The notes under the pieces: generated by a model | What the model saw: only the letters and a program-made list of their open reading frames with translations | Databases searched by the model: none | What the model was told of the DNA's origin: nothing | Shown: piece by piece, positions 1 through 64,000 of the stretch | Layout of the letters: each line of letters starts with the position of its first letter | How positions within the stretch are numbered: position 1 is the stretch's first letter | Position numbers and translations under genes: made by a program | Assembly (NCBI RefSeq): GCF_003838195.1 | Contig: NZ_RCBY01000007.1 | Location: forward strand, 1-64,000 | Reading direction: 5' to 3' | DNA from: Okeania hirsuta | GTDB taxonomy: Bacteria > Cyanobacteriota > Cyanobacteriia > Cyanobacteriales > Microcoleaceae | DNA length: 64,000 nucleotides

Positions 1-1734
1 GAGGCGATCGCCAATCAAGGAGATGCTAATATCGATATTCAACCAGGTGGTAATATTTCCGTAGAAGAGCAAACAGCTATTTCTGAAGGCGGGAATGCAA
101 CTATTAATAATACTCCAGATAATACCAATACCCCAGAACAAATAGCGATCGCCCCACAGGAAATAGAAACAATTACTAATATTGATAGTGGCGACATTAT
201 TATACCAGAAAATAACACTGATAACCAGATTCTCCCAGTAGAAACTAACCCTACCCAATCAGAAAATCTTAACAATTCAACAGATATACCAGTAATCACC
301 TCAACTGACACCACTTCCACCCAGTCAATATTACAGCAAATATCAAGCAATATCAATTTTTTCACCCTGACCACTCCCACTAACAATAACCAAACAATCA
401 ATGCTGGTACTGCTCAAGAACAAACAGAAACATCTATCAGCACTACAACTGACACCCAACAAATCTTAAAAACAATTAATCCTGTTAATACCAAATCTCT
501 AATAACAGCTACAGCTTCAGACCAAGTAGTAACAACGTTAGAACGAAACAGTCTCCAGGAATACTCAGATTACCTGGGAGCAGATTTGGAGGAAAAATTA
601 ATTTCTACACAAAGCGTCCGAGATATTTTAAGCGACATGGCAAATCAAACCGGAAAAGAATCTGCCATTGTTTATATTAATGTCTATCCAGAACAATTAC
701 AAATAATCTTATATACCAAAGAAGGTCAACCAATAATCAAAACCATTCCCTCTGTTAACCGCGAACAAATCATGGAAGTTGCACTAGAATTACGAATAAG
801 AGTTACAACTCCAGCTAACCAAGATAATGATAGTTATCTATCACCAGCACAAAAATTATACAATTGGCTCATCGCACCCATAGCATCGGAACTAGAAGCA
901 GCTAATATCGATACCTTACTATTCAGTATGGATGAAGGTTTGCGCACTTTAGCCGTAGCAGCATTACACGATGGCGAACAATTCCTGATCGAAAAATATA
1001 GCCTGAGTTTAATTCCCAGTGTTAGTTTAATGGATACCAACTACCGAACGCTTCAAAATACTCGGGTATTAGCAATGGGAGCAAGTGAGTTTATTGCTCA
1101 CAATTCCTTACCAGGAGTACCTGTCGAACTAGAAGTTGTTTCTCAAAAACTATGGCAGGGTAGTATGTTCCTAAATGAAGATTTTACTCTTCATAATTTA
1201 ATTACTCAAAGAGAAAGTTATCCTTATCCTATTATTCATTTAGCCACTCATGCTGATTTTAGACCGGGAAAAATTAGTAATTCTTACATTCAGTTATGGG
1301 GTGAAGAACAAATAAAATTAGACCAAATTAGGGAGTTGGGTTGGAATGAGAGTTCTGTAGAATTGTTAGTATTATCAGCTTGTCGCACCGCCTTTGGGGA
1401 CAAAGATGCCGAATTAGGATTTGCGGGATTAGCAATAGCAGCAGGAGTAAAGTCAGCTTTAGCTAGTATTTGGTATGTGAATGATCGAGCCACCTTAGCA
1501 TTAATGACTGAGTTTTATAGTCATTTGAATCAGACTAGGATTAAGGCGGAAGCTGTAAGACAGGCGCAGTTATCAATGTTGCGTGGGGATGTAGTGATTA
1601 AAAAAAATCAGATCGCGAGGGTTGGAGGTCGTGAGTCAGTAGAGTTACCATCGGTGCTAGGAGAAATGAGGAATCGAAAATTATCTCACCCTTATTATTG
1701 GGCAGGGTTTACCATGGTGGGTAGTCCTTGGTAG
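1..1734 (+). CDS. CHAT-domain protein, C-terminal part of a larger secreted-type protein (5' end outside window)
   Basis: The frame is open from the first base, so the gene begins outside the window and the TTG at 586 is not the start. The first ~195 visible residues are low-complexity, rich in Asn, Thr, Gln and Ile, like the linker behind a filamentous-haemagglutinin/TPS repeat region. The rest is a CHAT domain (caspase-like clan CD peptidase): the expected catalytic His is in HLATHADF (codon 1249-1251) and the Cys in LSACRTAFG (codon 1381-1383), and the protein ends with the usual YYWAGFTMVGSPW. Cyanobacteria often place CHAT at the end of haemagglutinin-like exoproteins; export is inferred, since no signal peptide is visible here. 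Substrate unknown. Confidence 0.85.
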   Translation, partial: EAIANQGDANIDIQPGGNISVEEQTAISEGGNATINNTPDNTNTPEQIAIAPQEIETITNIDSGDIIIPENNTDNQILPVETNPTQSENLNNSTDIPVITSTDTTSTQSILQQISSNINFFTLTTPTNNNQTINAGTAQEQTETSISTTTDTQQILKTINPVNTKSLITATASDQVVTTLERNSLQEYSDYLGADLEEKLISTQSVRDILSDMANQTGKESAIVYINVYPEQLQIILYTKEGQPIIKTIPSVNREQIMEVALELRIRVTTPANQDNDSYLSPAQKLYNWLIAPIASELEAANIDTLLFSMDEGLRTLAVAALHDGEQFLIEKYSLSLIPSVSLMDTNYRTLQNTRVLAMGASEFIAHNSLPGVPVELEVVSQKLWQGSMFLNEDFTLHNLITQRESYPYPIIHLATHADFRPGKISNSYIQLWGEEQIKLDQIRELGWNESSVELLVLSACRTAFGDKDAELGFAGLAIAAGVKSALASIWYVNDRATLALMTEFYSHLNQTRIKAEAVRQAQLSMLRGDVVIKKNQIARVGGRESVELPSVLGEMRNRKLSHPYYWAGFTMVGSPW

Positions 1735-2256
1735 TAGGGTAGTGTGGGGTGATGGGGTGATGGGGAGGCAAATTTCCACCTGCTTGGTGCGCTACCAGAT
1801 GCAACTAACGTCGTCGCGGGGTTGCATCCGCTTTTTCCCCTATTCTATTTCTCTAGCTCCTGATATCAAATCCGTTTTATTGAACATAAAAAAATTCTCG
1901 AATCGTCATAAATACGCTCATCTTTGTGATTCTTTCTCCTCCTGAATCCTGTACGTCCCCAATCCGACGGCTCCCCTACCTGACTCGGTCCTCCTACCTT
2001 CAAAAGATTTTATCAAAATAATATGGGTCGCGCCACCCCACCTTGACTGGCGAAATATTTTTGGAGTGAAGCTCAAATCCCCTACTTTCCCTCCTGGGAG
2101 GGGCGAGGGGTGGGTTAACTTCTGACTTCTGACTTCTGACTTCGTTAAACCGATGCTACCAGATTTGATCTGATGGGTAGGGTGGGCAAACATCAAGTCT
2201 ATTAACTGCTAACATCAATCACTACATTTGCCCACCCCTACAAAAAATTATCTTAA
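1735..2256. other. Non-coding gap with a duplicated segment
   Basis: No credible gene. It holds a triple repeat of TTCTGAC near 2120-2143 and, from about 2170 to 2256, a stretch beginning GATGGGTAGGGTG that recurs nearly unchanged at about 2738-2825. This shows that the two small genes that follow were duplicated together with their downstream sequence. Confidence 0.6.
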
Positions 2257-2649
2257 TTAACGACTATTCCCAAATACTCTGATTCTTACTAGTGTATCTG
2301 GAACAGGACTCTCATTTGAGAATGTAACTGAGCTTCGTGGTACGACTGGATAATTTCTTTGGACTGGACGGTCATCTGGGCCTATTACTATTGGATAGTC
2401 AATATCACTGTTAACTACAGCTTCTTTGCCATTTGAGAAATTGGTCAAAATAACATCTATGGAGCTAACTCCAAATTCAGGTATATCTACATATAACAAG
2501 TCTCCAGAGAATGGCAATTCTCGAAAACATTGTGGCTCTTGTCCTAAAAAACAATATTCAGCTGCCATTGCAGGGCTGGGGGAAACTACTGCGAAAGATA
2601 GTAAACAGAAAAAAAATGCAACGATGACTTTGCCTAATGCTTTCTTCAT
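2257..2649 (-). CDS. Small exported protein, tandem paralogue 1
   Basis: A 130-residue product starting MKKALGKVIV with a classical Sec signal peptide (basic start, hydrophobic core, likely cleavage after AMA near residue 28). The ATG at 2649 is preferred over the longer frame to 2784 because GGAG lies 8 bases upstream and the upstream codons are the repeated leader region. The mature part has two Cys near its N-terminus and a predicted beta-rich body with the phrase DIPEFGVSSIDVILTNFS. No known family is recognised. The neighbour at 2830-3219 is a close paralogue, so this is a tandem duplication of a secreted or periplasmic protein of unknown role. Confidence 0.7.
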   Translation of the reverse strand: MKKALGKVIVAFFFCLLSFAVVSPSPAMAAEYCFLGQEPQCFRELPFSGDLLYVDIPEFGVSSIDVILTNFSNGKEAVVNSDIDYPIVIGPDDRPVQRNYPVVPRSSVTFSNESPVPDTLVRIRVFGNSR

Positions 2650-2829
2650 TTTTATTACTCCGTAAGTCACTTTGTGTGTGAACGTTTTCTCCAAATATCC
2701 AGAGGAGTTTCTTCCTCTATTATTACAATTGTTTCGTGATGGGTAGGGTGAGCAAACATCAAGTCTATTAACTGCTAATATCAATCACTACATTAGCTCA
2801 CCCCTACAAAAAATTATCTTAATTAACCA

Positions 2830-3219
2830 CTATTTCGCAACTACTGTGATCCGTATAGGTGTATTTGTAACACGACTCGCATTTGAGAATGTAGCTGAAC
2901 TCGATGGTTGGACTGGATAAGTTATTACTTCACTAGTTTTATATGGGGGTAGTTCTATTGGGTTGCCAAGATCGGTGTTAAATATAGCATAATATTCTTG
3001 TGAGTAATTGCTGACAGTAACATCTATAGCGTTAACTCCATATGGAGGTATATCTACAAATAACAAGTCTCCAGATTCCGGCAAGTCTTCTACACATTGT
3101 GGCTGTTGTCCTAAATAACAATAATATTGAGCTGCCATTGCATGGCTGGGGGAAACTACTGCAAAAGATAGTAAACAGACAAAAAATGCAACGATGACTT
3201 TGCCTAATGCTTTTTTCAT
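2830..3219 (-). CDS. Small exported protein, tandem paralogue 2
   Basis: A 129-residue paralogue of the preceding gene. Signal peptide and the 5' leader (GGAG, then TAATAAAA before ATG) are almost identical in the two copies, while the mature regions have drifted (for example DIPPYGVNAIDVTVSNYS against DIPEFGVSSIDVILTNFS). Constant signal and leader with a more divergent mature part could mean relaxed or diversifying selection on the exported segment. Function unknown; two Cys are kept near the mature N-terminus. Confidence 0.7.
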   Translation of the reverse strand: MKKALGKVIVAFFVCLLSFAVVSPSHAMAAQYYCYLGQQPQCVEDLPESGDLLFVDIPPYGVNAIDVTVSNYSQEYYAIFNTDLGNPIELPPYKTSEVITYPVQPSSSATFSNASRVTNTPIRITVVAK

Positions 3220-3351
3220 TTTTATTACTCCGTAAGTCACTTTGTGTGTGAACGTTTTCTCCAATCACAGACTATAACAAACTTTATGAGATTGACTATT
3301 ATTTAGCTTTTCTTTATATTCCACAAGTTTAGGGCATCCATTATTGATTAC

Positions 3352-3464
3352 TATAGCGCTACGCATTAAGGTGTTTGACATGAATAGAAGCTGAAACCCT
3401 TTTGTCTTCTCCTATTGCCTGTTGCCTGTTGCCTGTTGCCTGTTGCCTTGCGCGTAGCGCTATA
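3352..3464. mobile_element. MITE with TATAGCGCTACGC terminal repeats
   Basis: Perfect 13-bp inverted repeats, TATAGCGCTACGC at 3352-3364 and GCGTAGCGCTATA at 3452-3464, bound a 113-bp element with no coding capacity. Its interior carries an array of the heptamer TTGCCTG (about 3415-3449). Ends beginning with TA are compatible with an IS630/Tc1-like (TA-targeting) origin, which is inference. The rest of the gap up to 3645 holds only short repeats. Confidence 0.7.
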
Positions 3465-3644
3465 ATATCAACAACTACATTTACCCACCATACTATTTTT
3501 GACTTTTGACTTTTGATTTTTAATTTGAGGTGATCGCAACTACTAAATCCTAAAAGTAATAAATTATAGATACTAAGTGGGTTCTATAATTCCTATTCCT
3601 CCTGACTCTGTAGGGACTAAGCATACTTAGTCCCTACCTACTTC

Positions 3645-4262
3645 CTACTCCTTATTTAAAGGAACAGTAGACTTTACTGATTCACGTTGATGTAATCTAT
3701 TGAACCAGTTTTTTAAATTCTCATATTCCAAAACCCAATCTTCATTTACCCGAAGGTTATAGTAACCCAAAGAACATAATGTTGTTACATCTGCTACTGT
3801 CCATTGTTCATCACCTAACAAATACTTAGATTTAGCTAATTGTTGATCGAAAACTGATAAGAGACAATTAATTGACGTTTCTAATTGTGTTCGATAATCA
3901 GTAGGGTCAAAATTGTTTGTCAAATTTAGTTTCCATAAATTGATAATATTATCCCCTAAATTATCTCCTAACTCTTCCCATTTACGACATTCAAGTTTTG
4001 CCTGGGGATGAGTAGGGTAAAAATTTGGTTCTGGATAAGTTTCGTCTAAATACTCAGCAATTAATGTAGAATCCCAAATGACTGTGCCATCTTCTTCTAC
4101 AAACACAGGTACTTTACCAATGGGAGAAATTTTCAGAAAATCATCGGGTTTGTTCTGTAGATTAACAGCCTTGAGTTCATAATCTAATTTTTTTTCTGCT
4201 AATAATATCCGAATTTTTCGAGCAAAGTTTGATAGTGGATGATAATATAAAATTCTTTTCAT
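3645..4262 (-). CDS. Glutathione S-transferase family protein
   Basis: A 205-residue protein of normal GST length. Residues 1-80 form a thioredoxin-like GST-N domain: YYHPLSNFARKIRILLAEK at the start, the cis-Pro segment GKVPVFVEEDG and the glutathione-contact DSTLIAEYLDETYP. Residues 85-200 are an all-helical GST-C domain with the N-capping motif WTVADV. The Ser in HPLS sits where the catalytic Ser/Cys of zeta/theta-like GSTs would be. RBS: GGAG 8 bases before ATG. It stands alone; a detoxification or isomerase role follows from the family only. Confidence 0.85.
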   Translation of the reverse strand: MKRILYYHPLSNFARKIRILLAEKKLDYELKAVNLQNKPDDFLKISPIGKVPVFVEEDGTVIWDSTLIAEYLDETYPEPNFYPTHPQAKLECRKWEELGDNLGDNIINLWKLNLTNNFDPTDYRTQLETSINCLLSVFDQQLAKSKYLLGDEQWTVADVTTLCSLGYYNLRVNEDWVLEYENLKNWFNRLHQRESVKSTVPLNKE

Positions 4263-4695
4263 TGAGATATCTCCAAAAAAGCCATAAATAAAGTGTAAAC
4301 TATCAGCATTCAGCCATCAGCTATTGCTTTTAGTGAGATAAAAGCTTTATGTAAGCATCAGCCGTCAGCTTTCAGCTATTAGCTTTTATTGTATGGGTTG
4401 ACAACTAAAACTCGTCGTTTTTGTGCTTCAATTCTCTGGTTAAAAATGTAGTATAAGTTCAACGAATCCTTACTTCATTCATTAAAAAGCTGAGAGCTGA
4501 ATGCTTAGAGCTTGATTAATTGAGTTAGAATTAAATCTTACTACGAAAGTCGGCTCCCTTGACCTTAAAGTCTATATTCATTAAACACTTTCCTTCAGGA
4601 CAGAGTCTTATTGGTGAGAGTTGAATACCCACAATAAAGTTTACCATAAAATTTGGTTTTTTCAACTATTTGGTTTTTCAACTATATTAGGACTT
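4263..4695. other. Non-coding gap, short dispersed repeats
   Basis: No gene seen. Contains several imperfect copies of the motif AGCTGATAGCTGA / TCAGCTATTAGCT (about 4302-4390 and 4488-4512), which can pair with one another, and otherwise AT-rich sequence. Confidence 0.5.
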
Positions 4696-4844
4696 ATATC
4701 ATGTCCGCTGGTATCGTTTGTGTAAAAGTTAGCGTGAATATTTACAGCAAATTTAAGTTTTTTGAAGTTTTTTCCAGCTTTTTAACCTTGTTTACTTCTT
4801 CCTTCTTCCTTACCTTACAATACCGATGCTACCGGAGATGATAT
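4696..4844. mobile_element. MITE with ATATCATGTCCG ends, copy 1
   Basis: The left end ATATCATGTCCG (4696-4707) faces the right end CGGAGATGATAT (4833-4844), one mismatch in 12. The interior aligns in reverse orientation along its whole length with the element at 13707-13867, including the shared TTTGTGTAAA and ATTTAAGTTTTTT segments. No open frame. The 62-codon frame inside it is not a gene. Confidence 0.65.
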
Positions 4845-4849
4845 TACGC

Positions 4850-5085
4850 AAAGAAACCGGGTTTATAGGATAAATCGTTATTTTTATAATAAACATTGAA
4901 AAACCCGGTTTCTGGGTTTGTCTGCGGTATCGGTATAAAAAAGCGTAGAAACCGAGTTTGTTTGAAATACCCCACTGACTAACATCTACCTCTCAAAAAC
5001 CTGGTTTCTAATAGTTTGTTTGAAATACCCCACTAACTAACATCTACCTCTCAAAAACCCGGTTTCTTATAACACCTCCATTGCC
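4850..5085. repeat. Direct and inverted repeats with AAACCCGGTTTC ends
   Basis: A 55-bp unit starting GTTTGTTTGAAATACC occurs twice in tandem at about 4956-5010 and 5014-5068, differing at a few bases. Each unit ends in AAACC(T/C)GGTTTCT, and the same palindromic word (AAACCGGGTTT, AAACCCGGTTTC) occurs at 4853-4863 and 4902-4914. This is a cluster of a small dispersed palindromic repeat in front of the amidohydrolase gene. Confidence 0.6.
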
Positions 5086-5148
5086 ATTGCTATATGATTT
5101 CCAATTATGTCAAAATAAAAATCTTACTCAATTATTGGGGATAAATTA

Positions 5149-6639
5149 ATGTCAGAAGTATTAGATTTCGATTTAGTTATTAAAAATGTCCGGGTAGTGC
5201 GCCCAAATCAGAATTCGATCGCTCGCCTCGACTTAGGAATTAAAAATGGCAAGTTTGCTCATATTGCTCCAGAAATCAACCCAGAATTAGGTAAGGAGGT
5301 ATTCGATGCCAAAGAATTATTAGGTTTTCCTGGGTTAGTAGACTCCCATCAACACATTGGTATTTATCAACCTCTACCTCAAGACGCTATTACAGAAACA
5401 AAAGCTGCTGCTATGGGTGGAGTGACAACAGGTTTAACTTATATTCGGACTGGGCAATATTATCTCAACCGAGGCGGTGCTTACAAAGATTTTTTTCCTG
5501 AAGCATTGAAGCTTTCAGAAGGCAATTTTTTTGTAGACTATGGCTATCACCTTGCCCCTATTAGCAGTAGTCATATTGATGAATTACAATTTTTATTTGA
5601 GGAATATGGAGTGCCATCATTCAAAATATTTATGTTTTATGGCGGCTATGGTTTGCACGGAATGTCAGACCAACAAAACCTATTTTTGATGATTGACAAA
5701 TCAGAAAGATACGATTTTGCTCATTTTGAATTTATCATGCGGGGGTTAACTAAATTACGGGAAACTCACCCAGAAATGCAGGATTATATTAGTTTAAGTT
5801 TGCATTGCGAAGTTGCTGAAATTCTCAATGCTTATACTAAAATAGTCCAAAATGATAGCTCTCTGACTGGTATCAAAGCTTATAGTGCTGCTCGTCCTCC
5901 CCATTCAAAAGCACTAGCAATTGTTATTGCTTCCTATTTAGCTTATGAAACCAATTGTGTCAATATTAATTTATTACATCTGAGTTCCCAGAAAGCTGTG
6001 GAAGCGGCATTAATGATGCAAACAACATTCCCTCATATCAACTTTCGCCGAGAAGTGACAGTGGGGCATTTATTATTAGATGTGGATGCACCTACAGGCA
6101 AATGGGCGAAAGTAAATCCACCTATTCGTTCCCGTGAAGATGTAGAATATTTATGGCAAGCGGTATTAAATCGACAAATTGATTGGATAGTCAGCGATCA
6201 TGCCTGTTGTTCGGCGGAGAAAAAAGCGAGTAGTCAAGACCCGGAGAATATCTGGTTAGCCAAATCTGGTTTTGGCGGTACGGAATATTTATTATCTGGA
6301 GTTTTCAGCGAAGGCAGTAAAAGAGGAATGTCTAATAATCATATCGCTGAGTTGTTGTCGTGGAATCCTGCACAACGTTATGGTTTGTTAGAAAAAGGGG
6401 ATATTGCTGTAGGATATGATGCAGACTTAGTACTTTTCGACCCCAATAAAACTTTTGTTGTGCGTGCGAGTGAGTCAGAGTCGCAACAGGGTTATACACA
6501 ATTTGAAGGAATGGAGTTAACTGGAAAGGTGAAAAGTACATTTTTGCGGGGAAACTTGATTTATGACAAAGGAGAAGTTTTAGGGTCGCCCCAAGGAAAA
6601 TATTTGAAGCGACCTTATGGGAAAACAGTTGGAAGTTAA
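5149..6639 (+). CDS. Cyclic amidohydrolase (dihydroorotase / hydantoinase / allantoinase-like)
   Basis: A 496-residue amidohydrolase-superfamily enzyme with a full metal site: DSHQH (His67, His69), the Lys expected to be carboxylated in SFKIF (Lys159), His219 in LSLHCE, His277 in LLHLSS and Asp350 in VSDHACC. The small beta domain is made from residues 1-60 and ~430-496 (GYDADLVLFDPN). The pattern fits the hydantoinase/dihydropyrimidinase/allantoinase branch, which hydrolyses cyclic amide rings. The substrate cannot be chosen from sequence, and no pyrimidine or purine catabolism genes are adjacent. The gap 6640-6808 has a hairpin repeat made of GGTGCGTTA words. Confidence 0.8.
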   Translation: MSEVLDFDLVIKNVRVVRPNQNSIARLDLGIKNGKFAHIAPEINPELGKEVFDAKELLGFPGLVDSHQHIGIYQPLPQDAITETKAAAMGGVTTGLTYIRTGQYYLNRGGAYKDFFPEALKLSEGNFFVDYGYHLAPISSSHIDELQFLFEEYGVPSFKIFMFYGGYGLHGMSDQQNLFLMIDKSERYDFAHFEFIMRGLTKLRETHPEMQDYISLSLHCEVAEILNAYTKIVQNDSSLTGIKAYSAARPPHSKALAIVIASYLAYETNCVNINLLHLSSQKAVEAALMMQTTFPHINFRREVTVGHLLLDVDAPTGKWAKVNPPIRSREDVEYLWQAVLNRQIDWIVSDHACCSAEKKASSQDPENIWLAKSGFGGTEYLLSGVFSEGSKRGMSNNHIAELLSWNPAQRYGLLEKGDIAVGYDADLVLFDPNKTFVVRASESESQQGYTQFEGMELTGKVKSTFLRGNLIYDKGEVLGSPQGKYLKRPYGKTVGS

Positions 6640-6808
6640 CAGTTATCATAAAGTAGTGCTGTTAGCGATAGCATAACGCACCATTTTTGATATTGCTGGT
6701 GCGTTACGCTCCACTTCGTTCCACTAACGCACCCTACTGGACTGACATTGACTTGATTAAATTCAGTCAGGAATTACTTCTAAATTCTAAATTGCGCTTA
6801 GTACAATA

Positions 6809-7876
6809 TTAGCTCAAATATTCATCCAAAACCTGATGAAAGTGACGGATGCGAGATTCTTGATAGTTACCCAGAGTAATACCAGGTTTGGCGGATGCCT
6901 TCAAACCTTTTTGCAGTCGCAGAAAATTGGAAGTGTCTTGATCTAGAAAAGGCCCTATTCCTCGTAATTCTGGTGCATCAGCAAAATTCTGTTCTAATGA
7001 TAGCCAGGTAATCTTTGCTGCTGGTGGAGTTATCCCAGGTGGGAATGGTTGGAGGAGAAGCACATCCATAATGCAAAGATCAGGATTAGCACCATAAGGT
7101 CTAAAGCGAAATTGGAGCGGTTGACCGACACCAGGCCAGTTCATAAGGTTTGGGAAAATAAAGTAAGAAATTGCATCTAGCATTTCTGTATCAGAAACAG
7201 CAGAGCAGTCAATCTTAAGATGTTGCTTTAAGGTTTGGCGAGTCACCTCTGCTGCATAAGCACGAGGGTTCATTTCGTCAGACATCTGTAATGTTGCTGG
7301 GTCTCCTCCTTTAAATTCTATTAGAGCTTTTGCGGGAACCATTGGGTCTTTTGGTTTACCGAGATGAGGACTACAAACAGCAAACGGACTAATCATGCGA
7401 TTGTGACGACCATAAATGTCATATTGGGAATTAACATCTCCGATAAGTTTGAGAATTTGTGGATGTGTTGTAATTACATGATAAGATTCTAAAGTAGCCG
7501 TTAGTGTAACTTTCCAGTTAGCAGGCATCACTTTGGCAACGTGAGCTGCTGTAAACCTTTCTTGTAAAGCAAACTGTTGAAAATGTTCGGGTAGATTTTC
7601 TAAGTAACTCTCCAGAGACTCACAGTCTGAGTCAAAATTAATAAAGACAAAACCCTGCCATGTTGCCACCTTAATTTCAGGCAACCGGAAAGCTTCATCC
7701 TCTACTTGTTCAAAATCCCAACGACAAGGAATATGAGCTAGAGTACCATCCAATTTCCATGTCCAACCATGAAAGGGACATTGTAAAGCTAAAGTATTTC
7801 CCTCGTTAACACATAATTGGGTTCCACGGTGCAAACAAGAATTGTAGAATGCCTGAATTTTGTCAGCTTTACTTCT
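6809..7876 (-). pseudogene. Rieske ring-hydroxylating oxygenase alpha subunit, N-terminally truncated
   Basis: Reading upstream of the TTG at 7834 in the same frame gives KADKIQAFYNSCLHRGTQLC before a stop at 7877-7879. The Rieske iron-sulfur motif is therefore complete (C-L-H then C-P-F-H). The catalytic domain keeps the mononuclear iron ligands in LESYHVITTHP. What is missing is the ~50 residues that normally precede the C-x-H, and no start codon with an RBS exists. Upstream, in another frame, runs a DUF1838 protein (7789-8346) that lacks its second half. The best explanation is a deletion that fused two neighbouring genes out of frame. A sequencing frameshift alone would not restore the missing parts. 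Confidence 0.7.
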
Positions 7877-8346
7877 TTAAATTTTTCTCCAGGGCAATAA
7901 TCTCGATATTTACTTTCTTTTGCCAAAGGATGAGGATATTCTAAAGGAATTTCTATAACTTTTTTCACATATCCAGAATTCTGAGGGATTACAATTTTTT
8001 TTGGTGAGACAAAACCCTGGACCATCCGGTTAGCAATATGTACGACAGGAACTTCTTTTACTTCTTCTCTAGGTCGCCAATAGTCTAATACTTCTTGAGT
8101 AGATGAGTCGCAAAATAAACATATTTCTCGATTAATTCTATGTCCGGCTTCCCCATATTCTGGATGTGGTTTGATAAATACTTTTGTGGCATTCATCCCA
8201 ATAATAGAAAACAACTTTTCTTGAGGTTTTCCAGGTGATTCTATCCACCAAACTTCTCCACCCCAGTTATAGTAAAGTTGTTTACCATGATTCTCTCTAT
8301 AAAAATTTAAGTTATCAAATTCATAGTCATTAAAATATTCATCCAT
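7789..8346 (-). pseudogene. DUF1838 protein, C-terminally truncated by the fusion
   Basis: Residues 1-160 are homologous to the N-terminal half of the intact DUF1838 protein at 8707-9522. Paired segments include LFSIIGMNATKVF / LFQIVGMSVARC, PVVHIANRMVQGF / PVVHVANNPVQGL, and EYPHPLAKESKYRDYCP / NYPNPLADDPKFAEYSP. After EKFKEVKL the frame enters the Rieske coding sequence out of phase and yields ~24 unrelated residues (7789-7866). The start is good (GGAG 6 bases before ATG at 8346), so a truncated product may still be made. The missing part is the DUF1838 C-terminal half. Confidence 0.7.
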
Positions 8347-8706
8347 GATTAACTCCAGCTTTCTATAGCAGTCCTATTTTATTTGTGTATAAAAATCTTA
8401 CCGCTTTTAGGGAACAGGGAACAGGGAACAGGGAACAGGGAACAGGTAGAAGTTTCAGTTTTTTTATCTACTTTTTGATTTGTCACAACTTATTTAGGAT
8501 TGCTATATAAGTTATTTTTGTAGTAATTGATCGTTGCTTATTGACTATTTAGTAATTAAAATTAGCTCTGAATTATAATTTTATCTTTCACATTTAAAGT
8601 ATGTCTGAAAAGTTAGACGAAAAAACAAAAAAAAATCAAGCTGATAGCTGATAACTGAATGCTAATTGCTATATTATGATAGACAAAACATTATATCAGC
8701 AAACGA
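8347..8706. repeat. Non-coding gap with GGGAACA heptamer array
   Basis: Contains five tandem copies of the heptamer GGGAACA at about 8410-8446. The remainder is AT-rich spacer between the divergent DUF1838 genes, where both promoters should lie. A TGATAGCTGATAAC word sits at 8641-8654. No gene seen. Confidence 0.6.
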
Positions 8707-9522
8707 ATGGTCAATCTCACCAAAAAACTCCTGGAAGCAAAAGACTGGGTTAAAGTGCGTGCTAGTACCGACGCTCAACAATCTTTTCTGACTTGGCAGG
8801 GTTCGGTTTATGCCTTTATTCCTGGGGAACCGAAACAGCATTTGTTCCAAATAGTAGGGATGAGTGTGGCCAGATGTGTTCCGAGGTCGGAGGGAGGTTG
8901 GGATTTTACTTCTAGGGAACTAACATTTTATCTTGACCCCGAAACAGGGGAAAAGTTGGATACTTGGAAAAATCCCTGGACGGACGAAGTTTTGCCTGTA
9001 GTTCATGTGGCCAATAATCCGGTACAGGGGTTGTTTAAAAGACCAATGCCTGCATTAGTTGATCAGGAGTTGACTACTTATAAGTTTGACCTGTTTTCTA
9101 ACTACCCCAACCCCCTCGCCGACGATCCAAAGTTTGCTGAATATAGTCCTCAATCTCTTTATCAAGCTAGCGAATTGTTTAAGTTGACAGTACCCACGGC
9201 AGATTTACAAAATTCTGACACAACTTCTGTATCTAAGGTAATGTTGGCATGGGATAGAATAGGTCCTTGGGTGCCGTGGATGAAAATGGGCGATCGCTCT
9301 GGTAATCTAATTTATAGTGCCTGGGGTGGGAAGGTGGCTAGTGTTGCAGAATTACCCCAGTTAATTCAGGATGAAATGAATACTCGCGTTCCATTGTTTA
9401 AAAATGCAGCTAAATCTATTTTAGATAAGGATGACGTGACTTCTTGGATTTATTTTAAGCAACATTTTGATGCTTATTTGAAAGGAGAAAAATTTCCCAT
9501 TCCGGTAGAAGAAGTTGAGTAG
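8707..9522 (+). CDS. DUF1838 family protein
   Basis: A 271-residue intact DUF1838 protein, divergently transcribed from its truncated paralogue. No signal peptide or membrane segment is apparent, so it is probably cytosolic. Recognisable features are the Trp-rich motif WDRIGPWVPWMKMGDRSG (about residues 183-200), SAWGGKVAS and the C-terminal WIYFKQHFDAYLKGEKFP, which is the part the paralogue has lost. The biochemical activity of DUF1838 is not known to me. Placement beside a Rieske oxygenase remnant suggests that the pair once worked in the same, perhaps aromatic or lipid, pathway; this is inference. Confidence 0.75.
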   Translation: MVNLTKKLLEAKDWVKVRASTDAQQSFLTWQGSVYAFIPGEPKQHLFQIVGMSVARCVPRSEGGWDFTSRELTFYLDPETGEKLDTWKNPWTDEVLPVVHVANNPVQGLFKRPMPALVDQELTTYKFDLFSNYPNPLADDPKFAEYSPQSLYQASELFKLTVPTADLQNSDTTSVSKVMLAWDRIGPWVPWMKMGDRSGNLIYSAWGGKVASVAELPQLIQDEMNTRVPLFKNAAKSILDKDDVTSWIYFKQHFDAYLKGEKFPIPVEEVE

Positions 9523-10009
9523 AATTATTTATTTGTATAATTAATAGATATCTTCAGAGAAGAGGGAGTAGGTCGTAGGGACGTTGCATGCAACGTCCCT
9601 ACAGAGTAGGGAGAAATAATTGATAATTTCTGTGCGATAATTGATTTTATTTTTTATTATTGGAGAAGTCTAATAATTACGATGCACCTATTGCGGGCAA
9701 GATGCCCGCACTACAAATATTTCCTTGTTAGGACTTGTGTTTGAATAAGAGGATTGAATAAAAAAAAATTTCTTTTTTTCTTTGATGCGTAGAGGTTTTA
9801 AACCTTAATTATTTGGTAAATTCTTCTTTCTTAACTATCTAAAATAATAGTATAGCAAGAAATGAGTTGCTGAGGACTTATGTTGATAATGAACCCTAAG
9901 ACAGGGAAATGTTTTTCTGACTGTTGCCTGTTGCCTGTTGCCTATTCCCTATTCCCTATTCCCTGTTCCCTACTATAGAATAAATAGCAGTGTTTAGATT
10001 AAAAAACAA
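9523..10009. other. Gap with two perfect palindromes and a partial MITE
   Basis: A 28-bp perfect palindrome at 9575-9602 has arms GTAGGGACGTTGCA. A second hairpin at 9693-9709 has arms GCGGGCA and recurs at about 12316-12331. Between them, about 9608-9672, is one end of the TAGACATCTCC-type MITE (GATAATT..GGAGAAGTCTAATAATT). Heptamer arrays (TTGCCTG, then TTCCCTA) follow at about 9923-9970. No gene is seen; the response-regulator promoter probably lies in the last 100 bases. Confidence 0.55.
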
Positions 10010-10684
10010 ATGTCATCTAACATTCTGGTAGTTGAAGATGAGGCAAAACTAGCTCAATTTATTGAGCTAGAACTTAAATATGAAGGTTATCAAGTAACGG
10101 TGGCTAATGATGGATTCGCTGGCATAACAATGGCACGAGAAATTAAGCCAGATTTGATAATTCTTGACTGGATGTTACCTGGTTTATCGGGGTTAGAATT
10201 ATGTCGTCGTTTGCGAACTACTGGTGATAAAGTACCAATTATTCTATTAACAGCTAAGGATGATGTGAGCGATCGCGTAGCTGGTTTAGATGCAGGGGCA
10301 GATGATTATGTATTAAAGCCTTTTAGTGTAGAAGAATTATTAGCTAGAGTTAGGGCACATCTTAGACGTACTCAAGAACCTAATCCTGATTTATTGATGT
10401 TTGAAGACCTGAGTTTAAATAGAAGTACCAGGGAAGTTTATCGGGATAATAGGGCAATTGAATTAACAGCAAAAGAATTTGATTTATTGGAATATTTAAT
10501 GGCTCATCCTCGACAAGTTTTGACAAGAGATAGAATATTAGAAACTGTCTGGGGTTACGATTTTATGGGCGATTCAAATATTATTGAAGTTTATATTCGT
10601 TACTTACGTTTGAAGTTAGAATCTAATGAAGAAAAAAGGTTAATTCAAACTGTGCGAGGAGTGGGTTATGTTTTGCGGGAATAA
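10010..10684 (+). CDS. OmpR/PhoB-family response regulator
   Basis: A 224-residue two-domain regulator. Receiver residues 3-117: acidic pair Glu9/Asp10 in VVEDE, phosphoacceptor Asp53 in IILDWMLPG, Thr in ILLTAKDD and Lys in VLKPF. The C-terminal winged helix (about 127-222) has LTAKEFDLLEYLMAHPRQVLTRDRIL and the recognition segment NIIEVYIRYLRLKLE, ending in the typical TVRGVGYVLRE. No histidine kinase is adjacent, so the partner is elsewhere. The sequence resembles the cyanobacterial NrrA-like branch (nitrogen-responsive) from memory, but that assignment is tentative and no symbol is given. Confidence 0.92.
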   Translation: MSSNILVVEDEAKLAQFIELELKYEGYQVTVANDGFAGITMAREIKPDLIILDWMLPGLSGLELCRRLRTTGDKVPIILLTAKDDVSDRVAGLDAGADDYVLKPFSVEELLARVRAHLRRTQEPNPDLLMFEDLSLNRSTREVYRDNRAIELTAKEFDLLEYLMAHPRQVLTRDRILETVWGYDFMGDSNIIEVYIRYLRLKLESNEEKRLIQTVRGVGYVLRE

Positions 10685-10750
10685 TTTAGGAATAAGGAAA
10701 AATATTATCTGGAGAAATGTTTTTCCCACTATTAATTATTAATTGTTAAA

Positions 10751-10957
10751 CTATTCCCTACTATATTCGTGCATTTCTTTTCTCGCCTTTTCTGTTATAG
10801 CTTCCTCTAACCACTGACTTCTATTAGGGAGCGATCGCACATACTGATCAATATCCTGTGGAACTCTTACAGATAAAGGTTTGTCAGCTTTTGGCTTTTC
10901 ACCTTCACCTAATACGGTCATTATTTGGCCTTTTTTATTTCTGACTAACTTGGACAT
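10751..10957 (-). CDS. Small ribbon-helix-helix-like protein (antitoxin or repressor type)
   Basis: A 68-residue basic protein. The segment PLSVRVPQDIDQYVRSLPNRSQWLEEAITEKARKE reads as a short beta strand followed by two helices, the layout of a ribbon-helix-helix DNA-binding fold. It is divergent from the 11337-11991 gene pair. The shared upstream region holds three copies of GTATACATC, the nearest 46 bases from this start, which are plausible operators. Role inferred; the fold needs structural confirmation. Confidence 0.6.
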   Translation of the reverse strand: MSKLVRNKKGQIMTVLGEGEKPKADKPLSVRVPQDIDQYVRSLPNRSQWLEEAITEKARKEMHEYSRE

Positions 10958-11000
10958 AATTTTTTGCTAATGATTTTTCCATCTATTATACTATTATACT

Positions 11001-11221
<221 letters not shown>

Positions 11222-11270
11222 AAAAATATGAAGCATCCCTGGAAGTTAACTAGGGACTTAGTACAAAAAA

Positions 11271-11304
11271 ACTTGGGCTTTGAAGTCATAGCTTCAGCCC
11301 AAGT
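11271..11304. terminator. Strong hairpin upstream of the 11337 gene pair
   Basis: Arms ACTTGGGC (11271-11278) and GCCCAAGT (11297-11304), extended inward by TGAAG/CTTCA, make a long stem with a 5-6 base loop. There is no T-run after it, so it is not a canonical terminator on the plus strand; on the minus strand it is followed by TTTTTTTGTAC. It could end transcription coming from the right or act as a 5' mRNA structure, 32 bases ahead of the start codon at 11337. Confidence 0.45.
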
Positions 11305-11336
11305 AACAAACAAAATATACACTCTAATCTTAGCAA

Positions 11337-11540
11337 ATGTCAGAGCCGAATAATAGTGATAAAAACAACACATCTAGCCATTGGGCAGTTTCAGAAGAAG
11401 ATTGTGAAAATATGGCAGAAAGAAATCAATGGAAATTATTAGAAACTAGGAAAGACGATAGTAAATCTATTCTTGATACAGAATGTATTTTTGAGGGAGA
11501 AACATCATTTGCAGACCACAAAGAGAAAGACAATGACTGA
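11337..11540 (+). CDS. Small hypothetical protein, first gene of an overlapping pair
   Basis: A 67-residue acidic protein (SEEDCENMAERNQWKLLE) with no recognised family. Its stop codon overlaps the start of the next gene in the arrangement ATGACTGA (11533-11540), a typical sign of translational coupling. The downstream protein is 152 residues. Two tiny coupled genes behind operator-like repeats recall toxin-antitoxin or anti-sigma style units, but neither protein matches a family I know. Confidence 0.55.
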   Translation: MSEPNNSDKNNTSSHWAVSEEDCENMAERNQWKLLETRKDDSKSILDTECIFEGETSFADHKEKDND

Positions 11541-11991
11541 AAATATTGAACAATTATTAGACGATCAAGCAACTCTCATTATTTACATGGTAAAACAAGG
11601 GGAGCAATGGGTTCGACATTCAGGAGGGTTAATTGAAAAAGATGAAACAACTCGTCTTATTCGTGCTAGTTATGATTGGCAACCGGTAGAAAAAAGACAG
11701 TATGAACAAGAAATTGGTCGGCGACTCTATTCTACTGGTTCTGGTGCTACTCTTCGTTCTTCTAGGGCAATTCCTACGGACTGGATAGTTTCTCATGTAG
11801 AACGTTATGAACCAGACCTGCAAAATATGCCATTATTCCGTGAAGTTATTATTGCATATTGTGAGAAAAAACCAATGACTATTGAGGAATATAAATCTTT
11901 AGTTTATGAACGAGAAGGTCAAGTTTCAGTTGAATCTTTTGGCGGTAATGAACAGCGTTATCAAGAGTGGTTGAAATCAAATGGAACTTGA
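11533..11991 (+). CDS. Hypothetical protein, second gene of the overlapping pair
   Basis: A 152-residue protein starting MTENIEQLLDDQ. The ATG at 11533 overlaps the previous stop and is preferred to the upstream ATG at 11473, which lies inside the preceding gene. It contains a Trp/Arg-rich middle (WQPVEKRQYEQEIGRRLYSTGSG) and a helical C-terminus (PMTIEEYKSLVYEREGQVSVESF). No membrane segment and no recognised domain. Role unknown. Confidence 0.6.
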   Translation: MTENIEQLLDDQATLIIYMVKQGEQWVRHSGGLIEKDETTRLIRASYDWQPVEKRQYEQEIGRRLYSTGSGATLRSSRAIPTDWIVSHVERYEPDLQNMPLFREVIIAYCEKKPMTIEEYKSLVYEREGQVSVESFGGNEQRYQEWLKSNGT

Positions 11992-12399
11992 GAAAATTTA
12001 TAGAACCCCCGATCGTATCTTCATAAATATGCGCGTTTTTTGAGCTAGGAGACAGGAGACAACCCACCCCCAACCCCTCCCAGGAGGGGAATACAGGAGA
12101 CAACCCACCCCTAACCCCTCCCAGGAGGGGAAGGTAAGAGGTAAGAGGGTAGATGTGGGGAGAAATAATATAAAAAATTCAACACTCCTTGCTGATGATT
12201 GTTCCTCACTCATTGATGCGCGAAAAGACTTGACTACCATAATTATATAGACCTCAAATGGGTTCTATAGACTAGATAATACAGCAGATTGCACCAAGGG
12301 TGAGGTACACTCATAACGGGCAAGATGCCCGCACTGGGAAGATTTAATTGTTAATATCTGTACTTCATATACTTGAAATCTGCTGTATTACCTAACTAT
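11992..12399. repeat. Gap with CCTCCCAGGAGGGG repeats
   Basis: Two adjacent near-identical units of ~45 bp (about 12053-12095 and 12098-12137) contain the palindromic core CCTCCCAGGAGG, a word found in many other gaps here (2090, 12463, 14885, 20187, 48508). A hairpin CGGGCAagaTGCCCG lies at about 12317-12331. The minus-strand frames across this repeat are artefacts of it. Confidence 0.55.
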
Positions 12400-12536
12400 T
12401 AGACATCTCCAATAATCAAAAATAAAATCAATTATTATCCATAAATTATCAATTATTCCCCTCCTGGGAGGGGGAGGGGCGAGGGGTGGGTTGCCTGTTC
12501 CCTGTTCCCTGTTCCCTCTTTTGGAGGAGATGTCTA
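12400..12536. mobile_element. MITE with TAGACATCTCC ends, copy inside the Uma2 remnant
   Basis: Perfect 11-bp inverted ends TAGACATCTCC (12400-12410) and GGAGATGTCTA (12526-12536) bound 137 bp containing the CCTCCCAGGAGG-type palindrome and a TTCCCTG array. The right end lies in the 3' end of the Uma2 reading frame, so the last ~29 codons of that frame (from ISNRHLLQ on) come from the MITE. Ends of the form TA...TA fit an IS630-like origin. Confidence 0.7.
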
Positions 12537-13303
12537 TTAGAAATTTTCCTCACTTCCTCAACAGTTAAACTCAGAATTTGTGCTACTTGTTCCACACTCA
12601 TTCCCGTTGCTAATAATTGAGGAATAGCATTTCTTCGTGCTTGGCGTTCTTGTTCTGCACGTTGGCGTTCTTGTTCAGCTTGGTTGGCAAAGCGATCGCC
12701 ACGCGCTTTTTCTACTTCTGCTCTTTCTGTTCCTGTTAACAACAAATTACCTTCAGAGTCCCACCAACGCAACCATGATAAACTTTGATTTTGATAGGAA
12801 CCTTCCAATTTTTCTAATTCTATTCCCAGGGGTTCAATGAAATAGTGACCGCGCTCATTAGGAGACATCTAGCGATAAGACTTATCCTCTAAATGATACA
12901 TTTCTAAACTGCCAGTTTTGATGAGATATATTCCGTAGTAATCTATTTTGATAATCTGCTCGTAGACCCAAAATTTTCGTGGTTTTGTTGTTTGACCATC
13001 TTCGGAAACTGACAAAGGTGTTTTGTCTAATTCTTCTGTTCCGTCTCCAATAGCAAATTCTAGAGCAATTAAAGGTGCCATATATTCTCGCCACAGACAA
13101 TAGGAACAACGAATTGCACCGTTTAATAGTGGTGGTACATCGGGAATGTAAAACCAATTTGGTGCTTCTGCACCTTTTTCGGGGGGTTCTGTTTCTCGCC
13201 AATAGATACCACTATCTTGCCCGATGGCATAATTTCCATCTGGGTGTTGTTGTTGTAAAATTGGTGCGATGGAATCAGTTATACCAAATTCACGCAAAGG
13301 CAG
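12449..13303 (-). pseudogene. Uma2-family (DUF820) endonuclease pseudogene
   Basis: Two consecutive segments in one frame: 12869-13303 (LREFGITDSIAPILQQQHPD ... YHLEDKSYR) and 12449-12868 (MSPNERGHYFIEPLGIELE ... coiled-coil EQERQRAEQERQ). They are separated only by an in-frame TAG at 12869-12871 that falls within the conserved YHL-x-MSPNERGHYFIEP block. The N-terminus is also gone: a stop (TAA) lies at 13304-13306, three codons before LREFG. The C-terminus is replaced by MITE sequence. Uma2 proteins are PD-(D/E)XK-fold nucleases of uncertain role, numerous in filamentous cyanobacteria; this copy should be dead. Confidence 0.8.
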
Positions 13304-13706
13304 TTACATCTTAATTTGTGATTTCTTCTTAAAAGAAAAAATTATAAATTCCATAAATTCTAAAATTTCCACCTTTTTTCCTCTTTAATAGAGTTGTTGG
13401 GAAATAACAATTGAACAATGCTCAAAAGCTTATTCTATAAGGTTTTCATGATTCTAGGAGTGAAAAACGCTATAAACTTTGACCAATAAGGGTTTTAGCC
13501 ATTTTTTTAGCTTAATTCCCAACAACTCTAATATTTATGTTTTTCTTTCTCTGTTCCCAGCTCCCGTGTTCCCTGTTCCCTGTGTCCTCACGCTTTGCAA
13601 TATTTTATGAAATTGGTATTAAAAGGATACTTTGGGGATGCTCCTGGAAGTTTTTCACTAGATATTTCTCTCTTTTTTAACACAGAGCGATCGCTCTTGA
13701 TATTTC
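13304..13706. other. Gap, AT-rich, no gene
   Basis: Contains a distant inverted pair AGAGTTGTTGGGAA (about 13390-13403) and TTCCCAACAACTCT (about 13516-13529), 14 bp perfect, which bound a 140-bp segment and look like another small MITE. No coding sequence was recognised. Confidence 0.5.
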
Positions 13707-13867
13707 ATATCATGTCCGGTAGCATCAGTATTGTATAGCAAAAATAGGGAACACTTAACTGGGAACAGGGAACAGGCAGGAATACTTAAGGGCAATAAAA
13801 AAAACTTAAATTCCCTGTAGATATTCACCCTTGGGTTTACACAAACGCGCCCCAGCGGACATGATAT
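13707..13867. mobile_element. MITE with ATATCATGTCCG ends, copy 2
   Basis: Perfect 12-bp inverted ends ATATCATGTCCG (13707-13718) and CGGACATGATAT (13856-13867). The interior is the reverse-orientation homologue of 4696-4844 with an added GGGAACA array. Fragments of the same end also occur near 16400 and 59205. The 82-codon minus-strand frame across it is not a gene. Confidence 0.7.
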
Positions 13868-14033
13868 CAGTCTAGTAGGGTGCGTTAATGAAATGTAAAG
13901 CAGCATGATTATGATACCCGGTTAATTAAAAATGGTGCGTTACAACGGATTGTTAAATACCTTATGATAGCGAGTAATTAATGCCGTCTAACACACCCTA
14001 CTTGACTCTCAAGTCCCTACCGAATTCTGACTT
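13868..14033. repeat. Inverted repeat of GTAGGGTGCGTTA type
   Basis: A GTAGGGTGCGTTA word at 13874-13886 faces a degenerate TAACACACCCTAC at about 13988-14000. This is a common cyanobacterial palindromic spacer and is related to the GGTGCGTTA repeat at 6680-6735. No gene. Confidence 0.4.
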
Positions 14034-14744
14034 CTATTTCAAATTCTCCAATACCTCAGAAGTAATCGGATTTTCACCCTTTTTCAACGCCGAAATCCAA
14101 CTTTGACGTTTTGCTTTTTCCTCCCCATCTTCCACCAAATCTACGAATACTTGAAAATCAGAAATCGCTCCCTGATAATCCCCTGTTAATACCCTCGCTA
14201 AACCGCGACTATCCAGAATTCCACCATCATTAGGACTCAATTCAACTGCTTTTTCACAAGCGAACATCACATCTTGAGCCTGATTATATAAGCTACCAAA
14301 CCAACAGATTGAATTCCAATCCTGAGCACCTATTTCTAAGTCTGAATCTAATTTTTGTGCTTCATTGTAAAGGCTAATTGCCTGTTCTATTTTTCCCTCT
14401 ATTACTAATTTTTTTCCCTATTCTACTTTACCAGTAGCAGCTAACCTTTTCGCCACAACTGCTGGGTCTGTTTCTTTTGTTTCTGTATCGGGGTCAAGGT
14501 CAATTTCTGGTAAGAATTCTTGTGCTTCTTTAAAGAGAGAAATTGCCTCATTTATTTTGCCCTCTATTACTAATTTTTTTCCCTGTTCTACTTTACCAGG
14601 AGCAGCTAACCTTTTCGCCACAACTTCTGGGTCTGTTTCTTTTGTTTCTGTATCGGGGTCAAGGTCAATTTCCGGCGACCATTTTTGGGCTTGTTTGAAG
14701 ATAGAAATTGCCTGCTCTATTTTGCCCTCTGTTGCCAGCCTTCT
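14034..14744 (-). pseudogene. TPR-repeat protein fragment with nonsense codon
   Basis: One frame from 14744 down to 14034 is interrupted by TAG at 14418-14420. The second repeat unit has CAG at the equivalent position (KVEQGKKLVIEGKI against KVE*GKKLVIEGKI), so the lesion is CAG to TAG. Two tandem ~55-residue units share the phrase DLDPDTETKETDP-x-VVAKRLAA and are followed by TPR-like helices (MFACEKAVELSPNDGGILDSRGLARVLTGDYQGAISDF). This matches the C-terminal solenoid of large cyanobacterial WD40/caspase-type TPR proteins. The 5' part is absent (stop at 14745-14747), and a truncated MITE begins within ~25 bp. Confidence 0.75.
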
Positions 14745-14766
14745 TTAGCCCAATTCTATTAAAGAG

Positions 14767-14963
14767 CGAAAAAAAGTGCAACTTTTTAAGCTTGAGCGAC
14801 TAAAAAGTTAGGATAAAAGGGAGAATAATTGTAGAAAAATCAAGGGATAAAATATCCGACTCCCTCCTCTAAATTCCCCATTCCTCCTGACTTCCCCTCC
14901 TGGGAGGGGTTAGGGGTGGGTTGACTCCTACCTCATACCAAAAAACTTATTCAGCAAACCCTA
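14767..14963. mobile_element. Truncated MITE of the AGGGTTTGCTGAAT family
   Basis: Reverse-complement homologue of 43406-43648, starting at the shared GAAAAAAAGTGCAAC and ending with TTCAGCAAACCCTA. The other terminal repeat is missing, and the TPR pseudogene begins about 20 bp away, so the gene truncation and the MITE truncation probably share one deletion. The gap continues to the arsM-like gene without further features. Confidence 0.6.
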
Positions 14964-15154
14964 TTTATTCTCTTATTCTTTACTTTTTCTCAGCAAATAC
15001 TCATTTAAAAGTGTTTTAAATAAAAATATATAACTAGATAAATTTTCACAATATATAAATCATACTTTGTGAAAATTTACTTAATGTGTGTCATCTTCAG
15101 CTTGATTATTTGGTAGATATAATGAATTGGGAAAATTTTGAACAAGATTTATTT

Positions 15155-16351
15155 ATGACCGATACAACCACAAATGAAAAATTGACTGCTAACTATAATA
15201 TTGAAAATGCAGTTTTAACGCGTTATCAAGCAGGCGCTCAACAAGTACAACCAGATCTATGTTGTCCGACTGAATATGAGGAAAATTATCTAGATATTTT
15301 ACCTCAAGAAATTATTCAAAAAGATTATGGTTGTGGAGACCCTACTCGTTATATTTCTCCTGGAGAAACAGTTGTAGATTTAGGTTCGGGCGCTGGAAAA
15401 AATTGCTATATTCTTGCTCAAAAAGTTGGTGCTGAAGGGCAAGTAATAGGAGTAGATTTTAATGATGATATGTTAGGATTAGCTCGAAAATATCAAAATG
15501 AAATAGCTACTAAAATTGGATACAAAAATACTAAATTTGTCAAAGGAAAAATTCAGGATTTAGCCCTTGATTTAGACATAGTTGAACAGTGGCTTACTGC
15601 AAATCCTATTACTTCTATTGATGCTCTAGCAGCTTTTGAATCAGAATGTAATGCTCTCCGCAAAGAACAACCTTTAATTCGAGATAATAGTGTTGATGTA
15701 GTAATTTCTAATTGTGTGTTGAATTTAGTTCGCCCCCAAGATAAAGAAAAACTATTTAGTGAAATTTATAGAGTTTTAAAGCGAGGTGGTAGAGCAATTA
15801 TTTCTGATATTGTCTGTGATGAAGACCCCACTCCAGACATTATTAATGACCCGGAATTATGGAGTGGTTGTATTGCTGGAGCATTTCGAGAAGATGTTTT
15901 TCTAAAAATGTTTGAAGAGGCTGGTTTTTATGGAGTTGAAATTCTCAAACGTCAAGAAAAACCATGGCAAGTAATAGATGGAATTGAATTTAATTCTGTG
16001 ACAGTTCGTGCTTTTAAAGGAAAAGAAGGAGAATGTTTAGAAAGGAATCAGGCTGTAATTTACAAAGGTCCTTGGAAACAGGTGGTTGATGATGATGGTC
16101 ATACTTTGTACAGAGGTCAAAGAATGGCTGTTTGTGATAAAACTTTCAAAATTTATACAGACCAAAATGGTCCTTATTATCAAGATTTTTTGCCTGTTGA
16201 ACCTTATACAGATATTCCATTAAATTCAGCACAACAATTTGATTGCCGACGTTCTAAAAATAGGCATCCGAAGGAAACTAAAGGTTTAGATTATCGAATT
16301 ACAAGTGTTAATGATAATACGGATTGTTGTAGTCCTTCAGATTGTGGTTGA
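15155..16351 (+). CDS. arsM: Arsenite S-adenosylmethionine methyltransferase (ArsM-like, arsenosugar type)
   Basis: Starting at MTDTTTNEKL the protein has 398 residues; in-frame ATGs at 15086 and 15122 are alternatives with weak RBS. The Rossmann methyltransferase core begins at about residue 72 (VVDLGSGAGKN) and continues with VIGVDFNDDML and IISDIVCDE. Cys typical of As(III) binding are present: CC at 36-37, Cys60 in YGCGDP, Cys in SNCVLN and SGCIAGA. The long C-terminal extension (~100 residues) ends in NTDCCSPSDCG. The enzyme would methylate As(III). ArsS and ArsR about 4-6 kb downstream support a role in arsenosugar synthesis. Confidence 0.82.
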   Translation: MTDTTTNEKLTANYNIENAVLTRYQAGAQQVQPDLCCPTEYEENYLDILPQEIIQKDYGCGDPTRYISPGETVVDLGSGAGKNCYILAQKVGAEGQVIGVDFNDDMLGLARKYQNEIATKIGYKNTKFVKGKIQDLALDLDIVEQWLTANPITSIDALAAFESECNALRKEQPLIRDNSVDVVISNCVLNLVRPQDKEKLFSEIYRVLKRGGRAIISDIVCDEDPTPDIINDPELWSGCIAGAFREDVFLKMFEEAGFYGVEILKRQEKPWQVIDGIEFNSVTVRAFKGKEGECLERNQAVIYKGPWKQVVDDDGHTLYRGQRMAVCDKTFKIYTDQNGPYYQDFLPVEPYTDIPLNSAQQFDCRRSKNRHPKETKGLDYRITSVNDNTDCCSPSDCG

Positions 16352-16521
16352 ATTAAATCAAAAATAGTCTTAAATTACAGACTGGGATAATTCTAATATC
16401 ATGTCTGGTTTAATACTTATAAATCATTGAGTAGCAGAGCAGGGATAGATTTGCCGTTGAAGTGAGAAGATGATTTTTTTCATCACTAATTAGGCGGATC
16501 TAATATCAATGCTTTGACTTT

Positions 16522-16565
16522 AAATACAGTAGAAACGAGAGACTAATTTCTACTGTATTTTTTTG
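16522..16565 (+). terminator. Rho-independent terminator downstream of arsM
   Basis: A perfect 14-bp stem AAATACAGTAGAAA (16522-16535) / TTTCTACTGTATTT (16547-16560) with an 11-base loop, followed by a T-run. It is 170 bases past the arsM stop and isolates arsM from the genes downstream. Confidence 0.75.
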
Positions 16566-16912
16566 TATAACAGAAGGAAGAAGCAAAAATCTGGCGTTGT
16601 CTGAGTTTTCAGCTTTTAGGGGAAGTGGTAGATATGTAGCGGTCATAAAAATTATTCAATTTTAAAATACTTAATTTTTGATTTTTTTTAAATTTTTATA
16701 GTTTAGGCATACCACCGGGTAAAAGAAATATTTATGGCGAGCGATCGCTCTCTAAAAATCATTGTTTAATTTGGCAGAATTGAGGTTCTCATAATATAAA
16801 GTCGATCGATATAGATGCCAAATTAGTTCTGTACATATTTTTGGTCAGTTTATAATCAAGTTTTTCTATCAATCAGACATAAAACAGTAGAAAAATAAAT
16901 AGGTACAACAAG

Positions 16913-17046
16913 TTATATTGGGGTGCATCTCATATTTGCAAAAATACTTTTTCCTATATATTCCCTGTTGCCTGTTGCCTGTTGCCTGTTGCCTAAAAGC
17001 GATAAATTTTTGGCTTTATTCAAAATTGAGATGCACCCTTATATTG
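16913..17046. mobile_element. MITE with GGGTGCATCTCA ends and 8-bp target duplication
   Basis: The element 16921-17038 (118 bp) has perfect 12-bp inverted ends GGGTGCATCTCA and TGAGATGCACCC. It is flanked on both sides by TTATATTG (16913-16920 and 17039-17046), an exact 8-bp target duplication. The interior is mainly a TTGCCTG heptamer array plus the word AAAAGCGATAAATTT. A second copy lies at 50959-51080 in reverse orientation. Confidence 0.85.
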
Positions 17047-17388
17047 AACGCTTTAATCATACTCTTCGTCAGTGAATTTCCCATCTTTTTAGGAAGACTT
17101 TATCCTTTAAAAAAAAATTGGAAAATCATTTAATCTCTATATGAAATTTAATACATTATACCAATTCCCAAAAATAATGCTATAGTTTATATGCGAATTC
17201 AGTTATTAAGTGATAATAATGCTTCAGTAATGTTTGCATGCGATTATCGGTATTAAAGCAAAATATCTTATTTCTTTTCGCCCTACTCCCTACTCTCAAG
17301 GATATTTAACAATAATGCGTTAAAAATGGTATTATTCTGATGCAATGCCCGCCCCAATTTTAGAATATTGCTACATATTTACCGAGAA
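17047..17388. other. Gap, AT-rich, no gene
   Basis: The interval 16566-16912 is likewise plain AT-rich spacer with one HIP1 site near 16741. From 17047 to 17388 only short low-complexity tracts are visible; no coding frame looks real. Confidence 0.45.
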
Positions 17389-17502
17389 ATTGTGGGTATG
17401 CGCCTCCCCTTTTAAGGGAATAAAAAAAAGAGAATATTTCTTATTTAAAGCCTCCTGATTGCAGAGATACTGATAACTGATAACTGTTAACTGATAACTG
17501 AA
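17389..17502. repeat. ~110-bp dispersed repeat, left copy of an inverted pair
   Basis: Begins with TTGTGGGTATGCGCCTCC and contains AGAGAATATTTCTTA and a GATAACTGATAACTGTTAAC ending. The same sequence occurs in reverse orientation at about 22255-22358. The pair brackets a 4.9-kb segment holding arsS and arsR. Confidence 0.65.
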
Positions 17503-17778
17503 ATTACCACGTTGGGAATAGTTCTAATATTCTTGATATTTAACCACTTTTGAACTGCCAAAACTTTTGATACATAGCAGTCGAAAGAAAGGTTAAGGCT
17601 TATCAAAAGCTGAAAATTCAGACAAAGTAAGATTTTTCCTTTTTCCTTTTTATCTCTTCCTTCTTACTTCTTCTAATCAGTTATGATAAGATACCATAAC
17701 TATATCCAGTTCTACAAACCTACCATTTCATAAATTTTGAGGGTGTTTGAGCTATTACCAATTATCCATTACCCATGA

Positions 17779-18045
17779 ATGAATAAAATGCCTAATTCAA
17801 ATTTTCAACCTTTAGATAATTATTCAGTTGAGTCAGAAGAAAATAAAAACGACCAAAATGACGAAATGGAAGTTATAGAATCTTATAATCCTGAAACTAA
17901 GGTAATGCTGGAGCGGTTTATTTTAGTATTAATAGCAATTGGATTAATCGTAGGAGCAATTTTATCGGTTGGAGTTGTTTATATTCTTGATAAAACTGGA
18001 TTTACAACTCCCCCCAGTCAACAACCAATAAATCTAGGAAACTAA
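17779..18045 (+). CDS. Small single-pass membrane protein, unknown function
   Basis: An 88-residue protein: an acidic cytosolic-looking N-terminus (about 1-44, rich in Glu, Asp and Asn), one strongly hydrophobic segment (FILVLIAIGLIVGAILSVGVVYIL, about 47-70), and a short tail with PPSQQP. The internal ATG at 17788 is an alternative start. A hairpin terminator follows at 18121-18144, supporting a real transcription unit. No family recognised beyond its resemblance to short cyanobacterial membrane proteins. Confidence 0.6.
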   Translation: MNKMPNSNFQPLDNYSVESEENKNDQNDEMEVIESYNPETKVMLERFILVLIAIGLIVGAILSVGVVYILDKTGFTTPPSQQPINLGN

Positions 18046-18120
18046 AAAGCGACTGCTCTATCTCAATTCTATCTCAATTATTATCTATCTAGATGGCAAA
18101 CATATTAGTGAGTAGATAAA

Positions 18121-18144
18121 AACTACCTGAGTAGTTATTTTTTT
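18121..18144 (+). terminator. Rho-independent terminator after the small membrane protein
   Basis: Stem AACTAC/GTAGTT with loop CTGA, then A and seven T. It lies 75 bases after the stop codon at 18045. Confidence 0.7.
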
Positions 18145-18198
18145 GTATTTACCTATGTGATAATATCTAATAATCTAATAATATTTAGGGATTTAATT

Positions 18199-18660
18199 AT
18201 GACAGATTCTCAACAAGTTCCTGTAGATGAAAAATTTGTGCCTTTTCTTCAGAAAGTTCAAACTCAGGCAGGATTACCAGATATTTACGATGCCAGAGAT
18301 ATTAGTGTTATTGTCTTTCGTACAATGCGAGATTTAATGACAACAGAAGCATCTAATCAGGTAGCTTCAGATTTAAATTCTGGTAGTGAAAAACCAGACC
18401 CAGATGAAATAGCAGAACTTTGGAAAGATAATAATCCACTTGTTGCTTTTCTGAGTAAAATTCGACCACCACTTACATTTGATGGTGATACTTTTATTTT
18501 CCGAGTGAATCAAGAATCAGGTGTTCCTAAAGGAATAGCACCGGAAACTGTAATTAAAGCTGTTTTTTCTGCGATAAAGGAAGAACTTTCTCCAGAAAGA
18601 ATTCAAGAAATAGCTAATTTTATGCCAGATAAAGTTAAGGTTATGTGGAACGAAGCTTAG
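18199..18660 (+). CDS. DUF2267 domain protein
   Basis: A 153-residue protein starting MTDSQQVPVDEKF; the RBS AGGGA stands about 8 bases upstream, so this ATG is preferred to the one at 18157. The sequence FLQKVQTQAGLPDIYDARDISVIVFRTMRDLMTTEASNQVASDL fits the DUF2267 helical domain, which often occurs as tandem halves; the second half (VIKAVFSAIKEELSPERIQEIANFMPDKVKVMWNE) is visible at about 110-150. Cytosolic, function not established. Confidence 0.75.
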   Translation: MTDSQQVPVDEKFVPFLQKVQTQAGLPDIYDARDISVIVFRTMRDLMTTEASNQVASDLNSGSEKPDPDEIAELWKDNNPLVAFLSKIRPPLTFDGDTFIFRVNQESGVPKGIAPETVIKAVFSAIKEELSPERIQEIANFMPDKVKVMWNEA

Positions 18661-20753
18661 GGGATTAATATTTTTTCCACTCTTTAAAATAACTAGGTTT
18701 GTTAGTGCAGCATTTTTTAGGAAAGGAGGAATAAAGAAGGAATAGAAAAGATTTTTTTTTGATTTTCAGCACTGCTATAGCTATCCTAGATAGAATATGA
18801 ACATTAGCTATAGATCAAGAGAATTAATCCTCAGTATTTAGATAACTAAAATTTGTTCAAAATCTATTTAGGACAGCTATATATAATCATCTTCAGGCCG
18901 CAAAGATTTGCTGATAATTTTAATTAACTTATTTCTAGCTTTCATCCTTCTTCCTAATTTTTAATCATAGTAAATACAAGGATTAAATTTAATCTTATAC
19001 TCGATCAAAACAAAATCCTGCTAATCACAACAACTATCCTTTCCATAAAATAATTTTTGAGATTTTGACTCAGTTAGCCTCCTACGGAGGAACTGTGTTA
19101 ACATTTGAAGAATGCGGGTTTCATACCTGTCACAAAGGCGCACCACTAATTTCTTTAAATAAGCGTAGAGGTCTTATACCAATTTGAAAAAAGAATGCTA
19201 CAAAAAAAAAGCTGAAAATCATGCTTAAAAATAACTTCTCCAATCCGATAAACTACCTATTTCAATATTTACAATATCTGCGAGTGAGAAAATTTTAGAC
19301 TTAAGGCCAAAAATATAGATTAAGCGGTTGTTTTGCTGGCGCACAACTGCGTTAACGCTGCGCGACATCTTTGCGGAGCATGACAAACGGAAAAAGTGGA
19401 GCTTCCCGAGGGGTAGGATAGCTTTGATAGCGCACAACTACGTTAACGCGTCCGTCCTGTAGGGAATGGTCTCCTCCCCATATCCAATCGACCAAGAGAG
19501 ACGCAACTACATTTTTTGAATTTAGTATTAAAGCAAATGTTAAAAATCTGGATAAAACAATGACATTTTTATTTTTTATCTATCCCAGATTGAATATTAA
19601 AAAACTTACTCTAACTCTCCAAAAATTTGGCGGATAAAATTGTATAAATTTTAGGATTATCAGGGCAGTCATGCAAAAATCAAAAAAGGTGCTAATATTC
19701 AAAAATAAATAATTAATCATTATTTATTTTGAAAAGAACAAGATTTACTAAAAGAATTTTTTTATATTGTAGGGCGACAGCTAGTGACAAAGTCAAAGAG
19801 AAGTTTTAAACCTTAAATTATTGACAAAATTACCTGCCGAACTATTCAATAATTTGCTTTTATGCCGACTCCTGACTCTCTAACTTAAACCACAGATACT
19901 TATAGATACTTGCCTATTTCTTAATTATTTCTCAGGTTAAACTCAGTTTATCTAGATTTAATTATAAATGTCTGTAATTAATAATTAAATTAAAAAATCT
20001 ATAAATTGAATTTTATCAAACATCACTATTTTATGACATTTGCTATTACTGTTATATTTGAGTGTAGGAATAACTAATGATTGTTTTCCTAACTCTAAAC
20101 CAACTATTGAATCAAATACTAATACCAATTTGATAAATGTTTGCTACAAATAGTTAGGCTATTTCTTAGGAGTCAACCCACCCCTCGCCCCTCCCCCTCC
20201 CAGGAGGGGAAGTCAGGAGTCAGGAGTCATAATGAATGGCTTTAATACCATTTTTAGGGTGTAAATTATCTTTTTTGTCAAAGGAACATTTCCTGTAAAA
20301 TCTTTTTATCGCACTTATTATTCGTAACATTCTTTTTTTAAATTGGTATAATACAAGTGGAGCGATCGCCCAAAACTCTGACCCTAGTAAAAATCTCTGT
20401 ACTGGTAAAAATTCTTAAACAAACATCTACAAAAAAAATAGAATAGCTATCTGTAGCACTGACCTCATAACCTACTTTAGTCAAAGTTAATTAGTGCGAG
20501 GAAGCCGTAAATACAATTGTTGATGAAAAACTTGATTTAAACTATAGTAAAGGAGTACAAAAGTTATTGAAAAAATAGAGATATAGCCATTTTACAAAAG
20601 TGGTAATTAATCATTAAAATTAATATCATTACATCAAAATATAATGATGAAAAATTTCAGGAAAATGTAAATATAAAATTCACTTCAATCAATACTTATC
20701 TGTAAAAAAAATATATCACAAATTTTTCAACTCCTTATTATCAAATAATAACA
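18661..20753. other. 2.1-kb gap without a convincing gene
   Basis: Mostly AT-rich. Contents: a small inverted repeat AGCCTCCTACGGAGGAACT near 19077-19095; a cluster of CGTTAACGC palindromes at about 19350-19460; the dispersed word CATATCCAATCGACCAAGAG at 19478-19497 (again at about 36080 and 54535); and a CCTCCCAGGAGGGG repeat near 20197. The 70-codon minus frame at 19225-19437 starts inside repeats, although its last ~35 residues look protein-like and may be a gene relic. Confidence 0.5.
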
Positions 20754-21740
20754 ATGATTCAGACAGCTTTTACACCTTTCAAAACCAAACTTGATAAAAC
20801 CTTAACTAAGAAAAAAATTACTGTTTTACAAATTAACCTTGGCAAACGTTGTAATCTTGCCTGTGCCCATTGTCATGTCGAAGCGAGTCCGAAACGAACA
20901 GAAGAACTTTCCCCAGAAATCTGTGAACAATTAATTGAACTAATTAATAGATTTCCTCAAATTCAAACAGTTGACTTGACTGGCGGTGCACCAGAAATGA
21001 ATTATGGTTTTAAACAATTAGTTAAAGCTGCTAGAACAAATAAAAAAGAAGTAATTGTTCGTTCTAATTTGACAATTTATTTTGTTAAAGGATTTGCAGA
21101 TATTCCAGAATATTGTGCTGAAAATCAACTGAGAATTGTGGCATCATTGCCTTGTTATTTAGAAGATAATGTCGATAAAATGCGCGGTTATGGCGTTTAT
21201 AGTGAATCAATTAAAGCATTGCAATGGTTAAACAAATTAGGATATGGAAAAGATCGATATCTTATCTTAGATTTAGTTTATAATCCTCCCGTTCCAAAGA
21301 AAAATAAATTTACCCTTCCTCCTAATCAAAAAAATCTAGAGGAAGATTATAAAAAATATTTAGAAGAGAATTTTAACATCTACTTTAACCAACTTCTTAC
21401 AATTACCAATTTACCCATAGGTAGAACTAAGCTATATCTGCAAAATAGAAAAATATATCAGCCTTATCTAGATTTTTTGGAGTCAAATTTTAATTCTGAG
21501 ACTGTAGAAAATTTAATGTGTCGAAATGAATTATCAATTGATTATTTAGGTAATGTCTATGACTGTGACTTTAATCAGATGGAAAAGATCCCAGCTCAAA
21601 CTAACAAAATTGAAAAAATCACAGTAGCTAAGTTATTAGAAGCTAATAGTTTAGACATAATTGAACAAGTGCAGACAGAAAATTATTGTTACGGTTGTAC
21701 AGCAGGTTGTGGCTCTAGTTGCAGTGGGTCATTAATATAA
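20754..21740 (+). CDS. arsS: Arsenosugar biosynthesis radical SAM protein ArsS
   Basis: A 328-residue radical SAM protein with the cluster motif C-N-L-A-C-A-H-C (Cys33, Cys37, Cys40) and the SAM-binding LTGGAPEMN at about 78-86. The Cys-rich tail YCYGCTAGCGSSCSG near the C-terminus marks the ArsS-type (radical SAM/Cys-rich) family; in some bacteria a tail residue is selenocysteine, but no in-frame TGA is needed here. ArsS is thought to transfer a 5'-deoxyadenosyl group to dimethylarsenite to form the arsenosugar precursor. The gene is followed by arsR on the same strand after 167 bp. Confidence 0.88.
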   Translation: MIQTAFTPFKTKLDKTLTKKKITVLQINLGKRCNLACAHCHVEASPKRTEELSPEICEQLIELINRFPQIQTVDLTGGAPEMNYGFKQLVKAARTNKKEVIVRSNLTIYFVKGFADIPEYCAENQLRIVASLPCYLEDNVDKMRGYGVYSESIKALQWLNKLGYGKDRYLILDLVYNPPVPKKNKFTLPPNQKNLEEDYKKYLEENFNIYFNQLLTITNLPIGRTKLYLQNRKIYQPYLDFLESNFNSETVENLMCRNELSIDYLGNVYDCDFNQMEKIPAQTNKIEKITVAKLLEANSLDIIEQVQTENYCYGCTAGCGSSCSGSLI

Positions 21741-21907
21741 TTTAGAGCAAGTAAAAAATATAGTTTAAATTAATCCCCAAGCTACTACTAAAGGATTAAT
21801 TTAGAGATGTTTAATTTCCTGAATTCCCAAATCTATGATAATATCTAAATTAGCAATACTATATATTACTAACTTATATACAAAGCCAGCAAATTATCAC
21901 AAGAATA

Positions 21908-22237
21908 ATGCTAGAAACATCACTAAACTTATCCCCTACTTATATGGCAGCAAGCTTTCAGGCACTTTCTGACCCATTACGAATTAAAATATTAGAACTG
22001 TTGCGTACACAAGAACTATGTGTGTGTGATATATGCGATCGCCTTCAAGTTTCTCAGTCCAAACTATCTTTTCATCTCAAAAATCTCAAAGAAGCTGCTT
22101 TAGTTAAAAGTCGCCAGGATGGTCGTTGGATATATTACAGTCTTAATTTATCTCAACTTGAAAGTTTAGAAAAGTACCTATCAGAATATCAAAAAATTAG
22201 CCCCTTACCAGCTCACCTTTGTGTCAATAATGATTAA
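21908..22237 (+). CDS. arsR: ArsR/SmtB-family arsenite-responsive repressor
   Basis: A 109-residue winged-helix repressor. The metalloid-binding motif ELCVCDIC (Cys38, Cys40, Cys43) at the start of the DNA-contact helix is the classic As(III) site of type 1 ArsR. The recognition helix is QSKLSFHLKNLKEAALV and the wing is SRQDGRWIYYSL. It should repress an ars promoter until arsenite binds. Its position behind arsS suggests joint control, though no obvious operator palindrome could be fixed by eye in the 167-bp spacer. Confidence 0.92.
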   Translation: MLETSLNLSPTYMAASFQALSDPLRIKILELLRTQELCVCDICDRLQVSQSKLSFHLKNLKEAALVKSRQDGRWIYYSLNLSQLESLEKYLSEYQKISPLPAHLCVNND

Positions 22238-22254
22238 CTGAAATGCCTGATTAT

Positions 22255-22358
22255 TTCAGTTATCAGTTAACAGTTATCAGTACCTCTACAATCAGGATGC
22301 TTGGCATAAGAAATATTCTCTTTTTTTTCCCTTAAAAGGGGAGGCGCATACCCACAAA
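22255..22358. repeat. ~105-bp dispersed repeat, right copy of an inverted pair
   Basis: Reverse complement of 17389-17502: TTCAGTTATCAGTTAACAGT ... AGGCGCATACCCACAA. The two differ by a few substitutions and one tandem GATAACT unit. Together with the left copy it flanks the arsS-arsR segment. Confidence 0.65.
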
Positions 22359-22812
22359 TTTTTCAGTAAAATTTGGCAGCAAATCTGAAAATCAGGGTAA
22401 TACTAATATCATCACCGCTTAATTAAAAATCCAAAAAATTCTATCCAATCCTCATTTTGTCTTCTCTTTTTTCCTTGTTTCCCATGATTCATACTAAGTA
22501 TCATACATGAAAAAAAATTGATGATTTTGCTCTACTTCCTCCTTTCATCAACAATCTTAAGTAAATCAAATTTAGTACTACAAATATCTAAGCTGATATA
22601 ATATGACTCCAGTTTTTATAAAAATCAACATTATAGATAATACATATAAAATAATACCCTCTAAATTAATCCTCAACAGATAGGTGCTTTAACTAATCTC
22701 ATAATTTAACTAACATCATATCTTAATAAGCAGTCGTAAAAATATTTAATCCACTCTATAGCACTATAGTTTATAAAATAGATATCTAGACTATATTTTA
22801 TTATTCCAAATA
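22359..22812. other. Gap, AT-rich, no gene
   Basis: No coding frame or clear repeat recognised. It presumably contains the promoter of the pentapeptide gene; no RBS of note precedes its ATG. Confidence 0.4.
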
Positions 22813-23253
22813 ATGACTAACCAACAAATAGAACGAAACATTAGACTGTTGCTCGAAACTCGCGAATGTCCAAACTGTTACCTAGAAGGAGCCAGACTTG
22901 GAGGTGTAAATTTAGGAGGAGCTAATCTTGGAGAAGCAAAATTACCAGTAGCTAACCTCGCAGGAGCAAAGTTAGGAGGAGCTAACCTGGGAGGAGCTAA
23001 CCTGGGAGGAGCTTACTTAGGAGGAGCTTATCTGGGAGGAGCTAACTTAGGTGGAGCTTACTTGGAAGGTGCAAATTTAGAAGGAGCTTATCTATCAGGA
23101 GCTAACTTAGGAGGAGCTTATTTGGAAGGTGCAAATTTAGCAGGAGCAAATCTAGAAGGAGCAAATTTAGGGGGAGCAAACCTCGAAGGAGCTAGTATAG
23201 AAGGGGCGCTCCTCAGCGGTGCAATTATGCCAGATGGCGGAAGACATGAGTAA
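22813..23253 (+). CDS. Pentapeptide-repeat protein
   Basis: A 146-residue protein. After a ~25-residue helical start (TNQQIERNIRLLLETRECPNC) come about 22 consecutive A-(N/Y/K)-L-x-G pentapeptides, which form a right-handed quadrilateral beta helix. The first repeat row contains GARLGGVNLGGANLGEAKL. The repeat DNA is itself quasi-repetitive (GGAGCTAACTTAGGA words), so copy number may drift. The role of such proteins is generally unknown; there is no membrane or signal segment. The chain ends with MPDGGRHE. Confidence 0.85.
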   Translation: MTNQQIERNIRLLLETRECPNCYLEGARLGGVNLGGANLGEAKLPVANLAGAKLGGANLGGANLGGAYLGGAYLGGANLGGAYLEGANLEGAYLSGANLGGAYLEGANLAGANLEGANLGGANLEGASIEGALLSGAIMPDGGRHE

Positions 23254-23353
23254 GTGCAATTAGGTGAAGTTGAGTAATTCCCATGCTTTTTTCTGTTTAA
23301 GTTGACCAAGAGTGTGGAGAATACTTGCTTCATCCTAATTAGATTCAGGATGA

Positions 23354-25297
23354 ATGGCCATCAAAATTATGCATCCTATACATTTTGTTAAGTGGATAGA
23401 TAAAAAAGTCCATTCTTACGGAATACCAATATCAGCAATTTTAGTTTCTGGTGGAGCAATTCTGAGTTTATTATTTTTCAGGTACTTAGGAGTATTACAG
23501 CGACTAGAGCTATTTGTATTTGATGGGATGGTGCGTCTGGGGCCTGATGAAATCTCTGACCCCAGATTATTAGTAGTAGAGCTTACTGAAGAAGATATAC
23601 AGTATTTAAGACAGTGGCCAATATCCGACAAAAATTTAGCAGATGTTTTAGCCTCTCTACAAGAGCATCAACCCTCAGTAATAGGTGTAGATTTATACCG
23701 AGATTTCCCTAAATATCCCGGTTATACACAATTAGTAGAACAACTACAGAAACCGAATGTTTTTGGTATTACTTTTATTGGCAATCAATTTGTGAGTACA
23801 ACACCGCCACCTCCTAGTATTCCAAAGGAAAGAATTGGCTTTAATAATATTCCTCTAGACCCAGATGGTGTAGTGCGTCGCTATTCATTATTTATTAATA
23901 ATGATCAAGAAACAATGGTGGCGTTTGGCTTACATTTAGCTCTCGCTTATCTCCAAGAATACAAAATATCCCCTCAGATAACTGAAAATAACGAATATCA
24001 ATTAGGTGACGCAATATTTAAAAAATTACAACCAAACTCTGGAGGATATCAACAAATTGATGCTCAGGGATATCCAATTTTAATTAATTATCGTAATTCT
24101 CAATCTATAGCTCCAAAAATCACAATCAAAGATGTTTTATTAGGTAACTTTGACCCTGAATTAGTTAAAAACAAAATTGTCATAATTGGTAATACAGCTT
24201 CTAGTAGCAACGACTTTTTTCTTACTCCTTACAGTTTTGCTCAGTTAAACTTGTTAAAGTCAAAGATGTCAGGAGTAGAGACTCATGCTCAAGCTACTAG
24301 TCAAATTATTAGTGCAGTTCTTGACGATCAAAAGCTATTTTGGTACTGGGATGAATCAACGGAAATACTATGGATTTTCAGTTGGTCAATAGTCAGTGGT
24401 AGTATTGCTTGGCATATCAGACGACCTTTTATTTTGTTGCTAATTAATGTTCTAGCTTTAGGAGCTTTAATAGCTATTAGTTATGGCATTTTTATCAAGA
24501 TGGGATGGATACCTGTAGCAGCACCAATATTAGGAATAATCATGACAACTGGGGTAGTAATAGTCTACAAAATTCAGGCATCATGGCAACAACAAAATAT
24601 GGTGATGAAATTATTAGGTCAACAAACTTCTCCAGAGATTGCTCAAGCTCTTTGGCAAGAACGTTCATATCTGATTAATAGTGGAATTTTGCCTCCAAAA
24701 ACAGTTACAGCAACAATTTTATTTACTGACCTAAAAAACTTTAGCACTATCTCTGAAAAAAAAACTTCAGAAGCTTTAATGAATTGGTTGAATGAATATC
24801 TGAGTGCCATGACAGATATTGTCATAAATCATCACGGAATAGTCAACAAATTTACTGGAGATGGAGTTATGGCAGTATTTGGAATACCAGTACCTCGTAC
24901 CAGTGTTGAAGAGATTGCTATAGATGCCCAAAATGCAGTTAATTGTGCTTTAGCAATCGGTCAACATCTATCACAATTAAATCAAAAATGGCAACAACAA
25001 AATTCTTCTGAATTAAAAATGCGTATAGGGATTTATACAGGAACTGTTACAGTTGGTAGTTTAGGTGGAAAAAATCGCTTAGAATATGGAGTAATTGGCG
25101 ATGGTGTTAATATTGCTTCTCGCTTAGAAAGTTTTGATAAAGAACGTCATCCAGGAATTTGTCGAGTTTTGATTGCTCAAGAAACTTTGGAATATTTAGA
25201 TAGAAAATTTTCAGTAGAAGCTTGGGGTAATTTAAATTTAAAAGGAAAAAAAATACCAGTAAATGTATATTTAGTTACTGGGAAAAACTATTTTTAA
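23354..25297 (+). CDS. CHASE2-domain class III adenylate cyclase
   Basis: A 647-residue membrane sensor cyclase. Order: TM helix (about 24-44), extracytoplasmic CHASE2 domain (about 45-335, with SVIGVDLYRDFP and NKIVIIGNTASSSNDFFLTP), three TM helices (about 335-410), then a class III cyclase domain (about 450-640). Metal-binding Asp are in LFTDLKNF and FTGDGVMAVF, with the Lys of NKFTGDG for adenine selection, and GDGVNIASRLES carries the transition-state Asn/Arg. It should make cAMP in response to an unknown external signal. AGGA just before the ATG makes the start plausible although close. Confidence 0.9.
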   Translation: MAIKIMHPIHFVKWIDKKVHSYGIPISAILVSGGAILSLLFFRYLGVLQRLELFVFDGMVRLGPDEISDPRLLVVELTEEDIQYLRQWPISDKNLADVLASLQEHQPSVIGVDLYRDFPKYPGYTQLVEQLQKPNVFGITFIGNQFVSTTPPPPSIPKERIGFNNIPLDPDGVVRRYSLFINNDQETMVAFGLHLALAYLQEYKISPQITENNEYQLGDAIFKKLQPNSGGYQQIDAQGYPILINYRNSQSIAPKITIKDVLLGNFDPELVKNKIVIIGNTASSSNDFFLTPYSFAQLNLLKSKMSGVETHAQATSQIISAVLDDQKLFWYWDESTEILWIFSWSIVSGSIAWHIRRPFILLLINVLALGALIAISYGIFIKMGWIPVAAPILGIIMTTGVVIVYKIQASWQQQNMVMKLLGQQTSPEIAQALWQERSYLINSGILPPKTVTATILFTDLKNFSTISEKKTSEALMNWLNEYLSAMTDIVINHHGIVNKFTGDGVMAVFGIPVPRTSVEEIAIDAQNAVNCALAIGQHLSQLNQKWQQQNSSELKMRIGIYTGTVTVGSLGGKNRLEYGVIGDGVNIASRLESFDKERHPGICRVLIAQETLEYLDRKFSVEAWGNLNLKGKKIPVNVYLVTGKNYF

Positions 25298-25839
25298 ATT
25301 AACCATAAACAACAAATAATTTTCAATTTTGACTCCTCATCAATGTTGCTATTTTTCTACAGCCACAAAAAAATATTAAACTATTTTTTCACACATTAGT
25401 GCAGGATGGTGGAAATAACTAATACCATTTCTCAAAAACTTTTCTACATTTTCTTTGGCTGGGGAGTAGGGGAGTAGGGGCACCTGGGAAGTATGCGCGG
25501 TCGTTAACATCCGTACAGGACGTTGTATGCAACATCCTTACAGAGAAGTAAACATAAGAATAATTAACATTAACTTGACTCAAATTAGTAAAAAGGTGAT
25601 TCGGCCTGTGTTAATTACTTAATAACTGAACTTTACCTAAGTATAGCGAGTATAGCATTAATGCATGGGAATTCGTATAACCACTTAAAATCAGCTTAAA
25701 AAGCTGATTGTACAAGCTTTCTTACCTTCTTCTTCCTGCTTTATTCCTTCTTCAACTAGCTAGTTACACAATTCATAAATGGATAAACTATAATAGTAAT
25801 AAGTAATTAAAACAGTTACCCAAAAAAGGAATTTAGAAT
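25298..25839. other. Gap, no gene
   Basis: Contains a degenerate copy of the GTAGGGACGTTGCATG palindrome (about 25512-25543) and AT-rich spacer. The promoter of the DUF928 gene must lie in its last part. Confidence 0.4.
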
Positions 25840-26643
25840 ATGTATCTACAAAATTTCCGTTTTTCTATTACTCTCAAAACTATGATTTTGACATTAGTTT
25901 TAGGATTATTTACTACTTCTTTTCCCAACAGTACATCAGCAAACTCTACTCATTCTGCTAGTTCAACTAATAGGAAAGCAAATACTACTCTAGGTATTTC
26001 TCAAAATACCTTAGCAAATATTGTTCCTAGAGTCGAAGGTGGTTCAACAGGTACTTATGGTGGAGGATCGCGAGGAGCAAATAATTGTATAGATGAAGGT
26101 CAAAAACCTCTAACTCCTCTAATTCCCAAGATAAATCAAAAACAAGAATTAACCCTAGTAACCTTAGCCTCACATCCAACAATTTATATGTATGTGCCAG
26201 AAAATACAGCTATAGCTGGAGAATTTATCTTGAAAGACTCTAGTCAAAAAATAGTTTATGAAAAGCTACTACCAGTGTCAAATAGTCAGGGCATTATACG
26301 TATTAAAATTCCCAACAATCAACCAGAATTAAAAGTAGGAGAAAATTATCAATGGACATTCTCTTTGAGCTGCGAAGGAAGTGGTTCTGGAACTATTGTT
26401 CAAAGCTCAATTAAAAGAGTTAATCCCAATCCAAATTTGACAACAGAAATACAGCAAAAATCAGAGAGAGACCGCTGGTTAATTTATTCGGACGCAGGTA
26501 TATGGCACGAAAAACTGGATGCCTTAGCAGAAAAAATTAGTTTGAATCCGAACGATAACAAACTTAAATCAGAATGGCAAAATCTACTTAATTCAGTAGG
26601 TTTAAATGATGTAGCTACAGAGCCATTAACTTCAACTAATTAG
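25840..26643 (+). CDS. DUF928 exported protein
   Basis: A 267-residue protein with an N-terminal signal peptide (FRFSITLKTMILTLVLGLFTTSFPNSTSA, cleavage likely near residue 35). The DUF928 domain spans about 60-245: LTLVTLASHPTIYMYVPENTAIAGEFILKD and LKVGENYQWTFSLSC, then the helical tail GIWHEKLDALAEKISLNPNDNKLKSEWQNLLNSVGL. RBS AGGA 9 bases upstream. DUF928 genes often sit beside CHASE2 and CHAT genes in cyanobacteria, and here it follows a CHASE2 cyclase, so a periplasmic ligand or partner role for CHASE2 is a reasonable guess. Confidence 0.85.
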   Translation: MYLQNFRFSITLKTMILTLVLGLFTTSFPNSTSANSTHSASSTNRKANTTLGISQNTLANIVPRVEGGSTGTYGGGSRGANNCIDEGQKPLTPLIPKINQKQELTLVTLASHPTIYMYVPENTAIAGEFILKDSSQKIVYEKLLPVSNSQGIIRIKIPNNQPELKVGENYQWTFSLSCEGSGSGTIVQSSIKRVNPNPNLTTEIQQKSERDRWLIYSDAGIWHEKLDALAEKISLNPNDNKLKSEWQNLLNSVGLNDVATEPLTSTN

Positions 26644-27175
26644 CAAGTTAATTTGAAGACTCGAATTAGTCATATCACCTACACTACTTAACAAATAAGG
26701 TATGGAGAAAAATAACTATTTTAGAATGACTATAAAAATGTAGCAATCCTATTTCAGTTGCGGGTAAAAATATCTTTTAATTTAGGGAACACCGGAGCTG
26801 GGAATAGAGGTAAAAGTTTCAGAGTTTTTATATATCCTTAGATTGTTTACAAATGATTTCTAATTGCTATATTTGTTAGAAAAGTAGGCATAACATCTAA
26901 ACTTGAATTAAATCCTCTTTCTAGGAATCATTCAATTTTAAATGTTTACCAAACATCTCTATTGATAAAGCAACTCAGTCAAAAATGAGTATCAGAGATA
27001 TCTAAGAAATCGTCAAAAAAATTATCCCAAAATACCCCATAGTCAGAATCAATGTTACATGAAAATTAGATAAAAATCTGATAAGACTACGATGAAAATA
27101 AAGGTTTTTACCTCTATATACGAGTATCATATACATTAATACTAAGATTATTGTAAATGTCGTATATACTAATAG
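26644..27175. other. Gap, no gene
   Basis: AT-rich spacer without recognised coding sequence or strong hairpin; tandem GTATATAC-like words occur near 27113-27165, ahead of the membrane protein gene. Confidence 0.4.
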
Positions 27176-27901
27176 ATGAATAACCTAGAACAAGAAACAG
27201 AAAAAAAGTCAAAATCAAACAAACTACTCAAACCACTCTTAATCGTTTTTGTAGTCGCAACTCTCCTAGTTATTGCTCATAAATTTAACGCTCAACAACT
27301 CTTGATAAATGCCCTAGATTGGATAAAAACTCTTGGCCCTTGGGGTCCCATAGCTTTTATCATTATTTATATTCTGGCCACAGTTTTCTTCCTTCCAGGC
27401 TCACTACTAACTCTAGGTGCAGGTCTGTTATTTGGCCCTATTTTCGGTTCCATCTACGTTTCTGTTGCTTCAACTATAGGTGCAACTTGTGCCTTCTTAG
27501 TTGGTCGCTATCTAGCGCGAGGTTGGGTTTCTAAACAAATAGAAGGAAATGAAAACTTTAAGGCCATTGATGAAGCAGTAGCTGACGAAGGATGGAAAAT
27601 TGTTGGACTAACTCGCTTATCTCCTATTTTTCCTTTTAACCTACTAAACTATGCTTTTGGAGTAACTCAAGTATCTTTACGAGACTATTTTTTCGCTTCT
27701 TGGATTGGGATGATGCCAGGAACAGTAATGTATGTATATCTTGGTTCCCTAGCTGGCAGTTTGGCAACTTTGGGCACAGAAGGAGGGACGCGTACCACAG
27801 CAGAATGGATTCTTTATGGAATAGGTCTAATAGCTACAGTTGCTGTAACCGTTTATGTGACAAAAATTGCTAGAAAAGCTCTACAGAAGAAAATTTCCTA
27901 A
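27176..27901 (+). CDS. TVP38/TMEM64 (VTT-domain) membrane protein
   Basis: A 241-residue multi-pass protein with a charged N-terminus (EQETEKKSKSNK), TM segments at about 20-38, 55-80, 85-108, 150-170 and 205-228, and the VTT core signature: FLPGSLLTLGAGLLFGPIFGSIYVSVAST and GLTRLSPIFPFNLLNYAFGVTQVSLRDYF. Inner-membrane DedA-like family, linked to lipid scrambling or export. TVP38-family genes recur near arsS in arsenosugar clusters, so it may belong to that pathway; it lies 5 kb beyond arsR, so this is only suggestive. Confidence 0.85.
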   Translation: MNNLEQETEKKSKSNKLLKPLLIVFVVATLLVIAHKFNAQQLLINALDWIKTLGPWGPIAFIIIYILATVFFLPGSLLTLGAGLLFGPIFGSIYVSVASTIGATCAFLVGRYLARGWVSKQIEGNENFKAIDEAVADEGWKIVGLTRLSPIFPFNLLNYAFGVTQVSLRDYFFASWIGMMPGTVMYVYLGSLAGSLATLGTEGGTRTTAEWILYGIGLIATVAVTVYVTKIARKALQKKIS

Positions 27902-27976
27902 TTTTTTGCTCCATAGTGCAAGCAAGAAAAACTCACCTTATACTGACATTTAGGAAATTAAGACAGGAAAAATTTG

Positions 27977-28111
27977 ATGGCCGTTAAGAAAAATACAAAA
28001 TACGAAAAATTTCTAGCGCCATTGGTCAGCAACTTTTTAATTTACCAAGAAGCTATGGAACTATTCCGCAATAGTATGATGTTGGGAGGGATAAAGCGAT
28101 CGCCTCACTGA
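27977..28111 (+). CDS. Possible small protein of 44 residues
   Basis: The frame starts ATGGCCGTTAAGAAA with AGGA 8 bases upstream and reads MAVKKNTKYEKFLAPLVSNF then LIYQEAMELFRNSMML. The helical, amphipathic look and good RBS favour a real small gene, but it overlaps a HIP1 site at its end and no family is recognised. The remaining gap to 28568 is AT-rich with nothing else seen. Confidence 0.35.
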   Translation: MAVKKNTKYEKFLAPLVSNFLIYQEAMELFRNSMMLGGIKRSPH

Positions 28112-28568
28112 ATAATTGATAATTTTAGGTTTGAAGTCTCTCTTTAATTAAGGAGGAAAATAATTAATATTCTTTTTTAGTCAATCCTCTTCTTAAACTG
28201 ATAACTGAAATGACCTTAATGCTAAAACAGCTATTTATACAACCAGAGGTTATTGGGTCAACTTATAACCTGAGATACTTTTTTTCTTATTGATACTAAA
28301 TCCGGTTTTCATAAATGTCTTATTTTTATACCGTAACTGCTTGATATAAAAATATTTATCAATATTGAAAAGTTGGTTTTTGCCACCTTATTTAGTATTA
28401 TATAGTCATTTAAATTTAGATTGAGATAGGGTTTCTTGCCTTGAAAGACTTTCAGTATAAAAACTGTTTCATTCTTATTTTAAATTACTATAATTTTAGA
28501 CCACTAAAAATATGAGTTCTGAATTTTTTTTTGATTATAATTAGTTGAAATATAAATGGCTATAATTT

Positions 28569-29276
28569 ATGACTATCAAAGCTATTTTGTTCGATTTTAA
28601 TGGTGTAATTATTAATGATGAATTTCTCCATGAAAAATTAATAGAACAAGTATTAATTGATGAAAATTTGCTACTTAGACCAGGAGAATACAACCAATTC
28701 TGTTTAGGAAGAAGCGATCGTGCTTGTTTAGAAGGAATACTTACGGAAAGAGGTAGATATATTAATGAAGGGTATTTAGACCAGTTAATTAAACGTAAAG
28801 CTCTAGCTTATCAACAACAATTAGAAAGTCTTGAAGAGTTACCAATTTATTCAGATACGATAGATTTTATTTCTCAGGTCGCTCAAGCTAATCTGAAAAT
28901 GGCTGTAGTTAGTGGCGCTCTTCGATCCGAAGTAGAATTAGTCTTAAATAAAGCTAATTTAATTGATTTTTTTAAGACAATTATTGCTGGAGATGATGTA
29001 GAAGCTAGTAAGCCAAAACCCGATGCTTATTTGTTGGCAGTAAATATTCTAAATCAACAATATCCAGACATGAATCTACAGCCTTCAGAATGTTTAGCAA
29101 TAGAAGATACTTTTGCCGGAATTGAAGCAGCTAAACTCGCAGGAATGTCTGTAGTTGGTGTCGCTCATACTTATCCTTTTCATATGCTCCAGCGTTTGGC
29201 CAACTGGTGTGTAGATTATCTATCAGACCTTGAATTGGACAGAATACAAAAAGTTGATCAACAAATTAATTCTTAG
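28569..29276 (+). CDS. HAD-superfamily hydrolase (beta-phosphoglucomutase / CbbY-like)
   Basis: A 235-residue HAD protein. Motif I is FDFNGV: nucleophile Asp9 is present but the usual second Asp (position 11) is Asn. Motif II VVSGAL (about 113-118), motif III KPKPDAYLLA and motif IV AIEDTFAGIEAAKLAGM are intact, and a helical cap is inserted after motif I. Without the +2 acid, phosphomonoester hydrolysis would need another general acid, as in some HAD subfamilies. The substrate is unknown. HAD phosphatases are plausible partners in sugar-phosphate and arsenosugar chemistry, but linkage here is by position only. Confidence 0.85.
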   Translation: MTIKAILFDFNGVIINDEFLHEKLIEQVLIDENLLLRPGEYNQFCLGRSDRACLEGILTERGRYINEGYLDQLIKRKALAYQQQLESLEELPIYSDTIDFISQVAQANLKMAVVSGALRSEVELVLNKANLIDFFKTIIAGDDVEASKPKPDAYLLAVNILNQQYPDMNLQPSECLAIEDTFAGIEAAKLAGMSVVGVAHTYPFHMLQRLANWCVDYLSDLELDRIQKVDQQINS

Positions 29277-29287
29277 ATATTTGTATA

Positions 29288-29583
29288 TTAGACATCTGGG
29301 AAAAAGAATAGACTTTTTGCACAAGTAGGGAACAGGTAACAGGGAACAGCGGTGCGACCCCGCGACGACGTTAGTTTTAGCTCCTCTGGAAAAGGCTAGC
29401 CACAAGTGGTCAGACCCCGCCTCGGCGACAGACGCAAGGGAATGCTGACCAACAGAGGTAATAGGGAAGAAAATTTCTGAAAAAAGACACAAAAAATGAT
29501 CAATAGACATCTCCGAAAAAGATATAGATTTTTTGCAGGAGTAGGCAACAGCTCCGAAAGGCAACAGGCAACAGGTAAGATGT
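29288..29583. repeat. Cluster of degenerate TAGACATCTCC-family MITEs
   Basis: TTAGACATCTGGGAAAAAG at 29288 opens a segment homologous (reverse) to 55722-55848, including the shared TGAAAAAAGACACAAAAAATG. It is interrupted by about 110 bp of GC-richer sequence (29350-29460, with CGACGACG). A second end, ATAGACATCTCCGAAAAAG, follows at about 29502. Heptamer GGCAACA copies lie at the right. The 113-codon minus frame here is an artefact. From 29584 to 30212 the gap shows nothing but AT-rich sequence and a CTCCCTA tract. Confidence 0.55.
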
Positions 29584-30212
29584 TTTTACGCGCGAAGGCA
29601 CGAAAAAAGATTTTTTAGGGTGAATTTTTCGTATCCTTAGTCTGCTCTAATTAAAAGATTTATTTTCTGGATATCTCTAATATGTATAATTTCCACTCCT
29701 ATGTCTATTAGATATTTGTATAGAAGAATACTGTTTTTTATACAAAAGAAAGTATCATTTACCTCACAAATATGTACATCAACCTGCAACAGATTAGGTG
29801 ATTAATGTGGTAGCACTGACGGGGTAAATATTTTTTTTGTTTGTTCCCTATCCTGCCTCCCCATCTCCTCTACTCCCTACTCCCTAAAACCATCAATATA
29901 TGTACTTAATCAACTTGGAAACTGCTTTAACTTTAATTTTCGTTCCGATAAAATACCCATGAAACCTTTTGAGTCCCATCAAAAATAAGTAAAGAACAAC
30001 ATCGGTTTGTAAAGATATTGGTAATAATTGTAACTTATTGTGTTTAACTGCTTCTGATATTAGTAGATTTCAGTTACTATTAACTAAATATAAAAGAATA
30101 GTTAAGAAAGCATAAGATTGGGAATATATATGCTTTGGGTTACGTCCTGGTTACTAACTAGCCTGTACCAATCTGCCAAAAAGATGATTATTTATACTTA
30201 TATGGAGGTTCT

Positions 30213-30449
30213 ATGACTCCCACAATGTTGCGTCAGCTTTGGTCTTTAATCGAGAACTCCCAAGCTACAACCTTAATATCCCTAGATGATGCTACCCTAG
30301 TTCAGTGGTTAATCAAACAGTTGAAAACTAGAAATTCCCTAAATGGCAGGGAAGCAGATTTAATTAACGAATATATCCAGTCTCGGCTGTCTTTAATTAG
30401 AGATTTAGCTGAAGAACGTTTGGGTAGCGAACCTTCACCATCGGTATAG
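30213..30449 (+). CDS. Small conserved-type cyanobacterial protein, unknown function
   Basis: A 78-residue helical protein (MLRQLWSLIENSQ ... LVQWLIKQLKTRN ... ADLINEYIQSRLSLIRDLAEERLG) with a strong RBS (TGGAGG 7 bases upstream). No TM segment. I recognise the general pattern of short cyanobacterial hypotheticals but no named domain. It precedes the amino-acid transporter operon by 290 bp; no functional link is evident. Confidence 0.7.
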   Translation: MTPTMLRQLWSLIENSQATTLISLDDATLVQWLIKQLKTRNSLNGREADLINEYIQSRLSLIRDLAEERLGSEPSPSV

Positions 30450-30739
30450 TAAAAGTTCTACAGAAATATAGTCCTATATATTCAAATAATGTCAAATATA
30501 AGTAGAAACTATTTAAATAAATATAGCTAAGAAAGAATTGGTTAAGACATAAACTAATGACAAATCTTAGATTAGAAAATGTTTTTCCAACTTTTGCCTA
30601 TTGCCTATTCCCTGTTCCCTGTTCCCTGCTAAATGTGGAAAGTATTTACTTGAAATCCTCCAGAAGCGATCGCTAAGTTAAACGTTATGGTAGTTTTGAA
30701 TAGGTTATTTTTCCCAGATTAAAAAAATCTTAATAAACT

Positions 30740-31774
30740 ATGCAAAAATGCTTATCTCTACTAATAGCAACTGTGTTAATGGTACTACCATTAACAGCCT
30801 GCGAAGAAGAAAGTCAACAAACCACCAGTCGTCTAGATATAGTCAAAGAGCGTGGTAAATTAAACTGTGGGGTAGAAGGAGCTATACCAGGATTTAGCTT
30901 TGTAGACCAAAATGGCAACTACTCAGGAATAGATGTGGATATTTGTAAGGCAGTTGCAGCAGCTTTATTTAACGATCCAAATGCTGTAGAATATCGTAAC
31001 CTAGATTCAACTGAACGTTTCACAGCTTTGAATGGTGGAGAAGTAGATATGCTTTCTCGAAACACAACTTGGACAGTAAGTCGGGATACCACCGTTGGTC
31101 TAGAGTTTGCCCCCACAACATTTTATGATGGTCAAGGGATGATGGTCCGTACTGATAGTGGGATTAATTCTTTGGAGGGTTTGGAAGGCAAATCAATTTG
31201 TGTTGAAGCAGGTACAACCACAGAACTAAATTTAACAGACAATCTCCGTAAACGAAACATTGAAGCAGAGACATTAACATTTCAACAAGCAGACCCTGCT
31301 TATGCTGCTTATGCAGAAGGACGTTGTGATGGGATGACTTCTGATAAATCTCAGTTATTGGGTCGTCGTAGTACTCTACCTAATCCAGATACTCATACTA
31401 TCCTAGATGTTACTATGTCCAAGGAACCTTTAGGTCCTGTGACGAAAAATAATGATTCAGCTTGGTTTGACGTGGTTAAGTGGGTAACTTACGCTTTGAT
31501 AGAAGCAGAAGAGTTAGGTATTACCCAAGCAAATGTAGATGAAAAGAAAAATTCTGATGACCCCACAGTCAAACGCTTTTTAGGAGTAGAGGGAGACCTA
31601 GGTGAAGGTTTGGGTTTGAGTAATGATTTTGCTTATAGAGTTATTAAGCAAGTAGGCAACTATGGTGAAGTTTATGACCGTAATTTAGGAGCACAATCTC
31701 AATTTAAGTTACCTCGCGGTCAAAATAATTTATGGACAAATGGTGGATTACTTTATTCTCCTCCATTCCGGTGA
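30740..31774 (+). CDS. Polar amino-acid ABC transporter substrate-binding lipoprotein, copy 1 (NatF/AapJ-like)
   Basis: A 344-residue lipoprotein: signal peptide with lipobox LTAC (Cys21), then a solute-binding domain with RLDIVKERGKLNCGVEGAIPGFSF, GIDVDICKAVAAALF and RFTALNGGEVDMLSRN, as in AapJ/BztA/NatF general amino-acid receptors. It starts an operon with two permeases and an ATPase. The paralogue at 33284-34333 is roughly 80% identical. The final Arg codon's last base and the stop codon TGA (31772-31774) belong to the inserted TnpB element, so the original stop was displaced. Confidence 0.9.
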   Translation: MQKCLSLLIATVLMVLPLTACEEESQQTTSRLDIVKERGKLNCGVEGAIPGFSFVDQNGNYSGIDVDICKAVAAALFNDPNAVEYRNLDSTERFTALNGGEVDMLSRNTTWTVSRDTTVGLEFAPTTFYDGQGMMVRTDSGINSLEGLEGKSICVEAGTTTELNLTDNLRKRNIEAETLTFQQADPAYAAYAEGRCDGMTSDKSQLLGRRSTLPNPDTHTILDVTMSKEPLGPVTKNNDSAWFDVVKWVTYALIEAEELGITQANVDEKKNSDDPTVKRFLGVEGDLGEGLGLSNDFAYRVIKQVGNYGEVYDRNLGAQSQFKLPRGQNNLWTNGGLLYSPPFR

Positions 31775-33200
31775 CATCCTCCCGGCGCTGAATCAATAGA
31801 TAAAGCGCGGGCTTCCAACATCACTGTTAGATATTGCTGCCCTACGCCACTTGTCTAGGTAAAAAGCCCCCGACAGCCCGACTTGACAGCCAATTTCTTT
31901 CCCCCAGAGTCCCTGGGTACTAAGTGCTTCGTAGCCTCGGTTACAGATTTCCTGAGCTGAGGCTATGTCGCGATCGACCTCATACTTACATTCTGGGCAG
32001 CTATGCCATCTATCAGACAGTTCTTTCCTCACTTCAATTCGGCAGTTTGGGCAGGTTTGAGATGTCCCCTTGTGGTCTACTTCGGCGACATATACCCCTC
32101 GCTTTTTTCCCACATAAGAAAGAATACTCCGAAACTGCCCAAAAGCCGCATCAATCGTGTGTTTGCCAAGAAATCCTTTTGCCATAACTCGGAAATCAAT
32201 ATCCTCAACGAAGATTGTTCCGGCCATGTCACACAATTTGTGAGCTAACTTGAACTGATAGTCTTTGCGCTTGAAACCGATATGATTGTGCTGCTTTTCT
32301 ACTTTAATCCTGGCTGTTTCATAGTTAGCAGAACGTTTTTTCTTCTTCGACAATCTGCGTTGTAGCACTTTCAGCCGACGATGCTCTGTTGCAAAGAATT
32401 TGCGTCCTGGTTCTGTAAAGCCGTCACTGGTTGCCAGATAACTGTTCAGTCCGATATCTATTCCCACGAAATGACCATGAGGCTCTGGTTCTGGTATAGA
32501 AATATCAGATTGAATGGCAATAACAGCAAACCACCCCATCGCTTTTTTGAGAATTCTGACTTGTTTGACAACAAACCCGTCAGGGATTGGTCGATGCAAG
32601 TTGATTTGGACTCTCCCTAACTTGGGTAACTTGATTTGCCACCCTGTAATTGGGTTGGTGGAAAACTGAGGGAAAAGTATCGACTTCATTTGTCCATACT
32701 TTTTGTACCTAGGAAATCCGTAACCTCTATTCTGGAAAAAGTCCCAAGCATCCTGCAATCTCCTGATGGTTGTTTGCAGAACCTGAGAGGGGACTGCTGC
32801 TAAACGAGGAAACTCTTTTTTAGCTTTGGGGAGTTTGTTTTGCTGTTGCTGATACCCAGGGAATGGATAATCGGCGCTCATTATGTACTCTGACTCCAAG
32901 CTACACCTATCTACTGGACACTTTCTAGAAGCAATCCAGTCTTTCAGTTCCCTGAGCGCGTAGTTGTAAGTTACTCGACAAGTTTCGAGCCATTCATTGA
33001 GCAACTCGACTTGTTTTTGATCGGGGTAAATGCGATAGGTGTAGTTTAGATTTAGCATGAAAAGAATCTTACCACAAAAAACAGATTGTAGTAACTGCTA
33101 ATTTTACCGGGTTTGACCGGATAAAATTAGCTTGGGGGAGTCGATGTATCCCGGCGCTAATTATCCGCGAATATAGCGCGGGACTTATAGCTCCCCCAAA
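31771..33200 (-). mobile_element. TnpB-only IS200/IS605-like element, copy 1
   Basis: The right end (on the minus strand) is GGGAGGATGTCAC ending at 31771, identical to the end of copy 2 at 39322. A stem made of CCCGGCGCT and AGCGCGGG lies just inside. The left side (33099-33131) has hairpin arms CTAATTTTA / TAAAATTAG. A further nested hairpin at 33133-33200 (TTGGGGGAG / CTCCCCCAA) encloses a sequence resembling the right end. No TnpA. The left boundary is approximate. The 3' part of tnpB plus the right end would encode the reRNA/omegaRNA, whose guide would be the flank reading out of 31770. Confidence 0.7.
31793..33058 (-). CDS. tnpB: RNA-guided nuclease TnpB (OrfB), copy 1
   Basis: A 421-residue full-length TnpB. 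N-terminal helix-turn-helix/WED region (YRIYPDQKQVELLNEWLETCR), then a split RuvC domain with Asp201 in GIDIGL, Glu285 in FVEDIDF and the third acid in YEVDRDIASAQE (Asp362/364). The zinc ribbon is CPNC...CPEC (336-357). All catalytic residues are present. It is transcribed against the transporter operon. The C-terminal LSGAFYLDKWRRAAISNSDVGSP overlaps the expected omegaRNA. About 87% identical to copy 2 by eye; no transposase TnpA accompanies it. Confidence 0.92.
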   Translation of the reverse strand: MLNLNYTYRIYPDQKQVELLNEWLETCRVTYNYALRELKDWIASRKCPVDRCSLESEYIMSADYPFPGYQQQQNKLPKAKKEFPRLAAVPSQVLQTTIRRLQDAWDFFQNRGYGFPRYKKYGQMKSILFPQFSTNPITGWQIKLPKLGRVQINLHRPIPDGFVVKQVRILKKAMGWFAVIAIQSDISIPEPEPHGHFVGIDIGLNSYLATSDGFTEPGRKFFATEHRRLKVLQRRLSKKKKRSANYETARIKVEKQHNHIGFKRKDYQFKLAHKLCDMAGTIFVEDIDFRVMAKGFLGKHTIDAAFGQFRSILSYVGKKRGVYVAEVDHKGTSQTCPNCRIEVRKELSDRWHSCPECKYEVDRDIASAQEICNRGYEALSTQGLWGKEIGCQVGLSGAFYLDKWRRAAISNSDVGSPRFIY

Positions 33201-33283
33201 CCCCCTCAAAAGTTAAAGGAGAGGCTTTAAACCTTAATTATTCGGTAAATGAAAAGTTCTTAGCAGGAGAGTGAAAAGAAATT

Positions 33284-34333
33284 ATGCAAAAATGGGTATA
33301 TTTGCTATTGACAATTTTGCTATTTTCCACATACTTGACATCTTGTGAAAATTCCCAATCTGAACCAACCCCACCAGGAAAAAGTCGTTTAGATGTTGTG
33401 AAAGAACGTGGCAAACTACATTGTGGTGTAGAAGGATACATACCCGGATTTAGTTTTGTAGACAAAAATGGCAACTATTCCGGAATAGATGTGGATATTT
33501 GCAAGGCAGTAGCAGCAGCTTTATTTAATGACCAAAATGCTATAGAGTATCGTAACCTAGATTCAACTGAGCGTTTCACAGCTCTCAATGGTGGAGAAGT
33601 AGATATGCTTTCTCGAAACACAGCTTGGACAGTAAGTCGAGATACCACCGTAGGTCTAGAATTTGCCCCCACAACATTTTATGATGGTCAAGGAATGATG
33701 GTTCGTGCTGATAGTGGAATTAAATCTTTAAAGGACCTCGAAGGTAAATCAATTTGTGTTGAAGCAGGTACGACCAGAGAACTTATTTTATCAGATAATC
33801 TCCTTAAACGAAATATTCAAGCTGAGACATTAACATTTCAACAAGCAGACTCAGCTTATGCTGCTTATGCAGAAGAAGGACGTTGTGATGGGATAACTTC
33901 CGATAAATCTCAGTTATTGGGTCGTCGTAGCACTTTACCTAATTCCGAACAACATATTATTTTAAATACTAACCTTTCAAAAGAACCTTTAAGTCCAGCA
34001 ACAAAGAATAATGATTCAGCTTGGTTTGATGTAATTAAATGGGTAATTTATGCTTTGATAGAAGCTGAAGAATTAGGTATTACTCAAGCAAATGTAGACG
34101 AGAATAAAAATTCTGATGACCCAACAATAAGACGTTTTTTAGGAGTAGAAGGAAATATAGGTGAAGGTCTAGGTTTAAGTAATGATTTTGTCTATCGTGT
34201 AATTAAACAAGTAGGCAACTATGGTGAAATTTATGACCGAAACCTAGGAAAAAATTCTCCATTTAAACTGCCTCGCGGTCAAAATAATTTGTGGACTAAT
34301 GGAGGTTTACTTTATTCACCTCCCTTTCGCTAA
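33284..34333 (+). CDS. Polar amino-acid ABC transporter substrate-binding lipoprotein, copy 2
   Basis: A 349-residue paralogue of 30740-31774 with its own lipobox LTSC (Cys21). It has nearly the same core (RFTALNGGEVDMLSRNTAWTVSRDTTVGLEFAP) and the same C-terminus (QNNLWTNGGLLYSPPFR). Differences cluster in the signal region, in 60-90 and around ILNTNLSKEPLSPATK, which may alter ligand choice. RBS AGGAG lies about 13 bases upstream. It is separated from copy 1 only by the TnpB element, so the two were adjacent tandem duplicates before insertion. Confidence 0.9.
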   Translation: MQKWVYLLLTILLFSTYLTSCENSQSEPTPPGKSRLDVVKERGKLHCGVEGYIPGFSFVDKNGNYSGIDVDICKAVAAALFNDQNAIEYRNLDSTERFTALNGGEVDMLSRNTAWTVSRDTTVGLEFAPTTFYDGQGMMVRADSGIKSLKDLEGKSICVEAGTTRELILSDNLLKRNIQAETLTFQQADSAYAAYAEEGRCDGITSDKSQLLGRRSTLPNSEQHIILNTNLSKEPLSPATKNNDSAWFDVIKWVIYALIEAEELGITQANVDENKNSDDPTIRRFLGVEGNIGEGLGLSNDFVYRVIKQVGNYGEIYDRNLGKNSPFKLPRGQNNLWTNGGLLYSPPFR

Positions 34334-34509
34334 AAATTTTAAATTTTAAACAATAATGCCATTTTCAAAAAATATTGCTACATTGGCTATTCAAGGTATT
34401 AGGTGTTAGGTGGTAGGTGGTAGGTATAAGAAATAAACAGTGAAGATTTTTCAATTCCGTTCAGCATCTATATTTTACTGTAACAATCTTTCTTGAATTT
34501 GGTATAAAA

Positions 34510-35676
34510 ATGATTGACCAGGAAAATCAAAAAATTCCACTATGGCGAGATGAAAGATTTTGGCGTATTGCCTTACAAGTTATCGCTATAGTAATTTTTG
34601 TTGCGGTTGTAGCTATAATGATTAGCAATCTTAACCGTAATTTAGTACAACAAGGTACAAAATTTGGATTTAGTTTTCTAGGAAACGAAGCTGGATTTAG
34701 TATTAGTGAAAGTCTCATTCCCTACAAAGCAAAAGACCCCTATAATCAAGTATTATTAGCAGGTCTGATTAATTCTCTGCGGGTAATGATTTTGGGAATT
34801 TTCTTCACAACAATAGTCGGAATATTAGCAGGAATTACTAGCTTTTCCGAAAACTGGTTACTACGAAATTTGAATCGGGTTTATGTAGAAGTTGTCAGAA
34901 ATACCCCTCTACTATTACAGTTATTTTTCTGGTATTTTGCAGTTTTTTTCACTCTTCCCAAACCAGAAGAAAAATTAGAATTACCAGGACCAATATTTAT
35001 GAGTAAACGAGGAATATCTATTCCTTGGCCGGAAAATACTCAGAATGTTTGGTTATGGTTAATAGTTTTGGTCTTAGGAGCGATCGCTGTTATATTTATT
35101 TGGCAGTGGCGAAATAAGTTAATGACGGAAAAAGCTACCTCTGGTCAACCTCAACTTATCGCTGTAATTAGTATTGGAATTATCGAATTATTAATTATTA
35201 TATTTGCTCTAGGTTGGCAACCACCAATAGCAACAGAAACAGGCGCAACAGAAGGGGGATTAAATTTAACATTAGAACTGTCAGCTTTACTGGTAGGATT
35301 AGTATTTTATACAGGTGCATTTATTGCTGAAATTGTTCGTTCCGGCATTCAAGCAGTACCAAAAGGACAATGGGAAGCAGCAAAATCTTTAGGATTAAAA
35401 TCTAGTTTAGTCATGCGGTTGGTAATTTTTCCCCAAGCATTAAGGGTAATGATTCCACCATTAAATAGTCAATATATGAACTTAGCAAAAAACTCTAGTT
35501 TAGCAATAGCTATTGGTTATCCAGATTTATATTCCGTTGCTAATACTACTTATAATCAAACAGGTCGTCCAGTAGAAGTATTTATTCTAATTATGGCAGT
35601 TTATCTTTTGATAAATTTGATAATTTCATTGTCTATGAATTCCTTAAATAAAAGCGTTCAACTCAAAGAAAGATAA
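34510..35676 (+). CDS. Amino-acid ABC transporter permease 1 (NatG/AapQ-like)
   Basis: A 388-residue inner-membrane permease. First TM at about 17-37, a long loop, then a HisM-type permease core with NSLRVMILGIFFTTIVGILAG, VEVVRNTPLLLQLFFWYF, and the EAA loop QWEAAKSLGLKSSLVMRLVIFPQALRVMIPPL that contacts the ATPase. The extra TM pair between the first and second core helices is typical of the AapQ/BztB branch. It is co-directional with both binding proteins and with permease 2. Confidence 0.9.
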   Translation: MIDQENQKIPLWRDERFWRIALQVIAIVIFVAVVAIMISNLNRNLVQQGTKFGFSFLGNEAGFSISESLIPYKAKDPYNQVLLAGLINSLRVMILGIFFTTIVGILAGITSFSENWLLRNLNRVYVEVVRNTPLLLQLFFWYFAVFFTLPKPEEKLELPGPIFMSKRGISIPWPENTQNVWLWLIVLVLGAIAVIFIWQWRNKLMTEKATSGQPQLIAVISIGIIELLIIIFALGWQPPIATETGATEGGLNLTLELSALLVGLVFYTGAFIAEIVRSGIQAVPKGQWEAAKSLGLKSSLVMRLVIFPQALRVMIPPLNSQYMNLAKNSSLAIAIGYPDLYSVANTTYNQTGRPVEVFILIMAVYLLINLIISLSMNSLNKSVQLKER

Positions 35677-35713
35677 CAAAACAATGAATAATGAATAATG
35701 AATAATTATTAAT

Positions 35714-35950
35714 TAGGGTTTGCTGAATCAAGTATGAGTGCTAGGGGTAGAAGTCAGGAGTCATAAATCAGGAAAAATAGGAATTATAAATGAGGTAGTC
35801 GGAAAAGTTTTCCCTTAATTTTTCTGTCATAATCATCCCGAAACAATAGCTTTATGCAGCTCTTTCCACCGAAAAGCTCATACTTTTTTAGACAAAAAAA
35901 TGCTACAACCAATATCAGTCAATGCTTTAATATTAAATCAGCAAGCCCTA
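35714..35950. mobile_element. MITE with TAGGGTTTGCTGAA ends, between the permease genes
   Basis: Ends TAGGGTTTGCTGA (35714-35726) and TCAGCAAGCCCTA (35938-35950) bound 237 bp without coding capacity. The same family is found at 43406-43648 (full) and 14767-14963 (truncated). It lies inside the transporter operon. Confidence 0.65.
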
Positions 35951-36735
35951 ATTAATAATTACCGAATAATTAATAATTATTAATTAAATAATTTTGCTTT
36001 AAAGCCTCCCCTTTCAAAGGCAAAAAAGCGGTCGATATTCGGAGCTTCCCGAAGGGTGGGATGGATGGGTTTCCTAACCATATCCAATCGACCAAGAGAA
36101 GAAATAATATTTCCTTATTTTCAATTCCGTAACGGTTTTAACCTTCTTGTAATTATCAATTATCCATTATCAATTAATGAACTCTCCTTACGTCACAAAA
36201 ATAATGGCAATTCACCACCAGCGAAAAATCCTCCCATCTCCCTAACTCCTCCGCTCCCCTTGAGGGTTTTGGACTGAAAACCAGGCAGTTTTTTCAACCC
36301 TAAAAACACTTTAGCCAATATCAGTCAATGCTTTGAGATTAGATAGTTCAGCAATTAACAATTAACAATTAATAATTAATAATTACTTCTTCTTAAAACG
36401 GATAGGATTGACTAAAATGATTTTTTTAAGTAGTCGTGCAAAATCAATTTCCTAGTTGAGAGAGGGAACAGGGAACAGGGAACAGGGAACAGGGAACAGG
36501 GAGAAATAATTGATAACTTCTGGATAAGATTGGAGATATATAATAAAATGTGTAATTAATTTTGCATAAGAACTAATGTGTAATTAATTTTGCATAAGCA
36601 CTTATTTTGTCCCCTATCCAAGGGGCTGCTTCAAGGCGTGAATTGTTGAATTAATAATTATTAACTATCAACTATCAACTATCAACTATCAACTCTTAAT
36701 TATTAATTATTAATTATTCGGTAAACCCTAATTAT
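35951..36735. repeat. Repeat-filled gap inside the transporter operon
   Basis: Holds the dispersed repeat AAAGCCTCCCCTTTC ... CATATCCAATCGACCAAGAG (about 36001-36105), which recurs inverted at about 54530-54605. It also has a GGGAACA array (36464-36500), a duplicated TGTGTAATTAATTTTGCATAAG (36549-36600 region) and several ACTATCA units (36663-36692). No gene. This ~1.06-kb repeat load between the two permeases is unusual for an operon. Confidence 0.6.
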
Positions 36736-37947
36736 ATGAAAACAATTAATACTAATAAATCATCAGCACCTCCATTTCAGGAAAATAATCCTATAGAATG
36801 GCTCAGACAAAATTTTTTTAGTACCTGGTATAACACCTTATTAACTATTATCTTACTCAGCATTATTACCAAGGGAATAACAGGTTTTATCTCTTGGGCA
36901 ACAACTCAAGCAGAATGGGAAGTAATCAAAGTTAATTTGCCATTATTAATGGTAGGTAGATATCCTAAAGACCAATATTGGCGCATCTGGTTAATAGTTA
37001 GCATAATTTCTAGTTTATCTGGTTTCTCTTGGGGAATTATTGCCAGAAACTCAGCCACATTATTTTCCCAACCAGTATTAATTTTTCTAGCTGTCATACC
37101 TGCCATTTTATTATTAATTCCAGTAACAACCCCATTCAAACTCTTACTAATAGGAATAGTTATTTTAGTTATTAGTACTGCATGGGTAGGAAAAATTTTA
37201 GGCAAAAAAATTCCAAATATAGGTAAATACATATCTTTTATTTGGTTTATAGCCTTTCTCTTAATTATCTGGTTAATCGGAGGAGGATTAGGTTTAAAAT
37301 CTGTATCTACAAACGACTGGGGAGGTTTAATGTTAACTATATTAATGGCTATAGTTAGCATTTTTCTATCTTTTCCTCTAGGAATTTTATTAGCTTTAGG
37401 CAGACAAAGTAAATTACCAGTAATCAAAATATTTTCTATTGGTTATATTGAAATTATCCGAGGATTACCTTTAATATCAATCTTATTTATGGGGCAAATT
37501 ATGATTCCCCTATTTCTACCAGATGGAATGCGACCAGACCGGATTTTACGAGCAATATTAGGATTAACTTTATTTAGTTCAGCTTACCTAGCAGAAAATA
37601 TTAGAGGAGGTTTACAGTCCGTACCAAGAGGTCAAACAGAAGCAGCAAAAGCATTAGGTTTTAATACTCCATTAGCATTAGGATTAATTGTATTACCCCA
37701 AGCATTAAAAGTTGCTATTCCCTCAATTGTAGGTCAGTTTATTAGTCTATTTCAGGATACAACTTTATTATCAATCGTCGGATTATCAGAATTATTACGC
37801 ATGAGTCGCTCAATCTTAGCTCAACCACAATTTTTAGGAGATTATGCAGAAGTTTATTTATTTAACGGCATACTTTTTTGGATTATTTGTTATGCCATGT
37901 CAATTGGAAGTCGGCAGTTAGAAAAAAAATTAAATACCGATCATTAA
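36736..37947 (+). CDS. Amino-acid ABC transporter permease 2 (NatH/AapM-like)
   Basis: A 403-residue permease. N-terminal TM at about 35-55, four further TM segments before a HisM-like core with GLMLTILMAIVSIFLSFPLGILLALGRQS, GYIEIIRGLPLISILFM and the EAA loop QTEAAKALGFNTPLALGLIVLPQALKVAIPSIVGQF. This matches the longer second permease of Aap/Bzt/Nat-I systems. The TnpB copy 2 gene begins 85 bp after its stop, before the ATPase gene. Confidence 0.9.
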   Translation: MKTINTNKSSAPPFQENNPIEWLRQNFFSTWYNTLLTIILLSIITKGITGFISWATTQAEWEVIKVNLPLLMVGRYPKDQYWRIWLIVSIISSLSGFSWGIIARNSATLFSQPVLIFLAVIPAILLLIPVTTPFKLLLIGIVILVISTAWVGKILGKKIPNIGKYISFIWFIAFLLIIWLIGGGLGLKSVSTNDWGGLMLTILMAIVSIFLSFPLGILLALGRQSKLPVIKIFSIGYIEIIRGLPLISILFMGQIMIPLFLPDGMRPDRILRAILGLTLFSSAYLAENIRGGLQSVPRGQTEAAKALGFNTPLALGLIVLPQALKVAIPSIVGQFISLFQDTTLLSIVGLSELLRMSRSILAQPQFLGDYAEVYLFNGILFWIICYAMSIGSRQLEKKLNTDH

Positions 37948-37949
37948 CA

Positions 37950-39322
37950 AAAACAAAAGTAGTCAAAAGTTATCTATCGATCCCTTCAAATCAGCATTTA
38001 CAGCAATTGCGCTTTGTGGTATCGTTCAAACTATGCTCGTACTCAACTACACTTATCGAATTTATCCCGACCAAAAACAAGTCGAGTTATTGAATGAATG
38101 GCTCGAAACTTCTCGTAGTGCTTATAACTATGCTCTTCGAGAACTTAAGGATTGGATTGCCTCGAGAAAATGTCCAATAGACCGGTGTAGTTTGGACAGT
38201 GAGTATATTATGAGTGCTGATTACCCATTCCCTGGATATCAGCAACAGCAAAACAATCTCCCCAAGGCTAAGAAAGAGTTTCCGCGACTAGCTGCTGTTC
38301 CTTCTCAGGTATTGCAGACAACTATCCGAAGATTGCACGATGCTTGGGACTTTTTCCAGAACAGAGGTTATGGATTTCCTCGCTTCAAAAAGTACGGACA
38401 AATGAAGTCTATGTTGTTTCCTCAATTTAAAGTCAATCCGATTACAGGATGGCTTCTCAAACTCCCTAAATTAGGAAAAGTCCAAATAAACTTGCATCGT
38501 CCAATACCTGAAGATTTTATTGTCAAGCAGGTCAGGATACTAAAGAAGGCAATGGGGTGGTTTGCTGTAATTACTATTCAATCTGATATTTCTATTCCAG
38601 AACCCCTACCCCACGGGCATTTCATCGGGGTAGATGTAGGACTGGATAAATACCTAGCGACCAGTGATGGTTTCGTAGAACCTGGACGAAAATTTTTCCA
38701 GACAGAGCATAGTCGGCTGAAAGTGCTACAACGCAGATTGTCTAAGAAAAATAAGGGTTCTGCTAATTATGAGAAAGCAAGGATTAAAGTAGAGAAACAG
38801 CATAATCATATTGCATTCAGACGCAAAGACTATCAGCTCAAATTAGCCCATAAATTATGCGACATGGCTGAGACTATCTTTGTAGAAGACATAGATTTTA
38901 GAACCATGGCTAAAGGTTTCTTGGGTAAACATACTGTTGATGCAGGTTTTGGACAGTTTAGGAGTATTTTATTTGATGTTGGGAAACAGCGGGGAGTATA
39001 CGTTGCTCAAGTAGACCACAAAGGTACTTCTCAAACTTGCCCAAACTGCCGTAGTCTAGTCAGAAAAGAACTCTCTAATAGATGGCATAGCTGTCCAGAA
39101 TGCAAATATGAGGCTGATAGAGACGTAGCTTCAGCACAGGAAATATGTAACCGAGGTTATGAGCAACTTAGTACCCAGGGACTCTGGGGGCAAGAAATGG
39201 GCTGTCAAGTCGGGCTGTCGGGGACTTTTTGTCTAGACAAGTGGCGCAGGGCAGCAATGTCTAACAGCGATGTTGGAAGCCCGCACTGCACCTCCTAGAG
39301 GTCAGCGTCGGGAGGATGTCAC
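37950..39322 (+). mobile_element. TnpB-only IS200/IS605-like element, copy 2
   Basis: The right end GGGAGGATGTCAC finishes at 39322, as in copy 1; a hairpin CACCTCC..AGAGGT (39288-39303) is nearby. The left boundary is uncertain, within 37950-38020; the 20 bases before tnpB (TTTGTGGTATCGTTC) resemble those of copy 1. Inserted in the direction of transcription between permease 2 and the ATPase gene. Confidence 0.65.
38033..39298 (+). CDS. tnpB: RNA-guided nuclease TnpB (OrfB), copy 2
   Basis: 421 residues, same length and layout as copy 1. Catalytic Asp201 in GVDVGL, Glu285 in FVEDIDF, third acid in YEADRDVASAQE; zinc-ribbon CPNC/CPEC. Intact. It is co-directional with the transporter operon, so it may be transcribed with it. 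Divergence from copy 1 is spread evenly, so the two insertions are not a recent duplication of each other. Confidence 0.92.
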   Translation: MLVLNYTYRIYPDQKQVELLNEWLETSRSAYNYALRELKDWIASRKCPIDRCSLDSEYIMSADYPFPGYQQQQNNLPKAKKEFPRLAAVPSQVLQTTIRRLHDAWDFFQNRGYGFPRFKKYGQMKSMLFPQFKVNPITGWLLKLPKLGKVQINLHRPIPEDFIVKQVRILKKAMGWFAVITIQSDISIPEPLPHGHFIGVDVGLDKYLATSDGFVEPGRKFFQTEHSRLKVLQRRLSKKNKGSANYEKARIKVEKQHNHIAFRRKDYQLKLAHKLCDMAETIFVEDIDFRTMAKGFLGKHTVDAGFGQFRSILFDVGKQRGVYVAQVDHKGTSQTCPNCRSLVRKELSNRWHSCPECKYEADRDVASAQEICNRGYEQLSTQGLWGQEMGCQVGLSGTFCLDKWRRAAMSNSDVGSPHCTS

Positions 39323-39431
39323 AGGTATTATAGAAATAGACAGATAAGGCGCGGACTTATACTGATAATTATCTTTAGACAGGGAAATATTTTTCCTACT
39401 GTTCCCTATTCCCTATTCCCTATTCCCTTCC

Positions 39432-40208
39432 ATGACAGAAACAAAAACCAAACAAACTGAAGCACAAATAAATTCTGATTTAGCAATAGTTGCTAGAGAT
39501 GTTCAAAAGTGGTACAGCAATAATTTTCATGTCCTTCGTGGAGTAAGTCTCACAGTAAAACGTGGAGAAGTAGTAGTAATTATGGGGCCAAGTGGCTCAG
39601 GTAAATCCACCTTTATCCGTACTTTTAATGCTTTAGAAGAATATCAAAAAGGTAGCATTATTATTGATGGCATCAGTTTATCCCATGACTTGAAAAATAT
39701 TGAGGCAATTAGGCGAGATGTGGGAATGGTATTTCAGCAGTTTAATTTATTTCCCCATCTCACAGTTTTGCAAAATGTCACCTTAGCGCCAATATGGGTG
39801 CGTCGATGGCCAAAAGTCAAAGCGGAAGAAGTGGCAATGCAACTTTTGGAAAGAGTGGGTATTTTGGAACAGGCAAAAAAATTTCCCGGTCAACTTTCTG
39901 GCGGTCAGCAGCAAAGGGTGGCGATCGCCCGCGCTTTAGCGATGCAACCAAAAATTATGTTGTTTGACGAACCGACTTCTGCATTAGACCCAGAGATGGT
40001 GCGAGAAGTTTTGGATGTAATGCGAAATTTGGCAAATTCGGGAATGACGATGGTAGTTGTGACTCATGAAGTAGGTTTTGCCAGGGAGGTGGCAGACCGG
40101 ATCGTATTAATGGCTGATGGGTTATTGGTAGAGGAGGCGACCCCAGAAGAATTTTTTCAAAACCCGAAGGAGGAGCGCACGCGCCAATTTTTGTCACAGA
40201 TTTTGTAG
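39432..40208 (+). CDS. Amino-acid ABC transporter ATPase (BgtA/AapP/GlnQ-like)
   Basis: A 258-residue ATPase. Walker [10 protein letters not shown] (52-60), Q-loop [11 protein letters not shown], signature [15 protein letters not shown], Walker [14 protein letters not shown]-loop VVTHEVGFA. It completes the importer for polar amino acids. In Anabaena-type systems one BgtA-like ATPase can serve several importers. A second TnpB element now separates it from the permeases; a heptamer tract (TTCCCTA) directly precedes the ATG. Confidence 0.93.
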
Positions 40209-40508
40209 GTTTCAAAAAGCTGGAGTTGAGAAAATATGCCTTTGAGTTCTCTCGCTTTCAGAAGCACAGAACAAATGGAAGGGATTTGATTTACTCATCA
40301 ACTTCATTTTCTGAAGCTCAAAAAATTAGGGGTTGTATGTCACAAAAAATCGTGATAATCTGAGAATAGAATTATATATTGGGTTGCGTTTGCCCATATA
40401 CATGACTTTTTATTCAACTAAAAAATCAGAGTAAAAACCAAATACATATAATGAATTGCGCTGTCAAACTCAGATAACGCCAGATTTTCCCTCTTCCCTC
40501 TTCCCTTA

Positions 40509-41270
40509 ATGCTTAAACAACAATCAACACAAATAAGAATAGTATTAGTAGAACCTGCCGGACCACTGAATGTTGGTTCTGTAGCCCGGATTATGAAAAA
40601 TATGGGTTTCCATCACCTAGTCTTAGTTAATCCTCAATGCGACCCCCATGGACTAGAAGCCAGGAAAATGGCAGTTCATGCCCCAGAAATTTTAGAAACG
40701 GCCACCATAGTTCAAACATTACCTGAAGCACTGAAAGGATGTCAAAGAGCGATCGCCACAACATCCCTAGACCGTTCATTACCCACCAAGCTAGAAAACC
40801 CCCGACATTCCCTACCTTGGCTATTAGGATATCCAGCAGCCTTAATATTTGGCAGAGAAGACAGAGGCTTAACTAATGTAGAATTAAACTATGCCCAAAG
40901 ATTTGTCCGTATTCCATCAGATAATACCTATCGTTCACTAAATCTGGCTCAAGCAGTAGCTATCTGTTGTTATGAACTATATCATTTGCAAACTATAGCA
41001 CTGAGCGACCAAAAAAGTCAGGATAGTCCACCTAACCCGGCCCCTAATTTAGAAGCTCCAATAGATTTAATAGAGGCATATTATCAGGATCTAGAAACCC
41101 TGCTACTGAAAATAGGTTATCTTTATCCCCATACAGCATCTAGCAGGATGGAAAAAATTCGTCGTCTATTCAATCGCGCCTATCCTTCTACTGAAGAAGT
41201 GGCCATGTTACGCGGAATGATTAGGCAAATGAATTGGGCACTTTCTAATCATTGTGAAAATGATAGTTAA
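40509..41270 (+). CDS. trmJ: SPOUT RNA methyltransferase, TrmJ-like
   Basis: A 253-residue SpoU/TrmH-superfamily protein. The knotted core has IVLVEPAGPLNVGSVARIMKNMGFH (motif 1, about 10-34), ALIFGREDRGLTNVEL (motif 2) and IPSDNTYRSLNLAQAVAICCYEL (motif 3), followed by the helical C-terminal extension SSRMEKIRRLFNRAYPSTEEVAMLRGMIRQMNW seen in TrmJ. It should 2'-O-methylate tRNA position 32. The motif 3 region matches TrmJ rather than TrmL. The 300-bp gap before it shows nothing notable. Confidence 0.82.
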   Translation: MLKQQSTQIRIVLVEPAGPLNVGSVARIMKNMGFHHLVLVNPQCDPHGLEARKMAVHAPEILETATIVQTLPEALKGCQRAIATTSLDRSLPTKLENPRHSLPWLLGYPAALIFGREDRGLTNVELNYAQRFVRIPSDNTYRSLNLAQAVAICCYELYHLQTIALSDQKSQDSPPNPAPNLEAPIDLIEAYYQDLETLLLKIGYLYPHTASSRMEKIRRLFNRAYPSTEEVAMLRGMIRQMNWALSNHCENDS

Positions 41271-41928
41271 TCTATTTTTTCTGGGTATTCTTTAATAGAG
41301 TTGTCGCTAAATAAAGGGAAAAAATCACTCTAACCTAGACAGAGCAATAAATACAAGCATTTTTGCATAATAATAGCTACAATCCTTACAGAACAAGGTT
41401 TTTGGGATTTTTTTAAGTTATAAAGCGACATTTTTAAGTTATAAAGCGACAAGTCCAATATATAAATAAATGGCTGAATAGAAATATCTGAGAACCAAGT
41501 TAGAGATGCTTGTGAAAATCTTCTGGATTTATCTGTAAAGTGTTTTTTTGTCTAGAATAGTCAAAATATAGTTACGACTTGCGCTAAAGTAATAGATAAC
41601 TTACCTAAATTATAGGCGATCGAGCAAAGTTAATCTGAGATTAAGTTAGTTTTCTAGTTCTAACCAATCTAACTCAATATTAATAATATTAATAATGTCA
41701 CAACCCGTGAGAAATCAAATAATTATCTATATTTTCTCTTGGTCTTAAGTTTTTTCCCTTGATATATTAGTTATATGACTTTTGACTTTTGTGAAATGGA
41801 ATAAATTAATATACCTCTTGAAAACTGAAAGTCCAATAAATTTTCATGCAGAAATAGTCAATTTTTGTTGATTTTGATTTACTTCTGTTAGATAAACAAA
41901 ATTATAGTTATAAATTAAGGTATTTGGA
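41271..41928. other. Gap, no gene
   Basis: AT-rich. A tandem pair of TTTTTAAGTTATAAAGCGACA lies at about 41411-41452. The GTG start of the next gene has AAGG 8 bases upstream. No other feature seen. Confidence 0.45.
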
Positions 41929-43332
41929 GTGGTTCAGAGATTTCCTAGTCCATCAATTCTTTCAGTAGTATCATCCCCTACTAGGCCAGATTCTCAATCG
42001 AAGCAATCTAGTAGTAGACAACAAAATCATCCCGTACAACCGCAGCTACCCCTCAAAAGAAAGCGTAACGTAGCTAAATTTCCTCTACCACCTTCTGAGG
42101 AACCTTATCTTAGGTCTGTCCCCCCAAGAAAGAAAGTTGTTCCCCCTAGAACCTTAAAAACAGAAGTTCCTAGATTTCAATCTCACAGAGCTAAACGTAG
42201 TCGAAGAGATGAACTGGCTAGATTAAGATCCATCGCAGAACAACAACCCAAAACATCTACTCGACCCCAAAAACGGCTAGAAAAAGCCCAATCTTTTATT
42301 TCTCAGCCACCACTCCAAAAAAAGTCCCCACTCACAAGTCGTAAACGCTCTGTGTCTTCTTCGGTAGTGTTGTACACAACTCGGATGTTAATTTTGGGTA
42401 TGGGAATAGCGGTAATTAGTGGAACATTGCTATCAATGTTGAAACCTGGAAGTAGTTCTAGTGTCCTTTCTCAAGCAGCAGATATAGAACCAAATCAAGA
42501 ATGGAAATCTCCCTCCATTGTACCTTTAGCAGTACAACAAACTAGAGAAATTACAGCTTTGAAAACAGAGCTAGATACAGTCATCGCAGAATATCCAAAA
42601 CTCACCCCAGGAATATTCCTGATTGATGTTGATACTGGTGCTTATCTAGATATTAATGGAAATGTCGCTATTGCAGCAGCTAGTACCATTAAGGTGCCAA
42701 TATTAGTAGCTTTTTTTCAAGCTGTGGACCAAGGCCGCATCAAACTAGATGATATGTTGACAATGGAGGAATCTCATGTAGCTGAGGGTTCGGGAGATAT
42801 GCAGTTTCGCAGACCTGGTACTAAATATACGGCTTTGCAAACAGCGACAAAAATGATCGTGATTAGTGATAATACCGCAACCAATATGTTGATTGAAACA
42901 CTTGGTGGATCTGAAGTTTTGAATCAGTTGTTTCAGAGTTGGGGTTTGAAGAATACTACTATTAATGACTCCTTACCAGACCTCTCTGGCACTAATACAA
43001 CAACTCCCAAGGATTTGATAAATTTAATTTCACAGGTAAATCAAGGTGGGTTGGTATCTCTAAAGTCTCGCGATCGCCTGTTTAGAATTATGGAAAGGAC
43101 TAAAAATGATTCATTGTTACCTCGGGGCATAGGTAGAGGTACTATTATTGCTCACAAAACAGGTAACCTGAAGTCCGTATTAGCAGATGTGGGTATGATT
43201 GATTTGCTCAATGGCAAGCGCTATCTATTGGCTGTATTGGTGAAACGCCTAGATGACGAACAAACTGCCGTAGACTTGATTCGCGATGTATCCAAAAAAA
43301 CTTATCAATATCTTGAATCTTCAGAGCAATAG
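41929..43332 (+). CDS. Membrane-anchored class A beta-lactamase-like serine hydrolase
   Basis: A 467-residue protein starting at GTG. Residues 1-150 are a basic, Pro/Ser-rich, disordered cytoplasmic region; a single TM helix lies at about 152-170. The periplasmic hydrolase domain (about 205-465) carries SxxK as STIK (Ser252, Lys255), SDN (312-314) and KTG (409-411). The omega-loop Glu typical of class A beta-lactamases is not evident (PDLSGTNTTTPKDL there instead). It may be a penicillin-interacting or peptidoglycan-acting enzyme rather than an antibiotic-resistance enzyme. Confidence 0.82.
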   Translation: MVQRFPSPSILSVVSSPTRPDSQSKQSSSRQQNHPVQPQLPLKRKRNVAKFPLPPSEEPYLRSVPPRKKVVPPRTLKTEVPRFQSHRAKRSRRDELARLRSIAEQQPKTSTRPQKRLEKAQSFISQPPLQKKSPLTSRKRSVSSSVVLYTTRMLILGMGIAVISGTLLSMLKPGSSSSVLSQAADIEPNQEWKSPSIVPLAVQQTREITALKTELDTVIAEYPKLTPGIFLIDVDTGAYLDINGNVAIAAASTIKVPILVAFFQAVDQGRIKLDDMLTMEESHVAEGSGDMQFRRPGTKYTALQTATKMIVISDNTATNMLIETLGGSEVLNQLFQSWGLKNTTINDSLPDLSGTNTTTPKDLINLISQVNQGGLVSLKSRDRLFRIMERTKNDSLLPRGIGRGTIIAHKTGNLKSVLADVGMIDLLNGKRYLLAVLVKRLDDEQTAVDLIRDVSKKTYQYLESSEQ

Positions 43333-43405
43333 TTGTTTGTTATGTAAGTAAGATATTACAAATAAGTCTTCTAGGTGTTCTACAAATTGCTATATTTCGC
43401 TAACT

Positions 43406-43648
43406 TAGGGTTTGCTGAATAAGTCTTTTGGTATGGGGTAGGAGTCAGTCCTCAGGAAGACCAAGCCAGGAGGAATAGGGAATTTAGAGGAGGGAGTCGG
43501 ATATTTTATCCCTTGATTTTTCTACAATTATTCTGCCTTTTATCCTAACTTTTTAGTCGCTCAAGCTTAAAAAGTTGCACTTTTTTTCGGTGTAAAAAAG
43601 CTAAAACCTTTACCTGTCAGTGCTTTTAGATTTAATCAGCAAGCCCTA
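43406..43648. mobile_element. MITE with TAGGGTTTGCTGAA ends, full copy
   Basis: Ends TAGGGTTTGCTGAATAAG (43406) and TTAATCAGCAAGCCCTA (to 43648) bound 243 bp with an internal AAAAAGTTGCACTTTTTTT palindrome near 43574. The truncated copy at 14767-14963 covers about 80% of it. The gap 43649-43922 holds two HIP1 sites and no gene. Confidence 0.7.
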
Positions 43649-43922
43649 ACTAGTGTTATAGAATTATTGAGGGAAAATTAGTATAAAAAGAAGGTATAAC
43701 ACTGTGAATACAGGTTCGGATGTTTTAATATTCTCTTGCATCGTGCGTTTTCCCTTTCAACTTTCTATTTAAAACTTTGGCGATCGCTTATTTTACGGAA
43801 GAAAAGATATAGCGATCGCTGTTTTTATAGCTTAATAGAGTTGTCCTTATATATCTCTAAGTTCTCTGTAATTAATTGATAATTGCTAAAGTAAAGAGGT
43901 ATGCGATCAAAATCAAAGAAAA

Positions 43923-46424
43923 ATGACTCAGACTGCTTATAGATTCTACCTGAAGATTCAACAAGTTGAAAAAGTCTGCTTATTTGAACTTGCCTGGGGT
44001 AGAGGACAACAATTAAGTGTAACTATTCCTTATCCTGAAAACCTTACCATATTTTATCAAGATTGGCAAACAAAATATCTAAGTTTTTATCATAGAGCTT
44101 TACGAGGAAGGGTAGTAAGTACAGGAACAATAATCAGACAAGTTGATTGGGAACAAAAATTGGTCCAAGCAGAAGCAAAACTTCTGTGTGAATTTCATCG
44201 TTGGTTAAGACACGAAGAACTGTTTGAAATTAGAGCAATTATTGCTCAAGCAGCCAAACAAAAAACAGAAAATTTCCTACCATCACAGCACAACACTCAT
44301 GTACCTACTATTGACATATTTTTAACTTGTAACTGCCAAGAATTATGTCGTTTACCCTGGGAAGTATGGGAAATTACAGAATTTGCTGCATCCAGTAAAA
44401 TTAGAATAGTCCGCCAACCTATTAATATCCACGATACACCAGTCAATTATCAATCCAAACCCTGTCGAGGTAAAGCTAGGGTATTAGCAATACTGGGAGA
44501 TGATACAGGTTTAAATTTCCAGGTAGATAGAGAAGCAGTAAAATCATTATCCCCAATAGCAGAAGTAGAGTTTGTGGGTTGGCAACCTCATGAGCGTCAA
44601 GCACAGCTAAAAGACAAAATTGTCAAAGCAATAAAAGACGAACGTGGGTGGGATATCTTATTTTTCGCAGGACACAGTAATGAAAATCTGAATACAGGAG
44701 GGGAACTAGCGATCGCTCCAGGGATATCTCTATCCATGATCGAAATTGCTCAATCCTTAACTATAGCCAAACAGAGAGGTTTACAATTTGCCATCTTCAA
44801 TTCCTGTAGTGGTTTAAGCATCGCTAACACCTTGATAGACTTGGGTTTAAGTCAAGTTGCCGTCATGCGAGAACCTATTCATAACCAAGTCGCCCAAGAA
44901 TTTTTAGTGCGCTTTCTACAAAGTTTAGCCGAATACAAAGATGTTCACGAATCATTATTATCAGCGTGTCAATTTTTAAAGTTAGAGAAAAATCTCACCT
45001 ATCCTAGTACATATTTAATACCGTCTTTGTTTTGCCACCCGGATGCTCCACTATTTTGTCTTCAACCATCTAGAATTAAAGACAAATGCAAACGGTGGTT
45101 ACCTAGCAAACAAGAAGCGATGGCGCTCGGTTCATTAATTTTATGCAGTTGGCAATTATCAACTCAAAGCTTTTTAATTGAAAAGCGAGTATTAGTGCAA
45201 GCTATGTATCGGCAATTTACCAATCAACCTGATAGCAAAAATTCGCCTCCCGTGCTATTAGTTGAAATCGACGAAGAGTCCATCAAAAAAGCCAAAATAT
45301 CCGATCCTAGACCTATGGATCGTAGCTATATAGCCAAAATCATCGATCGACTAACATCTATAAACGCCAAAATCATTGGTGTTGATTATCTATTAGATCG
45401 CCATCAACCAAAAAACGACCGACAACTAGCTCGTACTCTGCGCTCATCCATAAAAAAACAAAATACTTGGTTTGTTTTAGCGACATCTCGTAATCTAGCT
45501 GGTAGTTGGTTTGAACCCTTGCCAGAGTTAGCATCTCCAAATTGGCAACTACAGGGAGATACTTTTGTTGTCGGTTATGACAGTTACGTTACCCATTTTA
45601 CACTGCTACCAAGGCAATATTCTAGCAAGAGACCATTGCCCTTTGCTTATTGGTTAGCAGTTGCTCACCGGTTAAACTTTGAACAATCTGGGGAGTTGCT
45701 TCAACCTCAGATTAATTCTTCAGAGAGTTGGGTATCTCAAGTGAAAAATCATATTAATCAGACCACAGGTGAATATGGATTTTTGGATTTATTTTCCAAT
45801 TCATCTCGCTTACAACCTTTAACTAAATTTTCCTATAAATTAGGGCAAATGTGGATGCATCCAATTATAGATTTTTCTGTTCCCCCAGAAGCAGTTTTTC
45901 AACGTTTACCTGCTTGGCAACTTTTGGAGAGTAATGATTCCCCATTATTACCACTAATTACACTAGATAAACGTCCATCAATAGTAATTATTGCTGCTAG
46001 ATATAAAGATGCAGGATTAGTTGCTCCAGGAGGAGACAATTTTCCTTTACCTGCTGCTGTTGGTTTCTGGCGCTCTCAACATCCTGCAAACCCCAGTACA
46101 GTATTTACTGGAGGGGAAATTCATGCTTATATGGTTCATCATTTGCTCAATCAAAGATTAGTTATACCTATTCCTAATTTATGGTTAATTGTATTAGCTG
46201 CTTTGTTAGGAAAAGGAACAGTATTAGTATTAGGGAATAGTACTAATACTCAAAAACAAGAAATTATTCTGTTATTGTTTTTATTAACTTTAATTTATGC
46301 ACTGGCGAGTCTACAAATTTATATTTCAGCAGCAATTTTATTACCTTGGTTGTTACCTAGTCTAACATTTTGGATTTATATCTTTTTATATTTGATTAAC
46401 CGTAAGTCACGTTATTTTAATTGA
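43923..46424 (+). CDS. CHAT-CHASE2 fusion protein
   Basis: An 833-residue protein. N-terminal CHAT peptidase domain (about 100-380) with catalytic His251 (FFAGHSNE) and Cys295 (IFNSCSGLS). Next, a TM at about 395-413 and a CHASE2 domain (about 415-730, with PPVLLVEIDEES, AKIIGVDYLLD and RPSIVIIAARYKD). C-terminal TM helices at about 745-765, 775-800 and 803-825. No cyclase, kinase or other output domain follows CHASE2, so the cytoplasmic CHAT domain is the likely output of the extracytoplasmic sensor. Cyanobacterial type fusion; target protein unknown. Confidence 0.88.
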   Translation: MTQTAYRFYLKIQQVEKVCLFELAWGRGQQLSVTIPYPENLTIFYQDWQTKYLSFYHRALRGRVVSTGTIIRQVDWEQKLVQAEAKLLCEFHRWLRHEELFEIRAIIAQAAKQKTENFLPSQHNTHVPTIDIFLTCNCQELCRLPWEVWEITEFAASSKIRIVRQPINIHDTPVNYQSKPCRGKARVLAILGDDTGLNFQVDREAVKSLSPIAEVEFVGWQPHERQAQLKDKIVKAIKDERGWDILFFAGHSNENLNTGGELAIAPGISLSMIEIAQSLTIAKQRGLQFAIFNSCSGLSIANTLIDLGLSQVAVMREPIHNQVAQEFLVRFLQSLAEYKDVHESLLSACQFLKLEKNLTYPSTYLIPSLFCHPDAPLFCLQPSRIKDKCKRWLPSKQEAMALGSLILCSWQLSTQSFLIEKRVLVQAMYRQFTNQPDSKNSPPVLLVEIDEESIKKAKISDPRPMDRSYIAKIIDRLTSINAKIIGVDYLLDRHQPKNDRQLARTLRSSIKKQNTWFVLATSRNLAGSWFEPLPELASPNWQLQGDTFVVGYDSYVTHFTLLPRQYSSKRPLPFAYWLAVAHRLNFEQSGELLQPQINSSESWVSQVKNHINQTTGEYGFLDLFSNSSRLQPLTKFSYKLGQMWMHPIIDFSVPPEAVFQRLPAWQLLESNDSPLLPLITLDKRPSIVIIAARYKDAGLVAPGGDNFPLPAAVGFWRSQHPANPSTVFTGGEIHAYMVHHLLNQRLVIPIPNLWLIVLAALLGKGTVLVLGNSTNTQKQEIILLLFLLTLIYALASLQIYISAAILLPWLLPSLTFWIYIFLYLINRKSRYFN

Positions 46425-46504
46425 GGTTTTATATGATTTTGAAAAAAAATATTACAAATGGTGTAGGGAAGGAAAAAAGACAGAAAATATAATAAAAAAA
46501 TCAA

Positions 46505-47749
46505 TCAATTCGGGTGAAAAGCTAAAGACGTTACCCAACCAGAATGCTGTTGAAGAATACGAGGTGGTTGATAGCTATTGATATTCCACAAACGAATACT
46601 TCTGTCAGCACTTCCACTAGCCATAGTTTTACCATCGCTACTTAAAGCAACTGCCCAAACCTTATCCTGATGACCATTAAAAATACGTTTGAGTTTTCCT
46701 GTTTCTAGTTGCCACAACCGAATAGTTTGATCGGCACTCCCACTAACCACATTTTTTCCATCGCTGCTAATAGCAACTGCAAAAACTGAGTCTCCATGAC
46801 TGGTAGGAGAGTTGGGAGCAAAAAAAGTGTGACAATGTTGTTTTGTCTCTATATTATATGTGGTGATTTTTCCGTCGAAGTCTCCGCTAACGAGTATGGG
46901 AGTCTTGATATTAAGAGCGACAGTTTGTACTTCCTGTGAATATCCGAAAAAAGTGTAGAGACGTTTACCAGTTTTGATATTCCATAAGCTGACTGAGCGA
47001 TCGCTACTTGCTGTGGCAAAAGTTTGACCATCTCCACTAACAGTCACAGCATTAATTGAGGCGGTATGTGCTTTGATAACTTTTGTACATTTCCAAATTA
47101 ATTTTTGCTGCGGTTGTAGCTCCGAAGTTTCTGTGGGTGAGGTAGAAAAACTTGATTTATTTTGGCAACCTATATTTTTCTTCAGTTGTGTCAACTCTGC
47201 CTCTATTTCCAAATCAGTAAATTTTTGCTTTGCCACAGTTTCAGTCAAGACAAAATCCAATTCAACCATGGTTTGATTATAAGCTTCTTGCCACGAAACT
47301 CGATCTAAAAATTTCCCCTCCATCTGCTCAAAAATAGCAAAAGAATCAACTATTCGGTTTTGTGGGGATGAGTTAATCGCTTGAAAAAATCCATAAAGAC
47401 CAAGACCAACTACTCCACCAAAAGTTGCCATTGCTCCCATACCAACACCAAAAGCAGTCCCCCCAACTCCCAAACCTATACCACCAATAGTAGAAGAAAG
47501 AGTAACTCCTCCATAACTACCCATACCAATAAAACCAATAGCAGTGGGGTCTGATTCTGTGATAGCTTTGACCGCTCCATAAGTTGCTGCACCGACAACT
47601 GCACCTGCACCGATAATAGGAGTTGCGCCGATGCTGATACCTCCAAAACTACCTATTAATCCAATATTGCCGACTGTGGTAGAAAAGGTTGCGCCAGTTG
47701 TTGCGCCTATGGATATATATGGAAGACTTTCAGGTAAATTTTTGCTCAT
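46505..47749 (-). CDS. Glycine-rich membrane / WD40-repeat protein, probably 3'-truncated
   Basis: 414 residues. Residues ~10-125 hold two repeats of a Gly/Ala/Thr-rich hydrophobic glycine-zipper-like block, each ending in (Y/L)GxxxAI or YGFFQAI: GGISIGATPIIGAGAVVGAAT and GGVTLSSTIGGIGLGVGG segments. A helical linker follows (about 130-200), then WD40 blades (TKVIKAHTASINAVTVSGDGQTFATASSDRSVSLWNI; DSVFAVAISSDGKNVVSGSADQTIRLWQL; DKVWAVALSSDGKTMASGSADRSIRLWNI). The chain stops after only the first strand of the next blade (SGWVTSLAFHPN), giving about four blades where seven are usual, which suggests lost 3' sequence. Confidence 0.75.
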   Translation of the reverse strand: MSKNLPESLPYISIGATTGATFSTTVGNIGLIGSFGGISIGATPIIGAGAVVGAATYGAVKAITESDPTAIGFIGMGSYGGVTLSSTIGGIGLGVGGTAFGVGMGAMATFGGVVGLGLYGFFQAINSSPQNRIVDSFAIFEQMEGKFLDRVSWQEAYNQTMVELDFVLTETVAKQKFTDLEIEAELTQLKKNIGCQNKSSFSTSPTETSELQPQQKLIWKCTKVIKAHTASINAVTVSGDGQTFATASSDRSVSLWNIKTGKRLYTFFGYSQEVQTVALNIKTPILVSGDFDGKITTYNIETKQHCHTFFAPNSPTSHGDSVFAVAISSDGKNVVSGSADQTIRLWQLETGKLKRIFNGHQDKVWAVALSSDGKTMASGSADRSIRLWNINSYQPPRILQQHSGWVTSLAFHPN

Positions 47750-47896
47750 TGCTAGAAACCCACTAATGTTTGGGTCAAGAAAAATGTGTGTTTGATTTCA
47801 ACATAAACTTTTTCTGGTTAGCTCTGCATCAGTGGATTTACCAATTTTTTTAAGATCGAGTTTCGTATGTTATAATGCCTACCTTAATTCTTTGCT

Positions 47897-48334
47897 TCAA
47901 GGCAAATATTTCTGCACGACACTCCAACCAGTCAAAGATACTGTTGCGAAACTAAACAACAAAATAATATTAGTCGTGATATGGAGCGATCGCGCCCAAG
48001 GTTGTTTAGGATCAATCTGAGTCGCACTCCACGCGGAAACTAAAACCAAAGCTACAACAGTTAAACCAGCAGGTAAATGAGCAGAATGACCCAAGTTACC
48101 ATAATAACCAATAGTTCCCACCAAACCAATTGCCAGTAACAAAATTACTAGAAATACCATTGTACCACCAATAATATAATGAAAACCTCGTAACCATTGG
48201 GGGCGTTTTTGTTTGTTATGGCGGGCAAAAAACATCCAACCGCCTGTTACTGCTAATAATGAATAGGCAAATAGGGAAAGACCCATAGACCAAGCTGCTA
48301 TTTTCCATAGCCAGAGAAAAGAAGGTAAATTCAT
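47897..48334 (-). CDS. DUF4079 membrane protein
   Basis: A 145-residue protein with four predicted TM helices (about 8-35, 50-75, 85-108, 117-140) and His residues facing the membrane (FHYIIGG, LGHSAHLPAG, SLHITTN), as in DUF4079, a cyanobacterial and plastid family that resembles small b-type cytochromes. Located in thylakoid or plasma membrane by inference; function unknown. It is adjacent and co-directional to the WD40 gene but 147 bp away. Confidence 0.82.
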   Translation of the reverse strand: MNLPSFLWLWKIAAWSMGLSLFAYSLLAVTGGWMFFARHNKQKRPQWLRGFHYIIGGTMVFLVILLLAIGLVGTIGYYGNLGHSAHLPAGLTVVALVLVSAWSATQIDPKQPWARSLHITTNIILLFSFATVSLTGWSVVQKYLP

Positions 48335-48374
48335 GTATATTGATTGTAATGTTTACATTCAAGATAAAGAGGGA

Positions 48375-48545
48375 ACAGGGAGGAGCAATTGATAATTTAT
48401 GGATAATAATTGATTTTATTCTTGATTTTTACCAGATGTCTAATAAATTAGACCATTTCTCAAAAACTTTTCTACGCTTTCTTGAGCAGGAGACCCACCC
48501 CTACTGCTCCCAGGAGGGGAAGTAGGGAAGTGGGGGAGAAGTAAA
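48375..48545. repeat. Partial MITE and CCTCCCAGGAGG repeat
   Basis: About 48382-48441 matches one end of the TAGACATCTCC-family MITE in reverse (TTGATAATTTATGGATAATAATTG ... CCAGATGTCTAATAAA, positions only). A palindromic spacer follows at about 48493-48525. No gene in this 331-bp gap. Confidence 0.5.
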
Positions 48546-48624
48546 CATAATAATAATTAACACTAACATAGCTAAAATTAGCAAAAAAAATATTTAGATA
48601 ACTTAATTTAATGTTGTTCTATTT

Positions 48625-48647
48625 TTGGACATTTAACTATTGTCCAA
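48625..48647. promoter_or_regulatory. Palindrome TTGGACA-N9-TGTCCAA, putative operator
   Basis: Perfect 7-bp arms, TTGGACA (48625-48631) and TGTCCAA (48641-48647), centred 30 bases before the ATG of the HTH protein at 48666. Location and symmetry suggest autoregulation by that protein. Confidence 0.5.
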
Positions 48648-48665
48648 CAGTTAAGGAAAAAAATC

Positions 48666-49139
48666 ATGGGTACTAGAGAAGCATCTTTTTTATTAGGTAT
48701 ATCTCGTCAACGTTTATTAGTTTTACTTGCTCAAGGAAGAGTTAAAGGAGCACAGAAAAAAGGTAGATTCTGGGAAATACCAGTATCTTCGAGTGGAATG
48801 CCCGTAATAATTCCGGCTCGGCGGGGTCCGAAAGGTATGTGGCGCAAGAAAGAAACTACTACACCAAAAATGATTCATGTCAATCAAAACAAAATTCAAA
48901 GTAATAAAACTAAGCCTCCAACAGAATTGGAACCTGTAGTGTCACTCAAGCACAGCGGTCATAACTATTATGGTTATGAGTTATATATTTCAGGTCCTTG
49001 CCAAATAGTCTATCGACCTTACAAACCAGCAAGTTGTGGCGCTCATCTGTGGATTAATACTTTTGATTCTGTGCAATTTATAGATACTAAATCGAATCCA
49101 GCTACTGCAAGGCAATCTAGCAAACAAATTTTCATCTAG
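48666..49139 (+). CDS. Helix-turn-helix protein with unknown C-terminal domain
   Basis: 157 residues. The N-terminus TREASFLLGISRQRLLVLLAQGRVKGAQKKGRFWEIP is a MerR/excisionase-type winged HTH (helix-turn-helix, then a wing with RFWEIP). A basic linker follows, then a ~60-residue C-terminal module (HNYYGYELYISGPCQIVYRPYKPASCGAHLWINTFDSVQFID) I do not recognise. RBS AAGGAAAAAAATC. The palindrome just upstream is a candidate operator. It could be a repressor of itself or of neighbours. Confidence 0.7.
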   Translation: MGTREASFLLGISRQRLLVLLAQGRVKGAQKKGRFWEIPVSSSGMPVIIPARRGPKGMWRKKETTTPKMIHVNQNKIQSNKTKPPTELEPVVSLKHSGHNYYGYELYISGPCQIVYRPYKPASCGAHLWINTFDSVQFIDTKSNPATARQSSKQIFI

Positions 49140-49394
49140 TTTGCTTTCAAAGATAGAATATCATCACTAAAAAATATTTATTCGCTCAGAGCAGCTCAAC
49201 TGACAATAACTTCAGCAGGCTTGGTGCTGTTTGTTTGTGGGAAATTGTCACAGTATTAAGGTAGAAAATTTTGAACTCTCCACACTTCTCACACTCCCTT
49301 ACTCCCCTACTCCCCTACTCCTCTGCTGAATCCTGACTCCTAAAGTATTAAAATTAATATCATACACTAATTCAGCAACGCCAAAAATTTTATC

Positions 49395-50354
49395 ATGCCT
49401 ACCTATACTGGAATTTCTAGTGAAGCTTTTCGCCATCCCTTGGACCGGGAAGCAGAAAATGCTTTACGCAGCGTGCCTGGGTTTGACTTGATTGCCAGCA
49501 AATTTGTAGAATTTGTTTACGAACGCCCACAATATGTTTATTTAATGGGAAATAGTATTCAAGTTGGGCCTCGTCAATATGCTAGTATCTATCAGATATT
49601 TCGGGGATGCGTTAGAGATTTAGATATACTCCCCGAACCTACTTTATTTGTATCTCAAAATCCTCAAGTAAATAGCTATTCTCTAGGCAAAGAACAACCT
49701 TTAATTATCCTAAATACTGGTCTTTTAGACTTATTAAATGAGAAAGAATTAAAGACTGTACTAGCTCACGAATTAGGACATATTAAATGTGGCCACCCAA
49801 CTTTAAACCAGATGGCAATTTGGGCAATGGGTATAGCTTCTATGATTGGGGAAGTAACATTTGGTTTGGGTAATGTAGTTAGTAGTGGATTGATTTATGC
49901 TTTCTATGAGTGGCGACGCAAAGCTGAGTTATCAGCAGACCGGGCGGCTTTGTTAGTGATGGATGACCTAAATTTAGTCATGGAAACTATGATGAAGTTG
50001 GCTGGGGTAAGTAGTAAGTATGCCAATGAGTGTAGTTTACAAGAGTTTATTCGTCAGTCCGATAATTATCAAGACTTAGACCAAGATGGCCTAAATCAAG
50101 TGTATAAATTCTTGCTTTATAATGGTGGTCAGGGTGTAATGTTGAGTCATCCTTTCCCTGTAGAAAGGCTACAGTATTTACAAAACTGGGCAAATTCTTC
50201 AGAATATCGTCAAATTCGTGCTGGTAACTACAAAAGAGCTGGTGCTGAGGGTGCTGTTGAGGTTGAAGTTGAATCCCCAAAAAATGAATCTGAAGAGTTG
50301 CGCCGTCAAATTCAGGAACTGCAAAAGGAAATTAATCGAATTAAGGGGAATTAA
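49395..50354 (+). CDS. M48-family metallopeptidase
   Basis: A 319-residue zinc protease: HELGH (His125, Glu126, His129) within VLAHELGHIKCGHP and the third ligand region EWRRKAELSADRAALLVM (Glu). The N-terminal part (about 1-110) has the M48 layout. One hydrophobic segment (about 135-165) is moderate; the C-terminus ends in a coiled coil (ESEELRRQIQELQKEINRIKGN). Unlike HtpX it lacks clear flanking TM helices, so it is likely a soluble or peripheral M48B/C-type enzyme. Confidence 0.88.
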   Translation: MPTYTGISSEAFRHPLDREAENALRSVPGFDLIASKFVEFVYERPQYVYLMGNSIQVGPRQYASIYQIFRGCVRDLDILPEPTLFVSQNPQVNSYSLGKEQPLIILNTGLLDLLNEKELKTVLAHELGHIKCGHPTLNQMAIWAMGIASMIGEVTFGLGNVVSSGLIYAFYEWRRKAELSADRAALLVMDDLNLVMETMMKLAGVSSKYANECSLQEFIRQSDNYQDLDQDGLNQVYKFLLYNGGQGVMLSHPFPVERLQYLQNWANSSEYRQIRAGNYKRAGAEGAVEVEVESPKNESEELRRQIQELQKEINRIKGN

Positions 50355-50513
50355 AAATATACTCTACTTCCTAAATTTATCCGGAAACTAGCTTGTATCT
50401 AGATGTAGTTAATAGTATGAAATATGTACAAATATTTGTTTCTCTTAGTAAGAAATATTAGTCTACTGTTTTCTGTATCTAAAACTATACAAAATAATCA
50501 GGTATTTATAATT

Positions 50514-50936
50514 ATGTTACAAGATAAAAATAAGAATGGTTATAGCAAAGCACCTATATTTTGGGGTCTGAGCAAAGCAGGAGCGATCGCTCTGACAGTA
50601 GCAGCGACAGTCATGGGATTTACTAATCCTCCTAGAAGTGAATATGTTAATTATGCTTCTAATAAACTGGCAAGTGAGATTAGAGAATCTGTTTGTAAAG
50701 AGTCAAAAGTTCCAGATTTTTTGAGTGATTTTACAGGTGATTTAGTTCAAAGTTGTGAAAAGCTAATTAAGAGTCAAAGAACTACGATTAAAGAATTAAT
50801 GGATAATGCCACTCAACGTCAGAATTTAATATTATTTAGTGTTTATACAACTGAGTTTCGTGGTAATAGATATCAGACTATTGGAGCAGTGGGAAATTTT
50901 CTGACATTTCCACCAGAGAAAATCGAGCAAAATTAA
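50514..50936 (+). CDS. DUF4359 protein, membrane-anchored
   Basis: 140 residues from the ATG at 50514 (MLQDKNKNGYSK); the longer frame from 50424 adds a poorly supported leader. A single TM (AGAIALTVAATVMGFTNPP, about 21-39) leads into the DUF4359 domain with two conserved Cys (RESVCKE, VQSCEKL) and the C-terminal strand SVYTTEFRGNRYQTIGAVGNFLTF. Periplasmic or lumenal orientation is probable. Function unknown. It follows the M48 protease on the same strand. Confidence 0.78.
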   Translation: MLQDKNKNGYSKAPIFWGLSKAGAIALTVAATVMGFTNPPRSEYVNYASNKLASEIRESVCKESKVPDFLSDFTGDLVQSCEKLIKSQRTTIKELMDNATQRQNLILFSVYTTEFRGNRYQTIGAVGNFLTFPPEKIEQN

Positions 50937-50950
50937 TTACAATTCATGCT

Positions 50951-51088
50951 ACTTCAGCGGGAGCATCTCAATGCAAGAATAAAGCCAAAAATTTATCGCT
51001 TTTAGGCAACAGGCAACAGGCAACAGGGAATAGGGAATATATAGGAAAAAAAAGTATTTTTGCAAATATGAAATGCACCCAATTCAGC
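50951..51088. mobile_element. MITE with GGGTGCATCTCA ends, copy 2
   Basis: The element 50959-51080 has ends GGGAGCATCTCA and TGAAATGCACCC. It is the reverse-orientation homologue of 16921-17038, with the same GGCAACA array and AAATTTATCGCTTTT. The 8-bp flanks ACTTCAGC (50951-50958) and AATTCAGC (51081-51088) match 7 of 8, an aged target duplication. Confidence 0.75.
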
Positions 51089-51141
51089 AAACTTTGTAGA
51101 GGCGTTTTATTTAACGTCTCTATATTTTTTTTCCGAAATAT

Positions 51142-51746
51142 TTAGAATTGATATTCTTTCTTAGATTCTAATAAATTTCTATACAAAGGTGATTTGATTT
51201 TTTCTAAATGCTCAATATTCACTATATCTAATACCATCAGCACCCTACTTTCATAAAATGAAGAATCAATTGTACCAATAGTTTGATAACCTAATTTTTC
51301 AAAAAAGGGAACCAAGTATGCTAAATTATCTATCAAATTAAATTTGATTTCATCTAACAACAGTTGTTTATAGTGTGCTTGCACTATTTTCAAAGCTATT
51401 AGCGTTCCTCTAAGATAACTTTTAACCATAAATCTCCTACTAATTGATGTAGATAAGACATTTGCATCTCCTACTGTTTCACTAATCTTATAAAACTTTA
51501 TATAATAGTCTGAATCTAAATCTTTAGCATAATTGCATCGAGCAGTACCAACTAATTCATGATTATTAAAAGCTACAAATAAATTAGCACATAAGTCTAA
51601 TGTGTCTTCTACTTTCTTTTGTTCGTGGTTAGGTTCATAGTTTGGACAATTTTTCAACCATCCTAGTTATTCTACATAGATTTGATAGCACAATTTAAAT
51701 TTTTTTCTCTTTCTTCAGGAGTTTGAGCTAATCTGATTTCTAACAT
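51142..51746 (-). pseudogene. GNAT-type acetyltransferase pseudogene 1
   Basis: Joined with 51959-52562 by homology. The ancestral start is ATG at 51746 (MLEIRLAQTPEERE), but an extra A in the following A-run shifts the frame, and the correct frame then meets TAA where the paralogue has GAA (QIYVE*LGW against QIYAEELGW). From the codons after that stop (TTG at 51657) the frame stays open: NYEPNHEQKKVEDTLDLCANLFVAFNNHELVGTARCNYAKD ... FFEKLGYQTIGTIDSSFYESRVLMVLD, a GNAT-like core. Two lesions in the first ~35 codons make a normal product unlikely. Confidence 0.75.
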
Positions 51747-51958
51747 AATTAGAGATATAGCGTTTTTATTTGAGATGCGGAAACCAAATCCTCTTAAAAA
51801 GGGAATAAGGAATAGGCAATTAGCAATTTTAAAGGATGAAAAACAGTATTAAATTCTGAAAAATAAAAGGGAAGAGCTACTTAATACAGCATTTTTTTAT
51901 GATAAAAAACCACGTTATAGATTTACATTTTATTGAAAAAACTATATTATTTCTTAGA

Positions 51959-52562
51959 TTATAACAAGTTTCTATACAAAGATTGAAAAGGTGATTTAAC
52001 TTTCTCTAAATGTTTAAAATCAAGTAGGCCTAGCACCATCAGCACACTACTTTCATACATTTGATAATCAATTTCACTAATAGTTTGATAACCTAGTTTT
52101 TCAAAAAAAGGAACCAAGTATAATTCGGCATCTACAAAATCAAATTTGATTCCATCTAGCAACTGTTGTTTGTATAATGCTTGCATTATTTTCAACCCTA
52201 TACCTTTTCCTCTAAAATTACTTTGAACCATAAATCTCCCAGTAATTGATGTATATAAGGTATTTATATCTCCTACTTTTTCCATTTGATAGAGTTTTAT
52301 ATAGTAGTCTAAATCTAAGTTTTCCAAGCCTAAGTCTTTAGTATAATTGCATCTAAATAGTACCAACCAATTGATGATGATCGAGAGCCATAAATAGATT
52401 AGCAGATAAGTCCAATAGGTCTTCTACTTTCTTTTGTTGGTGGTTTGGTTCATAGTTTGGAAAATTTTCCAACCATCCTAGTTCTTCTGCATAGATTTGA
52501 TAGCGCAATTTGAAAATTTATTCTCTTTCTTCAAGAGTCCGAGCTAATCTGATTTCTAACAT
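51959..52562 (-). pseudogene. GNAT-type acetyltransferase pseudogene 2
   Basis: Paralogue of the preceding pseudogene, 816 bp upstream on the same strand. Start ATG at 52562 (MLEIRLARTLEERE), then TAA in place of the Lys codon. The frame continues (IFKLRYQIYAEELGWLENFPNYEPNHQQKKVEDLLDLSANLFMALDHHQLVGTI) until a one-base T insertion near 52363 moves the rest (RCNYTKDLG ... FFEKLGYQTISEID) into another frame. The GNAT acetyl-CoA loop region is NFRGKGIGLKIMQA (R-G-x-G-x-G-like), better kept here than in copy 1. Confidence 0.75.
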
Positions 52563-53014
52563 AGTATTTATATCGATTCAACTTCTGTTATTTTTTCACT
52601 TACTTGCGATCAATTTCTATTCTGATTTGATAACAATTTTGAGAACTAAATCTCTGGCAATTACAAACAATAAACAATATTATACCATTTTTTTCATGGC
52701 AAAAAATCGTTGGTAGTCATATCAATGTCTCCTTAAACAGAATTGCTTGCTGTTCCACCGAAGGACTCTACAAGCTTTTCAGAAAAGGTTTAAATCTTAA
52801 TGGAAATGTCTATTAATAGCCAGATAAAAAAGCTAATTGCTGATATCTGACTACTAATTAATTACTCTACAACATTACCGAAGAATTAATAATTAAATAA
52901 TTCAGGTTTAAAGTCTCCCCTTTCAAGGGTAAAAAAATAAATTTTTTCCCTACCGTGTCAATCCTCTCCCTAAAAGGGAGAGGTAATTATCAATTATCAA
53001 TTATCAATTATCAA
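52563..53014. other. Gap with dispersed repeat
   Basis: No gene. About 52900-52990 contains the AAAGTCTCCCCTTTC repeat seen near 36010 and 54590, then tandem TTATCAA units (52988-53017) that run up to the hisS stop. Confidence 0.45.
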
Positions 53015-54406
53015 TTATTGAACCAATCTTTGTTTTAATACACCTGCTAAACCTGCTATTGGCACTTTCATTTGTTCGCCAGTTCGTAAATCTTTGAAAC
53101 TACACATATTAGCTGCTGCTTCCTCAGAACCAATAATTATACAAAAAGGAATTTTTTGCTTATCAGCTTGTTGTAATTGTTTACCCACTCCACGACTATC
53201 AAAACTGGTTATAACATTCATCCCGCTACGACGCAATTTTTGGGAAACATCTAAATAAGTTGCCATTAAATCTTCTTGCATATTCACAACCATAACTGTT
53301 GCTGGAGTAGGAGCAAAAGATTCCAGAATACCCGCCTTTAATAAACGACTCATTAATCTAGTTAAACCAATAGAAATACCAACTCCTGGCATTTTCTCTC
53401 CAATAAAAGTTCCGACTAACTCTTCATATCTACCCCCAGAACAAATACTTCCTAAAGCTTCATGTCCGATTAAAGTAGTTTCATAAACTGTGCCCGTATA
53501 ATAATCTAATCCCCTAGCTATTGATAGGTCAATACAAAAACGTTTGTCTGAAACTCCCAAATTTATGACACCAGAAATTACTGTTTCTAATTCAGAAATT
53601 CCCTGAGTTAAAACCTCAGAATTATCCAAAGTTTCTGTCATACTTTTCAGCTTATCCAAAACATCATCAACAGAACCTTTAATATTAGTAAAATCCCCAA
53701 CTTTTTCTACTTGATATTCAGATAACCCAATTTCTTTCAAAGCTTTTTTAACTTTTACTTCTCCCACTTTTTCCGCAGTATCAACAATCCGAATACAAGA
53801 CACAATATTCTCTGCTGCTACTCCCACAGATGCAAAAAAACCAGTTAAAACTTTGCGGTTATTAATTCTGATGAGAAAATCACCAATATTAATCGCTTCA
53901 AAGATTTCAGCAATAATCGCTGGAACTTGTGCATCATATAATAAACTTAATTTACCTCTACCAACAACATCAATATCACATTGTCTAAACTGTCGAAAAC
54001 GACCATCTTTTGCCCGCTCCCCTCGAAAAACAACATCCATTTGATAACGAGCAAAAGGGAAATTTAGATCGTTCAAATGCCGAGCAATATAAGCAGCCAA
54101 AGGCACAGTTTGGTCGAATTTTAACGCCCTTTCTTCTGAGCCAGTATCTCCAGCTTTTTCCTTTTCTGCTTGACGATTTGGAGGTAGAATAGGAGATAAA
54201 CCATAAACAATATTATCTCCTTGATTTCCTTTTGCTTGTAGAACCTCTAAACGTTCAACTGCTGGAGTTTCAATAGGTGTAAATCCGTAGCGTTCAAACA
54301 CCTGACGAATTGTATCCATTAAGTAAGATTCTAATCGTTTTTCACCAGGGAGGAATTCTGGAAATCCACTAGGACAACTATAATTAATTTTATCTGTTTT
54401 TGCCAT
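53015..54406 (-). CDS. hisS: Histidyl-tRNA synthetase
   Basis: A 463-residue class II synthetase. Motif 1 region SYLMDTIRQVFERYGFTPIETPAVE; motif 2 FARYQMDVVFRGERAKDGRFRQFRQCDIDVVG; His-binding LSIARGLDYYTGTVYE; motif 3 GVGISIGLTRLMSRL. The anticodon-binding domain is at about 370-463 (TPATVMVVNMQEDL...KQLQQADKQKIPFCIIIGSEE). It is longer than the ~420-residue common bacterial form because of an insertion near 75-95 (ILPPNRQAEKEKAGDTGSEERALKFD) and inserts in the middle domain. It attaches His to tRNA-His. RBS GAGG 6 bases before the ATG. Confidence 0.93.
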   Translation of the reverse strand: MAKTDKINYSCPSGFPEFLPGEKRLESYLMDTIRQVFERYGFTPIETPAVERLEVLQAKGNQGDNIVYGLSPILPPNRQAEKEKAGDTGSEERALKFDQTVPLAAYIARHLNDLNFPFARYQMDVVFRGERAKDGRFRQFRQCDIDVVGRGKLSLLYDAQVPAIIAEIFEAINIGDFLIRINNRKVLTGFFASVGVAAENIVSCIRIVDTAEKVGEVKVKKALKEIGLSEYQVEKVGDFTNIKGSVDDVLDKLKSMTETLDNSEVLTQGISELETVISGVINLGVSDKRFCIDLSIARGLDYYTGTVYETTLIGHEALGSICSGGRYEELVGTFIGEKMPGVGISIGLTRLMSRLLKAGILESFAPTPATVMVVNMQEDLMATYLDVSQKLRRSGMNVITSFDSRGVGKQLQQADKQKIPFCIIIGSEEAAANMCSFKDLRTGEQMKVPIAGLAGVLKQRLVQ

Positions 54407-54739
54407 TTTTTACCTCATCTTTAGAGTAGGGGAGTATTCAACAACTAATAATTAATAATTAATAATTAACAATTACCTCTCCTTGAAAGCGGATAGGATT
54501 GAGTCAAAGGAAAATTTATTCTTCTCTTGGTCGATTAGATATGGTGAGGAAACTTCGCCATCTCTCGACCGCTTTTTATCTCCTTAAAAAGGGAGGCTTT
54601 AGACCACAATTTATCGGGAAAAATATAAATAATTAACGCACTACTGGCTATTAATTATTAAAAGGATTATTCGGAAGCTGATAGCTGATAACGCAGTTTC
54701 GACCATAGGAGGCTAGCTGGTCGCTGTTTGCTTACTTCC
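54407..54739. repeat. Gap with CGACCAAGAG dispersed repeat
   Basis: About 54480-54610 is an inverted relative of 36001-36115 (CTCTTGGTCGATTAGATATGG; AAAAAGGGAGGCTTTA). Tandem AATTAATAATT tracts lie at 54447-54472. No gene. Confidence 0.55.
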
Positions 54740-55660
54740 TTACTTTTTCTTTCCACCAAAAATACCCCCAAATAAACCACCGCCTTTATCAGATTTAGTT
54801 CCTTTTTTACCTGTTTTTTTACTTGGTTTATTATTGCCAGTTGCCGCTTGTTCTAATAATTTTTTTACTTCTAATGCTTTTGGCTCTTGAGGATTTAATG
54901 AAAGAGCTTTTTTGACTTCAATTTTCGCCATTGTGCCTTGCTTTTGCTGGAAGTAACAAAAACCTAATAAAGCATGACAAAGACTATCATTTTGCTCAAA
55001 TTTCAAAGCTCCTTTTAACTCTGAAATTGCCTTCACATAATTTTTATTAGATATTAATATTTTAGCCCTATTACAAGCTTGCTCTACCAAAGGATTTTTA
55101 GTTGAGGGTTTTATAGTTGTGGGTTTGGCAGAATCACTAGGAGGTTTCGGTGTAGGTGGAGGTGAGGGTTTAACAACTCCAGAACCACTTTTGCGCAGTA
55201 AATAAGCTAAATTCAGTTCACTAATTTCTCCAATGATATCTAAAGTTTTGTCAATAGATTCATATTCGCGATCGCTTAATTCCTTGAGAGTTTCCTTATA
55301 TATGTTTTGATAATCTCCCGCCTTAGCAATTTTTTTTGCTGCATCAGTAGTCAACTGAATTTGACTGCGCTGTTGAGAAACAGTATTACTGAGATTTTTG
55401 AGAACAACAAAAAGTTCAGCGCGATCGCCTTCCTTAGAAAATTTATTATAAGCAGGACTCACCAACTTAGATAACAACTGATTAGCAAATTCTTTATCAG
55501 TTTCACTTTCAAAGGGTGAAGTATCAGGATGTAAACGACGCGCCACTCGCATATACCGTTTACGAATCTCACCAAATTCTGCATCTAGAGAAACCCCTAA
55601 AATTGCGTGATGGTCTGTGAAATCAAATTGGAATAATCCTTGTTTAAATGTAAAAGACAT
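54740..55660 (-). CDS. J-domain / TPR protein
   Basis: 306 residues. J domain at about 14-78 with the HPD motif intact (His44, Pro45, Asp46 in RRLHPDTSP), so it can stimulate an Hsp70. A helical middle follows, then a Pro/Ser/Thr linker (PSPPPTPKPPSDSAKP), a TPR pair (about 190-270: AISELKGALKFEQNDSLCHALLGFCYFQQ) and a Lys-rich tail finishing GGGLFGGIFGGKKK. It is a cytosolic co-chaperone type; the TPR probably binds clients. RBS AGGAA about 10 bases upstream. Confidence 0.87.
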   Translation of the reverse strand: MSFTFKQGLFQFDFTDHHAILGVSLDAEFGEIRKRYMRVARRLHPDTSPFESETDKEFANQLLSKLVSPAYNKFSKEGDRAELFVVLKNLSNTVSQQRSQIQLTTDAAKKIAKAGDYQNIYKETLKELSDREYESIDKTLDIIGEISELNLAYLLRKSGSGVVKPSPPPTPKPPSDSAKPTTIKPSTKNPLVEQACNRAKILISNKNYVKAISELKGALKFEQNDSLCHALLGFCYFQQKQGTMAKIEVKKALSLNPQEPKALEVKKLLEQAATGNNKPSKKTGKKGTKSDKGGGLFGGIFGGKKK

Positions 55661-55721
55661 AATAACAACTTTTCCTTAACAAAATGACATTGAATCTAAA
55701 CTTAATCCTTTTTACCTCTAA

Positions 55722-55848
55722 TTAGACATCTCCGGAAATTAGACATATAGATCATTTTTTGTGTCTTTTTTCAGAAATTTTCTTCCCTATTCCCTATTGC
55801 CTATTGCCTACTTCTGCAAAAAGTCTATTCTTTCTCGGAGATATCTAA
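55722..55848. mobile_element. MITE related to the TAGACATCTCC family (variant B)
   Basis: Ends TTAGACATCTCCGG (55722) and CGGAGATATCTAA (to 55848) bound 127 bp containing TTTTTTGTGTCTTTTTTC and a TTCCCTA/TTGCCTA tract. The homologue at 29288-29505 is inverted and expanded. It abuts the next MITE directly. Confidence 0.6.
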
Positions 55849-56093
<245 letters not shown>

Positions 56094-57036
56094 TTGTAGA
56101 CCAATGAGATAGAGGCGGAGTTTCAATCAACGCTTTGCTCATTAAATCGTGAATTTTGCCATTAGTCGCTAAAATTTTACCCGAACTCATATCAAAAGGA
56201 CTACCATTATAAGCTGTAACTTTACCCCCTGCTTCTTGCAACACCACTATACCTGCAGCAATATCCCAAGGAGACAAACCTCTTTCCCAGTAACCATCTG
56301 CACGACCACAAGCAATAGAACATAGATCCATAGAAGCACAACCAGAACGTCGTACACCTTGAGCTAGATAACATATTTGACAAAATTCTTTGTAGTTATT
56401 ATCAGTAGTCTCCCGTCGGTCGTAAGCAAAACCCGTTATCGTCAAACTTCTTTCTAACGTAGTAGTCTGAGACACACTAACTGGTTTGCGGTTACAAGTT
56501 GCCCCCAAACCTTTAGCTGCACGAAAAAGTTCATCTAAAATCGGATTAAATACCACCCCCACCTGTGGTACCCCATCAATTAATAATCCTACCGAGGATG
56601 CTGAAAAAGGATATTGGTGAGCAAAATTAGTAGTACCATCCAAAGGGTCTATTGCCCATAGATATCTACTTGTTGTATCTCCCAACTCTCCCGACTCTTC
56701 AGCTAGAATGCCATGGTTTGGCAAATGTCGCTGTAAAACCTTGATGATCGCCTTTTCAGCAGCTTTGTCAGCTTCAGTTACCAAATTTACTGGACTGCCC
56801 TTTTCTTGAATATCTTGAAGATTGCCCCAATAAGACATCAACTCTGCACCACCAGCAAGAGCAGCTTCAGTGGCAATATCTAAGAAAACTTGTAATTGTT
56901 CTGCACTCATAAAAATAATTAACTTACATAATTAACAGGAAACCCCACCTTGATTAGCGAAATATTTTTGGAGGGTTGCTAACTCATCTCCATAACAACA
57001 ATAACTTCTGACTTTTGACTTTTGACTTTATTAATT

Positions 57037-57558
57037 CTACTGTTTAAGATTTTCACGACGAAATTGTGCTGGAGTTTGACGCATTGGACGTTCTGGATTC
57101 CAGATACCTCGCCCCATCAGTCTAGCTTTTTCTTGGGCATTAGCAAGACGTTCTGTATACTTATTGTTAGGAAAATATGGCTCTGCCAAGGCCAAACCTT
57201 CTTCTGCCATATATTCATTAATTAATTTCCCATTCAGCCAAATATAAGCTAGTTGGCGATCAAATTTATCTTTTTTCTGGACATCAAACTCTAATAAAAC
57301 TTCTTGCCCCAAGGTTAACTTTTCTAGTTGGGTTCTAGCTTCTTGTCCCCAAGGTTTTTGTCTGACATCTGGTGCCTGAATACCAATCAAGCGAATGGGT
57401 TCTAGTATAGGTACAGCAGCAGAACGGTCAGTTATCTCGATGGTTTGTCCACTAACAACCCTTTCTACTCTGATTATTTTGCCCGAGGGGGGATTTGAGT
57501 TTTGGCAGCCAGCGAAAAGTATCCAGGCTATAACTAGAAAAATGATTCTAATCTTCAT
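57037..57558 (-). CDS. Thermonuclease (SNase)-like lipoprotein
   Basis: 173 residues with signal peptide and lipobox FAGC (Cys18), so exported and lipid-anchored. SNase-like OB-fold domain at about 26-160: VERVVSGQTIEI, PIRLIGIQAPDVRQKPWGQEARTQLEKL (Arg and Glu of the active site), FDRQLAYIWLNGKLINEYMAEEGLA (second Arg) and KARLMGRGIW. It probably cleaves DNA or RNA near the membrane. Its start overlaps the 3' end of the ferredoxin gene by 11 bp, so the two are translationally linked. Confidence 0.87.
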   Translation of the reverse strand: MKIRIIFLVIAWILFAGCQNSNPPSGKIIRVERVVSGQTIEITDRSAAVPILEPIRLIGIQAPDVRQKPWGQEARTQLEKLTLGQEVLLEFDVQKKDKFDRQLAYIWLNGKLINEYMAEEGLALAEPYFPNNKYTERLANAQEKARLMGRGIWNPERPMRQTPAQFRRENLKQ

Positions 57559-57916
57559 CCAATGGCAATCCCGCTCTTACCTTTCCTTTGCCAAAATAGC
57601 GGCCAAATTGGAGTTCGTATACTTCATCTTCATCTTGTGTCTCTACAAGTAGGTCAGAACGAGCATAGCTGACACACAGAAGAGCATAACCCTGTTTTTG
57701 AAGTTCTAATGATAGTCCCATTGCTTCTGGTTGATAGAGTTGGCCAGATATAACTCTCACTGCACAAGTAGTACAAGCACCATTACGACAGGAGAATGGT
57801 AAATCTACTCCTTGGTTTTCAGCACTGTGGAGGATGTAGCGGTCTTCAGGAACCTGGACTGTATGATATGTATCTTTTTGGCGATCGTGTATGCGAATTT
57901 GGTGATTACGGGCCAT
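57548..57916 (-). CDS. Plant-type 2Fe-2S ferredoxin
   Basis: 122 residues with the plant-type cluster ligands Cys43, Cys48, Cys51 and Cys81 (SCRNGACTTCAVR ... LLCVSY). The N- and C-terminal extensions (HDRQKDTYHTVQV; RYFGKGKVRAGLPLDED) differ from photosynthetic PetF, which is ~98 residues, so this is one of the alternative cyanobacterial ferredoxins. It carries one electron in the cytosol; partner unknown. It is upstream of, and overlaps, the SNase gene. Confidence 0.9.
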   Translation of the reverse strand: MARNHQIRIHDRQKDTYHTVQVPEDRYILHSAENQGVDLPFSCRNGACTTCAVRVISGQLYQPEAMGLSLELQKQGYALLCVSYARSDLLVETQDEDEVYELQFGRYFGKGKVRAGLPLDED

Positions 57917-58130
57917 AATAATTTGAGACTATAATTTATAGTTATTGCTGGCGATTTAGAAATTAAGTTTTAATTAATAAACTAAAACATGATTTAATAT
58001 TTATCTTATGTTATTTAGGCCCAATATCCAATATAAAATTTTTTTGCCAGAAAGACTTGCAAAATTTAGAATAATTCTGCTACAATAGTATAATTGTGAG
58101 CAAATATAAAATTTAATACTTTTGCTTTTT

Positions 58131-58217
58131 GGAGAGGTGGCCGAGTGGTTTAAGGCGCAGCACTGGAAATGCTGTTATGGGGTGACTTATACGGGGGTTC
58201 GAATCCCCCCCTCTCCG
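58131..58217 (+). tRNA. tRNA-Ser (anticodon GGA)
   Basis: Acceptor stem GGAGAGG (58131-58137) pairs with CCTCTCC (58210-58216); discriminator G at 58217. The D arm is GGCCGAGTGGTTTAAGGC, the anticodon loop CTGGAAA with anticodon GGA at 58165-58167, and the long class II variable arm GGGGTGACTTATACG is typical of serine. The T arm is GGGGGTTCGAATCCCCC. CCA is not encoded. It reads TCC and TCT codons. Confidence 0.96.
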
Positions 58218-58327
58218 TTCTATAAATTAACTTTCAGCAATTTCCTAAAAATCTTGCCCTGGTTTAATGGTTGAAATAAGTCGATTTAGCCTATCTTTTA
58301 TATCCAGCAATAGGTTTCAGCAATTGA

Positions 58328-59188
58328 TCAAACGTGAGGTACACGCAATACACGAAAACCAATAAGGTCAAGCGTGACACTGGGAAGATAGTAGCTGCGG
58401 TACGCAGAGCGACACCTCCTCGGAAGGTCGTACCAGGAGCCACCACGAAGGACTTTTGTAGTATTTTGATTACCTGATAGCCATGCACGACCATCATTGG
58501 GTGCGTCCTGATAATTATCCTGCCAATAATCTTCACACCATTCAAAAACATTGCCGTGCATATCGTATAAGCCAAAGAGATTAGCAACTTTGAAGTAACC
58601 CACTGGAGTGGTTTGTTCTCTATGTTCTCCCTTTGGACCTCTGCCATAGGAACCACTGTCAGTATTTTGATTAATCTCTCTATCTATTCCACAGTAGTTA
58701 GCTAAATTTGTAGTAATGGTTTCTCCAAAATGAAAAGGTGTAGTCGTTCTTGCACGACAAGCATATTCCCATTCTGCTTCACTGGGTAGGCGATATTCTC
58801 TCCCTGTGTTCTGGCTTAACCTAGCACAAAACTCTTTAGCGTCTAGCCATGAAACTTTCTCAACTGGGCGACTCCAACGCTTATAGTTTTCATAGTCATC
58901 TTTAAATCTTGAAGGGTCAGAATCAAGGTCACGTTCAATCTTTTCAGTAGTTTCAACAACCGTTTTCCACTGACCCTGAGTAATAGGATAACGTCCCATG
59001 TAAAATTCCGGCACTGTAACTTCATGTTGGGGGCTTTCCCTACTCCATCGCTCTAATTCATCTTCAGGGGAACCCATAAGGAACTTGCCTTCTGGAATCT
59101 TCACCATAGCCAGCTCAACATTATTGCCCAGGTCTTCGATATAGTATTCAGCCTGTTGCCTCTTCTTACGAATAGTTATCCTTACCAT
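58328..59188 (-). CDS. FGE/SUMF1-domain protein with putative DGR variable region
   Basis: 286 residues. After ~25 residues (VRITIRKKRQQAEYYIEDLGNN) comes a complete FGE-sulfatase (C-type-lectin-like) domain: MVKIPEGKFLMGSPEDE, HEVTVPEFYMGRYPITQGQW, RPVEKVSWLDAKEFCARLS, YRLPSEAEWEYACRA, LYDMHGNVFEWCEDYW and the tail RGGSWYDLPRRCRSAYRSYY ... IGFRVLRV. True FGE has two Cys in the tail; only one equivalent is present, so catalysis is doubtful and ligand binding is likelier. The tail aligns with 60497-63070 in a way that points to retroelement-driven diversification. No signal peptide. Confidence 0.87.
   Translation of the reverse strand: MVRITIRKKRQQAEYYIEDLGNNVELAMVKIPEGKFLMGSPEDELERWSRESPQHEVTVPEFYMGRYPITQGQWKTVVETTEKIERDLDSDPSRFKDDYENYKRWSRPVEKVSWLDAKEFCARLSQNTGREYRLPSEAEWEYACRARTTTPFHFGETITTNLANYCGIDREINQNTDSGSYGRGPKGEHREQTTPVGYFKVANLFGLYDMHGNVFEWCEDYWQDNYQDAPNDGRAWLSGNQNTTKVLRGGSWYDLPRRCRSAYRSYYLPSVTLDLIGFRVLRVPHV
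58364..58447 (-). other. Putative DGR variable region VR-A
   Basis: 84 nt (28 codons) from the Arg of RGGSW to the codon before IGFRV. Compared with VR-B (60527-60610), 32 positions differ; of 52 identical positions just 2 are A on the coding strand. The 23 bp that follow in the coding direction (58341-58363) are identical in both genes, as expected for an IMH-like anchor, while 57 bp on the other side differ at 6 positions. Confidence 0.75.
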
Positions 59189-59466
59189 TAATTTGAATTA
59201 TATCATGTCCAGTTGAATAATTATAATCAGGGCTAGTAGTATTGCTCTAGCCCTATCTATTTTAGAACCTATCCTACTATTGTTTGTTGAAACCCTTACA
59301 TTGAGCTAATCGAAAAACCGTGAAATCCTTTAACTATAATTACTCCCTAATCTTACTACTCCAATCCCCCCCTTTTTAAGGGCTTTTAAGTCCCCCCCTT
59401 TTTAAGGGGGGTTAGGGGGGATCTAAAAGCCAGGTAACTCAAACAAACCAACTACAAACACCTACC
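59189..59466. other. Gap with CCCCCCTTTTTAAGG repeats
   Basis: Contains an ATATCATGTCC half-end (59205-59215) and GGGGG/CCCCC inverted words around 59370-59420 that form a hairpin. No gene. Confidence 0.4.
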
Positions 59467-59850
59467 ATGCCAAAACTTAACGACTCCAACTTCCACCTCC
59501 CCTACAACCGCCAACTCGTCCCCATCGCCAAACAACTCCGTAAAAACCCCACTCCGGCAGAAAAAAAACTATGGCAAGATTTCCTCAGAACTTTTCCCCT
59601 GCGCGTGTTGAGACAGCGACCTATTAATAACTTTATTGTTGATTTCTATTGTGCTGCTCTTGGGTTAGTAATTGAAGTTGATGGGGATAGCCACTTTACG
59701 GAAGAGGGAAAAGCTTATGATGCTGAGAGGACTTCTGTTTTGGAGGGTTATGGGTTGCGGGTGGTTAGGTTTACTAATGTTGATGTTTTGCAAGAATTTG
59801 AGGGGGTTTGTTGGCAGTTGGAGGGTTTGATTGATGAGCTGAGAGATTGA
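59467..59850 (+). CDS. DUF559 (VSR-like) endonuclease-fold protein
   Basis: 127 residues. Features of DUF559: AKQLRKNPTPAEKKLWQDFLR, then RQRPINNFIVDFYCAALGLVIEVDGDSHF with the PD-(D/E)XK/VSR-like acidic pair (Asp in VDFY, Glu-x-Asp in IEVDG), and LEGYGLRVVRFTNVDVL. No signal peptide. Such genes are common, mobile and of uncertain role in cyanobacteria. It is the only plus-strand gene in this block and lies between the two FGE-domain genes. Confidence 0.85.
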   Translation: MPKLNDSNFHLPYNRQLVPIAKQLRKNPTPAEKKLWQDFLRTFPLRVLRQRPINNFIVDFYCAALGLVIEVDGDSHFTEEGKAYDAERTSVLEGYGLRVVRFTNVDVLQEFEGVCWQLEGLIDELRD

Positions 59851-59859
59851 TTCCTCATA

Positions 59860-60262
59860 ACACTCCTTGCGATCCCCCCTAACCCCCCTTGAAAAGGGGG
59901 GGACCGGAATGTGTCGGGATTTTGGTCAGGAGCAATAGTGCTAGCGCCGCTACAAGATCGCGCAGGGTTGCAGATATAACATCGCTCTTTTAATCAACAA
60001 CTGATAACTCTTAAGACAACTTACTCTTGTTCCCCCCTTTCTAAGGGAGACAACTTACTCTTGTCCCCCCCTTTTCAAGGGGGGAACCGGAATGCGTCCG
60101 GATTTTGGTCAGGAGCAGAACCCGCAGGGTTGCAGATATAGCATCACTCTTTTAATAGACAACTGATAACTGTTAAGGCAACTTACTTTTTTCCCCCTTT
60201 CTAAGGCGGATTTGGTATTACTCTTGTCCCCCCTTAGAAAGGGGGGTTAGGGGGGATCGACA
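59860..60262. repeat. Direct repeat of a ~170-bp unit with CCCCCCTTTT palindromes
   Basis: The unit at about 59893-60060 (GGACCGGAATG, GATTTTGGTCAGGAGCA, CGCAGGGTTGCAGATATA) recurs at about 60080-60200 with substitutions and a small deletion. Flanking GATCCCCCCTAACCCCCCTT and its inverse form hairpins. It separates the DUF559 gene from the SAV_2336-FGE gene; the interval to 60496 has no gene. Confidence 0.6.
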
Positions 60263-60496
60263 CAGGCTTTGAGAAACCCACAACAAATCCCAACTCAACC
60301 ACTCCCACTACTACCTCTCAATCGATCACTCCCCTACTTCAAATTTCCGATCAACAGCAGGGATTTTTTTCTGTTGACTTTACCTTGGGCTTCGATCCCC
60401 CCTAACCCTGAAAAGAGGGAGACCATAGTTTGGGAAAGAGCGATCGCTCTTTTCTCTGGCCAAAGACAGGACTCAAGAGGGTGAAAGAGGGGCTAT

Positions 60497-63070
60497 TCAA
60501 GAGACACGCAATACACGAAAACCAATATAGTAGCTTGAGACAGCGGGAGAATGGAAGTGGCGGGACGTAGAGCAACACCACAAAGGCTTGAAGCGCCAGC
60601 AGCCGCCACGAAGGAGTTTTGTAGTTCTTTGATTACCCGATCGCCATGCACTACCATCATTGGGTGCCCCCTTATAATTCTCATGCCAATCATCTTCGCA
60701 CCATTCATAAACATTACCGTGCATATCGTATAAGCCAAAAGCATTGGCCACTTCAAAACTACCTACAGGAGTTGTTTCTTGTCTATACTTACCTTTTGCC
60801 CCTTGACCATAACTGTAATTGCCGTCATAATTTGCTAAACCTGTAGTAATGGTTTCTCCAAAATGAAAAGGCGTAGTTGTTCCCCCACGACAAGCATATT
60901 CCCATTCAGCTTCACTGGGAAGCCGATAGTTTCTCCCCGTATATTTGGACAGTCTGGCACAAAATTCTACTGCATCGTACCAAGACACTGTTTCCACAGG
61001 TCGATTATTTCCTTTAAAATATGAGGGGTTAGAGTCAAGGTCACGTTCAATTTTCGGCACATTATTAACAATGGCTTTCCATTGAGCTTGAGTAATGGGA
61101 TAGCGACCCATGAGAAAAGCTGAAACATTCACTTCATGTTGAGGACTTGCAAATGTAGCGCGTCGGAATTCATTTGAACCCATGATAAACTTTCCTGCGG
61201 GAATTTCCACCAGTTCAAGTTTAATTCCATCGCCCAAGTTTTCAACAATACCAGTAACTCGTCGGCGTTGTTTTTTGATTACCCATCTATTTCCCAATAA
61301 TTTCAACCATCCTGAACGTCTTTTTTCCAACGTTGCCACATCAAACTCAAACGTTACAGTTTTCTCAACCTCAATCAAGGCAACGTCAAAGGTATCAATT
61401 TCAATTTGAGGTTCTGGTGTCACTTCTCCAGTTTCCCCCATTGTTGAACCTGAAACACCGGAAATATTCTGGGCAACTTCACGGGCAAATTCGGCATATT
61501 CTCCCCCTAGATTTTCCAATACTTCAACAGCAACTTGGGCAAAAGGTAAAACTTTCTCCCGGTCTTCCTCCTCATATTGAGGCAATAACGCCAACAACGC
61601 CCGAAAACTACGAATAGGTCGGTCAATTTTTTCAGCTATGTAACGAGAAATAGCATCCAGAACGGCTGTAGTTTCATTGCGTCCCATTGCCTGATTCAAC
61701 TCTTGCCGGACACCGGGAAAAAATTCATAGATTTGTTCTTGACCATTAGAGTCAGTTGCAGCAAGCAAACCTCCCATATAAACTTCTGCCACATGAACTG
61801 GGTTAGCTTCTGGTAATAGATTTTTGCGAATCAAGTTAACCACAGATAAATTTACGGGAGCTGCTGCCATCATTCCTGCCAGTCGTTGAGCAGTAATAGA
61901 AGTTGTTGCCAGAAATTGCCTCACCCTAGTTGTGGTTGAAAGTTCCGTTATAGATTCGGGTTGCTCAGGTTGATCGTAATATTGTTCCTCGACAAATTTT
62001 AAATCAAATAAAAATGTAGGTACTCGTGCATTACTTGCTCCCGACACTACCCGACACCAACTTTTCAACAGTTCATGTTCCGGCAGAATAACTGGTAAAA
62101 CCAAAGCATTTTTCCAGTCTATAGGTATCCAAGCGGGTAGATTTTCCAACATCAGACGGGGGTTAGCAACTCCTGGTGTAATAGTAGTACCAAATAATTT
62201 TCTTCCCGCTCCCAGTTGGGTACTATCCCAAAGATATTCGGGGAACAATTGTAGCACTGTAGTAGGGCTTTTCTCTGACCACACTTTTAACCATTTGTGA
62301 ATGGTGGCATTTTGCCAAACCGCAGAGGTACAGTCACTCACGAAAATAACTACCCCCCGTTGGTTAGGATGAATCAATTCACGGTGACTATGTTCACGTT
62401 GCCTGGGTTTTCCACTGCTATCTCGCCGGACTAATTTTAATTTGCTATTTGAACTGAGCAAACTCCAGACTCGCACATTTCTAAATGCTCCTTGAGTTTC
62501 AAAGATTTGTTGTAGCTCATTAACAGTCTCTCTCCAAATAAAAGCCGAACTAGACTCTTCTACCACCAATTCTAAATCAAGCCAGCGTTCAGGTTCTGGT
62601 TTAGTCACAGGCAACCACACATCCTGCTCGGCAATTAAATTCACGGTTGCTTCTTCATCTAGTGCTTTTCCTGTGATAGAGGGAACTTTCCGCATCAGAG
62701 GGCGCAGCGCACGGCCTAATTCCAGTACATTCAGGAGAGCTGCTGCTGCTGGAGCTTGAAAAGATAAACCTTTGACTGGAGGTTGTTCGGGAGTTTGAAA
62801 ACTTGATTCTTCAGTGATTACTGAAACAATGGGTTCTCTGTCAGTTACAGATTCTTGGGGTTCGCCTTCCTCAAATTTGATCGGCAGAAGTTGTTCGGGT
62901 TCTGGTTTTTGCTCCTGCTTTTGTTGAGTCTCTACCGTACCCATTTGTAAAGCTAACCAGATACTATCGGCAATATCTTCATTGCTGAGTTCCAGACGTT
63001 TTAACATTCCGGTTTGATCGAGTCGGTCTATCAAACGTTCAATGGTACGATGAAAACTAGAATCACTCAT
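60497..63070 (-). CDS. SAV_2336/vWA-like plus FGE-domain conflict-system protein
   Basis: 857 residues. A short N-terminal helical domain (about 1-45), an acidic linker, then a SAV_2336-type region (about 95-560) whose core LDLELVVEESSSAFIWRETV ... HPNQRGVVIFVSDCTSAVW resembles a vWA-like fold and is followed by a helical region (FLATTSITAQRLAGMMAAAPVNLSVV). An FGE/C-type-lectin domain (about 615-857) closes with RGGCWRFKPLWCCSTSRHFH ... IGFRVLRVS. It is preceded by a MoxR AAA+ gene with a 3-bp spacer (TAAGGGATG). This pairing is known from NTP-dependent conflict systems in multicellular bacteria. The C-terminal variable stretch is a candidate DGR target. Confidence 0.85.
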   Translation of the reverse strand: MSDSSFHRTIERLIDRLDQTGMLKRLELSNEDIADSIWLALQMGTVETQQKQEQKPEPEQLLPIKFEEGEPQESVTDREPIVSVITEESSFQTPEQPPVKGLSFQAPAAAALLNVLELGRALRPLMRKVPSITGKALDEEATVNLIAEQDVWLPVTKPEPERWLDLELVVEESSSAFIWRETVNELQQIFETQGAFRNVRVWSLLSSNSKLKLVRRDSSGKPRQREHSHRELIHPNQRGVVIFVSDCTSAVWQNATIHKWLKVWSEKSPTTVLQLFPEYLWDSTQLGAGRKLFGTTITPGVANPRLMLENLPAWIPIDWKNALVLPVILPEHELLKSWCRVVSGASNARVPTFLFDLKFVEEQYYDQPEQPESITELSTTTRVRQFLATTSITAQRLAGMMAAAPVNLSVVNLIRKNLLPEANPVHVAEVYMGGLLAATDSNGQEQIYEFFPGVRQELNQAMGRNETTAVLDAISRYIAEKIDRPIRSFRALLALLPQYEEEDREKVLPFAQVAVEVLENLGGEYAEFAREVAQNISGVSGSTMGETGEVTPEPQIEIDTFDVALIEVEKTVTFEFDVATLEKRRSGWLKLLGNRWVIKKQRRRVTGIVENLGDGIKLELVEIPAGKFIMGSNEFRRATFASPQHEVNVSAFLMGRYPITQAQWKAIVNNVPKIERDLDSNPSYFKGNNRPVETVSWYDAVEFCARLSKYTGRNYRLPSEAEWEYACRGGTTTPFHFGETITTGLANYDGNYSYGQGAKGKYRQETTPVGSFEVANAFGLYDMHGNVYEWCEDDWHENYKGAPNDGSAWRSGNQRTTKLLRGGCWRFKPLWCCSTSRHFHSPAVSSYYIGFRVLRVS
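60527..60610 (-). other. Putative DGR variable region VR-B
   Basis: The equivalent of VR-A in the SAV_2336-FGE gene. Codon pairs VR-A/VR-B include TAC/CGC, GAC/TTC, CTT/AAG, AGG/TTG, AGC/CAC and CTT/AGC: most fit a template AAC, AAG, AAT or similar. Unchanged codons (CGT, GGC, TGG, TGT, TCT, CGC, CCC, GTC) lack A. The 23-bp block 60504-60526 after it is identical to 58341-58363. Confidence 0.75.
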
Positions 63071-63073
63071 CCC

Positions 63074-64000
63074 TTAATCCTCATCGTCAACTCTTCCTAA
63101 ATCTTGGAAAAGTTGCTGCACTAATTTATCCTCTGTAGCAGGAATGCGACCCTCTGTTACCATGAAAATTGCATTGAGTAACTGGTCAGTTGCCAGGGTT
63201 CCCTCCTCTCGTCGGTCAATAAAATCTTCAATCAGCTTTTGGATTTTTTCCTGTTCAGCAGTATCATTATTAAAATGAGCAGTAACAATTTTGGTCAATT
63301 CCTCTTTTGTGGGAGATTTCATCCTTAAGCGCAAACACCGCCGTAAAAAAGGTGCAGGAAAATCTCTCTCTCCGTTACTGGTCATTACCACAAAAGGGAA
63401 AGCGGTGCAAGTTATCCGCCCATTCTCAACCTCCGCCTCCATCTCAGAGGCTGTCTTTTCCTCAGTTGCGTCAGTGTAAGCAGTACGCACCGTTACCTTG
63501 TCTACCTCTTTCTTAATTCTCACCAATTCCGGAATTTCAAAAGACCCTTCTTCTAGAATAGCCAGTAGGTTGTTGGGTAGGTCAATGTCGCTTTTATCAA
63601 TCTCATCTATCAGGAGAACGCGAGGATATTTTGAGGGCAGCAAACTTGTCCCTAAAGACCCAAGAGTTATATATTTTTCAATCTGTTGAATTTGTTCTCG
63701 ACGTTGCTCTGGGGAAAGAGTTTGATTATTTTGGTTTTCCTGTTGTTTAGCTTCCTGCAACCGACCGATAGCATCATAACTGTATAGTCCCTCTTTCAAG
63801 GTAGTGCGGGTAGTAATTGGCCAGTAAAGCACTTCTCCCAGTTTCAGTTGTCGAGCTACAGCATAAGCGAGGGAAGATTTACCCGTTCCTGGTTTTCCCG
63901 TGATTAGTAGCGGTCGCCTCAAGTATAATGCAGCGTTAATCATTTTTACCTCATCAGGACGCACCTGAAAAGTTTCACCCCGTCGTTTCAGGCGACTTTC
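63074..64000 (-). CDS. MoxR-family AAA+ ATPase (5' end outside window)
   Basis: The frame is open through the window edge (ESRLKRRGETFQVRPDEVKM ...), so the GTG at 63964 is not the start. Walker A GKPGTGKSS, Walker B VLLIDEIDKSD, sensor 1 VMTSNGERDF, arginine finger region APFLRRCLRLRM; a helical lid follows and the end is QDLGRVDDED. MoxR proteins act as ATP-driven chaperones or switches. Its stop is 3 bp before the ATG of the SAV_2336-FGE gene, so they are co-translated; the ATPase is likely the regulator of that effector or sensor. Confidence 0.88.
   Translation of the reverse strand, partial: ESRLKRRGETFQVRPDEVKMINAALYLRRPLLITGKPGTGKSSLAYAVARQLKLGEVLYWPITTRTTLKEGLYSYDAIGRLQEAKQQENQNNQTLSPEQRREQIQQIEKYITLGSLGTSLLPSKYPRVLLIDEIDKSDIDLPNNLLAILEEGSFEIPELVRIKKEVDKVTVRTAYTDATEEKTASEMEAEVENGRITCTAFPFVVMTSNGERDFPAPFLRRCLRLRMKSPTKEELTKIVTAHFNNDTAEQEKIQKLIEDFIDRREEGTLATDQLLNAIFMVTEGRIPATEDKLVQQLFQDLGRVDDED

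Follow-up and report, generated by a model that had tools for sequence, protein, structure and literature searches.

Ancestry and signature mark two genes of an Okeania hirsuta conflict operon as DGR targets, probably orphaned from their cassette

The window analysed here, a stretch of 64,000 nucleotides of Okeania hirsuta DNA, contains two genes whose ancestry and signature mark them as DGR targets. They probably form an orphaned and likely frozen pair within a MoxR/VMAP-type ternary conflict operon, the cassette of which is gone from the assembly. The pair provides a clear-cut example from nature of DGR targets severed from their mutator, with a relative that carries the cassette at the syntenic place, and orphaned targets would be missed by genome scans keyed to the reverse transcriptase (RT). 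The relevant features are as follows.

58328-59188, minus strand: short CLec/FGE-fold target, 286 aa (PF03781, E 9.8e-55)
58341-58363, minus strand: 3' anchor of VR1, identical to the VR2 anchor (0/23 differ)
58364-58447, minus strand: variable region VR1, residues 248-275 of the short target
59189-60496: space between the targets, counterpart of the T. erythraeum stretch with bAvd, RT and template
59390-59904: DUF559 unit, with a gene at 59467-59850 on the plus strand (PF04480, E 3.3e-25)
60497-63070, minus strand: long target, 857 aa, with a C-terminal CLec/FGE domain (PF03781, E 5.2e-54)
60504-60526, minus strand: 3' anchor of VR2, counterpart of the VR1 anchor
60527-60610, minus strand: variable region VR2, at the 3' end of the long target
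63074-64000, minus strand, continuing past the window end: MoxR-like AAA ATPase (AAA_5 above the cut-off, bpMoxR below it)
64260-66179 of the contig, outside the window and after the ATPase: trypsin-VMAP-M1-VMAP-C gene (Trypsin_2, VMAP-M1 and VMAP-C above the cut-off)

Both targets have the CLec/FGE fold and carry the VR close to their C-terminus, which is a feature of DGR targets, and the model of the short target resembles TvpA (PDB 2y3c; Foldseek E 1.4e-15, TMq 0.70, rmsd 3.5). A MoxR-like ATPase and a VMAP protein with an effector domain are present in one operon, which is a feature of ternary conflict systems. The vWA-domain protein of the MoxR/VMAP ternary conflict system was not found, a Pfam scan of the N-terminal extension of the long target returning no family at E 0.01. 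As a plain extension in place of vWA is described in PMC10907252, the window operon corresponds to that variant and not to the canonical system.

When VR1 and VR2 were aligned over 84 nt, 32 sites differed and 52 were identical. Only two of the identical sites are A (21 are C, 15 G and 14 T), while A makes up 31.9% of the window and, on the coding strand, 25.7% (19/74) of the identical flank sites. Such a depletion, two or fewer A in 52 sites, has a binomial P of 3.5e-5 against the flank share, and the comparison of identical sites in VR and flanks gives a Fisher P of 0.0012. The 3' flanks do not differ (0/23) and the 5' flanks differ at 6/57 sites; identity ends directly past the 23-nt 3' flank. 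Differences between the VRs are distributed 15/12/5 over codon positions 1/2/3, with 27/32 falling on the first two, and those in the 5' flank 2/2/2. Recalculation has therefore borne out the signature reported in the preliminary description (32/84 sites different, 2/52 identical sites A, flanks 0/23 and 6/57).

Paralogous lectin-like genes could also have diverged in the ordinary way, under diversifying selection and with gene conversion of the 3' end, from which a common anchor could stem. Pairs without an adjacent RT, such as those at L058, L074 and L076, differ at all codon positions, and part of the divergence can thus be ordinary. However, the depletion of A at identical sites and the sharp borders argue against this explanation, as do orthologues that are template-matched DGR targets (see below) and an ordinary FGE pair in the same genome with the reverse pattern. 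In this pair (C84 and C19), differences by codon position are 2/0/6, and A is common at identical sites (22/76), the opposite of what is seen in the VR pair. Ordinary divergence is consequently very improbable as the source of the pattern, and gene conversion alone was rejected on the A pattern and the codon-position pattern.

The orthologues are found in a Trichodesmium erythraeum MAG (L051/L162), where the same operon includes the trypsin-VMAP gene, the AAA ATPase and a long and a short CLec target. Between the two targets lie a bAvd gene, a DGR-type RT and an A-rich template, though the RT of this copy has an in-frame stop. The long target scores 79% over its N-terminal part against the window orthologue. 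The VRs in the MAG differ from the template at 32/54 A sites and 0/156 other sites. The earlier claim that one DGR has, or once had, both window genes as its targets gains support from these orthologues, which flank a DGR cassette with its template, and further from VRs that depart from that template at A sites only. Compared with the Trichodesmium template, the window VRs differ at 21/32 A and 15/88 non-A sites (first 60 nt, both VRs) and are one codon shorter. As 15/88 non-A sites and the length differ, their true template must have been another. In a control over other loci, 185/352 A sites and 1/551 others were changed between template and VR; at one RT locus, L125, 6/51 non-A sites differ, so the A-only rule is not absolute.

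The assembly searched is a draft of 8.79 Mb in 716 contigs, with completeness stated as 99.99%. A DGR-type RT was not found in these 716 contigs, only intron-like RTs. There were 11 RVT_1 matches, and the site of every one was read; going by their motifs, we take them to be group II intron-type RTs or fragments, and the matches on C101 and C702 were read as fragments and set aside. With the Trichodesmium RT as query, the best match had an E of 4.4e-8 in the same genome versus 5.3e-130 in the congener G003. The best bAvd match in the assembly reached 19 bits versus a cut-off of 40. A template repeat was not found in the assembly with the anchor core, the inferred template or the Trichodesmium template. 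The 21-nt anchor core occurs twice in the genome (up to 3 mismatches), both times at the targets, so the proposed search for a template repeat matching the anchor led back to these alone. BLAST with the inferred template returned 15 matches in the same genome, including the two targets. The best of the others (C383:2388; 26 nt, E 0.0017) lies in a membrane-protein reading frame without a CLec motif and was taken as chance, and the remaining 12 had an E of 0.5 or worse. The degenerate pattern fits C623:29948 with one mismatch, but this site is inside an FGE match and was rejected as a template. The preliminary description had placed the RT and template elsewhere in the genome; with intron-like RTs only, no bAvd above the cut-off and no template, this could not be upheld. 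It had also made the reading hinge on a DGR RT or A-rich template somewhere in the genome, and by that rule an active DGR fails on this assembly while DGR ancestry survives.

If the DGR is active today, the RT and template would have to reside on an unassembled stretch or a plasmid, or else be carried by sibling cells if the population is mixed. The draft state of the assembly and the anchor identical in both targets are compatible with this. There is also a precedent (PMC10907252) in disrupted Thiohalocapsa loci with structural variants that had an intact RT and TR, trans activity being inferred for others. Against it are the stated completeness, the failure to find any of RT, bAvd and template, and third-position differences that, at 4/30 in the window VR pair, exceed the 3/140 in pairs beside an RT (Fisher P 0.019). 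We consider continued activity improbable. Diversification of the VRs in trans by a non-DGR RT, such as a group II intron-like RT from this genome, is scarcely credible. Several such RTs are present, and relatives without a DGR-type RT (L071, L080 and L113) have pairs with 0-2 third-position differences; but here too the template was not found, and we know of no such diversifying activity of intron RTs.

Returning to an orphaned pair, the space between the targets (59189-60496) holds no trace of cassette relics (bAvd, RT or template). It is occupied by the DUF559 gene and palindromic repeats, the gene being flanked by 34-nt inverted repeats that are 97% complementary. No cassette is present at the syntenic place in Lyngbya, the next relative. 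As there is neither a relic in the gap nor a Lyngbya cassette, ancestral presence of the cassette here is not proven. Among 80 related loci, an RT and bAvd lie beside the target in 12, and a bAvd stub without an RT lies behind the target in five. In 24 of the 42 genomes with such loci, an RT of the cyanobacterial DGR type (at least 61% identity) was not found. In a tree of long targets from 41 of the 80 loci and the window, cassette state changes at least 7 times versus a mean of 7.5 with shuffled labels, which gives no direction. Anchors are alike at 22/27, 27/27 and 21/24 positions within a genome and at 16-19 of 24-27 between genomes, though gene bodies are about equally alike between genomes.

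We propose that the short and long CLec (FGE-fold) targets were served by a cyanobacterial DGR of a MoxR/VMAP-type ternary conflict operon. In this lineage, the DGR would have used mutagenic homing to write the sequence of a single A-rich template into the 3' end of each target, with adenines randomised, the remainder copied and the common 3' anchor carried along. In Trichodesmium the RT, bAvd and template lie between the targets; here they would later have been lost from the lineage. The cassette would thus have stood formerly at this very place, and have been lost from it rather than never present. As all three components are gone from the assembly, both predicted binding sites are most likely frozen, with drift begun, and the target proteins may still be sensors. 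More tentatively, and with some doubt, the DGR could be a disposable tool of cyanobacterial ternary conflict operons. It would rewrite a sensor pair and afterwards be deleted, in many cases with a bAvd stub left behind, and the selected receptor would thereby be fixed. If so, third-position divergence of paired VRs would date each freeze.

Among known systems, TvpA of Treponema denticola (PDB 2y3c), which we take to be a DGR target, shares an FGE-like CLec fold with the short target model, but belongs to another organism; the comparison covers the fold. Cyanobacterial DGRs with C-terminal CLec targets, several per genome, are described by Vallota-Eastman et al. 2020 (PMC7517822). An orphaned DGR target is already in print there: Nostoc PCC 7120 all3226 is a paralogue that retains remnants of TR-VR homology and has no RT in its vicinity. 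However, that genome has two DGRs elsewhere, whereas a DGR RT was not found in the whole assembly studied here. The same study suggests that diversification parts are removed after a variant is selected, and the window pair makes testable this printed suggestion that they are discarded once a good receptor is obtained. The DGR-linked MoxR/VMAP ternary conflict systems of Dore et al. 2024 (PMC10907252) are like the window operon in having a MoxR-like ATPase beside a plain-extension target, a second short CLec target and trypsin-VMAP, and unlike it in that an RT, an accessory protein and a template are missing from the window operon. In T. erythraeum, bAvd, the RT and the template are present where the window locus lacks them, but the MAG cassette (L051/L162) and the DGRs of T. 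erythraeum IMS101 (PMC8867640) have the orthologous operon and targets in common with it.

The two variable regions (VRs) lie at the 3' ends of two CLec target genes. In transcription order, the window carries:

63074–64000, minus strand, MoxR-like AAA ATPase, continuing past the window end
60497–63070, minus strand, long target, 857 aa, N-terminal extension and C-terminal FGE/CLec domain (VR2, 60527–60610)
1.3 kb gap between the long and short targets
59467–59850, within the gap, DUF559 gene, inside 59390–59904, which is bounded by 34-nt inverted repeats that are 97% complementary
58328–59188, minus strand, short target, 286 aa, FGE/CLec domain only (VR1, 58364–58447)

The ATPase scores above the AAA_5 cut-off and below that of bpMoxR, and a protein with Trypsin_2, VMAP-M1 and VMAP-C domains lies upstream of it, beyond the window. 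No Pfam family was detected in the N-terminal extension of the long target. The short target, in a predicted structure with a mean pLDDT of 78.4, resembles TvpA (2y3c; TMq 0.70, the top value among the 50 matches listed) as well as FGE enzymes and PvdO.

DGRs act by adenine-specific mutagenic reverse transcription, with homing at an anchor. The preliminary description had recognized this signature in VR1 and VR2, and its counts were borne out on recount: the VRs differ at 32 of 84 positions, only 2 of the 52 identical sites are A, and the flanks differ at 0/23 and 6/57 positions. The differences fall 15, 12 and 5 at codon positions 1, 2 and 3. Measured against the flanks, where 19 of 74 identical sites are A, the A-depletion is significant (P 3.5e-5, binomial; P 0.0012, Fisher). 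An ordinary FGE pair from the same genome has the opposite pattern (codon positions 2/0/6; A at 22/76 identical sites), and further pairs from contigs C401, C557, C24 and C89 are intermediate or lack codon bias. VR-like CLec ends of a second family stand on C401 (three in tandem, 31632–34712) and on C557 (one, 34069–34350); no template for them was found in the genome.

The draft O. hirsuta assembly (8,786,841 bases, 716 contigs, stated completeness 99.99) contains 11 RVT_1 matches. When the sites of all 11 were inspected (eight loci, one extra match within one of these, and contigs C101 and C702), their motifs suggested group II intron RTs or fragments of such enzymes. Searches of this assembly with BPP-1 Brt and the Trichodesmium RT returned nothing better than E 1.2e-4 and E 4.4e-8, respectively, the latter against 5.3e-130 in the congener G003, and a bAvd search reached E 0.011 (19 bits; cut-off 40). 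The anchor had been proposed as the means of locating a template elsewhere in the genome; with up to three mismatches allowed, its core was found at the two targets only. Neither the inferred nor the Trichodesmium template retrieved a template from this genome. A degenerate template pattern, modelled on templates already seen and hence partly circular, matched with at most one mismatch in 7/7 examined genomes with a cyanobacterial-type DGR RT and 1/9 without. The single exception, on O. hirsuta contig C623, falls within an FGE match and was rejected.

When genome contigs were searched with the long target as query and the best 80 of 414 matches retained, a Trichodesmium erythraeum MAG (77%) ranked first and Lyngbya aestuarii (68%) second. 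In the MAG, the same operon continues after the long target with bAvd (PF22296), a DGR-type RT, an A-rich template and the short target. This template differs from its two VRs at 14 and 18 sites, every one a template A, with 0/78 non-A sites changed in each. The MAG RT (L162:1897–2955) may itself be dead, because it has one in-frame stop. A second DGR RT in this MAG (L163:2904–3896) has several.

RT and bAvd adjoin the target in 12 of 80 related loci. In five more, the CLec target is followed directly by a truncated bAvd (20–57 aa matched) and by no RT (L069:8676, L082:4308, L105:10976, L118:5292, L120:11272); loci cut by contig ends are not assignable. We regard these five as decayed cassettes. 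Besides the MAG, eight of the 12 RT loci provided 12 template–VR comparisons, in which 185/352 A sites and 1/551 other sites had changed. L125, outside that control, was less clean (11/33 A sites and 6/51 other sites), and L064 and L070, from which no VR was taken, also have template-like repeats. In G003, such repeats flank an Avd–RT pair on both sides (L161:6205, L161:8487).

Among 42 genomes represented by 44 loci, many of them drafts or MAGs, a cyanobacterial-type RT (61–87% identity) was found in 18, matches near 30% identity only in four and none at E 1e-20 in 20. In a tree of 42 long targets (41 of the 80 loci and the window), cassette state changes at least seven times, about as often as with shuffled labels. 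Orphaning of such targets is common. In Lyngbya, the two targets are approximately 0.24 kb apart with no cassette between them, and a cyanobacterial-type DGR RT was not found in the genome. The congener G001 has an isolated 72-nt fragment (L170:1501–1572; contig C501:28278–28349), 85% identical to the VR1 region and near a transposase-like frame, which is apparently a relic of a target resembling that of VR1.

Inspection of the gap between the window targets revealed no sign of an Avd, an RT or a template. The DUF559 unit (59390–59904), around which the gap holds other palindromic repeats (CCCCCCTT-AAGGGGGG palindromes), is a candidate mobile unit where the missing cassette would stand.

From the GFR codons onward, the 24–27 nt match better within a genome (22/27 in the window, 27/27 in Trichodesmium, 21/24 in Lyngbya) than between genomes (16–19). 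In the 330 nt upstream, identity is about the same within and between genomes: the two orthologue pairs that link the window to Trichodesmium reach 81% and 88%, against 80% for the pair in the window and 85% for that in Trichodesmium. Such 3' ends would be expected if one template per genome were copied into both targets. Among equal-length VR pairs, the seven in five RT loci have 18–22 differences each, 3/140 at third positions; 24 pairs with no adjoining RT (14 loci, window excluded) range from 0/20 (L071) to 13/32 (L058). Over the same span the window pair has 30 differences, four at third positions (4/30 versus 3/140, Fisher P 0.019, pairs within one locus being non-independent). Templates of relatives have 0–2 third-position A, so a measure of ordinary drift has probably accumulated after the last homing, an event that the identical anchors place not very far back; this dating rests on few sites.

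Sequence comparison thus establishes a signature common to both VRs, a homologous cassette in a relative and its absence from the O. hirsuta assembly. That the cassette was lost in place we infer from the relatives, because no stub remains between the window targets. Counting against this reading, a comparison of the window VRs with the Trichodesmium template shows changes at 15/88 non-A sites as well as 21/32 A sites, and the window VRs are one codon shorter. The assembly is a draft, and an intact cassette may be present in sibling cells, as PMC10907252 describes for Thiohalocapsa. Both sensors of the window are most likely fixed now.

Dore et al. (2024, PMC10907252) describe DGR loci with a MoxR ATPase directly upstream of a plain-extension target, plus a second short CLec target, and propose that CLec acts through the ATPase on an effector. 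In line with that proposal, the CLec surface here would bind a ligand and then act via the ATPase upon the trypsin–VMAP effector. The special point of the O. hirsuta locus is that the RT is absent from the whole assembly; the possible removal of diversification parts after selection is an idea already present in PMC7517822.
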